This document shows positions 1 to 38,856 of a DNA stretch of 38,856 nt, piece after piece; position 1 is the stretch's first letter; every line of letters begins with the position of its first letter. The stretch is taken from the NCBI GenBank assembly GCA_946541955.1, contig CAMNJZ010000010.1, positions 1-38,856 on the forward strand, in the 5' to 3' direction. The notes under the pieces were generated by a model. The model saw nothing but the letters and a program-made list of their open reading frames with translations. It was not told where the DNA came from and searched no databases. The DNA comes from an uncultured Lachnospiraceae bacterium (GTDB taxonomy: Bacteria; Bacillota; Clostridia; Lachnospirales; Lachnospiraceae). The position numbers were made by a program, and so were the translations under genes.

Positions 1-2
1 TT

Positions 3-3000
3 TCGCTCCTCATAAATGGGAATCTGATCGAATTCCTTGATCATCTGCCTGCAGAACCTGTAAATGCCGGGAAGATTGACGCCCCGCATTTCGATCAGGA
101 AACGGGTGCAGCGCTTCAGCCACTTCTGGTGAAGCTTTTCTACGGAGCCCTTGTGCTTCTCATAAGGGCGCATCCGGTAGATGCACTTCATCATGACATC
201 TCCGAAAACCAGACCCACCGCACAGCGGGAGATGGCCTTGAGTCCGATCTTAAAGCCGGGATTTTCCTCCAGGCCGGACAGGTTCGCCGAAATGACAGGG
301 ATCTGGCCCAGACCTGCCTTGGCCAGGGCTCTGCGGATAAAGCCTACATAGTTGGACGCTCTGCATCCGCCGCCGGTCTGAGACATGATGACAGCGACCT
401 TATTCAGGTCATATTTGCCGGAATCCAAAGCTTCCATGATCTGTCCGACCACGAAGAGCGAAGGATAGCAGGCGTCGTTATTGACGTATTTCAGGCCGTA
501 ATCCACTGCCTTGCGGTTGTCATTGGGCAGAACGACTACCTTGTAGCCGCAGCTGTTCAGAGCCGGCTCAAGAAGGTCAAAGTGAACAGGAGACATCTGC
601 GGGCAGAGAATGGTATAGCTGTCACGCATTTCCTCGGTAAAGACGACCTTCTTTATGGCTTCGGACCGGATGGTCCTTTTGGCCTTTTTCTTGTCACGGA
701 TCCGGATGGCGGCGATCAGGGATCTGACACGGATCCTGGCGCTGCCCAGGTTGTTTACTTCATCGATCTTGAGGCAGGTATAGATCTTGTCGGAACCGGA
801 CAGAATATCCTGCACCTGATCGGTGGTAACGGCGTCCAGACCGCAGCCGAAGGAATTGAGCTGGATCAGGTCCAGATCGTCCCGGGTCTTCACATAGGAT
901 GCGGCGGCATAGAGCCTGGAATGGTACATCCACTGATCAAGAACGACGATGGGCCGCTCAGGCCTCCCAAGATGGGAGATGGAATCCTCGGAAAGGACCG
1001 CGATTCCGTAGGAATTGATCATTTCCGGAATACCATGGTTGATTTCAGGGTCGATATGGTAAGGACGGCCGGCCAGGACAATGCCCTTGACATGGTTTTC
1101 CTCCATATATTGAAGGATCCGTTCGCCTTCCTTTTGAATATCGGCATGGACGGCGTTCAGCTCTTCCCAGCCTGCATGGACTGCCTGGCTGATTTCTTCA
1201 GCGGGAATCTCCTTGAATTCCCGGATCATGGCTTCCTTTACAGTCTCTTCGTTGGTAAAAGCCATGAAGGGATTGCGGAATTCCACTTCGCCCCTTCCGA
1301 TTTCCTCCACGTTGTTGCGGATGTTTTCGGAGTAGGAGGTGACGATCGGGCAGTTGTAATGGTTGTCCGCATCCTTTGTTTCCGTCCGTTCATAGAAAAG
1401 GGCGGGATAGAAAATAAAATCGACCTTCTGATTGATCAGCCACATGATATGGCCGTGGGCGATTTTTGCCGGATAGCAGGCGGACTCACTGGGAATGGAT
1501 TCGATGCCCATTTCATAGATCTTATGGGTCGAAAGAGGAGACAGGATGACCCTGTAGCCCAGTCTGGTAAAGAAGGTATACCAGAAGGGGTAGTCTTCAT
1601 ACATGTTGAGGACGCGGGGGATGCCCACGGTGCCTCGGACAGCCTGTTCCTTTTTCAGGGGCCTGTAGCCGAAGATCCGTCCGATCTTATATTTGTAGAT
1701 ATTGGGAATATTGTTCTGGGTCAGTTCCTTGCCCAGGCCACGCTCACAGCGGTTGCCGGAGATATATTCCCGTCCGCCGCTGAAGTGGTTGACTGTCAGA
1801 CGGCAGTTGTTGGTGCACTTGCCGCAGTTGCGCAGAGACGTTTCAAAGGTAAGGGTCTCGATTTCCTCCAGAGGAAGCATGGTGGTGGGAACGGAACCGT
1901 CATAGCGTTCTCTGGCGATCAGAGCCGCGCCGAAGGCGCCCATGATTCCTGCAATGTCCGGCCGGATGACCTTTCCGTCTGCGATGGTCTCCAGAGCCCG
2001 GAGGACGGCGTCATTATAGAAGGTTCCGCCCTGGACTACGATATTACGTCCCAGCTGGGAGGCGTCGGACACCTTGATGACCTTGAAGAGGGCGTTCTTA
2101 ATAACGGAGTAAGCCAGGCCTGCGGAGATATCCGAGACCTCGGCGCCCTCCTTCTGGGCCTGCTTGACACGGGAATTCATAAAGACGGTGCAGCGGGTCC
2201 CCAGGTCGATGGGATGCTCGGCAAAGAGAGCGGCCTTCGCAAAATCCTGGACGGTATAATCCAGGGACTTGGCAAAGGTCTCGATGAAGGAACCGCATCC
2301 GGAGGAGCAGGCTTCGTTCAGAAGAACGTTGTCTACGGCATGGTTGCGGATCCGGATACACTTCATGTCCTGTCCGCCGATATCCAGGATGCAGTCTACT
2401 TCGGGATTGAAGAAAGCCGCCGCATAATAGTGGGCGATGGTCTCGACTTCCCCTTCATCCAGCATGAAGGCGGCCTTTAAGAGAGCCTCTCCATAACCTG
2501 TGGAGCAGCTCCTTACGATTTTGGTATCTGGGGCCAGAAGGGTACGGATCTCCTTGATGGCGCCGATGGCTGTCATCAGGGGACTGCCGTTGTTATTGGA
2601 ATAGAAGGAATACAGGAGCCTTCCGTCTTCGCCGACGACGGCCAGCTTGGTCGTGGTGGAGCCGGCGTCGATTCCCAGAAAGCAGTTGCCGTGATAATCC
2701 TTTAAGGAGCCCTTCTTAACGGTCGCCTTTTCATGGCGCTCCAAAAAGGCCTCATATTCCTCTTTGCTTTCAAAGAGGGGATCCATGCGGCCGATCTCGA
2801 ATTCCATTTTGATTTCGCCGGACAAGCGGGAAGCCATTTCCGTCAGTGTCAGGAAGGTTTCCTCTTTGGCGTTCATGGCAGAGCCCATGGCGGCAAAGAG
2901 GTGGGAGTTTTCCACTTCGATGGTATGTTCCTCATCCAGCTTCAGGGTTCGGATAAAGGAAGCCTTCAGCTCGGTCAGGAAGTGGAGAGGGCCGCCAAGA

Positions 3001-3644
3001 AAAGCGACATGTCCCCGGATGGGCTTGCCGCAGGCCAGGCCGCTGATGGTCTGGTTGACGACGGACTGGAAGATGGAGGCGGCCAGGTCTTCCCTTGTGG
3101 CTCCATCGTTGATCAGAGGCTGAATATCTGATTTGGCGAAGACGCCGCATCTGGCAGCGATCGTATAGAGGGACCGATATCCTTTGGCATATTCGTTGAG
3201 TCCTGCTGCATCAGTCTGGAGCAGGGAAGCCATCTGGTCAATAAAGGAACCTGTACCGCCGGCGCAGATGCCGTTCATGCGCTGTTCCACATTTCCGTTT
3301 TCAAAATAAATGATCTTGGCGTCTTCTCCGCCAAGCTCGATTGCCACATCTGTCTTGGGTGCGAGTTCCTCCAGAGCAGTGGATACAGCAACGACCTCCT
3401 GTACAAAAGGAACCTTCAGGTAATTGGCCAGCGTCAGTCCGCCGGAACCTGTGATGACTGGATGTATGATGATGTCGCCAAGTCGGTCCTGGGCTTCGGA
3501 CAGAAGATCATAGAGGGTTTTGCGGATATCTGCATGATGCCTTCTGTAGTCAGCAAACATGATTTGGTACTGAGGGTCCAGGATCGCGATTTTTACAGTT
3601 GTGGAACCGATATCGATTCCAAGGGTATAATCTTTTGAAATCAC
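3..3644 (-). CDS. 2-hydroxyacyl-CoA dehydratase activase, long fused form (partial, 3' end outside window)
   Basis: ATP-dependent activator that injects a high-energy electron into 2-hydroxyacyl-CoA dehydratases, radical enzymes of amino-acid fermentation. The reading frame is open over 1214 codons from a GTG start preceded by AGGAG, and it runs off the left edge. Two ASKHA ATPase units are visible. The first (about residues 1-300) begins with LGIDIGSTTVK and carries Cys127 in NGICAGGTGSF and Cys166 in AARCGVF, the two cluster ligands and spacing known from HgdC. The second (about 316-600) begins with GIDAGSTTTKL and has CSSGCGSF and RCTVFMNS. A cysteine cluster RNCGKCTNNCR follows near residue 605, then a DUF2229-like and HgdB-like C-terminal part. 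No dehydratase alpha/beta genes are in view, so the substrate is unknown. The family call is firm; the role of the C-terminal half is inferred. Confidence 0.93.
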   Translation of the reverse strand, partial: MISKDYTLGIDIGSTTVKIAILDPQYQIMFADYRRHHADIRKTLYDLLSEAQDRLGDIIIHPVITGSGGLTLANYLKVPFVQEVVAVSTALEELAPKTDVAIELGGEDAKIIYFENGNVEQRMNGICAGGTGSFIDQMASLLQTDAAGLNEYAKGYRSLYTIAARCGVFAKSDIQPLINDGATREDLAASIFQSVVNQTISGLACGKPIRGHVAFLGGPLHFLTELKASFIRTLKLDEEHTIEVENSHLFAAMGSAMNAKEETFLTLTEMASRLSGEIKMEFEIGRMDPLFESKEEYEAFLERHEKATVKKGSLKDYHGNCFLGIDAGSTTTKLAVVGEDGRLLYSFYSNNNGSPLMTAIGAIKEIRTLLAPDTKIVRSCSTGYGEALLKAAFMLDEGEVETIAHYYAAAFFNPEVDCILDIGGQDMKCIRIRNHAVDNVLLNEACSSGCGSFIETFAKSLDYTVQDFAKAALFAEHPIDLGTRCTVFMNSRVKQAQKEGAEVSDISAGLAYSVIKNALFKVIKVSDASQLGRNIVVQGGTFYNDAVLRALETIADGKVIRPDIAGIMGAFGAALIARERYDGSVPTTMLPLEEIETLTFETSLRNCGKCTNNCRLTVNHFSGGREYISGNRCERGLGKELTQNNIPNIYKYKIGRIFGYRPLKKEQAVRGTVGIPRVLNMYEDYPFWYTFFTRLGYRVILSPLSTHKIYEMGIESIPSESACYPAKIAHGHIMWLINQKVDFIFYPALFYERTETKDADNHYNCPIVTSYSENIRNNVEEIGRGEVEFRNPFMAFTNEETVKEAMIREFKEIPAEEISQAVHAGWEELNAVHADIQKEGERILQYMEENHVKGIVLAGRPYHIDPEINHGIPEMINSYGIAVLSEDSISHLGRPERPIVVLDQWMYHSRLYAAASYVKTRDDLDLIQLNSFGCGLDAVTTDQVQDILSGSDKIYTCLKIDEVNNLGSARIRVRSLIAAIRIRDKKKAKRTIRSEAIKKVVFTEEMRDSYTILCPQMSPVHFDLLEPALNSCGYKVVVLPNDNRKAVDYGLKYVNNDACYPSLFVVGQIMEALDSGKYDLNKVAVIMSQTGGGCRASNYVGFIRRALAKAGLGQIPVISANLSGLEENPGFKIGLKAISRCAVGLVFGDVMMKCIYRMRPYEKHKGSVEKLHQKWLKRCTRFLIEMRGVNLPGIYRFCRQMIKEFDQIPIYEER

Positions 3645-3724
3645 TGAATTTCTCCTACAGATAACAGTAACGGGTATATAAAAATCCGATACGGAATAAA
3701 AACTAATCAAGTGTATAGTCAGAT

Positions 3725-3754
3725 GCAATTATATGACAGTGTCATAAAAATTGC
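3725..3754. promoter_or_regulatory. Candidate operator palindrome inside the activase promoter
   Basis: A perfect 7-1-7 palindrome, TATGACA-G-TGTCATA (3732-3746), is extended by matching outer arms GCAATT (3725-3730) and AATTGC (3749-3754). It lies between and over the -35 and -10 elements, the classic place for a repressor to block RNA polymerase. The core TGACA-N-TGTCA is not one I can assign to a named regulator family. Confidence 0.6.
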
Positions 3755-3756
3755 AA
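3728..3756 (-). promoter_or_regulatory. Promoter of the dehydratase activase gene
   Basis: Read on the minus strand, TTGCAA (3751-3756) and a perfect TATAAT (3728-3733) are separated by exactly 17 bp. Transcription would start near 3721, giving a leader of roughly 77 nt before the GTG at 3644. The spacer is occupied by a palindrome, listed separately. Confidence 0.8.
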
Positions 3757-3852
3757 ACTGATAGATTGTGCAAAATCTAAACGAATCGCTCCTTATATAT
3801 AAGCGCAATTTCAATGACAGCGCCAAGGCGGTCCTTTTGCCGATCTGCCTTG

Positions 3853-3881
3853 TTTACTTTATGACCGCGTAATGATAAAAT
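3853..3881 (+). promoter_or_regulatory. Candidate promoter of the rhomboid-like/sigma-like gene unit
   Basis: TTTACT (3853-3858), a 17-bp spacer and TAAAAT (3876-3881) precede the ATG at 3939 by about 50 nt. The -10 matches 5 of 6 consensus bases and the -35 matches 4 of 6. Confidence 0.5.
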
Positions 3882-3938
3882 ATCACGATACCCCATTTTA
3901 TGACAGGGGACAAACTGCGCAATTTGAGGAATTGTAAA

Positions 3939-4850
3939 ATGAGTGATTTTGAAAAGAAATTCGGCAGGTATGCTGTCCGAAATCTGTCTTCGGTACTGAT
4001 CGGTCTCTATATACTTGGCTATCTGGTCCTTTTAGTCGCGCCGGGGGCCATGAATTATCTGACCCTGGATCCCTATAAGATCATGCACGGTCAGGTCTGG
4101 AGAATTGTGACCTGGCTCCTGAATCCCCCTACCGGCGTTGACGGCGGGAATCTGATCTTTGTTATGATCATGCTCTTTTTCTACTACAGCATAGGAACCT
4201 CGCTGGAGCGGGTCTGGGGAACCTACCGTTACAATGTCTTCATATTTACAGGTATTCTGCTGACGGTGGTTTCTTCCTTCCTCTGGCTGGGATTTTCTTA
4301 TCTGACAGGGATCGCCGGATCGGCCTATGCGTCAGATTACTTTGCATCCTATGCCCTGTATGCCTTTTCAACATATTATATCAATATGTCCATTTTCCTG
4401 GCCTATGCCCTGACCTTCCCGGAAGCCCAGGTGCTTCTTATGTTTGTCATTCCCGTCAAGGTCAAGTGGCTGGGCATTGCAGACCTGGTCTATCTGGTTT
4501 ACTGCCTGCTGCGCTATCCTGCTCCCTACCGATTTGTGATCGCAGCGGCCCTGATCGATGTTCTGATCCTCTGGCTCAGGGCAGGCGGCTGGATGCGGAT
4601 CTCACCGGCCCAGGTGCACAGAAGGCAGAGCTTTAAACGGAGCGTAAAGACCGCTTCGGCAGGCCGGACAGGAGGCGGGGCCATGCACCGCTGTGCCATC
4701 TGTGGAAGAACGGAGGCGGACAATCCCAATCTGGAATTCCGTTACTGCTCCAAGTGCGAGGGCAGCTATGAATACTGCTCCGATCATTTATTTACGCATG
4801 TTCACGTCAAAGCGGGGGAAGCGCCCCGGATCAAGGCGCCCGAAAGGTAG
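3939..4850 (+). CDS. Rhomboid-like integral membrane protein with C-terminal zinc-ribbon-like tail
   Basis: A 303-residue protein. The ATG at 3939 has GAGGA eight bases upstream and is preferred to an in-frame ATG at 3900. The first 220 residues hold about six hydrophobic segments with rhomboid-fold hallmarks: GQVWRIVTWL near 51-60 (the L1-loop WR motif) and GTSLERVWGTYRYNVF near 86-101. The catalytic GxSG serine motif of rhomboid proteases is absent where the fourth helix should be, so this looks like a pseudoprotease of the rhomboid/Derlin kind. A basic linker (about 228-245) leads to a cytoplasmic tail with Cys252, Cys255, Cys270, Cys273, Cys280, His283, His287 and His289, a likely zinc ribbon. 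It starts a unit with the sigma-like gene 17 bp downstream. Function unknown; a role as membrane scaffold or client-binding protein is inference. Confidence 0.8.
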   Translation: MSDFEKKFGRYAVRNLSSVLIGLYILGYLVLLVAPGAMNYLTLDPYKIMHGQVWRIVTWLLNPPTGVDGGNLIFVMIMLFFYYSIGTSLERVWGTYRYNVFIFTGILLTVVSSFLWLGFSYLTGIAGSAYASDYFASYALYAFSTYYINMSIFLAYALTFPEAQVLLMFVIPVKVKWLGIADLVYLVYCLLRYPAPYRFVIAAALIDVLILWLRAGGWMRISPAQVHRRQSFKRSVKTASAGRTGGGAMHRCAICGRTEADNPNLEFRYCSKCEGSYEYCSDHLFTHVHVKAGEAPRIKAPER

Positions 4851-4867
4851 AAAAGAGGCAGCAGATT

Positions 4868-5626
4868 ATGAGTGATACCATACAGCAGGAACAGCTGTTT
4901 TTGAAAAAGCTCCAGGCCCTGGTGGCGCTGGCAAGAAAAAAGGGCAATACCATTACGGAGGAAGAGGTCCGGGACCATTTCCAGGGACTGGATCTGTCCG
5001 ACGCCCAGATGGATCAGGTGAAGGCCTATCTGAAAGCTCAGAAGATCGGAATCGGGCAGCCTCTCCAGTATGAGGATGTCATTACGGAAGAAGAGCACAA
5101 CTATATGGAGGATTATGAGGCCATGATCCGTGCTCTGCCTGTACTTCCGGAGGGTGTTCTGGAAGCGGCCAAGATCTCGGCCATGGCAGGAGAGAGGGAG
5201 GCCCAGAAGACTCTGACAGAGGCCATGCTGACCAAAGTGATCGATATAGCCAGACTCTATGCCGGGCAGGGAGTAATGATGGAGGACCTGATCGGCGGCG
5301 GAAACGAGGCCCTGGCAGTGGGCGTGACTTTGCTGGCCCCTCTGGAAGGGCCCGGTGAAGTGGAAGGCTTCCTCGGAAAAAGAATCATGGACACCATGGA
5401 AGATATGATTGCTGCGAACATGGACGACAAGGCCAATGACAGGGCTGTTGAGGAGAAGGTCAACCGGGTGGCGGACAAGGCCAGAGAACTGGCCGGCGAA
5501 CTGATGCGGAAGGTCACGCCGGAGGAGCTGGCCCGGGAAGGGGAACTGAGCCTGGAGGAGATCCTGGAGGCGGTCCGTTTTTCCGGCGGTAAGATCGAAG
5601 ACCTGGAATCTGTGGGAAAGGACTGA
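4868..5626 (+). CDS. Sigma-70-like protein with regions 1.1, 2 and 3 but no recognisable promoter-binding residues or region 4
   Basis: A 252-residue protein. Residues 15-62 resemble sigma region 1.1. Residues 97-157 match region 1.2/2.1-2.2, including DIARLYAGQGVMMEDLIGGG, where primary sigmas have SIAKKYxGRGxxFLDLIQEG; this is the core-polymerase-binding helix. By eye, residues 158-195 align almost without gaps to regions 2.3-2.4, yet the melting and -10-reading aromatic, Gln and Arg residues are gone and the stretch is acidic (GPGEVEGFLG, MEDMIAANMDD). Residues 193-247 follow region 3 (ELMRKVTPEELAREGELSLEEILEAV against ELGREPTPEEIA). Region 4 is absent. It may bind RNA polymerase without promoter recognition. 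The resemblance is seen in the sequence; the function is inferred. It sits in a unit with the rhomboid-like gene upstream and an unknown gene 13 bp downstream. Confidence 0.75.
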   Translation: MSDTIQQEQLFLKKLQALVALARKKGNTITEEEVRDHFQGLDLSDAQMDQVKAYLKAQKIGIGQPLQYEDVITEEEHNYMEDYEAMIRALPVLPEGVLEAAKISAMAGEREAQKTLTEAMLTKVIDIARLYAGQGVMMEDLIGGGNEALAVGVTLLAPLEGPGEVEGFLGKRIMDTMEDMIAANMDDKANDRAVEEKVNRVADKARELAGELMRKVTPEELAREGELSLEEILEAVRFSGGKIEDLESVGKD

Positions 5627-5639
5627 AACAGGAAGTAAG

Positions 5640-6059
5640 ATGAATCAGCAGTACGAAGATTTCAAATATGTAATAGCCGATCTCAGCAGAATCTATTTCG
5701 GCGCCAGATACTCTTACCGGGAGCTGACAGCCAGTGAAGACGTCACTTTCAAGCTCAGAATGATCTTCAGGACCTGGATGCTCCGCGAGGTGGAGGAAGA
5801 TACCACCCTGGAGAGCCATTTATACTATATGGAAAAGGGCTCTCTGTCCTATGATGTATTTCATCAGCTTGGCGCCAAAGTCAGGGTCAGCTATCCTGTC
5901 TACAGGGGACTTCCGGGCAGGCAGGAGAAGGTTTATTCGGAGAAGATTCTGTTCCTGTCCGAACTGGCTGCCATGACGCCGGAGGAAAAGACAAAGAAGG
6001 GGCTGCTGATCCGGGAGCTGCAGATCTCAAAGCTGCGCCTGATGCAGTTCGCTTTATAA
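5640..6059 (+). CDS. Uncharacterised 139-residue cytosolic protein
   Basis: The ATG follows an AGGAAGTAAG ribosome site and lies 13 bp after the sigma-like gene, so the two are probably co-translated. The product is mixed alpha/beta in appearance, has no signal peptide or membrane segment, and has no cysteine cluster. Its aromatic-rich N-terminus (FKYVIADLSRIYFGARYSY) and a Lys/Arg/Leu-rich C-terminal helix (about 118-139) are the only distinctive parts. I do not recognise a characterised family, although the style is that of small conserved clostridial proteins. A strong terminator follows it, which closes the unit ahead of recA. Confidence 0.75.
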   Translation: MNQQYEDFKYVIADLSRIYFGARYSYRELTASEDVTFKLRMIFRTWMLREVEEDTTLESHLYYMEKGSLSYDVFHQLGAKVRVSYPVYRGLPGRQEKVYSEKILFLSELAAMTPEEKTKKGLLIRELQISKLRLMQFAL

Positions 6060-6081
6060 GAATATCGAAGATCGAAATGAC

Positions 6082-6112
6082 AGTCGGGTGTCCTGGACAC
6101 TCGACTTTTTTT
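6082..6112 (+). terminator. Rho-independent terminator closing the sigma-like gene unit
   Basis: Stem AGTCGGGTG (6082-6090) pairs with CACTCGACT (6098-6106), with one G-T pair and a seven-base loop, followed by a run of T to 6112. Confidence 0.85.
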
Positions 6113-6194
6113 ATGAGATTCAGTATACTTGGTATGACCTTGGGTCAGAAAAGTGGATCGGATGCAAAAATCGAACAAATGTATATTTTTCTGC

Positions 6195-6223
6195 TTGCAT
6201 CTGGGACAGGGCGATGCTATACT
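6195..6223 (+). promoter_or_regulatory. recA promoter
   Basis: TTGCAT (6195-6200), a 17-bp spacer and TATACT (6218-6223). The predicted start near 6230 falls at the left edge of the LexA box. Confidence 0.8.
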
Positions 6224-6230
6224 GTTAACG

Positions 6231-6242
6231 GAACGAACGTTC
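6231..6242. promoter_or_regulatory. LexA (SOS) box upstream of recA
   Basis: GAACGAACGTTC is an exact match to the Gram-positive GAACN4GTTC operator and lies just downstream of the -10 element, where bound LexA would block initiation. This supports damage-inducible recA-recX expression. Confidence 0.85.
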
Positions 6243-6274
6243 TGAAATAATGTTCTATATAAAAGGAGACTTCA

Positions 6275-7342
6275 ATGAAAGAACAAAGTCATGACGATAA
6301 AATAAAGGCTCTGGATGCGGCCATCGTACAGATCGAGAAACAGTATGGTAAGGGCTCGATCATGAAGCTGGGAGATTCCGGCAATGCCATGAATGTGGAA
6401 ACAACTCCGACAGGCTGCCTGTCTCTGGATATTGCGCTGGGCCTTGGCGGTATTCCCAGGGGAAGGATCATTGAAATCTATGGTCCCGAATCCTCCGGTA
6501 AGACTACTGTTACCCTGCATATGATCGCCGAAATCCAGAAGCGGGGCGGCATTGCCGGCTTTATCGACGCCGAGCATGCTCTGGATCCTGTATATGCTGC
6601 CAATATCGGCGTAGACATCGACAACCTCTACATTTCTCAGCCCGACAGCGGCGAGCAGGCTCTGGAGATCACCGAGACCATGGTCCGCTCCGGCGCCATT
6701 GACATTGTTGTAGTGGACTCGGTAGCCGCTCTGGTTCCCAAGGCTGAGATCGATGGCGATATGGGCGATTCCCATGTAGGTCTGCAGGCCAGACTTATGT
6801 CACAGGCTCTCAGAAAGCTGACGGCTGTCATCAGCAAGTCCAACTGCTCCGTCGTATTTATCAACCAGCTGCGTGAGAAGGTCGGCGTGATGTTCGGCAA
6901 TCCTGAAACCACCACCGGCGGCCGTGCTCTGAAATTCTATTCTTCGGTCAGAATGGATGTCAGAAGGATCGAATCCATTAAGCAGAGCGGAGAAGTGATC
7001 GGCAACCGCACAAGGATCCGGGTCGTCAAGAACAAGATCGCACCGCCCTTCAAGGAAGCGGAATTTGATATCATGTTTGGCAAGGGCATTTCCTACGTTG
7101 GCGACGTACTGGATCTGGCAGCCAAGGTGGATATCGTGAACAAGTCCGGAGCCTGGTACAATTACAAGGGCAATAAGATCGGACAGGGCCGTGAAAACGC
7201 CAAGAAGTATCTGGAAGACCATCCGGAGGTCCTCTCTGAAATTGACAGAGGCGTCAGGGAATATTACAAGCTGGATCCGGAAGGCGCCATGGTGGTTCCG
7301 GAAAAGGAGTCCGGAGACGATCTGCCGATTTTTGATATCTGA
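6275..7342 (+). CDS. recA: RecA recombinase
   Basis: ATP-dependent strand-exchange protein that forms filaments on single-stranded DNA, drives homologous recombination and stimulates LexA self-cleavage. At 355 residues it has the usual length. The Walker A motif GPESSGKTT is at about 70-78, [13 protein letters not shown] is the Walker B region, and [27 protein letters not shown] spans the L2/DNA-binding part. The acidic C-terminal tail ends in DDLPIFDI. The ribosome site AAGGAG sits eight bases before the ATG. It is controlled by a LexA box and followed at once by recX, so RecA and its modulator are made together. Confidence 0.98.
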
Positions 7343-7344
7343 TT

Positions 7345-7950
7345 GTGATGACTGTAAAGACGATCACTGCCATTGGCAGAAGCAAATTTAAAATTGAGAC
7401 CGAGGAGGGAACGTCCTTTGCCCTGGGCAAGAAGGATGTCTTTCTCCTTGGTATACAGGAGGGGGCACTGCTGGATGCAAAGACCTGTGAGGAAATCTCA
7501 CAGATCCTGCGAAGGGAGTGCCTTCGTAAATGCGGCATGCTCCTGCAGTCCAGAGACTATTCCGAGAAGGCCCTTAGAGAAAAGCTGAGCCAGGCCTTCT
7601 TTCCGGTCGATATTGCGGAGGGGGTTCTGAAGGAGCTCAAAAAGGCCGGTTATGTCAATGAGACCAGGATGGCGGAGGATTATATCCGCCTTCATGTAAG
7701 GGACAGGAGCAGGAAAAGGATTGAAAATGACCTGCTGGGCAAGGGGCTTTCGGAGGAAACGATCTCCCTGGCCTTTGCGGAGGCAGAGGCCGACATGGAC
7801 GCGCTGGAAAGGGAGCAGATCCAAAAAATTCTGGAGAAAAAAAACTTTGATCCGGCCCTGGCAGGATGGGAAGAAACAATGAAAATCAAGGCATTTCTCT
7901 GCAGAAAAGGCTATTCTCAGGAGGCGGTACGGGCCGTTCTCGGCCGCTGA
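7345..7950 (+). CDS. recX: Regulatory protein RecX
   Basis: Modulator that binds RecA filaments and limits or tunes their activity. The 201-residue product has the repeated three-helix architecture of RecX: SEKALREKLSQAFFPVDIAEGVLKELKKAGYVNETRMAEDYI is the recognisable block, followed by SRKRIENDLLGKGLSEETI. It begins two bases after the recA stop. Either GTG 7345 or the adjoining ATG 7348 could start it, and neither has a strong ribosome site, so translation is probably coupled to recA. The N-terminal 60 residues are the usual poorly conserved clostridial extension. Confidence 0.93.
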   Translation: MMTVKTITAIGRSKFKIETEEGTSFALGKKDVFLLGIQEGALLDAKTCEEISQILRRECLRKCGMLLQSRDYSEKALREKLSQAFFPVDIAEGVLKELKKAGYVNETRMAEDYIRLHVRDRSRKRIENDLLGKGLSEETISLAFAEAEADMDALEREQIQKILEKKNFDPALAGWEETMKIKAFLCRKGYSQEAVRAVLGR

Positions 7951-7957
7951 CTTTATC

Positions 7958-7986
7958 TTGACAATCAGGTTGTTTCAGAATAATAT
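7958..7986 (+). promoter_or_regulatory. Promoter of rny
   Basis: A perfect TTGACA (7958-7963), a 17-bp spacer and TAATAT (7981-7986) lie just after recX. The leader to the ATG at 8104 is about 110 nt and holds a small hairpin, GTCTG (8035-8039) with CAGAC (8046-8050). Confidence 0.8.
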
Positions 7987-8088
7987 AAAAATGTTGTGAA
8001 ACTGTTAATTAGATTACATCATTTCTGATCAATTGTCTGTGAGACCAGACGGTGTACTCTATGCAGAAAATACAATGAAAACTAAATA

Positions 8089-8101
8089 AGGAGGTGCTCC
8101 T
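8089..8101 (+). promoter_or_regulatory. rny ribosome binding site inside a perfect inverted repeat
   Basis: AGGAG (8089-8093), a three-base spacer GTG, and CTCCT (8097-8101) form a perfect small hairpin that contains the Shine-Dalgarno sequence three bases before the ATG at 8104. It could reduce ribosome access when folded. Confidence 0.45.
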
Positions 8102-8103
8102 GT

Positions 8104-9651
8104 ATGCTACCGGCAATAATAGCAGTGCTCGTCACACTGGTGATTGCTGTTCCGGTTACCTTCTATGTGACTTCCAATTATGAGAAGAAACAGACCCAGG
8201 CGACCATTGGCAATGCAGAAGAGAAGGCTCGGGCGATCATAGATGAAGCCCTTCTGTCAGCGGAAGCTCAGAAACGCGAAGCCCTCCTGGAGGTCAAAGA
8301 GGAATCGATCCGGTCCAGAAATGAACTGGAGAAGGAGATCCGGGACCGCAGGAACGAGGTACAGCGCAACGAGAGAAGGATTCAGCAGAAGGAAGAAGCC
8401 ATTGATCGCAAGACGGATGCTCTTGAACGCAAGGAACAGAGTCTGACGGCTAAGGAAGAAACACTGCGCAGACAGAAGGAAGAAATTTCCAAACTGAGCG
8501 AGCAGCGCGTACAGGAACTAGAACGAATTTCAGGATTAACCTCCGAACAGGCAAAAGAATACCTTTTAAAAATTGTTGAGGATGACGTCAAACACGATTC
8601 TGCCATCATGATCAAGGAAGCAGAAGCAACGGCAAAAGAGGAAGCGGAAAAGAGAGCCCGTGAAATCGTTGTCGGCGCGATCCAGCGCTGTGCGGCCGAT
8701 CATGTAGCAGAAGCAACCATTTCTGTAGTCCAGCTGCCCAGCGATGAAATGAAGGGCAGGATCATCGGACGTGAAGGCAGAAATATCCGTACTCTGGAAA
8801 CAATGACAGGTGTTGATCTGATTATTGATGATACACCCGAGGCAGTCGTTATTTCCGGCTTTGATCCGATCCGAAGAGAGATCGCCCGCATTGCCCTTGA
8901 GAGACTGATCGTAGACGGCCGTATCCATCCCGCCAGAATCGAGGAGATGGTGGAAAAGGCCAAACGGGAAGTCGACACCAAGATCAAGGAGGAAGGTGAA
9001 GCGGCTACTCTGGAAGTCGGCGTACACGGTATCCATCCGGAACTTGTCAAGCTTCTTGGCAAACTCCGTTATCGTACCAGCTACGGACAGAATGCCCTGA
9101 AGCATTCCATTGAAGTAGCACAGCTTTCCGGTCTCATCGCCAGTGAATTCGGCCTTGACGTTCGTCTGGCCAAACGTGCAGGTCTTCTGCATGATATAGG
9201 CAAGGCAGTCGACCACGAGATGGAAGGCTCACATGTACAGCTCGGCGCAGATCTTTGCCGTAAGTACAAGGAATCCCAGACTGTGATCAATACAGTCGAA
9301 TCCCATCATGGTGATGTGGAAGCAACCAGTCTGATCGCCTGCATCGTACAGGCAGCAGACACCATTTCTGCAGCACGTCCCGGTGCCCGCAGAGAGACCC
9401 TGGAGACCTATACGACCAGGCTGAAACAATTAGAAGAAATCACCAACAGTTTTAAAGGCGTCAGCAATTCTTATGCCATTCAGGCAGGCAGAGAAGTTCG
9501 TGTCATGGTAGTTCCTGAGCAGATCAATGACACTGAGATGGTCTTACTGGCCAGAGAGATTTCCAAGAAGATCGAAAATGAAATGGAATATCCCGGACAG
9601 ATCAAGGTCAATGTGATCCGTGAATCGAGAGTCACAGATTACGCAAAATAA
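8104..9651 (+). CDS. rny: Ribonuclease Y
   Basis: Membrane-anchored endoribonuclease that starts decay of many mRNAs in Firmicutes lacking RNase E. The 515-residue product has an N-terminal membrane helix (about 3-22), a long charged coiled coil (about 30-180), a KH RNA-binding domain with [15 protein letters not shown] near 218-232, and an HD phosphohydrolase domain with [13 protein letters not shown] near 361-373, where His363 and Asp364 are the metal-site pair. Length and domain order are canonical. It has its own strong promoter and terminator, so it is transcribed separately from recA-recX. Confidence 0.97.
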
Positions 9652-9666
9652 ATATGCAGACAAAAC

Positions 9667-9706
9667 AGAAAGCGGTATGGCGAAGGCCTTACTGCTTTCT
9701 TTTTTT
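9667..9706 (+). terminator. Terminator of rny
   Basis: AGAAAGCGGTA (9667-9677) pairs with TACTGCTTTCT (9690-9700), with one G-T pair, followed by seven T. Confidence 0.85.
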
Positions 9707-9771
9707 GCCGGAAACAGGTACTATTATGGAAGGCGGAAAATGACACTCTTTTTACAGAGACGGAGGACAAG

Positions 9772-10641
9772 GTGGCTGGCGTCGGTATAGAAGATTATCT
9801 TCAGTATCTGGAGAAAAAAAAGAATATCCGTCCTGCCACCAGGCAGGGATACAGAAAGGATCTGGAGCAGCTGCTTTTGTGGGCGGGCCGGAAAGGGGTC
9901 AGGACCATCCGGGAGCTGGACCGTACTCTGCTGCAGACCTATGTGGGAGACCTGGAGAGGGAGGGCCTTGCCCCCCGGACGATCCGGCGCAAGATGACGA
10001 CGGTAAGGGGATATTTCTCCTTTCTGCGCGATCGGGGCGTTCTGCTAAAGAACCATGCGCTGGACCTGGCTCTTCCCGAGGAAGAGGAGGGAACGGCCCG
10101 GGTCCTTTCCCTGGAGGAAATTTCGGCTATATTGTCTGCCCCTGACTGCTCCGACTGGATGGGACTGCGGGATAAGGCGCTTTTGGAGCTTTTGTATGGA
10201 AGCGGGATGAAAGTGAGTGAAATCATTTCTCTCAAAGTCAAAAATGTGGACCTCCAGGTCTCCTGCGTGATCATGGAAGGGAGAAGGCAGGAGGAAAGAA
10301 TGATTCCCTTCGGAGACAGAGCCAGGAAGGCCCTGCTCCGTTATCTTTCCATCATGCGGGGGCGTTTTTCCGGACCCGAGCAGATCCTTTTTATCAACCG
10401 GGAGGGAGACGCCCTCAGCAGACAGAGCATCTGGAAGATGGTAAGGCAGTATGCAAAAACTGCCGGCGTCCGGGGCAGCGTTTCCCCCGAGCTTCTGCGT
10501 ACGTCTCTGGCGGTCCATCTGCTGGAATACGGGGCCGATCTGGAAAGCGTCAAAGATATCCTGGGACACTCTACAAAGGCTGCCACCAGGCGCTATGGAC
10601 ACAGGGCCTCCAGGACCGGAGGTACTTCCCATGACCAGTGA
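9772..10641 (+). CDS. Tyrosine recombinase of XerC/XerD type with degenerate active site
   Basis: A 289-residue protein with the Xer layout: an N-terminal SAM-like core-binding domain (about 1-95, with RPATRQGYRKDLEQLL) and a C-terminal catalytic domain. The GTG start has GGAGG five bases upstream. Compared with the XerD active site, Arg I (GLRVSE) is Lys147 (GMKVSE), the beta-hairpin Lys aligns with Arg171 (EGRRQEERMIPF), and the His of HxxR is Glu240 (SPELLRT). Arg243, His266 (LGHS) and Tyr275 remain. Strand cleavage is therefore likely impaired, though the nucleophile is kept. The fold is intact and the frame is undamaged, so this looks like a diverged functional gene, not a decaying one. 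A true Xer protein would have to be encoded elsewhere. Confidence 0.85.
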   Translation: MAGVGIEDYLQYLEKKKNIRPATRQGYRKDLEQLLLWAGRKGVRTIRELDRTLLQTYVGDLEREGLAPRTIRRKMTTVRGYFSFLRDRGVLLKNHALDLALPEEEEGTARVLSLEEISAILSAPDCSDWMGLRDKALLELLYGSGMKVSEIISLKVKNVDLQVSCVIMEGRRQEERMIPFGDRARKALLRYLSIMRGRFSGPEQILFINREGDALSRQSIWKMVRQYAKTAGVRGSVSPELLRTSLAVHLLEYGADLESVKDILGHSTKAATRRYGHRASRTGGTSHDQ

Positions 10642-10659
10642 TAAGAAGCCATATGTATT

Positions 10660-10680
10660 TGCATGCGGATTTGGCATGCA
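10660..10680. repeat. Inverted repeat downstream of the Xer-like gene
   Basis: TGCATGC (10660-10666) and GCATGCA (10674-10680) flank a seven-base centre GGATTTG. No T-run follows, so it is not a standard terminator. Arms around a short centre recall a recombinase core site, but it does not match a known dif sequence. Confidence 0.5.
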
Positions 10681-10728
10681 GAATCGATTTCATCAAAATA
10701 AAGTAAAATAATAATAAAAGTGTACAAT

Positions 10729-10756
10729 TTGCTTGTGATATCATGTATAATATAGT
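10729..10756 (+). promoter_or_regulatory. Candidate promoter region of glgA
   Basis: A consensus TATAAT occurs at 10746-10751. An overlapping TATAGT (10751-10756) pairs with TTGCTT (10729-10734) over 16 bp. The stretch is AT-rich and about 85 nt before the ATG; the exact -35 is uncertain. Confidence 0.45.
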
Positions 10757-10840
10757 CAATAATAAACAATACCGCAGATAAAACAGCAGTAGTGTTTAAG
10801 CAGATATTAAATTTTTAACAGTTACAGGGGGATTCAACAG

Positions 10841-12289
10841 ATGAAGAATATTCTTTTTGTTGCATCAGAAGGCGTTCCGTTCATCAAGACCGGCGGACTT
10901 GCAGACGTTGTCGGCTCACTGCCGAAGGACATTGACAAGAAATACTATGATGTCCGCGTGATTATTCCGAAATATTCCTGCATGAAGCAGGCTATGAAAG
11001 ATAAGATGGAATATGTTACTCATTTCTACATGGACTACCACTGGAAGAGTGAGTACGTAGGAATCCTGCAGGCAGAAGTTGACGGCGTCAAGTTCTATTT
11101 CGTGGATAATGAAGGATTCTTCACAAGTGAAAAGCCTTATACAGACGATCCGCTTTTTGAGATCACCAGATTTGCCTTCTTCTCAAAGGCAGTTCTTTCC
11201 GCACTTCCCGTGATCGGCTTCAGACCTGACCTGATCCACTGCCATGACTGGCAGACCGGCCTTGTTCCTGTATATCTGAAGGAAAGATTCGCCGCCAACG
11301 AATTCTATCACGGCATCAAGACCGTTATGACCATCCATAACCTGAAGTTCCAGGGCAAGTGGAATGTACAGGATGTGGAAGACATTACCGGTCTTTCCGC
11401 TTACTATTTCACACCTGACAAGCTGGAGGCTTATAAGGATGCCAACCTTCTCAAGGGCGGCCTTGTCTATGCAGATGCCCTGACCACCGTTTCTCCTACC
11501 TATGCAGAGGAGATCAAGACCCAGTTCTACGGCGAGGGTCTGGACGGTCTGCTCAACGCCAGAGCCAATGACCTGCGCGGTATCATCAATGGTATCGACT
11601 ACACAGACTTCAGCCCTGAAAATGATAAGAAGATTCCGCAGGCCTACAATGTCGAGAACTTCCGCAAGGAGAAGGTCAAGAACAAACTGGCTCTGCAGAA
11701 GGAGCTGGGCCTGAAGCAGGACGAGAAGGTCTTCATGATCGGTATCGTTTCCCGTCTGACAGACCAGAAGGGCTTCGACCTGATCGCTTATGTTCTGGAG
11801 GAGATCCTTTCTCTGGATGCGATCCAGATGGTCGTTCTGGGTACCGGCGAAGAGCGGTATGAGAACATGTTCCGTTACTTCGACTGGAAGTACAACGACA
11901 AGATCTCTGCCAACATTTATTATTCCGACGAGCTGTCCCATAAGATCTATGCTGCATCCGATGCATTCCTTATGCCTTCCCTGTTCGAGCCCTGCGGCCT
12001 CAGCCAGCTGATGTCCCTGAAGTATGGCACACTGCCCATCGTCAGAGAGACCGGCGGTCTGAAGGATACCGTCGAGCCTTATAACGAATATGAAGGCACC
12101 GGCACAGGCTTCACATTTGCAAATTACAATGCACATGAGATGATGCACGCCATCCGCTATGCAGAGCAGGTCTTCTATGATGACAGGAAGTCCTGGGACA
12201 AGATGGTCGAGCGTGCCATGAATGCAGACTTCTCCTGGAAGGTATCTGCAGGCAAGTATCAGGAGATGTATGACTGGCTGATCGGCTGA
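10841..12289 (+). CDS. glgA: Glycogen synthase (ADP-glucose dependent)
   Basis: Glycosyltransferase family 5 enzyme that extends alpha-1,4-glucan from ADP-glucose. The 482-residue product has the N-terminal substrate motif KTGGLADVVGSLP (about 16-28), CHDWQTGL, the inter-domain HNLKFQG, and the C-terminal catalytic EPCGLSQL and RETGGLKDTV blocks. The ribosome site AGGGGG lies about ten bases before the ATG. It stands alone between its own promoter region and a very strong terminator, with no other glg genes adjacent, so glycogen genes are dispersed in this genome. Codon use is biased towards C-ending codons, consistent with high expression. Confidence 0.96.
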   Translation: MKNILFVASEGVPFIKTGGLADVVGSLPKDIDKKYYDVRVIIPKYSCMKQAMKDKMEYVTHFYMDYHWKSEYVGILQAEVDGVKFYFVDNEGFFTSEKPYTDDPLFEITRFAFFSKAVLSALPVIGFRPDLIHCHDWQTGLVPVYLKERFAANEFYHGIKTVMTIHNLKFQGKWNVQDVEDITGLSAYYFTPDKLEAYKDANLLKGGLVYADALTTVSPTYAEEIKTQFYGEGLDGLLNARANDLRGIINGIDYTDFSPENDKKIPQAYNVENFRKEKVKNKLALQKELGLKQDEKVFMIGIVSRLTDQKGFDLIAYVLEEILSLDAIQMVVLGTGEERYENMFRYFDWKYNDKISANIYYSDELSHKIYAASDAFLMPSLFEPCGLSQLMSLKYGTLPIVRETGGLKDTVEPYNEYEGTGTGFTFANYNAHEMMHAIRYAEQVFYDDRKSWDKMVERAMNADFSWKVSAGKYQEMYDWLIG

Positions 12290-12321
12290 TCCTGGACAGA
12301 TGCCAAATATTGATTTTTACG

Positions 12322-12352
12322 GCGGGGCAGTCTTTTGACTGCCCCGCTTTTT
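12322..12352 (+). terminator. Terminator of glgA
   Basis: A perfect 11-bp stem GCGGGGCAGTC (12322-12332) / GACTGCCCCGC (12337-12347), a TTTT loop and a T-run. Confidence 0.95.
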
Positions 12353-12384
12353 CTGTGCCGGGAAATCTCTTCCGAAAGTTTAGG

Positions 12385-12412
12385 TTTCAAAGACCGGAAT
12401 TCGTGCTATAGT
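12385..12412 (+). promoter_or_regulatory. Candidate extended -10 promoter of the flippase gene
   Basis: TGC-TATAGT (12404-12412) is an extended -10 element, with a weak TTTCAA (12385-12390) 16 bp upstream. It lies about 40 nt before the ATG at 12453. Confidence 0.5.
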
Positions 12413-12452
12413 GTATAAGGCAGAAATTTTAACAAACAGCAGACGAGGTTCT

Positions 12453-14114
12453 ATGAAAGAAAACAAGAGGAAGGGAGGGATCCTGGTCCAGGCAGGCATC
12501 CTGGCGGCAGCCAGTATGATCGTCCGGATCATCGGTATCCTTTACAGATCTCCCCTGACAGCCATCATCGGCGATGAAGGAAACGGCTACTACGGATTCG
12601 CCTATAATATTTACGCCATCGTCCTGATGGTATCTTCCTACAGTATTCCCCAGGCCATCTCCAAGCTTATGGCTCAGAAAATGGCAGTGGGAGAGTACAA
12701 GAACGCCCGGAGAGTCCTGCAGTGCACCCTGACCTATTCCCTGGTGGTCGGCCTGCTTTCCAGCATTCTTCTTTACTTTGGCGCGCCTGTTCTGGTGCCG
12801 CCCTCTACGGTGCCGGTCCTGCGCATGTTCGCTCCCACGGTCTTTTTCTTCGGCATTCTGGGCGTTTTGAGAGGCTATTTCCAGGCCGATCAGGATATGA
12901 CGCCCACCTCGATCTCCCAGATCCTGGAGCAGATCGCCAACGCCCTGGTCAGTATCGGCGCGGCCTGGTTCTTTATGCACCGCCTGGCAGGCCCCAATTC
13001 CCATGAACAGGCTGTTTACGGCGCCATGGGAAGCGCCCTGGGAACCGGAAGCGGCGTGCTGGCCGCCCTGGTCTTTATGACTTTCTTGTTCATGCGCAGC
13101 AGGGCATGGTTCAGTGAACGGGTCGAATCAGACCGGACCGGCAGACTTGCTCCCTGGGGACAGGTCTTTCGGGATACCATCCTGGTCATTACGCCCTTTA
13201 TTCTCAGCGGCTTTATTCTGAATCTGACGACCACGGTCAACCAGACCATTTATTCCAACATCATGATCCGGGCCTGGCATGTGGATGAGATCGAGGTTTC
13301 CACCGCCTATGGCATTTTTTCAAACAAGGCTGTGGTGATCAGCAATATTCCCATTTCCATTGCGACAGCGCTGGCAACGGCCGTCATTCCCAATATCTCC
13401 GCCGCCTATGCCAGATTTGATCTGGAGGAGACAAGACGGAGGGTGATCTCAGCGATTCGAATCGTCCTGGTGGTGGCCCTGCCCTGTACGGTGGGCCTGA
13501 TCGTTCTGGCAAGACCTGTCACGATGCTTCTCTTCCCCCAGTGGGAATCCCTGGACCAGGCGTCGAACCTTCTGGCCCTTCTGGCTGTGACCGTGGTCCT
13601 GTATTCGGTATCGACCATTACCAATGCGGCGCTGCAGTCCATCGGCAGGATGTCTCTGCCCCTGGTCAGCGCGGGCTTTGCCCTGGTCATTCAGACCATC
13701 GCTCTGGTGGCCCTGCTGACAATGACCGGTCTGGATATCTATGCCCTGGTCCTTGTCAGTATACTGTATTCGGCCCTGATCTTTGTCATGAACGAGATCT
13801 TCCTGATGCGGTATCTGCAGCTGAAGGCCGATATGACGGTGACGTTTGTAAAGCCTCTGGTTTCAGCTCTTCTCATGGGCCTGGTATGCAAGGGTGTATA
13901 TTCGGCCTGCAGCTTTTTGATGATGCGGTCGGGGAGGGGGATTTATTTCTGCAATCTTTTTGCCCTGGTCCCGGCCATCGGGGCCTCTGTCCTGGTCTAT
14001 TTCTTTATCCTGATTCGGATCGGAACGCTGGCAGAGGAGGACATTCTGAACTTCCCCAAGGGAGCACTGCTTCTGAAGGTCTTTAAAAAACTGCGCTGGC
14101 TGAAACAGCAGTGA
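12453..14114 (+). CDS. MOP-superfamily flippase, SpoVB/MurJ-like oligosaccharide exporter
   Basis: A 553-residue polytopic membrane protein with about 14 hydrophobic helices spread along its length, the MATE-like polysaccharide-flippase fold. The N-terminus (GILVQAGILAAASMIVRIIGILYRSPL) and EGNGYYGFAYNIYAIVLMVSSYSIP are typical of the SpoVB/YtgP/MurJ-like group, which flips lipid-linked sugars or lipid II across the membrane. The ATG at 12453 is preferred to the in-frame GTG at 12411 because GAGG lies six bases upstream and the upstream peptide is not membrane-like. It is monocistronic, with an extended -10 promoter and a shared hairpin downstream. Whether the cargo is lipid II or another glycan cannot be read from sequence. 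Confidence 0.88.
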   Translation: MKENKRKGGILVQAGILAAASMIVRIIGILYRSPLTAIIGDEGNGYYGFAYNIYAIVLMVSSYSIPQAISKLMAQKMAVGEYKNARRVLQCTLTYSLVVGLLSSILLYFGAPVLVPPSTVPVLRMFAPTVFFFGILGVLRGYFQADQDMTPTSISQILEQIANALVSIGAAWFFMHRLAGPNSHEQAVYGAMGSALGTGSGVLAALVFMTFLFMRSRAWFSERVESDRTGRLAPWGQVFRDTILVITPFILSGFILNLTTTVNQTIYSNIMIRAWHVDEIEVSTAYGIFSNKAVVISNIPISIATALATAVIPNISAAYARFDLEETRRRVISAIRIVLVVALPCTVGLIVLARPVTMLLFPQWESLDQASNLLALLAVTVVLYSVSTITNAALQSIGRMSLPLVSAGFALVIQTIALVALLTMTGLDIYALVLVSILYSALIFVMNEIFLMRYLQLKADMTVTFVKPLVSALLMGLVCKGVYSACSFLMMRSGRGIYFCNLFALVPAIGASVLVYFFILIRIGTLAEEDILNFPKGALLLKVFKKLRWLKQQ

Positions 14115-14119
14115 ATGAA

Positions 14120-14165
14120 AAACGGCTGCAAAGCCTGTCCGGGAGACAGGTCTTTGCAGCCGTTT
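14120..14165. terminator. Bidirectional hairpin between convergent flippase and citrate synthase genes
   Basis: AAACGGCTGCAAAG (14120-14133) pairs perfectly with CTTTGCAGCCGTTT (14152-14165), with an inner CTGTC/GACAG stem. The U-tract is better on the minus-strand side, so it likely serves citrate synthase best. Confidence 0.88.
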
Positions 14166-14189
14166 GAAGTTTGTCTGTACTTATGAGGA

Positions 14190-15548
14190 TCAGCGCTTTT
14201 CCATGGGGACGAAGCTCTGGTGCTCACCTACATATTTGGTGGCGGGGCGCATGATCTTTCCGTCGTAGAGACGGTTCTCCAGATTGTGGGCGATCCAGCC
14301 CGTGACTCTGGCGATGGCGAAAAGAGGGGTAAAGAGGTCGGAAGGAATCCCCAGCATGTCATAGGCAAAACCGGAGTAGAAGTCGACGTTGGTAGGGATC
14401 ACCTTGCCCTTTCTTTCCAGGACTTCTTCCTTGACGGTCTCTTCAAAGACCTTGTAGAATTCGAACTTGTGCATGCAGTCCTTTTCCTCCGCCAGCATTC
14501 TGCAGAGGTCCCGGATCAGCTCGCAGCGGGGATCGGAAAGGGTATAGACCGCGTGGCCGAATCCGTAGACCAGACCGGTGTGATCGTAATAGTCCCCGTC
14601 CAGGATCCGGGTGATGATCTTGCGCAGGAGCTCCTTGTTGCTGGAGTAGTCGGTATCGGCAATGACCTGTTCCATCATTCTGGCAACGGAAATATTGGCG
14701 CCGCCATGCTTGGGGCCCTTGAGGGAACCGATGGAGCCGCAGATCGAGGAATAAAGGTCCGTACCGGTGGAGCCCATCACGACCGTCGTAAAGGTGGAGT
14801 TGTTGCCGCCGCCGTGATCTGCGTGGATGACTAAAAGGGCGTCGAGCAGATTTGCCTCCTTCTGGGTGAACTTTCCGTCGGGACGAAGCATGTAAAGGAT
14901 GTTCTCGGCAATGGAATACTCCGGTCTGGGATAATGAATGATCAGGGACTGCCGGTAGAATTCATGAATCTTGGCCTGGTACCCGTAGCAGGCGATGGAC
15001 GGGAATTTGGCGATCAGGTTCATGCCCTTCAGCAGGGTCTCATAGACGTCGACCTCATCCGGATTCTCATCATAGTTATAGAGGGTCAGTGTGGCGGTCA
15101 TCAGGCCGTTCATCAGGTTCTTTGTGGGATTGCGGAGCAGCTCATTGACCAGGAAGTCGTTGGGCAGCTCATAGCGCTGGGCCAGGCAGCGCTTGAAATC
15201 CTCGAAGGTGTGACGATTGGGAAGGTAGCCGAAGAGCAGGAGAAAGGCCGTCTCTTCATAGCCGAAGTTCCCCTTCCGGTTCCTGACCAGATCGTAGATG
15301 CTGTAGCCTCTGTAGAGCAGCTCGCCCTGGGCGGGAATGACATGGCCTTCATCGTCGGTGGTATAGCCGATAACATCCGAAACCTTGGTCAGACCGATCC
15401 TGACGCCGGTACCGTCATCGTTACGCAGGCCCTTCTTGACATTGTATTCCTTGAACAGAGGATTGGGGATATCCGTAAAAACAGAAGATTTGCCGTAAAA
15501 GCGGGCAAGAATACTGTCGTCGTTAAATCTGCGGCTGTAGTCGTTCAT
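14190..15548 (-). CDS. gltA: Citrate synthase
   Basis: Condenses oxaloacetate and acetyl-CoA to citrate, in fermentative clostridia usually to supply 2-oxoglutarate for glutamate. The 452-residue product starts at the ATG at 15548 (MNDYSRR), with AAGG ten bases upstream; a longer in-frame start at 15587 is less likely. Active-site regions are present: HADHGGGNNSTF (substrate His), GFGHAVYTLSDPRC (catalytic His) and VDFYSGFAYDMLGI (catalytic Asp). It is larger than the classic 430-residue GltA because of an N-terminal extension. No aconitase or isocitrate dehydrogenase gene is beside it. It is transcribed alone, divergently from udp. Confidence 0.95.
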   Translation of the reverse strand: MNDYSRRFNDDSILARFYGKSSVFTDIPNPLFKEYNVKKGLRNDDGTGVRIGLTKVSDVIGYTTDDEGHVIPAQGELLYRGYSIYDLVRNRKGNFGYEETAFLLLFGYLPNRHTFEDFKRCLAQRYELPNDFLVNELLRNPTKNLMNGLMTATLTLYNYDENPDEVDVYETLLKGMNLIAKFPSIACYGYQAKIHEFYRQSLIIHYPRPEYSIAENILYMLRPDGKFTQKEANLLDALLVIHADHGGGNNSTFTTVVMGSTGTDLYSSICGSIGSLKGPKHGGANISVARMMEQVIADTDYSSNKELLRKIITRILDGDYYDHTGLVYGFGHAVYTLSDPRCELIRDLCRMLAEEKDCMHKFEFYKVFEETVKEEVLERKGKVIPTNVDFYSGFAYDMLGIPSDLFTPLFAIARVTGWIAHNLENRLYDGKIMRPATKYVGEHQSFVPMEKR

Positions 15549-15571
15549 AGCGAATGTACCTTTCCATAATC

Positions 15572-15585
15572 GTATATTTGTATAC
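15572..15585. promoter_or_regulatory. Inverted repeat at the start of the citrate synthase transcript
   Basis: GTATA (15572-15576), TTTG, TATAC (15581-15585): a 5-4-5 palindrome 7 to 20 bases downstream of the predicted transcription start, where a repressor could act. The regulator is not identified. Confidence 0.35.
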
Positions 15586-15598
15586 AACTTTAAGCGGG

Positions 15599-15607
15599 AT
15601 TATAACA
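15599..15607 (-). promoter_or_regulatory. Extended -10 promoter of citrate synthase
   Basis: On the minus strand TGT-TATAAT occupies 15607 to 15599. No good -35 is visible, as is common with extended -10 promoters. Start of transcription is expected near 15592. Confidence 0.5.
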
Positions 15608-15674
15608 CAAACTTTGTCCCAGGGGAACCTGTTTATGGATATTTGAACAAAAAATATAACTAAAATTTCGCAAT

Positions 15675-15744
15675 TTGTCCAGTCATTGTATGTTAGAATA
15701 TCCTTATCATGCAGAGAAGGACCCTGCAAGGGGTCTCCTTTTAT
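15675..15744 (+). promoter_or_regulatory. Candidate promoter and leader hairpin upstream of udp
   Basis: TTGTCC (15675-15680) and TATCCT (15699-15704), 18 bp apart, are a weak promoter candidate. They are followed by an imperfect hairpin, AAGGACCC (15717-15724) with GGGTCTCCTT (15731-15740), ending in a short T-run. It may attenuate transcription into udp or be a chance hairpin. Confidence 0.35.
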
Positions 15745-15802
15745 CATACCGCTCACCGCAGCGGCTCCTGACAAGTCCTGCTAAAACCGGAGGTGAATGT
15801 AA

Positions 15803-16588
15803 ATGATACCCAAATACTCAGATGATCCCAACAGACAATATCATATACAGATCGCAAAAGGCGAAGTTGGAAAATACGTTATGCTGCCCGGAGATCCCGG
15901 CCGCTGTGAGAAGATCGCAGCCTATCTGGACGATCCGGTCCTTGTCATGCAGCACCGTGAATATACCACCTATACAGGATATCTGGACGGCGAGATGGTC
16001 TCCGTTACCTCCACCGGTATAGGCGGCCCTTCCGCATCCATAGCCCTGGAGGAACTGGTCCGCTGCGGCGCGGATACCTTCGTCCGGGTCGGCTCCTGCG
16101 GCGGCATGCAGATCGACGTAAAGGGCGGCGATCTGGTGGTGGCCACCGCTGCCGTACGAATGGAAGGGACCAGTAAGGAATATGCCCCCATTGAATATCC
16201 TGCCGTCGCCGATCTGACGGTCACCAACGCCCTGGTGGAAGCCTGCGACAGACTGGGATTCACCTGTCATGCAGGCGTGGTCCAGTGCAAGGACGCCTTC
16301 TATGGCCAGCACTGCCCCGAGGATATGCCGGTCTCCTATGAACTGGAGAACAAGTGGCAGGCCTGGCTCAGAATGGGATGCCTTGCTTCTGAAATGGAAT
16401 CGGCCGCCCTCTTTATCGCAGGACAGTTTCTGCGGGTCAGAGTCGGCTCTGTTTTTGCTGTATTTGCCAACCAGGAGCGGGCCAAGCAGGGGCTTCCCAA
16501 TCCTGTCCTTAAGGACACGGATGCATCCATCCGGGCCGGCGTGGAAGCGATCCGGATCCTGATCAGAAAGGATAAGGAAAAATGCTGA
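15803..16588 (+). CDS. udp: Uridine phosphorylase (PNP/UDP family)
   Basis: Cleaves uridine with phosphate to uracil and ribose-1-phosphate. The 261-residue product has the PNP/UDP family blocks: [14 protein letters not shown] (phosphate site), [25 protein letters not shown], the [20 protein letters not shown] segment typical of Udp, and SEMESAALF for the ribose site. The ribosome site GGAGGTG lies before the ATG. The stop overlaps the cdd start by 7 bp, so the two pyrimidine-salvage enzymes are translationally coupled. Related purine-nucleoside specificity cannot be fully ruled out, but the blocks look like Udp. Confidence 0.9.
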
Positions 16589-17007
16589 GGGAAGAGACGA
16601 TCCGCGCCCTCATTGAGGACGCGCTGGGAATGATGAAGATGTCCTATATCCCTTACAGCGGCTTTGCTGTGGGGGCGGCCCTGCTGACGGAAGACGGGTC
16701 GGTATACAGGGGCTGCAACATTGAGAACGCCGCCTATTCCCCTTCTGTCTGCGCCGAAAGGACTGCCTTCTTCAAGGCGGTCAGTGAAGGGCATACCCGT
16801 TTTCAGGCCATTGCCGTAACGGGAGGAAAGGACCGGAAGGCCGATGCCTTCTGTACGCCCTGCGGCGTATGCCGTCAGGTCATGATGGAATTCTGTGATC
16901 CGGAGACCTTCCTGATCATATCCGCCGTGGATCCTGACCACTACAGGGTCTATACCCTGAAGGATCTGCTGCCGGAGGGCTTTGGCCCTGCCAATCTGGA
17001 GAAATGA
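16582..17007 (+). CDS. cdd: Cytidine deaminase
   Basis: Converts cytidine and deoxycytidine to uridine and deoxyuridine, feeding the phosphorylase encoded just upstream. At 141 residues it is the small homotetrameric type. The zinc site is visible as [21 protein letters not shown] (CAE, with the catalytic Glu) and [13 protein letters not shown] (PCxxC). It overlaps udp by 7 bp and is followed 9 bp later by the zinc-finger membrane protein. Salvage of cytidine via Cdd then Udp is therefore encoded as one unit. Confidence 0.96.
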
Positions 17008-17016
17008 GGAATTACT

Positions 17017-17346
17017 GTGGCTGTAAACTGTAAGAACTTTGCGAATCTCATACCGGATTTTCTGGCTGACAGACTGGATAACCAGGAGCTGTCTGATTTT
17101 CTTGCCCATCTGGACGCCTGCTCCCTCTGCCGGGAGGAGCTCTCTACCCAGTACCTGCTTTATGAAGGCCTGGAAAGACTGGAGACCGGCGGCCCCTTCG
17201 ACTTGGAAAAGGAACTGGAGGAGGTAAAGAGGACGGCCAGAAGAAGACTGATCCTGCGGCAGAGACTGCGCAGTATTGCGGCGGCCCTGGAGATCGTCAC
17301 GACGGCCCTGGCCATTGTAACAGTGTATGTACTGGCTGCCATGTGA
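17017..17346 (+). CDS. Small zinc-finger (zf-HC2-like) membrane protein, anti-sigma-like
   Basis: A 109-residue protein. The GTG start follows GAGGA. The N-terminal part has Cys5, His31, Cys35 and Cys38 in the order of the HC2 putative zinc finger (HLDACSLC) found in anti-sigma factors. A charged basic linker (about 68-86) is followed by one C-terminal hydrophobic helix (about 87-108) ending the protein, so it would be a tail-anchored membrane protein with the zinc finger in the cytosol. There is no adjacent ECF sigma gene. It lies between cdd and polA in a tight run. An anti-sigma or other sequestering role is inferred from the domain only. Confidence 0.75.
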   Translation: MAVNCKNFANLIPDFLADRLDNQELSDFLAHLDACSLCREELSTQYLLYEGLERLETGGPFDLEKELEEVKRTARRRLILRQRLRSIAAALEIVTTALAIVTVYVLAAM

Positions 17347-17385
17347 CGAAGGCCCGCCCCGAAAAATCTAAAAGGAACAAGCTGA

Positions 17386-20127
17386 ATGGATAAGAAAAAA
17401 CTGGTACTGATCGATGGACACAGTATTTTAAACCGCGCCTTTTACGGAATGCCGGATCTCACCAATTCTAAAGGCGTTCATACGGGAGCCGTTTACGGAT
17501 TTCTCAACATTATGCTCAAGCTCGTGGAGGAAGAAAAGGCTGACTGCCTGGCGGTGGCCTTCGACGTACACGCCCCTACCTTCCGCCATGAATATTATAA
17601 GGAATATAAGGGGACCAGAAAGCCCATGCCGGAGGAGCTCCGGGAGCAGGTCCCGCTGATGAAAGAGGTCCTGCACGCCATGGGGATCCATACCATTGAG
17701 CAGGCCGGCCTGGAGGCTGATGACATTCTGGGGACCATGGCCAAAAAGGCGGAAAAGGAGGGCATGGAGGTCACTCTGGTTTCCGGAGACAGAGACCTGC
17801 TGCAGATCGCTTCCGACCATATCTGCATCCGGATCCCAAGGACCAGGCAGGGCCAGACCTTCATAGACAGCTTTTATGCGGCGGATGTTCTGGAAAAGCT
17901 CCAGGTCACCCCGGCCCAGTTCATCGATGTCAAGGCCCTGATGGGGGACAGCTCCGACAATGTGCCCGGCGTTCCCAAGGTGGGCGAAAAGACAGCGACC
18001 CAGCTGATCGTGGACTACGGCTCTCTGGACGGGGTCTATCAGAACCTGGACCAGATCAAAAAGCCGGCCCTGAAACGGAATCTGACAGAGAACGAAGATC
18101 TGGCCCGCATGAGCCAGTTCCTGGTGACCATAAAAACAGACTGCGACCTGGCACTGGATCCCGGGAAAGCGGCGGTGAAGGACTTTTATACTCCTGAAGC
18201 CTTTAAGATCTTTACAGAGCTTGGCTTCAAGAACCTGCTCCAGCGCTTTGACAAGTGCGCTGTGGAGGAAAAAAAGGAAACGCTGAAGATCCAGGTCCTG
18301 GAAGAAAAGGGAGCCTTCAGCGCCTTTGCGGAAGACTTCTGCAAAAAGGCCGGGTCCGCCGGACCGGAGGCCCCTCTGACCCTTGGCTTTTTCCCGGTTT
18401 TTGATCCCATCCGCTATGGAGACGGAAAGGACCAGGAGGTCCTGGGCGCGGCCCTCTGCGATGGAAAGACCCTCTGCTGGTTTGGCGGCCCGGATTTTAC
18501 CAGGGAACTGACTCAGGGCCTTGCCAGGATCCACGCCTGCCTTCTGGAGGCCCATGAGAAGACAGGGGAAGAGTCCGTCCGCCTGTGCAGCTTTGGCTTT
18601 AAGCGCCAGTTCCCCTTCTGGGGAATCGACAGAGACAGCTTTGCCGGAGGGATCCGCCTGGAGGGCCTGCTGGATCTGCAGCTGATGGCCTATCTGATCA
18701 ATCCCCTGAAAAATGACTATGAACCGGAAGATGTCATTACAGAATATACGGAGGCGGCCCTGGAAACCAGGAAGCAGCTTTTTTCCAAGCTGACCTTTGA
18801 AGAAGCGGCCCTGAAGCAGAAGGAGGATCTGATCCGCTATGCCTGCCGGATCGCGGAAGGCTTTGTGCTGGCGGGGAAGAGGATCCTGGAGAAGCTCCAG
18901 GCAGAAAACATGTGGGACCTCTACACAAGGATCGAACGACCCCTGACCTATGTCCTTTATGACATGGAGCGGATCGGGATCCGCATCGATCCCCAGGCCC
19001 TGAAGGATTATTCCGCCAGTCTGGAAGGCAGGATCGGGGAGCTCGAGAGCGGGATCTACAGTCAGACCGGCCGGATCTTTAATATTGCCTCCCCCAAGCA
19101 GCTGGGCCAGGTCCTCTTTGAGGAAATGGGCCTGCCGGGCGGCAAGAAGACCAAGACGGGCTACTCCACAGCGGCGGATGTCCTGGAAAAGCTCTCGCCC
19201 GACTATCCCGTTGTGGCGGATATCCTGGAGTACAGGGCCCTGACCAAGCTTAAATCCACCTACGCGGATGGCCTCCCCGCCTATATTACAAAGGACCGCA
19301 GGATCCATACGACCCTCAACCAGACCATTACAGCCACCGGCAGGATCTCCTCCACGGATCCCAATCTCCAGAACATTCCCATGAAGACCGAGCTGGGAAG
19401 ACAGATCCGGAAGGCCTTTATCCCGGAGGAGGGCCACAGCTTCACCGACGCCGACTATTCTCAGATCGAGCTGCGGATCCTGGCCCATATGTCGGGAGAC
19501 GAGGAGCTGATCGAAGCCTACAGAGAGAACAAGGACATCCACGCCATTACGGCGTCCAAGGTCTTCCATGTTCCCTTTGACCAGGTCACATCGATCCAGA
19601 GAAGGAACGCCAAGGCGGTCAATTTCGGAATCGTCTACGGTATATCCTCCTTCGGCCTGAGCCAGGGCCTGTCCATATCCAGAAAGGAAGCATCGGAATA
19701 CATTGAGGCCTACTTCAGGACCTATCCCGGCATCAAGCAGTTTTTGGATGATCTGGTAAAGGATGCCAGGGAAAAGGGATACGCCCAGACTATGTTCGGA
19801 AGAAGAAGGCCTGTGCCGGAGCTTCGCTCCTCCAACTTTATGCAGAGATCCTTCGGAGAAAGAGTCGCCATGAATTCCCCCATTCAGGGATCCGGCGCGG
19901 ACATCATGAAGATCGCCATGATCTCGGTATGGGAAGAGATCCGCAAAAGAGGGCTCGCTTCCGAACTGATCCTGCAGATCCATGACGAGCTCCTGGTGGA
20001 GACCGCCCAGGGAGAAGAGGAGACAGTCAGGGAAATCCTGGAAGAAAAAATGAAGGCGGCCGCCTCCTTAAGGGTATCCCTGGAAACGGACGTCCACTCC
20101 GGAAGCGACTGGTACGAGGCCAAATAG
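17386..20127 (+). CDS. polA: DNA polymerase I
   Basis: Repair and Okazaki-fragment polymerase with 5' nuclease. The 913-residue protein has an N-terminal 5'-3' exonuclease (about 1-300; LIDGHSILNRAFYG, GLEADDILG, MGDSSDNVPGVPKVG). A middle exonuclease-like domain follows (about 300-510), in which the expected DTET metal motif is not present (LGFFPVFDP instead), so proofreading is probably lost, as in other Firmicute PolA. The polymerase domain has motif A DADYSQIELRILAH, motif B RRNAKAVNFGIVYGIS and motif C QIHDELLVE. It lies 39 bp after the zinc-finger gene and 55 bp before coaE, probably in one transcript. Confidence 0.97.
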   Translation: MDKKKLVLIDGHSILNRAFYGMPDLTNSKGVHTGAVYGFLNIMLKLVEEEKADCLAVAFDVHAPTFRHEYYKEYKGTRKPMPEELREQVPLMKEVLHAMGIHTIEQAGLEADDILGTMAKKAEKEGMEVTLVSGDRDLLQIASDHICIRIPRTRQGQTFIDSFYAADVLEKLQVTPAQFIDVKALMGDSSDNVPGVPKVGEKTATQLIVDYGSLDGVYQNLDQIKKPALKRNLTENEDLARMSQFLVTIKTDCDLALDPGKAAVKDFYTPEAFKIFTELGFKNLLQRFDKCAVEEKKETLKIQVLEEKGAFSAFAEDFCKKAGSAGPEAPLTLGFFPVFDPIRYGDGKDQEVLGAALCDGKTLCWFGGPDFTRELTQGLARIHACLLEAHEKTGEESVRLCSFGFKRQFPFWGIDRDSFAGGIRLEGLLDLQLMAYLINPLKNDYEPEDVITEYTEAALETRKQLFSKLTFEEAALKQKEDLIRYACRIAEGFVLAGKRILEKLQAENMWDLYTRIERPLTYVLYDMERIGIRIDPQALKDYSASLEGRIGELESGIYSQTGRIFNIASPKQLGQVLFEEMGLPGGKKTKTGYSTAADVLEKLSPDYPVVADILEYRALTKLKSTYADGLPAYITKDRRIHTTLNQTITATGRISSTDPNLQNIPMKTELGRQIRKAFIPEEGHSFTDADYSQIELRILAHMSGDEELIEAYRENKDIHAITASKVFHVPFDQVTSIQRRNAKAVNFGIVYGISSFGLSQGLSISRKEASEYIEAYFRTYPGIKQFLDDLVKDAREKGYAQTMFGRRRPVPELRSSNFMQRSFGERVAMNSPIQGSGADIMKIAMISVWEEIRKRGLASELILQIHDELLVETAQGEEETVREILEEKMKAAASLRVSLETDVHSGSDWYEAK

Positions 20128-20182
20128 GCAAAGGCACCCCCAGGCGTCCGGGATCAGAAGAAAGAGGTTACAAGAAATTGCC

Positions 20183-20794
20183 ATGGTCAGTATTATTGGC
20201 GTGACCGGCGGCGTAGGCAGCGGGAAATCGGAGGTCCTCCGATTTCTTGCAGATACCTATAACTGCCGGATCTTAAAAAGTGATGATGCAGCCAGGGATC
20301 TGGAAAAGAAAGGACAGGTCCTGTACGGACCTGTCGTTTCCATTCTGGAAGAACATCCCACCGGCCGTCCCCTTCTGGACGAGAAGGGGGAGATCCTGCC
20401 TGGAGAAATGGCTGCCAGGATCTTTGAAGACAGAAATCTGCTTACCAGGATCAACCAGCTGGTGCATCCGGCTGTCATCCAGTATATAATGGATACCATT
20501 GCAGAGGAGAGAAGGACCAACGCCCATGATTATTTCTTTCTGGAAGCGGCCCTTTTGATCGAGACCGGCTTTTTGGACGTCGTGGACAGCATGTGGTATA
20601 TTTACTGCGATGAAAAGGAGAGACGGTCCCGCCTGAAGGCATCCAGAGGATACTCGGATGAAAAGATCACGAAGATTATGGCGGCCCAGCTCTCAGACCA
20701 GGAATTCCGGGCAGCCTGCGATGTTGTCATAGACAATTCCGGGCCCATGCGCCGGACGGAGGAACAGATCAGAAAGGTACTGATACCGGTATGA
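20183..20794 (+). CDS. coaE: Dephospho-CoA kinase
   Basis: Last step of coenzyme A synthesis, phosphorylating the 3'-hydroxyl of dephospho-CoA. The 203-residue P-loop kinase has GVTGGVGSGKSEV (about 5-17), the DDAARDL block for substrate, LLIETGFLDVVDSMWYIYCD and a basic lid (RLKASRGYSDEKI). polA-coaE adjacency is a common Gram-positive arrangement. It overlaps the following metallo-hydrolase gene by 4 bp (ATGA), so translation is coupled. Confidence 0.95.
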   Translation: MVSIIGVTGGVGSGKSEVLRFLADTYNCRILKSDDAARDLEKKGQVLYGPVVSILEEHPTGRPLLDEKGEILPGEMAARIFEDRNLLTRINQLVHPAVIQYIMDTIAEERRTNAHDYFFLEAALLIETGFLDVVDSMWYIYCDEKERRSRLKASRGYSDEKITKIMAAQLSDQEFRAACDVVIDNSGPMRRTEEQIRKVLIPV

Positions 20795-21588
20795 GATTTG
20801 AAAGTATTGCCAGCGGATCCAGCGGCAACTGTATTTATATAGGTTCGGATACGACCCATCTGCTGATGGACGTGGGCATCAGCAGAAAGCGCACGGCTGA
20901 GGCGCTGGGGGATCTGGATCTGGACCTGAAGGATATTCATGGGATTTTTCTGACCCATGAGCACTCCGACCACATCGCGGGGCTTCCGGTGATCGCCAAA
21001 AAAACAGATATGCCCATCTATGCGACCCGGGGGACCATTGAGGAGATCCTAAAGATGTCCAAGTTCCAGGAGATCGATCCGGAACGTTTTATCCCGGTCC
21101 GGGCCGACGAAAAGCTGACGGTGGGAGATCTGGTCATCGATCCCATGAAGATTTCCCATGACGCGGCGGAGCCCGTGGGCTACCGGATCCGCTATGGATC
21201 CAAAAAGGTCTGTATCTGTACGGACCTTGGCTGCTACACGGATTATACAGTGGAATGCCTGAAGGATTCGGACGTGATCCTTCTGGAAGCCAATCATGAC
21301 GTAAACATGCTGCAGGTGGGACCCTATCCCTATCCTCTCAAGCAGAGGATCCTGGGAAGAAGGGGGCATCTGTCCAATGTAAGCAGCGGACAGCTCCTGT
21401 CCAGGATCCTGAACGATCATATGAAGGGGATCTATCTGGGACATCTGAGCCAGGAAAACAACCTGCCGGAGCTGGCTTATGAAACGGTAAGGGTGGAGCT
21501 CATGGACGCCGAGAGCCATTACAGAGCCGAGGATCTGCCCATCCATGTGGCTGACAGGAAAAAGGTGTCGGGACTTGTGGAATTCTGA
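20791..21588 (+). CDS. MBL-fold metallo-hydrolase, WalJ/YycJ-like
   Basis: A 265-residue metallo-beta-lactamase-fold protein. The metal-binding motif THEHSDHIAGL (about 50-60) is intact, with a further Asp in CTDLGCYTD and His residues in ISHDAAEPVGYRIRY and EANHDVNML. The N-terminus (RFESIASGSSGNCIYIGSD) is typical of the YycJ/WalJ group, linked in other Firmicutes to DNA exonuclease activity and coordination of replication with division. Its place after polA and coaE fits a DNA-linked role. No wal two-component genes are adjacent here. Confidence 0.9.
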   Translation: MRFESIASGSSGNCIYIGSDTTHLLMDVGISRKRTAEALGDLDLDLKDIHGIFLTHEHSDHIAGLPVIAKKTDMPIYATRGTIEEILKMSKFQEIDPERFIPVRADEKLTVGDLVIDPMKISHDAAEPVGYRIRYGSKKVCICTDLGCYTDYTVECLKDSDVILLEANHDVNMLQVGPYPYPLKQRILGRRGHLSNVSSGQLLSRILNDHMKGIYLGHLSQENNLPELAYETVRVELMDAESHYRAEDLPIHVADRKKVSGLVEF

Positions 21589-21607
21589 TACAGAAAGGGA
21601 CGATTGT

Positions 21608-21883
21608 ATGGAAAGAGCGATTATAACCGTAGTAGGAAAAGACACCATCGGTATCATTGCAGGCGTCTGCGGGTACCTGGCCGAGAACAGGATCAATATC
21701 CTGGACATTTCTCAGACCATTGTTTCCGGATATTTCAATATGATGATGATCGTGGACGTTTCCGGCCTTGACAAGTCCTTCGGCGACATGGCGGATGAGC
21801 TGGCGGCCCTGGGCCGCGATAAGATCGGCGTGCAGATCAAATGCCAGAAGGAAGAGATCTTTGATCTGATGCACAGGATCTGA
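21608..21883 (+). CDS. ACT-domain protein (UPF0237)
   Basis: A 91-residue stand-alone ACT domain. The ATG at 21608 follows AAAGGGA and is preferred to an in-frame start at 21545 inside the previous gene. The beta-alpha-beta pattern is clear ([25 protein letters not shown], then [22 protein letters not shown]). ACT domains sense amino acids or related ligands. It is followed 25 bp later by the UPF0210 gene, its usual partner in many bacteria, so the two probably act together, possibly as ligand sensor and effector. Function unknown. Confidence 0.9.
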
Positions 21884-21908
21884 TGGAGGACCGGTAAGGA
21901 GACACAGT

Positions 21909-23273
21909 ATGATTAATTTTTCCGAAGTCAGCGAAACCAATGCCATGATCGAGAAGGAGAATCTGGATGTCAGGACCATTACCATGGGCATCTCTCTCCT
22001 GGACTGCATAGACGCCGATCTGGAAAGGTTGAAGAACAATATATATCAGAAGATTTACAAAAGCGCCAGGGACCTGGTCCGGACGGGCGAGGAGATCTCC
22101 CATGATTACGGGATCCCCATTGTCAACAAGCGGATCTCTGTGACCCCCATCGCTCTGATCGGAGGCAGCGCCTGCCACAGCACGGATGATTTTGTGGAAC
22201 TGGCCCTGACTTTGGACAGGGCGGCCAAGGATGTGGGCGTAAATTTCCTGGGCGGCTATTCCGCCCTGGTGTCCAAGGGCATGACCAGAGCCGACAGGCT
22301 TCTGATCGAATCCATTCCGGACGCCCTGCAGAAAACAGACCTGGTCTGTTCCTCTGTCAATGTGGGATCCACCAAGACCGGTATCGACATGGACGCCGTC
22401 AGGCTTCTGGGCAGGGTCATCCGTCAGACGGCGGAGAAAACAGCCGACAGAGATTCTCTGGGCTGTGCCAAGCTGGTGGTCTTCTGCAATGCGCCGGATG
22501 ACAATCCCTTTATGGCAGGTGCCTTCCATGGGGTGACAGAAGCCGACAGGATCCTCAACATCGGCGTCAGCGGTCCCGGCGTCGTGAAAAAGGCCCTGGA
22601 GGCGGTCCACGGGGAAAGCTTTGAGGTCCTGTGCGAGACCGTCAAGAAAACAGCCTTCAAGGTCACAAGAGTCGGCCAGCTGGTGGCCAGGGAAGCCTCG
22701 GCCCGCCTGGGCGTGCCCTTCGGCATCATCGATCTGTCCCTGGCTCCCACTCCTGCCATCGGAGATTCCGTAGCGGATATCCTCTGCGAAATGGGCCTGG
22801 AGTATGCGGGAGCCCCGGGCACCACAGCGGCCCTGGCCCTCCTCAATGACCAGGTCAAAAAGGGCGGCGTCATGGCATCCTCCTATGTAGGCGGCCTCTC
22901 CGGAGCCTTTATTCCGGTCAGTGAAGACCAGGGTATGATCAATGCAGTGAAGGCAGGCGCTCTCAGCCTGGAGAAGCTTGAAGCCATGACCTGTGTCTGC
23001 TCCGTAGGCCTTGACATGATCGCCATTCCCGGATCGACCAGCGCCTCCACCATTTCCGGCATTATCGCCGATGAAATGGCCATCGGCATGGTCAACCAGA
23101 AGACCACAGCCGTCCGCGTCATCCCTGTGATCGGAAAGGATGTGGGAGAGCAGGTGGAATTCGGCGGCCTTCTGGGCTATGCGCCCATCATGAAGGTCAG
23201 TCCCTGGTCCTGTGAGGAATTCATAGCAAGGAAGGGCAGGATCCCTGCGCCCATCCACAGCTTCAAGAACTGA
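21909..23273 (+). CDS. PFL-like family protein (UPF0210/DUF711)
   Basis: A 454-residue protein of the UPF0210 group, which is structurally related to pyruvate formate-lyase-like barrels but has no established reaction. Recognisable stretches are [43 protein letters not shown] and, near the C-terminus, [23 protein letters not shown]. No glycyl-radical motif is evident. GGTAAGGAG precedes the ATG. It ends the long run that starts at udp. The ACT-UPF0210 pairing is conserved widely; the chemistry is not known. Confidence 0.9.
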
Positions 23274-23429
23274 CAGGCGGCAAAAAGGTGGAAAAATGTT
23301 ATCGTTTTGTCCCTGCCATATAGCATTTTTACGTGAATATATTTATAATTGTTTATAAGATTTTCGGCGAATCCAGGGGGCTTTATGACCTGGGTATCAT
23401 ACTTTCAAAAGCAGAAAGGCGGTAAAAAT

Positions 23430-24416
23430 ATGGGATTTGATAAAACCATTGATGTAACGGCACTGGGCGAGCTTCTGATCGACTTTACAGATCACGGTCT
23501 CAGCGATCAGGGAAATCCTGTGCTGGAAGCCAATCCGGGCGGCGCACCCTGCAACGTTCTGGCCATGCTGAATAAGGTCGGCATGAAGACAGCCTTCATC
23601 GGCAAGGTCGGCAATGATATTTTCGGCCGCATGCTGAAAAAGAGGACCGAAGCGGAAGGCATCGATATGTCCGGTCTGGTCATGGACAATGAGATCCATA
23701 CCACTCTGGCTTTCGTGGAAAAGCTTCCGAACGGCGACAGGGATTTCTCCTTCTACCGCAGGCCCGGCGCCGACATTATGCTGACCAAAGAGGACGTGAT
23801 CGCCCATAAGGATCTGATCGAGAAGGCGAAGATCTTCCACCTGGGCACCCTGTCCATGACGGACGAGCCTGCCAATGAAGCGACGGTGGAAGCCCTTAAG
23901 ATCGCGAAGGAAGCCGGCTGCCTCATTTCCTTTGACCCCAACCTTCGTCCCCCTCTCTGGGATACAGAGGAGCATGCAAAGGAAAAGATCCGCTATGGCC
24001 TGAGCCTGTGCGATGTTCTGAAGATCTCCGACAACGAAATTGAATTCATGACCGGAGAGACCGACCTGGACAAGGGCATTTATAAGATCATCGACGAATA
24101 CAAGATCCCTCTGGTATTTGCCACCTATGGCCCGGACGGATCCAAGGCCTTCTATCAGGGAATCGAAGTCTATGTGGAAGGCTTCAAAAATCCCAAGACC
24201 ATCGAGACCACCGGCGCAGGCGATACCTTCTGCGGCAGCGTTCTCTATCACATCATCAAAAACGGCGGCATCGAGGGCTTTGATGAAGCATCCCTGAAGG
24301 AAGCTCTGACCTACGCCAATGCAGCGGCCTCTCTGATCACCACAAGGCGGGGCGCCCTCAGCGTCATGTCCACGGAAGAAGAGATTCTTGCCTACAGAGC
24401 CTCCTACGGCCGTTAA
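23430..24416 (+). CDS. scrK: PfkB-family sugar kinase, probable fructokinase
   Basis: ATP-dependent carbohydrate kinase of the ribokinase/PfkB fold, 328 residues from the ATG at 23430 (AAAGGCGG upstream); the in-frame start at 23349 would add an atypical peptide. N-terminal PfkB signature region EANPGGAPCNVLAMLNKVG (about 30-48) and C-terminal ETTGAGDTFCGSVL, with the catalytic Asp, are intact. The central FYRRPGADIML segment is typical of fructokinases. No transporter or sucrose hydrolase lies beside it, so fructose as substrate is inferred. It appears monocistronic: the region 23274-23429 is AT-rich with two TATAA-like boxes (23344-23359), and a terminator follows. Confidence 0.85.
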   Translation: MGFDKTIDVTALGELLIDFTDHGLSDQGNPVLEANPGGAPCNVLAMLNKVGMKTAFIGKVGNDIFGRMLKKRTEAEGIDMSGLVMDNEIHTTLAFVEKLPNGDRDFSFYRRPGADIMLTKEDVIAHKDLIEKAKIFHLGTLSMTDEPANEATVEALKIAKEAGCLISFDPNLRPPLWDTEEHAKEKIRYGLSLCDVLKISDNEIEFMTGETDLDKGIYKIIDEYKIPLVFATYGPDGSKAFYQGIEVYVEGFKNPKTIETTGAGDTFCGSVLYHIIKNGGIEGFDEASLKEALTYANAAASLITTRRGALSVMSTEEEILAYRASYGR

Positions 24417-24462
24417 AGAAACAGGAAATATCCGGGAGGCTTCCCGGAAAAACAGATCATAA

Positions 24463-24506
24463 AGAGCCTGCAAACTCCTTGGGGAATTTGCGGGCTCTGA
24501 TTTTTT
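24463..24506 (+). terminator. Terminator of the sugar kinase gene
   Basis: AGAGCCTGCAAA (24463-24474) pairs with TTTGCGGGCTCT (24487-24498), with one T-G pair, then six T. A smaller hairpin TCCGGGA/TTCCCGGA precedes it at 24431-24448. Confidence 0.88.
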
Positions 24507-24508
24507 GC

Positions 24509-24537
24509 TTGCAAAAGCCCTGCCGGGCAGTTATAAT
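24509..24537 (+). promoter_or_regulatory. Promoter of tRNA-Gly
   Basis: TTGCAA (24509-24514), 17 bp, TATAAT (24532-24537), with the tRNA starting at 24551. Confidence 0.8.
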
Positions 24538-24550
24538 ACATAACTGAACT

Positions 24551-24621
24551 GCAGGTATAGTACATCGGTAGTATGCCAGCTTCCCAAGCTGGAGAGACGG
24601 GTTCGATTCCCGCTACCTGCT
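24551..24621 (+). tRNA. tRNA-Gly (anticodon CCC)
   Basis: A full cloverleaf is visible. The acceptor stem GCAGGTA/TACCTGC ends in discriminator T. The anticodon stem CCAGC/GCTGG encloses the loop TTCCCAA, so the anticodon is CCC, reading GGG. The T-loop is TTCGATT; the outermost pair of the T-stem is an A-C mismatch. The CCA end is not encoded. Confidence 0.93.
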
Positions 24622-24642
24622 TTATGAAGTGCTAAGGATGGT

Positions 24643-24669
24643 CCAAGCGGCTGTCTTTGGCATTTTTTT
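24643..24669 (+). terminator. Weak terminator after tRNA-Gly
   Basis: CCAAG (24643-24647) and CTTTGG (24655-24660) form a short stem with one bulge, followed two bases later by seven T. Confidence 0.45.
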
Positions 24670-24704
24670 ATGGGCCGGGGAAGGGGCCTGATTATCCCTG
24701 CCTG

Positions 24705-24856
24705 ACCCAACATTTTTCACTAATTATACTTAAAATGATTGTATAAACTGCTGATTTTATTGTAAATTTCACAAAATTTTTCGCCGCGGCTTTTTAGGTT
24801 TGCAAATGAAATAAGATTGTTCTATTATGAACGTGTTGTCCGAAACCCAACATTTT
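24705..24856 (+). repeat. 12-bp direct repeat flanking the nucleoside transporter promoter
   Basis: ACCCAACATTTT occurs at 24705-24716 and again at 24845-24856, exactly 140 bp apart. One copy is upstream of the promoter and one in the leader just before the lipoprotein gene. Candidate paired operator; could be chance. Confidence 0.4.
24800..24828 (+). promoter_or_regulatory. Promoter of the nucleoside ABC transporter operon
   Basis: TTGCAA (24800-24805), a 17-bp spacer and TATTAT (24823-24828), about 55 nt before the ATG at 24883. Confidence 0.75.
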
Positions 24857-24882
24857 ACGCTATAAGTAAAGGGAGAATCACT

Positions 24883-26145
24883 ATGAAAAAGAAAGTAATC
24901 GCACTTGTCATCGCAGGTGTAATGGCACTGTCCATGGCTGCCTGCGGCGGGGCTTCCTCCTCTGCACCCGCAGCTGAGGAAAAGACCGAAGAAGCTGCAG
25001 CGGAAACGGAAGCAGCCGAAGAGACTGAGGCTGCCGCTTCCGATATCACCATCGGCTTCATCACCCTGCATGACGAAAACTCCACCTATGACAAGAACTT
25101 CATCGATGCTGCCATCGCTGCCTGCGAAGCCAAGGGCGTCAACTATGAAATCAAGTCCAACATCCCCGAAGACAATACCTGCTATGAGACAGCAGCAGAT
25201 ATGGCCGACAAGGGATATCAGCTCGTATTTGCAGATTCCTTCGGTCATGAGGATTTCATGATCCAGGCTGCAGAAGAGTTCCCGGAAGTTGAGTTCTGCC
25301 ATGCCACCGGCACAAAGGCTCATACCGCCGGCCTTGCAAACTTCCACAATGCATTCGCTACCATCTACGAAGGCAGATACCTTGCCGGCGTTGCCGCAGG
25401 TCTCAAGCTCAACGAGATGATCGCTGCAGGCACCATCACCGAAGACCAGGCTGTTATGGGCTATGTCGGTGCCTACACCTATGCAGAAGTTATTTCCGGT
25501 TACACCTCCTTCTACCTGGGCGCCAAGTCCGTATGCCCTTCTGTTACCATGAAGGTCAAGTTCACTGGCTCCTGGTATGATGAGTCTCTGGAAAAGGAAG
25601 CCGCCAACACCCTGATCAACCAGGGCTGCGTCCTTCTGTCCCAGCATGCTGACTCCTTCGGCGCACCTACAGCCTGCGAGACTGCCGGTGTTCCCGACGT
25701 TTCCTACAACGGTTCCACTGTTTCCGTTGCTCCCAATACCTACATCGTTTCCTCCAGAATCAACTGGCAGCCTTACTTCGAGTATCTGATCGACTGCGTC
25801 ATGAACGGCCAGGCCATCGATACCGACTGGACAGGCACCATCGCTACCGGTTCCGTAGAGCTGCTTGAGCTCAACGATGCAGTTGCTGCAGAAGGCACAG
25901 CTGCCAAGATCGAAGAAGTCAAGGCCGGTCTGGAAGACGGTTCCATCAAGGTATTTGATACCACTACCTTTACTGTTGACGGCGCAGCAGTCGACAGCTA
26001 CATGGCTGACATCGATTCTGATGAAGCTTATACGCCCGATACAGAGGTAATTGCTGACGGCGCTTTCCAGGAATCCGTATACCGCAGCGCTCCCGCCTTT
26101 GATCTGCAGATCGACGGCATCGAGCTTCTGGATACCGCATTCTAA
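24883..26145 (+). CDS. nupN: BMP-family nucleoside-binding lipoprotein
   Basis: Extracellular substrate-binding lipoprotein of a nucleoside ABC importer (Bmp/PnrA/NupN group). 420 residues from the ATG at 24883, preceded by AAAGGGAG. A type II signal peptide has the lipobox LSMAAC, giving a lipidated Cys21. A Glu/Ala-rich flexible linker (about 26-50) leads to the ligand-binding domain with ITIGFITLHDENSTYDKNF, then MADKGYQLVFADSFGHEDF. It is followed by the matching ATPase and two permeases. Guanosine or broader purine/pyrimidine nucleosides are the expected ligands from family knowledge, not from visible residues. C-ending codon bias suggests high expression. Confidence 0.9.
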   Translation: MKKKVIALVIAGVMALSMAACGGASSSAPAAEEKTEEAAAETEAAEETEAAASDITIGFITLHDENSTYDKNFIDAAIAACEAKGVNYEIKSNIPEDNTCYETAADMADKGYQLVFADSFGHEDFMIQAAEEFPEVEFCHATGTKAHTAGLANFHNAFATIYEGRYLAGVAAGLKLNEMIAAGTITEDQAVMGYVGAYTYAEVISGYTSFYLGAKSVCPSVTMKVKFTGSWYDESLEKEAANTLINQGCVLLSQHADSFGAPTACETAGVPDVSYNGSTVSVAPNTYIVSSRINWQPYFEYLIDCVMNGQAIDTDWTGTIATGSVELLELNDAVAAEGTAAKIEEVKAGLEDGSIKVFDTTTFTVDGAAVDSYMADIDSDEAYTPDTEVIADGAFQESVYRSAPAFDLQIDGIELLDTAF

Positions 26146-26181
26146 TTGGAAAAACCATACAGAATTAACTGATCCATCAAT

Positions 26182-26215
26182 AGGCGGAGCACTTGTGGTG
26201 TTCCGCCTCATTTTA
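26182..26215 (+). terminator. Attenuating hairpin between the lipoprotein and ATPase genes
   Basis: AGGCGGAGCAC (26182-26192) pairs with GTGTTCCGCCT (26198-26208), with one G-T pair and a five-base loop, followed by CATTTTAAT. The interrupted U-tract suggests partial termination, giving more lipoprotein than ATPase or permease. Confidence 0.65.
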
Positions 26216-26234
26216 ATCCAGGAGGGGTGAAGAT

Positions 26235-27761
26235 TTGAGCGTACCGGCCATTGAACTGCGCGGGATCACAAAGACCTTCGGGCAGGTCATTGCAAACAAA
26301 AATGTAGACCTGGTTGTGAACCGCGGAGAGATCCTGTCCATTCTCGGAGAGAACGGCAGCGGAAAGACAACACTGATGAACATGATCTCCGGTATTTATT
26401 ATCCGGACAGCGGTCAGATTCTGATCGACGGCAAGGAGGTCGTCATCCGTTCTCCCAGAGACGCATTCCAGTATAAGATCGGCATGATCCACCAGCATTT
26501 CAAGCTGGTCGATGTTTTTACCGCAGCGGAAAACGTCATTCTGGGCATGGAGAACGAGAAGTACAATCTGAAGGAAGCGGCAGACCATGTCAGAAAGATC
26601 TGCGATCAGTACGGGTTTGAACTGGATCCTGAAAAGAAGATCTATGCCATGTCCGTTTCGGAGAAGCAGACGGTGGAGATCATCAAGGTCCTCTACCGGG
26701 GCGCGGATATCCTGATCCTGGATGAGCCCACCGCCGTTCTGACCCCCCAGGAGACAGACAAGCTGTTCGCAGTCCTGCGCAGGATGCGGGATGCAGGCAA
26801 GTCTGTGATCATCATTACCCATAAGCTCCATGAAGTCATGTCTCTTTCCGACAAGGTCGCCGTTCTCCGGAAGGGCGAATATATCGGTACGGTCAAGACC
26901 AGTGAGACCACGGAAGCCGATCTGACGGAAATGATGGTGGGCAAGAAGGTCTCCCTCAATATCGACCGGAGCGATCCCAATCATCCCCAGGACCGTCTGG
27001 AGGTAAAGGGCATCGACCTGGTGAGTCCGGAGGGCATCCGGATCCTGGACGACATTTCCTTTACGGCAAGGGGCGGAGAGATCCTGGGCATTGCCGGCGT
27101 AGCCGGCAGCGGCCAGAAGGAGCTGCTGGAAGCCATCGCAGGCCTGCAGCCTCTTTCCGGCGGAGAGATCCTTTACAACAATCCCAAGACCGGCGAAACA
27201 GAGAACCTGCGCAATAAGACGCCTCTGGAGATCCGGGAGCTGGGCGTACGGCTCTCCTTTGTTCCCGAGGACCGTCTGGGCATGGGCCTTGTGGGCAACA
27301 TGGACATCATCGACAACATGATGCTTCGTTCCTATAAAAAGGGAAGAGGCATTTTCGTCAGAAAACAGGAACCCAGAGAGCTGGCGGATACCATCATCAA
27401 GGATCTGGAGGTCAATACGCCCTCCGCCACGACCCCGGTCAGAAGACTCTCCGGCGGCAACGTCCAGAAGGTCCTGGTGGGCCGTGAAATTGCAGCCCGT
27501 CCCACAGTCCTGATGGCGGCCTATCCTGTCCGCGGTCTGGATATCAACTCTTCCTATACCATTTACAACCTGCTCAACGACCAGAAGGATCTGGGCGCCG
27601 CCGTCATTTTTGTCGGGGAGGACCTGGACGTTCTGATGGAGCTGTGCGACCGGATCATGGTCATCTGCGCCGGCAGAATCACCGGTATTGTGGACGGCAG
27701 AAGCGCAAAGAAAGAAGAACTTGGTCTTTTAATGACCGGAAAGGAGGCAGAAGATGAATAA
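26235..27761 (+). CDS. nupO: Nucleoside ABC transporter ATP-binding protein (two ABC domains)
   Basis: Cytosolic ATPase of the importer, 508 residues, with two ABC cassettes in one chain as in RbsA/NupO. The start is TTG at 26235 behind a strong GGAGGGG site. Cassette 1: Walker A GENGSGKTT, signature-like MSVSEKQTVEI, Walker B ILILDEPTAVLTPQE. Cassette 2: Walker A-like GVAGSGQKELL (Gly/Gln instead of the GKS/T pattern), signature LSGGNVQKVLVGRE, and degenerate Walker B VLMAAYPVRGLD, as is normal in this family's second half. It overlaps the first permease gene by 8 bp. Confidence 0.94.
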   Translation: MSVPAIELRGITKTFGQVIANKNVDLVVNRGEILSILGENGSGKTTLMNMISGIYYPDSGQILIDGKEVVIRSPRDAFQYKIGMIHQHFKLVDVFTAAENVILGMENEKYNLKEAADHVRKICDQYGFELDPEKKIYAMSVSEKQTVEIIKVLYRGADILILDEPTAVLTPQETDKLFAVLRRMRDAGKSVIIITHKLHEVMSLSDKVAVLRKGEYIGTVKTSETTEADLTEMMVGKKVSLNIDRSDPNHPQDRLEVKGIDLVSPEGIRILDDISFTARGGEILGIAGVAGSGQKELLEAIAGLQPLSGGEILYNNPKTGETENLRNKTPLEIRELGVRLSFVPEDRLGMGLVGNMDIIDNMMLRSYKKGRGIFVRKQEPRELADTIIKDLEVNTPSATTPVRRLSGGNVQKVLVGREIAARPTVLMAAYPVRGLDINSSYTIYNLLNDQKDLGAAVIFVGEDLDVLMELCDRIMVICAGRITGIVDGRSAKKEELGLLMTGKEAEDE

Positions 27762-28857
27762 GTCCGTCAGAGAGCCCCTTTTCCATCTGGTCAAGCGGGA
27801 CGGCCTGGTCTGGTGGAAATCCTGGATCGTCCGTCTTGTGGCTGTGGTCCTTTCTCTGCTGGTCAGCGGCATCCTGATCTTTGCCCTGACAGGAGAAAAT
27901 CCCATCAACGTTTATATCACCATGTTCAAGGCCGGCTTTGCCACCAGGCGCCGCTTCTGGGCCCTTCTGCAGAATGTGGCCATGCTCCTTTGCGTAGCCC
28001 TGGCTGTGACCCCTGCCTTTAAGATGCGATTCTGGAACATCGGAGCCGAAGGCCAGGCCCTGGTGGGCGGTCTTGCCACAGCCTTCTGCATGGTCTATTT
28101 CGGGGACAAGCTTCCTTCCGGCCTCCTGCTTCTGGTGATCTTTTTGTCCTCCATGCTGGCAGGCGCCCTCTGGGCAGTCATCCCTGCCATTTTCAAGGCG
28201 ACCTACGGCACCAACGAGACCCTCTTTACCCTGATGATGAACTATGTGGCGGCCCAGATCGTATCCTATTTCACCTATGTCCATTCCAATCCCAAGGGAT
28301 CCGGACAGATGGGCGTCATCAACAAGGCGACCCAGGCAGGCTGGCTCCCCAAGATCGAGGGCAACAACTATCTGCTGAATATCCTGATCGTTCTGGTCAT
28401 CACGGTATTCGTTTATGTATATCTGAGCAAGACCAAGCACGGCTATGAGATCTCCGTTGTTGGACAGAGTGAGAACACGGCCCGCTATATCGGAATCGAC
28501 GTCAGCAAGGTCATCATCCGTACCCTGCTGATCTCCGGCGCCCTCTGCGGCATCTGTGGCTTCCTGCTGGTCTCCGGCACCGATCACACCCTGACCAGGG
28601 ATACCATTGCCGGCAGAGGCTTTACGGCCATCATTGTCAGCTGGATGGCCAAGTTCAATCCCATCTACATGGTCGTGGTTTCCTTCCTGATCTGCTTCCT
28701 GCAGAAGGGAGCGGTGGACATTGCCTCTACCTACGGCTTCAACGATGCCCTGGCCGAGATCATCACCGGCATTATCATTTTCTTTATCATTGGCAGCGAG
28801 TTCTTCATTGGCTATAAGATCCGTCTGACCCACCATACGAAAGGAGGAAAGAACTGA
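27754..28857 (+). CDS. nupP: Nucleoside ABC transporter permease 1
   Basis: A 367-residue membrane protein of the BPD_transp_2 family with about nine to ten hydrophobic segments. The family stretch FKMRFWNIGAEGQALVGGLAT (about 89-109) and the cytoplasmic-loop motif TKHGYEISVVGQSENTARYIGIDVSK (EAA-like coupling region) are clear. It overlaps the ATPase gene by 8 bp and the second permease by one base. The long N-terminal part before the first helix (about 1-25) is usual for NupP-type subunits. Confidence 0.93.
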   Translation: MNKSVREPLFHLVKRDGLVWWKSWIVRLVAVVLSLLVSGILIFALTGENPINVYITMFKAGFATRRRFWALLQNVAMLLCVALAVTPAFKMRFWNIGAEGQALVGGLATAFCMVYFGDKLPSGLLLLVIFLSSMLAGALWAVIPAIFKATYGTNETLFTLMMNYVAAQIVSYFTYVHSNPKGSGQMGVINKATQAGWLPKIEGNNYLLNILIVLVITVFVYVYLSKTKHGYEISVVGQSENTARYIGIDVSKVIIRTLLISGALCGICGFLLVSGTDHTLTRDTIAGRGFTAIIVSWMAKFNPIYMVVVSFLICFLQKGAVDIASTYGFNDALAEIITGIIIFFIIGSEFFIGYKIRLTHHTKGGKN

Positions 28858-29846
28858 TGAATACTGTGATTGCTTTTCTGACCAGAGCCATTGTTCAGGC
28901 CATTCCCCTCCTTTTCGGATCCACCGGTGAGATCCTGACGGAAAAATCCGGCCATCTGAATCTGGGTATCCCGGGCATCATGTATGTGGGCGGCATCAGC
29001 GGCGTCATCGGCTCCTTCCTCTATGAGCAGAGCGTAGGACCTGAGAACATCCAATATCTGCCGGCCGTTCTGATCCCCCTGTGCTGCTGTCTGCTTGGGT
29101 CCTTATGCATGGGCCTGATCTACAGCTTTCTGACCGTTACCCTCCGGGCCAACCAGAACGTGACCGGTCTTGCCCTGACCACCTTCGGAACGGGCTTCGG
29201 CAACTTCTTCGGCGGCTCCCTGATCAAGATCAGCGGCAACGATGTACCCTCCATCACCCTGACGGCCACCAGCAACATGTTCTGCAAAAAGCTCCCCTTT
29301 GCGGCTTCCCTGGGCCCTGTGGGCAGGCTCTTTTTCTCCTACAGCTTCCTGGCCTATGCGGCCGTTGTGATTGCTCTTGTCACATCCTGGATCCTGACCG
29401 GGACCAGGATCGGCCTGAACCTGCGTGCCGTGGGCGAGAATCCCGCGACAGCGGATGCGGCCGGCATCAACGTCAGCCGTTATAAATATGCGGCGACCTG
29501 CATCGGCTCCATGATCGCAGGCCTGGGCGGCCTCTTCTACGTCATGGACTATGCCGCCGGCGTCTGGTCTAACAACGCCTTCGGCGACAGAGGCTGGCTG
29601 GCAGTCGCCCTGGTCATTTTCTCCATCTGGAGACCCAATGTGGCGATTCTGGGATCCTTCCTTTTCGGCGGTCTCTTTATCGTACACAATTACATTCCCA
29701 ACCTGGGCGTCGCCACCCAGGAGCTGATCAAAATGACGCCCTATGTCGTTACGATCATCGTTCTGATCTTTACCAGCGTCAGAAAGAGAAGAGAGGATCA
29801 GCCCCCGGCGTCTCTGGGTCTTTCCTATTTCCGTGAAGAAAGGTAA
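28857..29846 (+). CDS. nupQ: Nucleoside ABC transporter permease 2
   Basis: A 329-residue partner permease of the same family. STGEILTEKSGHLNLGIPGIM (about 22-42) is the hallmark N-terminal block and LNLRAVGENPATADAAGINVSRYKY is the coupling loop. Start and stop share one base with the upstream permease (TGATG). It forms a heterodimeric channel with the first permease. It is followed only 6 bp later by the LicD-family gene, with no terminator between. Confidence 0.93.
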   Translation: MNTVIAFLTRAIVQAIPLLFGSTGEILTEKSGHLNLGIPGIMYVGGISGVIGSFLYEQSVGPENIQYLPAVLIPLCCCLLGSLCMGLIYSFLTVTLRANQNVTGLALTTFGTGFGNFFGGSLIKISGNDVPSITLTATSNMFCKKLPFAASLGPVGRLFFSYSFLAYAAVVIALVTSWILTGTRIGLNLRAVGENPATADAAGINVSRYKYAATCIGSMIAGLGGLFYVMDYAAGVWSNNAFGDRGWLAVALVIFSIWRPNVAILGSFLFGGLFIVHNYIPNLGVATQELIKMTPYVVTIIVLIFTSVRKRREDQPPASLGLSYFREER

Positions 29847-29852
29847 ACTGCC

Positions 29853-30680
29853 ATGCGAAAAGAACTGGGACTTGCGCAGATCAAGGAAACGGAGTTTGAT
29901 CTGCTTTGCGCCTTTGATGATTTCTGCAAAAAGAACGGCTTATACTATACCCTGTGCGGAGGCACCCTTCTGGGGGCCATCCGCCACAAGGGCTTTATTC
30001 CCTGGGACGATGACATTGACGTCTTCATGCCAAGACCTGACTATGACAGGATCCTGGAGGGAGGGAACCTGAAGACAGAGTCTCTTCCTTCCTATATGAA
30101 GATCGTCAGCTGGCGGACAGGGGAGTCCATCTATCCCTTTATCAAGCTTGTGGATACCAGGACCTACCTGGATAAGAAGTATACGGACGCCGGTGAGAAG
30201 GCGGAGCACATCTGGATCGATATTTTCCCTGTGGACGGCCTGCCGGACAAGCGGAGCGATGTGGAGAAGCTCTATAAGAGCGTGATCTTTCACCGCAAGC
30301 TGATCCTTTTGAAGTATGCCAAATCGGGAGAAGGCAAAACGGCCCTTAAAAAGGCCTTAAAGCCCCTGATCAAACCTGTGCTGGCCAGCATGGATCCCGT
30401 CAAAATGTGCGAGGATCTCAATACCGAGTCCAATGCCAGAGATTTTGCGTCCAGCACCCATGTGGGCGGCGTTCTCTGGGGCTATGGCCCCCAGGAGAGG
30501 ATGGACAAGGCTTCCTTCTTAAAGAGTGTGCCCGTGGAGTTCGAAGGAAGGACCTTCCCGGCCCCCTCCAACTATCACCAGTATCTGACCGGACTCTATA
30601 AGGACTATATGCAGCTTCCGCCGGAGGACCAGCGGATGACCCACGATATGACAGCCTATCTGGAAGAGGAAGGAGACTGA
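29853..30680 (+). CDS. LicD-family nucleotidyltransferase-fold protein
   Basis: A 275-residue LicD-type enzyme. This family transfers phosphocholine or similar phospho-groups onto surface glycans or teichoic acids. The hallmark block YTLCGGTLLGAIRHKGFIPWDDDIDVFMPRPDYDR (about 32-66) includes the catalytic DDDID carboxylates. IWIDIFPVDGLPD follows, which is also typical. There is no membrane segment. It begins 6 bp after the transporter permease and is followed 4 bp later by a glycosyltransferase, so all are likely on the same transcript. The group it transfers is not visible from sequence, and no choline-activating licC gene is nearby. Confidence 0.9.
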   Translation: MRKELGLAQIKETEFDLLCAFDDFCKKNGLYYTLCGGTLLGAIRHKGFIPWDDDIDVFMPRPDYDRILEGGNLKTESLPSYMKIVSWRTGESIYPFIKLVDTRTYLDKKYTDAGEKAEHIWIDIFPVDGLPDKRSDVEKLYKSVIFHRKLILLKYAKSGEGKTALKKALKPLIKPVLASMDPVKMCEDLNTESNARDFASSTHVGGVLWGYGPQERMDKASFLKSVPVEFEGRTFPAPSNYHQYLTGLYKDYMQLPPEDQRMTHDMTAYLEEEGD

Positions 30681-30684
30681 TTTT

Positions 30685-31767
30685 TTGAAATACTTTATTC
30701 AGGAACTGCAGGACGATGAGGGCCTTCAGAAGACAGCCGGCATTAAGGCCAGGGATGACGTGGACGCCATTCTTTCTTCCCAGGGCTACAAGCCCCTGCA
30801 CATCGTTGTCGATCAGAATAAAAGAAAAGAAGCGGGAAGCCTGGAAAGCCTGAAGATCCATTATGAGATCGGCCAGATCTGGAAGCAGGCCCTGAGGGAT
30901 CTGGACCGGGGAGACACCCTGGTGATCCAGTTCCCGGTCAGCAGCCATTCGGTCATGATCGCCTCCCAGGTCAGAAGGTGTCAGAAGCGGGGCGTCCGCA
31001 TCGTGCTTCTGATCCATGATCTGGAGACCCTGCGGATCCTGTCCAGAGACGATATCAAGCCCTGGGTCAGGGCCAGGATCCTTCTGGAGGAGGGCAAGCT
31101 CTTAAAAATGGCCGACTGCATCATTGCCCACAACCGTCATATGCGGAAAAAGCTGATGGAAATGGGCTACGATGGCAACCGGATCATCAACCTCAAAATC
31201 TTCGACTATCTGATCCCGGCCGCAGACCAGGGAAGGAGCCTTCAGAAAGACCGGACCAAGGACATGCCTCTGATCATTGCAGGCGCCCTGCTCCGCCATA
31301 AGGCAGGCTATATTTATGAGCTGCCCGAAAGCCAGACCTTCAATCTTTATGGCAAGGGATACGAGGAGGAAGGTAAGGAAAACATTGCCTACCACGGCGC
31401 CCTGATGCCGGACGATCTGCCCTTTGAACTGGAGGGGAGCTTTGGCCTTGTATGGGACGGCAGCACCTCCGCCACCTGTGCCACCGGCTACGGAGAATAT
31501 CTGCGGATCAACAATCCCCACAAGACCTCCCTTTACCTGGCCTCGGGGATCCCGGTCATTATCTGGAAGGAAGCGGCCCTGGCGGAATTTGTCGAGCATT
31601 ACGGCTGCGGCTTTGGCGTGGATTCCCTTTACGAGATCCCTGACAGGATCGCGGCTCTTACCGATGCCGAATATGAGAGGATGCTGGCAAACTGCCAGAA
31701 GATGTCCAGGCGTCTGCGGAGCGGTTATTATACCATCCATGCCCTGGAGGAAGCGGATCCCTCCTGA
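30685..31767 (+). CDS. Glycosyltransferase, GT-B-like (galactofuranosyltransferase/Gtf3-like)
   Basis: A 360-residue protein with a TTG start behind AAGGAG. The pattern resembles the sugar transferases of streptococcal and lactobacillar glycan clusters: IQFPVSSHSVMIAS, then RIVLLIHDLETLR, DCIIAHNRHMRKKLMEMG, FGLVWDGSTSATCATGYGEYLRINNPHK and the C-terminal LASGIPVIIWKEAALAEFV nucleotide-sugar region. There is no signal peptide and no DxD motif, as expected for GT-B enzymes. It shares a transcript with the LicD gene, so the pair likely decorates a surface polymer. The donor sugar is unknown. Confidence 0.82.
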   Translation: MKYFIQELQDDEGLQKTAGIKARDDVDAILSSQGYKPLHIVVDQNKRKEAGSLESLKIHYEIGQIWKQALRDLDRGDTLVIQFPVSSHSVMIASQVRRCQKRGVRIVLLIHDLETLRILSRDDIKPWVRARILLEEGKLLKMADCIIAHNRHMRKKLMEMGYDGNRIINLKIFDYLIPAADQGRSLQKDRTKDMPLIIAGALLRHKAGYIYELPESQTFNLYGKGYEEEGKENIAYHGALMPDDLPFELEGSFGLVWDGSTSATCATGYGEYLRINNPHKTSLYLASGIPVIIWKEAALAEFVEHYGCGFGVDSLYEIPDRIAALTDAEYERMLANCQKMSRRLRSGYYTIHALEEADPS

Positions 31768-31807
31768 GGAAAACCGCAGGCCCCGGCCTGATTTTATCAG
31801 AACAATA

Positions 31808-31855
31808 AAAAGGCTGCTGTACCGTGAAAAATCACGGAACAGCAGCCTTTTGCAA
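31808..31855. terminator. Bidirectional terminator between the glycosyltransferase and xpt genes
   Basis: AAAAGGCTGCTGT (31808-31820) pairs with ACAGCAGCCTTTT (31839-31851), with an inner CCGTG/CACGG stem. A-tract and T-tract on both sides allow use in both directions for the convergent genes. Confidence 0.92.
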
Positions 31856-31873
31856 TTGGTTTGAAAATCTTTT

Positions 31874-32452
31874 TCAGGTGCCGGGCCTGAAGACCAGGGA
31901 GTTCTCGTCCATCTTGTCGATGACAGCCAGGCTGAGCAGGTCATAGCCCTGCTGACGGAGGGCATCGCCGCCGCCCTGGAAGCCTTTTTCAATGGCAATG
32001 CCGACCCCGGCGATCTTGGCGCCGGAGGTATGGCAGATGCTGATCAGGGCCTTCATGGCCTCGCCTCTTGCCATAAAATCGTCGATCAGAAGAACGGTAT
32101 CCTTTTCGGACAGGAATTTTTTAGCCAGGGTGATGTTGAAGTTGCGGCCATAGGTATAGGAATGCGCGGTGGAGACATAAAGGTCGCCGTCCAGGTTTTT
32201 GCTCTTGGCCTTTTTGGCGAAGACGACAGGAACCTTGAAAAAGAGTCCGGCCATACAGGCAATCGCAATGCCGGATGCTTCTACCGTGATGATTTTTGTG
32301 ATGCCTTTGTCCTTGTAGTACTCGTAGAATGCCCTGCCGATCTCCTGAAGAAGCTCCACGTCCAGCTGGTGATTCAGAAAGCTGTCCACCTTCAGAATTT
32401 CACCAGGTCTTACCTGGCCGTCCTTCAGGATACGATCCTCTAAAAATTTCAT
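31874..32452 (-). CDS. xpt: Xanthine phosphoribosyltransferase
   Basis: Salvages xanthine to XMP using PRPP. The 192-residue type I phosphoribosyltransferase has the PRPP loop VLLIDDFMARGEAM (about 122-135), the N-terminal SFLNHQLDVELLQEIG and a substrate-side ITVEASGIAIACM. Length and motifs are those of Gram-positive Xpt. It is monocistronic. The leader is only about 35 nt from the predicted start of transcription, so the purine riboswitch that controls xpt in Bacillus is absent here. Confidence 0.95.
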   Translation of the reverse strand: MKFLEDRILKDGQVRPGEILKVDSFLNHQLDVELLQEIGRAFYEYYKDKGITKIITVEASGIAIACMAGLFFKVPVVFAKKAKSKNLDGDLYVSTAHSYTYGRNFNITLAKKFLSEKDTVLLIDDFMARGEAMKALISICHTSGAKIAGVGIAIEKGFQGGGDALRQQGYDLLSLAVIDKMDENSLVFRPGT

Positions 32453-32494
32453 TGTCGGTCTCCCTTCTTAGCAATAAACATATTCATTTTCTTT

Positions 32495-32523
32495 ATTCTA
32501 ACAGGCTTTTGGCCCGGTCACAA
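32495..32523 (-). promoter_or_regulatory. Promoter of xpt
   Basis: On the minus strand TTGTGA (32523-32518), a 17-bp spacer and TAGAAT (32500-32495) with an upstream TGT, an extended -10. Confidence 0.75.
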
Positions 32524-32530
32524 TCCACAC

Positions 32531-32559
32531 TTTATCCAATTTCCATTGTCTGTTATAAT
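32531..32559 (+). promoter_or_regulatory. Promoter of the pyruvate kinase-like/PHP/nrdR/aro run
   Basis: TGT-TATAAT (32551-32559) is an extended -10 with a weak TTTATC (32531-32536) 17 bp upstream. It is divergent from the xpt promoter and within about 10 bp of it. Confidence 0.65.
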
Positions 32560-32672
32560 CAGAAGGAATTGAGCGGCACATTACGGGGAGGGACTGCCTG
32601 CAGGATTTGAGCCGGCAGACCTCCGTTTTATACATCCTGCAAAAATACAAGTGCTCCGATGGGGAGGCAGCT

Positions 32673-33674
32673 ATGATCGATATCTATGGGACCCTGGGCC
32701 CCGCCTGCAGCAATGTAAAGACTCTGGAGGAAATGTTCGAGGCCGGTATGACCGGCATCCGGGTCAATCTGTCCCATGCAAGTCTTAGAAGCAGCGCGGA
32801 CAGACTGGCGCTTCTGCACAGGGCAGCGGCCAATAAGAAGGTGAAGCCCCAGATCCTGATCGACCTGCAGGGGCCGGAGCTCCGGGTCGGAAGGCTGAAG
32901 GAGCCGGTCCTTCTTGTAGAAGGAGAGGAGACAGTCCTTGGAGAGGGAGGAATCCCGGTCCCCGCTCTCGTACTGGAGAATCTGAAGGCGGGAAGCGAGA
33001 TCCTGATGGATGACGGCAGGCTCCTGCTGACGGTGCTTGAAGCCGGGAAGGAGAAGGCAGGGGCAAGGGTCCTTAGAGGCGGTCTTCTGCAGAGCCGCAA
33101 GAGCATTGCGGTCCACGGGGTGGAGATCCATCCCCCGACCATGACGGAGGAGGACCTGCAGAACATACAGGATGCAGTTTCCTTTGGGGTCACAGGCATC
33201 ATGCAGCCCTTTGTCCGCAGCAGACAGGATCTGATCGAGGTCAAAAGGGCCCTGGCGGACGCCGGCGCCTCCCACCTTTGCCTGATTGCCAAAATCGAGA
33301 ACCGGGAGGGCATGCGGCAGCTCCCGGAGCTTTTGAAGGAAGCAGACATGATCTGCATCGCAAGAGGAGACCTGGGCAATGATATGGATCTCTGGAATCT
33401 GCCCGCGGCCCAGAAGGAGATTTCCAGGGCCTGTCTGGAGGCCGGTGTGCCCTATTTTGTGGCGACCCAGATGCTGACCAGCATGGAGGAACGGGCGGTC
33501 CCCACCAGGGCAGAGGTATCGGATATCTTTAATACGGCCGCCGACGGGGCATCGGGGGTTATGATCACCGGTGAATCCGCGGTGGGAAAATATCCTGTGG
33601 AGGCCATCCGCTATCTGGCCAATACAGCCCGGGCGGGAGCGGCCTACCGGCTGGCACAAACAAAGAAAGGCTGA
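32673..33674 (+). CDS. Short pyruvate kinase-like protein lacking the C-terminal domain
   Basis: 333 residues from the ATG at 32673 (GGGGAGG upstream), against about 470-590 for usual pyruvate kinase. The barrel is present: DIYGTLGPACS for the normal ICTLGPAS, IRVNLSHAS (Arg30, Asn32, Ser34, His35), LIDLQGPELR where TKGPEIR is usual, a shortened B domain, LIAKIENREG (Lys207, Glu209), IARGDLGNDM (Asp233) and FVATQMLTSMEERAVPTRAEVSD. It stops after GESAVGKYPVEAIRYL, so the regulatory C-domain is missing with no sign of frameshift. It may be a non-allosteric kinase or act on a related enol-phosphate. It starts a run with a PHP phosphoesterase, nrdR and aroE-aroK-aroQ. Confidence 0.82.
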   Translation: MIDIYGTLGPACSNVKTLEEMFEAGMTGIRVNLSHASLRSSADRLALLHRAAANKKVKPQILIDLQGPELRVGRLKEPVLLVEGEETVLGEGGIPVPALVLENLKAGSEILMDDGRLLLTVLEAGKEKAGARVLRGGLLQSRKSIAVHGVEIHPPTMTEEDLQNIQDAVSFGVTGIMQPFVRSRQDLIEVKRALADAGASHLCLIAKIENREGMRQLPELLKEADMICIARGDLGNDMDLWNLPAAQKEISRACLEAGVPYFVATQMLTSMEERAVPTRAEVSDIFNTAADGASGVMITGESAVGKYPVEAIRYLANTARAGAAYRLAQTKKG

Positions 33675-33681
33675 TTCCTTT

Positions 33682-34599
33682 ATGGAAATACTGGAAACCA
33701 GAGGAAAATGGTATAAAGGCAATATGCATATGCATACCACCCGGTCTGACGGGGCCTATCCGCCTGAAAAGGCGGTGGACCTATACAGAAGGGCCGGTTA
33801 CGACTTTATAGCGCTGACGGACCACCGGGTCGTCAATGACCTGGAGGAGTATGAGGATTTTGTCATCCTCAACGGCGCGGAATGGGATACGGGCAATCTC
33901 AGGAATATTCCGGTCTACCACATTGTCGGCGTGGGTATGAAGGAGAGCATGGGAGATATCTACGGCCTGGCCCGCTACCGGAGCGGCAGACAGCCCCTGC
34001 CCCAGGAAATCATCAACGCCATCAACGAAGCGGGCGGAGCCGCCATCCTGGCTCATCCGGCCTGGTCGGTTATGACAGCGGAAGAGATGATGGACCTGCG
34101 GGGCCTGGCCGCGGCGGAGATCTACAATACAGTCTCGGGCCTCCCCTGGAATCCCGACAGGGCGGATTCCTCCATTTATTTTGATATCTGGGCCAAGAAC
34201 GGGAAAATGGTCCCCTGTATGGCGGCGGACGACGTCCATCATTATGAGGGAGACCAGTGCAGGTCCTTTACCATGGTCAACGCCCCCGAGCTGACCCGGA
34301 ACGGCCTCATGTACGCCATCCGGAGAGGAAACTTCTATGCCTCCCAGGGACCCCGTTTTGAAAAACTGACCTATCACAACGGCATGGTCACAGTCCGCTT
34401 CAGTCCGGATGTAAAGTGTGTCTATTTTGTAACCAATACGCCCTGGGGAGATTATAATATCCAGGAAGCAGACCCAAGCTGCGAAGCGGTCTACAGGATC
34501 GGCAGGACAGATACCTTCTGCCGCGTGGTCCTGCTGGACGAAAAGGGACGCAGGGCCTGGTCCTCCCCTTTTTCCCTGTATCCTGAAAGAGAGAGGTAA
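33682..34599 (+). CDS. PHP-domain metal-dependent phosphoesterase
   Basis: 305 residues from the ATG at 33682, 7 bp after the pyruvate kinase-like gene. The PHP metal-binding motifs are visible in order: NMHMHTTRSDGAYPP (His16, His18), IALTDHR (Asp47, His48), AAILAHPAW and CMAADDVHHYEGD. The C-terminal part (about 225-305) is a beta-rich domain of unknown role. PHP proteins of this size act as phosphoesterases on small molecules or nucleotides; the substrate is unknown. Its pairing with a truncated pyruvate kinase may point to a phosphorylated metabolite. Confidence 0.88.
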   Translation: MEILETRGKWYKGNMHMHTTRSDGAYPPEKAVDLYRRAGYDFIALTDHRVVNDLEEYEDFVILNGAEWDTGNLRNIPVYHIVGVGMKESMGDIYGLARYRSGRQPLPQEIINAINEAGGAAILAHPAWSVMTAEEMMDLRGLAAAEIYNTVSGLPWNPDRADSSIYFDIWAKNGKMVPCMAADDVHHYEGDQCRSFTMVNAPELTRNGLMYAIRRGNFYASQGPRFEKLTYHNGMVTVRFSPDVKCVYFVTNTPWGDYNIQEADPSCEAVYRIGRTDTFCRVVLLDEKGRRAWSSPFSLYPERER

Positions 34600-34602
34600 G
34601 CT

Positions 34603-35067
34603 ATGAGATGTCCCTACTGCGGAAAAGATAATACCAGAGTCGTGGACTCCAGACCGGTGGAAGAGGATAATTCCATTCGCAGAAGAAGGATCTGCGATTT
34701 CTGCGGCAGGCGTTTTACGACCTATGAGAAGATCGAAACCATTCCCATGATCGTCATCAAGAAGGACAGCAACCGGGAGACCTACGACAGGTCCAAGATC
34801 GAAGGCGGCATCCTGCGCGCCTGCCATAAGAGACCGGTTTCCATGGCCCAGATTCGGAAGATGGTGGATGAAATCGAAACCGAGATCTTCGACAGAGAGG
34901 AGAAGGAGATCGACTCCAAGAAGATCGGCGAGATGGTCATGAACCGGCTCCACGACCTGGATCCCGTTGCCTATGTCCGTTTTGCCTCTGTATATCGGGA
35001 ATTCAAGGATGTGGAGACCTTTATGGATGAACTCAAAAAGGTCCTGAACAATGAGAGCAGGAAGTAA
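34603..35067 (+). CDS. nrdR: Transcriptional repressor NrdR
   Basis: Nucleotide-sensing repressor of ribonucleotide reductase genes. The 154-residue protein has the zinc ribbon MRCPYCGKDNTRVVDSR with RRRRICDFCGRRFTTYE (Cys3, Cys6, Cys31, Cys34) and an ATP-cone (about 49-139) beginning IVIKKDSNRETYDRSKI. Length is canonical. It starts 3 bp after the PHP gene and is followed 9 bp later by aroE, so it is co-transcribed with shikimate genes. No nrd gene is in the window. Confidence 0.97.
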   Translation: MRCPYCGKDNTRVVDSRPVEEDNSIRRRRICDFCGRRFTTYEKIETIPMIVIKKDSNRETYDRSKIEGGILRACHKRPVSMAQIRKMVDEIETEIFDREEKEIDSKKIGEMVMNRLHDLDPVAYVRFASVYREFKDVETFMDELKKVLNNESRK

Positions 35068-35076
35068 GGAGGCTCT

Positions 35077-35958
35077 ATGGCATCAGATAGGATCGACGGC
35101 AGAACGGCAGTCTACGGACTGATGGGAGACCCGGTGGAACACACCCTGTCTCCCGCCATCCACAACACCATGGCGGAGCTGACAGGGCAGAACCTGGTCT
35201 ATCTGCCCTTTCATGTTTTCAGAGACTGTGATATGGAAAGGACCCTTCAGGGAGCCCACGCCCTGGGGATCCGGGGCATGAACGTCACGGTGCCCCATAA
35301 GAAGGCGGTCATTCCCTTTCTGACGGAGATCAGTGAGGAAGCGGCGGCCGTCGGGGCCGTCAATACCCTGGTATGGACCGGGGAAGGATACCGGGGCTGC
35401 AATACGGACGTTTATGGCCTTTCCAGGAACCTTGCGGATGCGGGGATCTCCCTGCAGGGAAAAAGGGTCATCCTGATCGGAGCGGGTGGCGCCGCCCGGG
35501 CGGCTGCCTGGCTCTGCGGCAGAGACGGCGCAGAAAAGCTCTATATCGCCAACAGGACCATGGAGAACGCCAGGAAGCTGGAGGAAGAAAGCAGGAAGAA
35601 CCATCCGGAGCTGGAAACGAAATGCCTGTCCCTTTCGGAGGCCCCCGGTCTTGGAGAAAAGGATCTGATTGCCATTCAGTGCACCAGTGTGGGCCTCTAT
35701 CCGGACAATAACAAGGCGCCTGTTACGGATCCGGCATTTTACCGGCAGCTTTCCTTTGCCATGGATACCATTTACAGGCCGGGCAGGACAAGGTTCATGC
35801 AGCTGGCCGAGGAAAACGGGGCCGGGGCCAGGAACGGCCTGGGCATGCTGCTCTGGCAGGGCCTTCGGTCCTTCGAAATCTGGACAGGGCAGTCTGTCAC
35901 GGACCAGCAGGCGGCGAAGGTAAGGGCTCTTCTGGAATCCCTGACGGCCTGCCCCTGA
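35077..35958 (+). CDS. aroE: Shikimate dehydrogenase
   Basis: NADP-dependent reduction of 3-dehydroshikimate to shikimate. The 293-residue product has the substrate motif GDPVEHTLSPAIHNTM (about 17-32), NVTVPHKKAVIPFL with the catalytic Lys, and the nucleotide-binding GAGGAARAAAWL. AAGGAGG precedes the ATG. It lies 9 bp after nrdR and just before aroK, then aroQ, giving three shikimate-pathway steps in a row. Confidence 0.96.
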   Translation: MASDRIDGRTAVYGLMGDPVEHTLSPAIHNTMAELTGQNLVYLPFHVFRDCDMERTLQGAHALGIRGMNVTVPHKKAVIPFLTEISEEAAAVGAVNTLVWTGEGYRGCNTDVYGLSRNLADAGISLQGKRVILIGAGGAARAAAWLCGRDGAEKLYIANRTMENARKLEEESRKNHPELETKCLSLSEAPGLGEKDLIAIQCTSVGLYPDNNKAPVTDPAFYRQLSFAMDTIYRPGRTRFMQLAEENGAGARNGLGMLLWQGLRSFEIWTGQSVTDQQAAKVRALLESLTACP

Positions 35959-35979
35959 GAAATGCCGGAGGAAAAAAGA

Positions 35980-36522
35980 ATGCAGACAAAGAATCTTGTG
36001 CTGATCGGCTATATGGGCAGCGGCAAGACCACCGTGGGAAGGCTTTTGTCCCGGAAGACAGGCCTGGTCTTTGAGGACCTGGACGCCCTGCTGGAAGAAA
36101 GGGCCGGGATGTCCATCCCGGAGATATTTGAAAAAGAGACAGAAAAAGGCTTTCGGGACAGGGAAACGGCCCTGATCGCGGACCTGGTCAGAGAGGGAGC
36201 GGCAGGCAGGGTCTATTCCTGCGGCGGCGGCGCACCCTGCCGGGAGGAAAACAGAAGGCTTTTAAAGGAGATGGGAAGGGTCATATGGCTGGACGTCAGG
36301 GCGGAAACGGTCATAGAACGCCTTGCCGGAGACAGGAACAGGCCCCTTCTGCAGCGGCCTGACAGAGAGGAGGCCATCTCCCGCATGCTTGCAGACAGGC
36401 GCAGGGCCTATGAAAGCGCTGCGGATCTGGTGGTCTGTGCAGATGGAAAGACGCCCGGCGCCATTGCCCGGGAAATTGTAAAGAGCCTGGAGGATAATCA
36501 TTATGAAGATACTGGTCATTAA
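35980..36522 (+). CDS. aroK: Shikimate kinase
   Basis: Phosphorylates shikimate at the 3-hydroxyl using ATP. 180 residues from the ATG at 35980, chosen because GGAGG lies eight bases upstream; an earlier in-frame ATG at 35962 would start ahead of that site. The P-loop GYMGSGKTTVGR is near the N-terminus, followed by FEDLDALLEERAGMSIPEIFE (the DxD-type region), CGGGAPCREENR (the GGG motif) and the lid Arg in NRPLLQRP. It overlaps aroQ by 20 bp. Confidence 0.94.
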   Translation: MQTKNLVLIGYMGSGKTTVGRLLSRKTGLVFEDLDALLEERAGMSIPEIFEKETEKGFRDRETALIADLVREGAAGRVYSCGGGAPCREENRRLLKEMGRVIWLDVRAETVIERLAGDRNRPLLQRPDREEAISRMLADRRRAYESAADLVVCADGKTPGAIAREIVKSLEDNHYEDTGH

Positions 36523-36940
36523 CGGCCCCAATCTGAATTTCCTGGGAATCCGGGAAAAGGGCATTTACGGAGAAACATCATACAATGATCTGATCAGCAT
36601 GATCTATCAGAAGGCCAGGGAGCTGGACGTGGAGGTGGAATGCTGGCAGAGCAACCATGAGGGAGCCATTATTGACAAGCTCCAGGACGCCTATTTTAAG
36701 AAGGTGGACGGGATCGTGATCAATCCCGGGGCCTATACCCATTATTCCTACGCCATTCATGACGCCCTAAAGGCCCTGACCATGCCCAAGGTGGAGGTCC
36801 ATATTTCGGATGTGGACGCCAGGGAAGCCTTCCGCCATGTCTCTGTCACACTGCCCGCCTGCGACCATCAGATCAAGGGCCACGGCCTGAAGGGCTACCT
36901 GGAGGCCATGGATTATTTAGCAGGAAAAAATTTGGGTTGA
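36503..36940 (+). CDS. aroQ: 3-dehydroquinate dehydratase, type II
   Basis: Dehydrates 3-dehydroquinate to 3-dehydroshikimate. The 145-residue dodecamer-type enzyme has NGPNLNFLGIREKGIYG with the catalytic Tyr and flexible-loop Arg, QSNHEGAIIDKL, INPGAYTHYSYAIHDAL and VHISDVDAREAFRHVS. It is the last gene of the run that begins at 32673. The efp promoter begins within its final codon region. Confidence 0.97.
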   Translation: MKILVINGPNLNFLGIREKGIYGETSYNDLISMIYQKARELDVEVECWQSNHEGAIIDKLQDAYFKKVDGIVINPGAYTHYSYAIHDALKALTMPKVEVHISDVDAREAFRHVSVTLPACDHQIKGHGLKGYLEAMDYLAGKNLG

Positions 36941-36965
36941 AAATTATAGAATGTCATTGTAGAAT
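36937..36965 (+). promoter_or_regulatory. Promoter of efp
   Basis: TTGAAA (36937-36942), overlapping the aroQ stop, a 17-bp spacer and TAGAAT (36960-36965). Confidence 0.7.
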
Positions 36966-37003
36966 TGTAACAGTTATTTGCGATAATATCAGGAGGTATA
37001 TTT

Positions 37004-37561
37004 ATGATTTCTGCCAGTGAATTCAGAAACGGCATTACCATTGAAAAGGACGGCAGCGTATTAGAAGTTGTTGAATTCCAGCATGTCAAACCCGGCAAGG
37101 GCGCAGCCTTCGTCAGGACCAAGTTAAAAGACATCATCAATGGTGGTGTGACCGAGACATCTTTCAGACCGACTGAGAAATTCCCTCAGGCCCGTATTGA
37201 GAAGAAGGAATATCAGTATCTGTATCTGGACGGTGATCTGTATGTTTTCATGGATACAGAGACTTATGACCAGATCTCCCTCGGTAAGGAAATTGTCGGC
37301 GACAGCATGAAGTTCGTCGTTGAAAACGACATGGTCAAGGTCAGCTCCTACAACGGTTCTCCTTTCTCCATCGAGCCTCCTATGTTTGTGGAGCTTGAGA
37401 TCACAGAAACAGAACCCGGCTTCAAGGGCAACACTGCAACAGGCGCCACCAAGCCTGCCATCGTTGAGACTGGTGCCCAGGTCATGGTTCCTCTGTTCGT
37501 CAACATCGGCGACAAGATCAAGATCGATACCAGAACCGGCGAATATCTTTCCAGAGCATAA
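37004..37561 (+). CDS. efp: Translation elongation factor P
   Basis: Ribosome-binding factor that relieves stalling at polyproline stretches. The 185-residue protein has the three-domain OB-fold layout; the domain I tip loop is [14 protein letters not shown], with Lys32 at the position that is modified in other bacteria. [13 protein letters not shown]-like and [27 protein letters not shown] segments close domains II and III. AGGAGG precedes the ATG. It has its own promoter and terminator, and its codon use is biased as for highly expressed genes. No EF-P modification gene is visible nearby. Confidence 0.97.
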
Positions 37562-37578
37562 AAAACGAAAGATGGTCC

Positions 37579-37614
37579 AAAAGACAATGGATTTTCCATT
37601 GTCTTTTGTTTTTT
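37579..37614 (+). terminator. Terminator of efp
   Basis: A perfect 13-bp stem AAAAGACAATGGA (37579-37591) / TCCATTGTCTTTT (37595-37607) with a TTT loop and a T-rich tail. Confidence 0.93.
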
Positions 37615-37623
37615 AAGTAAAAC

Positions 37624-37652
37624 TGGACAAGTTCCAAACCTTATGGTACTAT
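37624..37652 (+). promoter_or_regulatory. Candidate promoter of tRNA-Arg
   Basis: TGGACA (37624-37629), a 17-bp spacer and TACTAT (37647-37652), about 48 nt before the tRNA. Confidence 0.5.
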
Positions 37653-37699
37653 AGTTCTGCTGTGTATCCGGTCGCATAGAAGGACTGCAGCGAAAACCA

Positions 37700-37771
37700 G
37701 CACCCGTAGTCTAATGGATAGAACGTAGGCCTCCGACGCCTTTAATGCAGGTTCGAGTCCTGTCGGGTGCA
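37700..37771 (+). tRNA. tRNA-Arg (anticodon CCG)
   Basis: The acceptor stem GCACCCG/CGGGTGC ends in discriminator A. The anticodon loop CTCCGAC gives anticodon CCG, reading CGG. The T-arm GCAGG-TTCGAGT-CCTGT is present. The outer pair of the anticodon stem is a T-T mismatch. CCA is not encoded. Confidence 0.92.
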
Positions 37772-37867
37772 CTTTAAAGCCACAGCTTTTCCGTTCGTTA
37801 TTGTAAGGCGGATCAGGTGTGGCTTTGTTTGAATGTAGAGCTTAAAATCCTTCAGCAGGAGGTTGTT

Positions 37868-38856
37868 ATGTTTGGAGTCGGTAAACTGAATGTTGTGATC
37901 CTGGGAACAGGATATATGGCAGGACTCATGGCGGAGACCATCCGGGGAACTTCTTCGGCCAGAATCTGCGGCGTGGGATCCAGGAACTATGAAAGGGCCA
38001 AAGAGTTTGCCAAGGAATATGACTTTAAGAAGGCCTACGGGTCTTATGAGGAAGCGGTCTCCGATCCGGAAGCGGACCTGATCTACATCGCAACGCCCCA
38101 CTCGGAGCACTATGACAATATAAAGCTGGCGCTGGAGCATGGGAAGAACGTCCTTTGCGAAAAGCCCTTTACCCTGAACGCAGGACAGGCGGAGGAGCTC
38201 TTTGCCCTGGCCAGGGAGAAGAAGCTGTTCTGCTCCGAAGCCATGTGGATCCGCTTCCTGCCTTTTTATGAGCAGATCCTGGGTGTGATCCGGAAGGGGA
38301 CCATCGGGGAACCCACCATGCTCAATGCCAATCTGGGCTACAACGTAGGCAAGGTAAGCCGGATGATCGAACCGGCGCTGGGCGGCGGTGCGCTCATGGA
38401 TACCGGCGTATGTCTGCTCAACTTTGCCTCCATGATCTTTGGGGATGACATCACCAGGATCAATTCCCACTGCACCTATACAGACAAAGGCCTGGACGCC
38501 CAGGAGAATATCACCATCCGCTACAGAGACGGCAAGATGGCCGAGCTCTCGGCTTCCATGATCGGGATCAGCGACAGAAGAGCTGTGATCTACGGAACCG
38601 AAGGCTATCTGGTGATCGACAACGTAAGCAATTTTGAAAGCCTGGAGGTCTATGACAGCAATTATAAGAAGGTCCTGACCTACAAGCGCCAGAAGCAGAA
38701 GACCGGCTATGAATACGAGCTGGACGCCTGCGTCAAAGCCATTCAGAAGCACCAGCTGGAATGCACCCAGATGCCCCAAGCCCAGACAGTTTCGATCATG
38801 CACATGCTGGATTATATAAGACAGCAGCTGGGGATTGTCTTCCCCCAGGAAATGCC
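37868..38856 (+). CDS. Gfo/Idh/MocA-family oxidoreductase (partial, 3' end outside window)
   Basis: NAD(P)-dependent sugar or cyclitol dehydrogenase family. The frame is open for 329 codons to the right edge without a stop; the ATG follows AGGAGG. The Rossmann motif VVILGTGYMAGLMAE (about 9-23), YIATPHSEHYDN, LCEKPFTLN (the EKP motif) and GGGALMDTGVCLLNFA (about 174-189) are present. In the last block many family members have D-x-x-x-H; here the His position is Leu or Asn, so the catalytic acid is unclear. At about 330 residues it is nearly complete. The substrate is unknown; trans-1,2-dihydrobenzenediol-dehydrogenase-like members look similar. Confidence 0.9.
   Translation, partial: MFGVGKLNVVILGTGYMAGLMAETIRGTSSARICGVGSRNYERAKEFAKEYDFKKAYGSYEEAVSDPEADLIYIATPHSEHYDNIKLALEHGKNVLCEKPFTLNAGQAEELFALAREKKLFCSEAMWIRFLPFYEQILGVIRKGTIGEPTMLNANLGYNVGKVSRMIEPALGGGALMDTGVCLLNFASMIFGDDITRINSHCTYTDKGLDAQENITIRYRDGKMAELSASMIGISDRRAVIYGTEGYLVIDNVSNFESLEVYDSNYKKVLTYKRQKQKTGYEYELDACVKAIQKHQLECTQMPQAQTVSIMHMLDYIRQQLGIVFPQEM

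Follow-up and report, generated by a model that had tools for sequence, protein, structure and literature searches.

A pseudo-sigma family in Lachnospiraceae that resembles the primary sigma factor, with altered regions 2.3-2.4 and without region 4

The window analyzed here is a stretch of 38,856 nucleotides from an uncultured Lachnospiraceae bacterium (contig CAMNJZ010000010.1 of assembly GCA_946541955.1). It harbors a gene for a relative of the primary sigma factor, which we call a pseudo-sigma, together with adjoining genes for a membrane protein (memb316) and a small protein (P139) (Table 1). An earlier note had described the product as a sigma-70 paralogue stripped of promoter recognition, and the coordinates, the length of 252 residues, and the region 2.2 stretch that it quoted are all exact. 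The protein has a computed mass of 27.8 kDa and a computed pI of 4.5. The terminator-like hairpin beyond P139 would, as judged from sequence, end a memb316-pseudo-sigma-P139 transcript before recA; it is a pattern match only, and such hairpins occur near the chance level in the window (3, versus 2.3 expected in shuffles). Rfam at the gathering score found two tRNAs only in the window.

Table 1. Features in and around the pseudo-sigma gene of the window
Feature	Position	Strand	Description or basis
CoA-enzyme activase-type gene	3-3728	-	Large, divergent; BcrAD_BadFG and DUF2229 domains; runs off the window
memb316	3900..4850	+	Membrane protein, weakly rhomboid/derlin-like, with conserved C-terminal Cys/His zinc-finger-like tail; ends 17 bases before pseudo-sigma
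Pseudo-sigma, 252 aa	4868..5626	+	Sigma 1.1, 1.2-2.2, altered 2.3-2.4, and 3; without 3.2 finger and region 4
Residues 13-67, region 1.1	4904..5068	+	PF03979
Residues 74-155, regions 1.2 to 2.2 (core-facing part in RpoD)	5087..5332	+	SigA match, sigma-2 fold, alignment
Residues 156-195, place of 2.3-2.4	5333..5452	+	Acidic; aromatic and basic residues replaced (alignment)
Residues 196-237, region 3	5453..5578	+	PF04539
P139, 139-aa partner	5640..6059	+	No Pfam family; starts 13 bases after pseudo-sigma
Terminator-like hairpin, then T run	6082..6106	+	Pattern match only

The descent of the pseudo-sigma from a primary sigma factor is supported by significant matches to sigma-region profiles and by a sigma-like predicted fold. 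Sigma70_r1_1 (PF03979) matched with an E value of 3.4e-7 (30.6 bits, above the curated cutoff of 22.5), and Sigma70_r3 (PF04539) matched with an E value of 6.9e-6 (26.5 bits, above the curated cutoff of 25.3). The expectation that Pfam profiles would recover regions 1.1, 2, and 3 therefore held for the first and the last of these but not for Sigma70_r2, which gave no match in the pseudo-sigma (E ≤ 1). Among 65 members of the family, Sigma70_r2 matched 57 and PF03979 matched 52 (both at E ≤ 0.1). The top NCBIfam model for the pseudo-sigma was that of RpoD (NF006666; E value of 1.5e-11, with the best stretch at residues 106-237), with a score of 44 bits that is far below the model cutoff of 572. 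The 25 best of the 44 NCBIfam models matched are sigma-factor models, and none is specific to the pseudo-sigma family. Residues 99-240 matched SigA of B. subtilis (7ckq) in phmmer with an E value of 2.2e-8, and a profile of 41 pseudo-sigma relatives reached SigA of C. difficile (7l7b) at 8.3e-38. The predicted fold of residues 74-240 matches that of sigma; whole-chain Foldseek TM-scores of the model are low (0.34-0.36 at best), because its domain arrangement differs. The VIA rows span mostly residues 74-240, and the assignment of region 1.1 therefore rests on the Pfam match. The claim of sigma ancestry was to fall if no sigma profile matched significantly or if the fold was unlike that of sigma; significant matches and a sigma-like fold were found, though the Pfam region 2 profile alone misses. 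The host genome also harbors an ordinary full-length RpoD elsewhere, along with four more region 2 matches above the cutoff, and the pseudo-sigma is thus an extra paralogue.

Our alignment comprised 22 RpoD rows, 60 rows of clade 1 (the clade of the window), and 46 rows of clade 2 (a sister group). The RpoD rows are from Lachnospiraceae (17, two of them from one genome) and other families (5). Twenty of the clade 1 rows (L076-L095) are from the window's own genus, and L031 and L094 are taken as one locus present twice, so that the 60 rows correspond to 59 distinct loci. Clade 2 is our own definition, consisting of L063-L068 (about 30% identity, without the cassette described below) and 40 lower-scoring loci obtained with profile A3.

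In the alignment, the aromatic and basic residues that read the -10 element are nearly all gone from the pseudo-sigmas in comparison with the 22 RpoD rows, as had been claimed for the window protein. Mean identity to the RpoD consensus in regions 2.3-2.4 is 10% in clade 1 and 14% in clade 2. All 22 RpoD rows have the Trp pair (residues 197 and 198 in RpoD's own numbering); in clade 1, the first Trp remains in 1/60 rows and the second in 0/60, and clade 2 has neither (0/46 and 0/46). No more than 5 of the 60 clade 1 rows and 6 of the 46 clade 2 rows retain any one of Thr193, Thr196, Thr204, Arg205, Arg212, Arg215, and His219, and Tyr194 is found in 5/60 and 15/46, respectively. The mean number of aromatic residues in 2.3-2.4 drops from 7.0 in RpoD to 0.9 in clade 1 and 2.0 in clade 2, and the mean charge shifts from +4.5 to -6.3 and -4.1. 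The spacing from 2.3-2.4 into region 3, earlier judged by eye to be nearly unchanged, is kept within one or two residues. Region 4 is indeed missing, as the pseudo-sigma ends right after region 3 and has no match to PF04545. RpoD columns 284 to 293, the last printed, are empty in 83-100% of the clade 1 and clade 2 rows, and the window protein has already ended by these columns. PF04545 matched 6 of the 65 family members (E ≤ 0.1). An ordinary sigma factor with an overlooked region 4 was rejected, since the frame stops after region 3, as it does in most relatives. From established sigma biology, the loss of the residues that read the -10 element implies that the pseudo-sigma should neither read nor melt a promoter, and we infer from its sequence that it is unable to act as an ordinary sigma factor.

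The core-facing part is partly retained. Mean identity to the RpoD consensus in regions 2.1-2.2 is 44% in clade 1 and 46% in clade 2. In region 2.2, Asp167, Leu168, Ile169, Gly172, and Asn173 are kept in 55, 60, 56, 59, and 60 of the 60 clade 1 rows and in 46, 42, 38, 43, and 46 of the 46 clade 2 rows, respectively; Leu176 is kept in 58/60 and 44/46. Gln170 of RpoD is found in 0/60 rows of clade 1, where the residue is mostly Gly, and in 42/46 rows of clade 2. Glu171 is present in 32/60 rows versus 46/46. Leu166 is replaced by Glu in 95% of clade 1 and has been lost from clade 2 as well. The earlier description of the core-binding stretch as well preserved is thus accurate for the near-invariant core of region 2.2 but not for Gln170 and Leu166, which are replaced by Gly and Glu in the window pseudo-sigma. 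We take Gln170, Glu171, and Leu166 to correspond to Q406, E407, and L402 of E. coli, members of the set of sigma-core contacts, and with this correspondence, some of the contacts are retained in pseudo-sigmas and others are changed. As Gln170 and Leu166 are changed and Glu171 is reduced, core binding may be weak or lost in clade 1, and this makes a non-polymerase partner a serious rival explanation. On these residues, clade 2 looks like a better core binder than clade 1, and clade 1, including the window pseudo-sigma, may have changed its partner.

A single-sequence search with the window pseudo-sigma gave matches in 51 of 299 Lachnospiraceae genomes at 1e-20. Of the 37 genomes sampled from the window's genus, 35 had a match with an E value of 1.9e-44 or better, and G005 and G025 had weak or fragmentary matches only. 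Profile A3 matched 295/299 Lachnospiraceae genomes, a count that includes RpoD and is useless for prevalence, and it was replaced by profile A6, whose cutoff was set above the 22 RpoD controls (174-205 bits). With A6, 94/299 genomes (93 of 298 sampled genera, nearly one genome per genus) score above these controls, including G286, whose match sits in a 745-residue frame. Members that score below about 211 bits escape A6, as does a short row of clade 1 with only 146 bits, so that the prevalence may be higher. In an order-level sample of 196 genomes, all 13 matches above the A6 cutoff were from Lachnospiraceae, and the other matches listed, at no more than 203 bits, were in frames whose length (334-397 residues) fits RpoD. 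In a phylum-level sample of 239 genomes, the 2 pseudo-sigma matches were both from Lachnospiraceae. No pseudo-sigma outside Lachnospiraceae was found among the matches listed for the order and phylum samples. Five pseudo-sigma loci were traced to Lachnospiraceae assemblies, one of them titled as from roe deer omasum.

In a tree of 16 of the 22 RpoD rows, 25 of the 60 clade 1 rows, and 34 of the 46 clade 2 rows, clade 1 forms one side of a branch with an SH-aLRT value of 89, and the RpoD group is separated with a value of 100; clade 2 is not one group. This root-less tree is compatible with a single origin of the pseudo-sigmas from RpoD. The branches of the pseudo-sigmas are long relative to those of RpoD, indicating fast evolution. 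The dN/dS values in five close pseudo-sigma pairs are 0.069-0.159; for the more distant of these pairs, synonymous changes approach saturation in parts of the gene. The C-terminal ends of several clade 2 proteins (L097, L104, L106, L117, and L118) are His- or Cys/His-rich and look metal-binding.

In clade 1 the pseudo-sigma is part of a cassette. A same-strand memb316 gene is found upstream, at most 1.6 kb from center to center (about 1 kb), in 58 of the 59 fetched clade 1 loci, and P139 is found downstream within 1.5 kb in 48 of them, with no P139 within this distance in the other 11; the window has both. In clade 2, memb316 is upstream in 2/46 loci and P139 is present in 0/46, a contrast that is partly built in because L063-L068 were chosen without the cassette, and no conserved neighbor occurs in more than 8 of the 46 loci. 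P139 is found in 38/299 Lachnospiraceae genomes, and 37 of these are among the 45 genomes taken as clade 1 (the 51 single-sequence matches minus the six of L063-L068; loci from 36 of the 45 were fetched). The sole P139 genome outside the 45, G188, is 69% complete and has not even an RpoD match by A3, so that the absence of a pseudo-sigma there is weak evidence. On the P139 contig of G188 (L139), memb316 and P139 are separated by a gene for an SRP54-type GTPase (FtsY-like). As memb316 is present in 285/299 genomes, well beyond the number with a pseudo-sigma, it must also have a function apart from the latter. The co-occurrence with P139 is, on gene content, a stronger sign of shared function than the linkage to memb316; the counts for both ignore the shared ancestry of the genomes.

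Downstream of the cassette, loci outside the window's genus harbor genes for an M16C peptidase (29/35), Era (26), and RecO (20), with one example of each identified, and recA is downstream in 19 of the 20 fetched loci of the window's genus. In 20 loci with memb316 only, inspected by eye, the gene directly after memb316 is pyruvate kinase-like in 7 and M16C-like in 2 (L141 and L149). The presence of an M16C-like gene after memb316 in the latter two raises the possibility that the memb316 linkage is one old arrangement. By eye, a look-alike of the CoA-enzyme activase-type frame lies upstream on the opposite strand in 27/35 cassette loci outside the genus.

The predicted structure of P139 has the fold of the FAD-binding domain found in molybdenum hydroxylases. 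The profile of that family had no match in 28 P139 members (E ≤ 0.1), and a P139 profile had no molybdenum-hydroxylase FAD-binding match among PDB sequences (E ≤ 10). No sigma region 4 match was found in P139. The 316-residue memb316 of the window has no Pfam family above the cutoff. In the memb316 family, the C-terminal Cys/His finger is near-invariant, and matches to rhomboid (PF01694; 1 of 29 members, at 0.072), to DER1 (2 of 29), and to the GlpG homologue 2nr9 (E value of 0.026) are weak; no catalytic serine motif was seen by eye (A4).

PMC4598750 states that sigma2 and sigma4 are present in every member of the sigma-70 family and that sigma 1.1 is present only in primary sigmas. By its sequence, the pseudo-sigma is outside the family so defined. 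It shares region 1.1, the 1.2-2.2 fold, and region 3 with RpoD/SigA, in the same order and spacing, but it lacks the 3.2 finger, region 4, and the aromatic and basic residues that read the -10 element, and its surface is acidic. PhyR of the EcfG/NepR general stress response also carries a sigma-like domain, one that does not serve as a sigma factor (PMC4598750). However, in PhyR the sigma2- and sigma4-like parts are of the ECF type and are accompanied by a receiver domain, whereas the pseudo-sigma originates from a primary sigma with region 1.1 and has no sigma4 part; no receiver domain match was found in its 252 residues. The delta subunit (RpoE of Firmicutes) is likewise acidic, and its N-terminal domain resembles sigma 1.1 (PMC7749165), but it has a disordered acidic tail where the pseudo-sigma has a sigma-2/3 body. 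HARE-HTH (PF05066) had no match in the pseudo-sigma (E ≤ 1), and delta (PF05066) was absent in a search of the host genome (E ≤ 0.001; genome 85% complete). HelD and other hibernation or recycling factors keep polymerase off DNA (PMC11102965), an outcome that the pseudo-sigma might share; HelD, in contrast, is a helicase-like NTPase and no relative of sigma. MzaA, a sigma-70 family protein of the MZA anti-phage system, has a weak local match over 1.2-2.2 of the pseudo-sigma (1.2e-6 in NCBIfam and 1.1e-4 in PADLOC), but only 44-72 residues match a model of 683-726 positions, and RpoD scores better. A link of the pseudo-sigma to anti-phage defense was rejected because these matches are weak and local. 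By the features compared here, the pseudo-sigma is not a PhyR, delta, or split-sigma protein, and it acts, at most, like a sigma mimic.

Our preferred reading, to which we give a probability of roughly 0.4, is that the pseudo-sigma, derived from a primary sigma factor, docks on the core clamp as a reversible competitor of sigma-A and is controlled by its neighbors in clade 1. Its 2.1-2.2 face would dock on the clamp of core RNA polymerase as sigma does, and DNA would be excluded rather than admitted by the acidic region 1.1 together with the acidified surface at 2.3-2.4. Such a protein would serve in hold, storage, or recycling and would not be a promoter-specificity factor. In clade 1, its control may lie with P139 and memb316, which might, for instance, retain it at the membrane. 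The docking, competition, and control are our interpretation of the relatedness, loss, conservation, and linkage described above. Region 1.1 of primary sigmas is described as an acidic DNA mimic in the polymerase channel (PMC4598750), and the N-terminal domain of delta is described as resembling sigma 1.1, with the acidic delta tail competing for the channel (PMC7749165); these precedents favor a reversible competitor of sigma-A, and the clade 1 proteins may have been redirected to P139 or memb316.

It is also possible, though we find it less probable, that the sigma fold serves as bait for P139, for the memb316 tail, or for an anti-sigma factor, with a logic like that of PhyR and only indirect regulation of transcription. 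The loss of the putative core-contact Gln in clade 1, together with its retention in most of clade 2, points in this direction, as does the fact that the Gln-less clade is the one with the cassette (memb316 upstream in nearly all loci, and P139 nearly confined to the genomes taken as clade 1). PhyR itself provides a documented case of a sigma mimic whose target is an anti-sigma factor (PMC4598750). However, D167, L168, I169, G172, and N173 are near-invariant in clade 1 (55-60 of 60), which suits a retained polymerase surface, and the memb316 linkage may be one vertically inherited arrangement, as L141 and L149 suggest. In a further scenario, which we consider rather doubtful, Lachnospiraceae at large would have a polymerase-control system made from the primary sigma itself, in which a duplicated RpoD lost region 4 and acquired an acidic, DNA-excluding surface to become an anti-initiation or storage subunit, and one branch was retargeted and wired to memb316 and to P139, a former flavoprotein domain, thereby linking the availability of polymerase to a membrane or redox signal.

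Tethering of RNA polymerase to the membrane, with the pseudo-sigma holding core and the zinc-finger tail of memb316 holding the pseudo-sigma, is unlikely. The same-strand memb316 gene about 1 kb upstream in clade 1, its conserved Cys/His tail, and the gaps of 17 and 13 bases among the three window genes would fit such an adaptor. However, 44 of the 46 clade 2 pseudo-sigmas have no adjoining memb316, most genomes carry memb316 whether or not they have a pseudo-sigma, and the cytosolic placement of its tail is an assumption.

In B. subtilis, SigO works with RsoA, a separate protein that supplies region 4. Two-subunit sigma factors thus exist, and a protein with regions 1-3 and no region 4 might be half of one, but we regard this as highly improbable. 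A partner with region 4 would not restore recognition, as the residues reading the -10 element are also lost, and no neighbor brings region 4: memb316 lies upstream and P139 and then recA lie downstream, and P139 has no region 4 match and is predicted to fold like a flavoprotein domain. A decaying, functionless duplicate of RpoD, which the long branches might suggest, is scarcely credible against open frames in many genera, dN/dS values of 0.07-0.16, near-invariant residues, and the co-occurrence with P139 (37/38).

Among the matches listed from open-licence PMC text, we recognized no description of the pseudo-sigma family, which combines region 1.1 with sigma2/3 in the absence of sigma4 and of -10 reading in 93/298 sampled Lachnospiraceae genera. 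Its recurrence in many Lachnospiraceae suggests a so far undescribed mode of RNA polymerase control. Should the pseudo-sigma bind core, it would provide these bacteria with an inhibitor or storage factor of sigma origin; should it bind another partner, it would be a sigma mimic descended from a primary sigma. Profile searches find pseudo-sigma genes similar to RpoD, and genome annotation could therefore mistake them for sigma factors.

With tblastn, five records of a phage collection matched the pseudo-sigma, all at less than 60% identity. Three of these (MT837372, MT836790, and MT839976; L196-L198) are GenBank "Bacteriophage sp." scaffolds from human feces. MT837372 contains a relative of the pseudo-sigma (241 bits with A6) beside frames that resemble, by eye, ribonucleotide reductase, mutY, and homoaconitase genes, and MT836790 and MT839976 contain frames of RpoD length (386-389 residues, 166-192 bits) beside dnaG-like frames. 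These three of the five records look like bacterial scaffolds filed as phage, and a phage origin of the pseudo-sigma was rejected on the basis of their housekeeping-like neighbors. A viral_contigs scan gave at least 14 weak matches to the pseudo-sigma. At L157, the Lachnospiraceae genome G127 has two complete RpoD genes close to each other, with the Trp pair intact in each, a possible picture of how such paralogues start.
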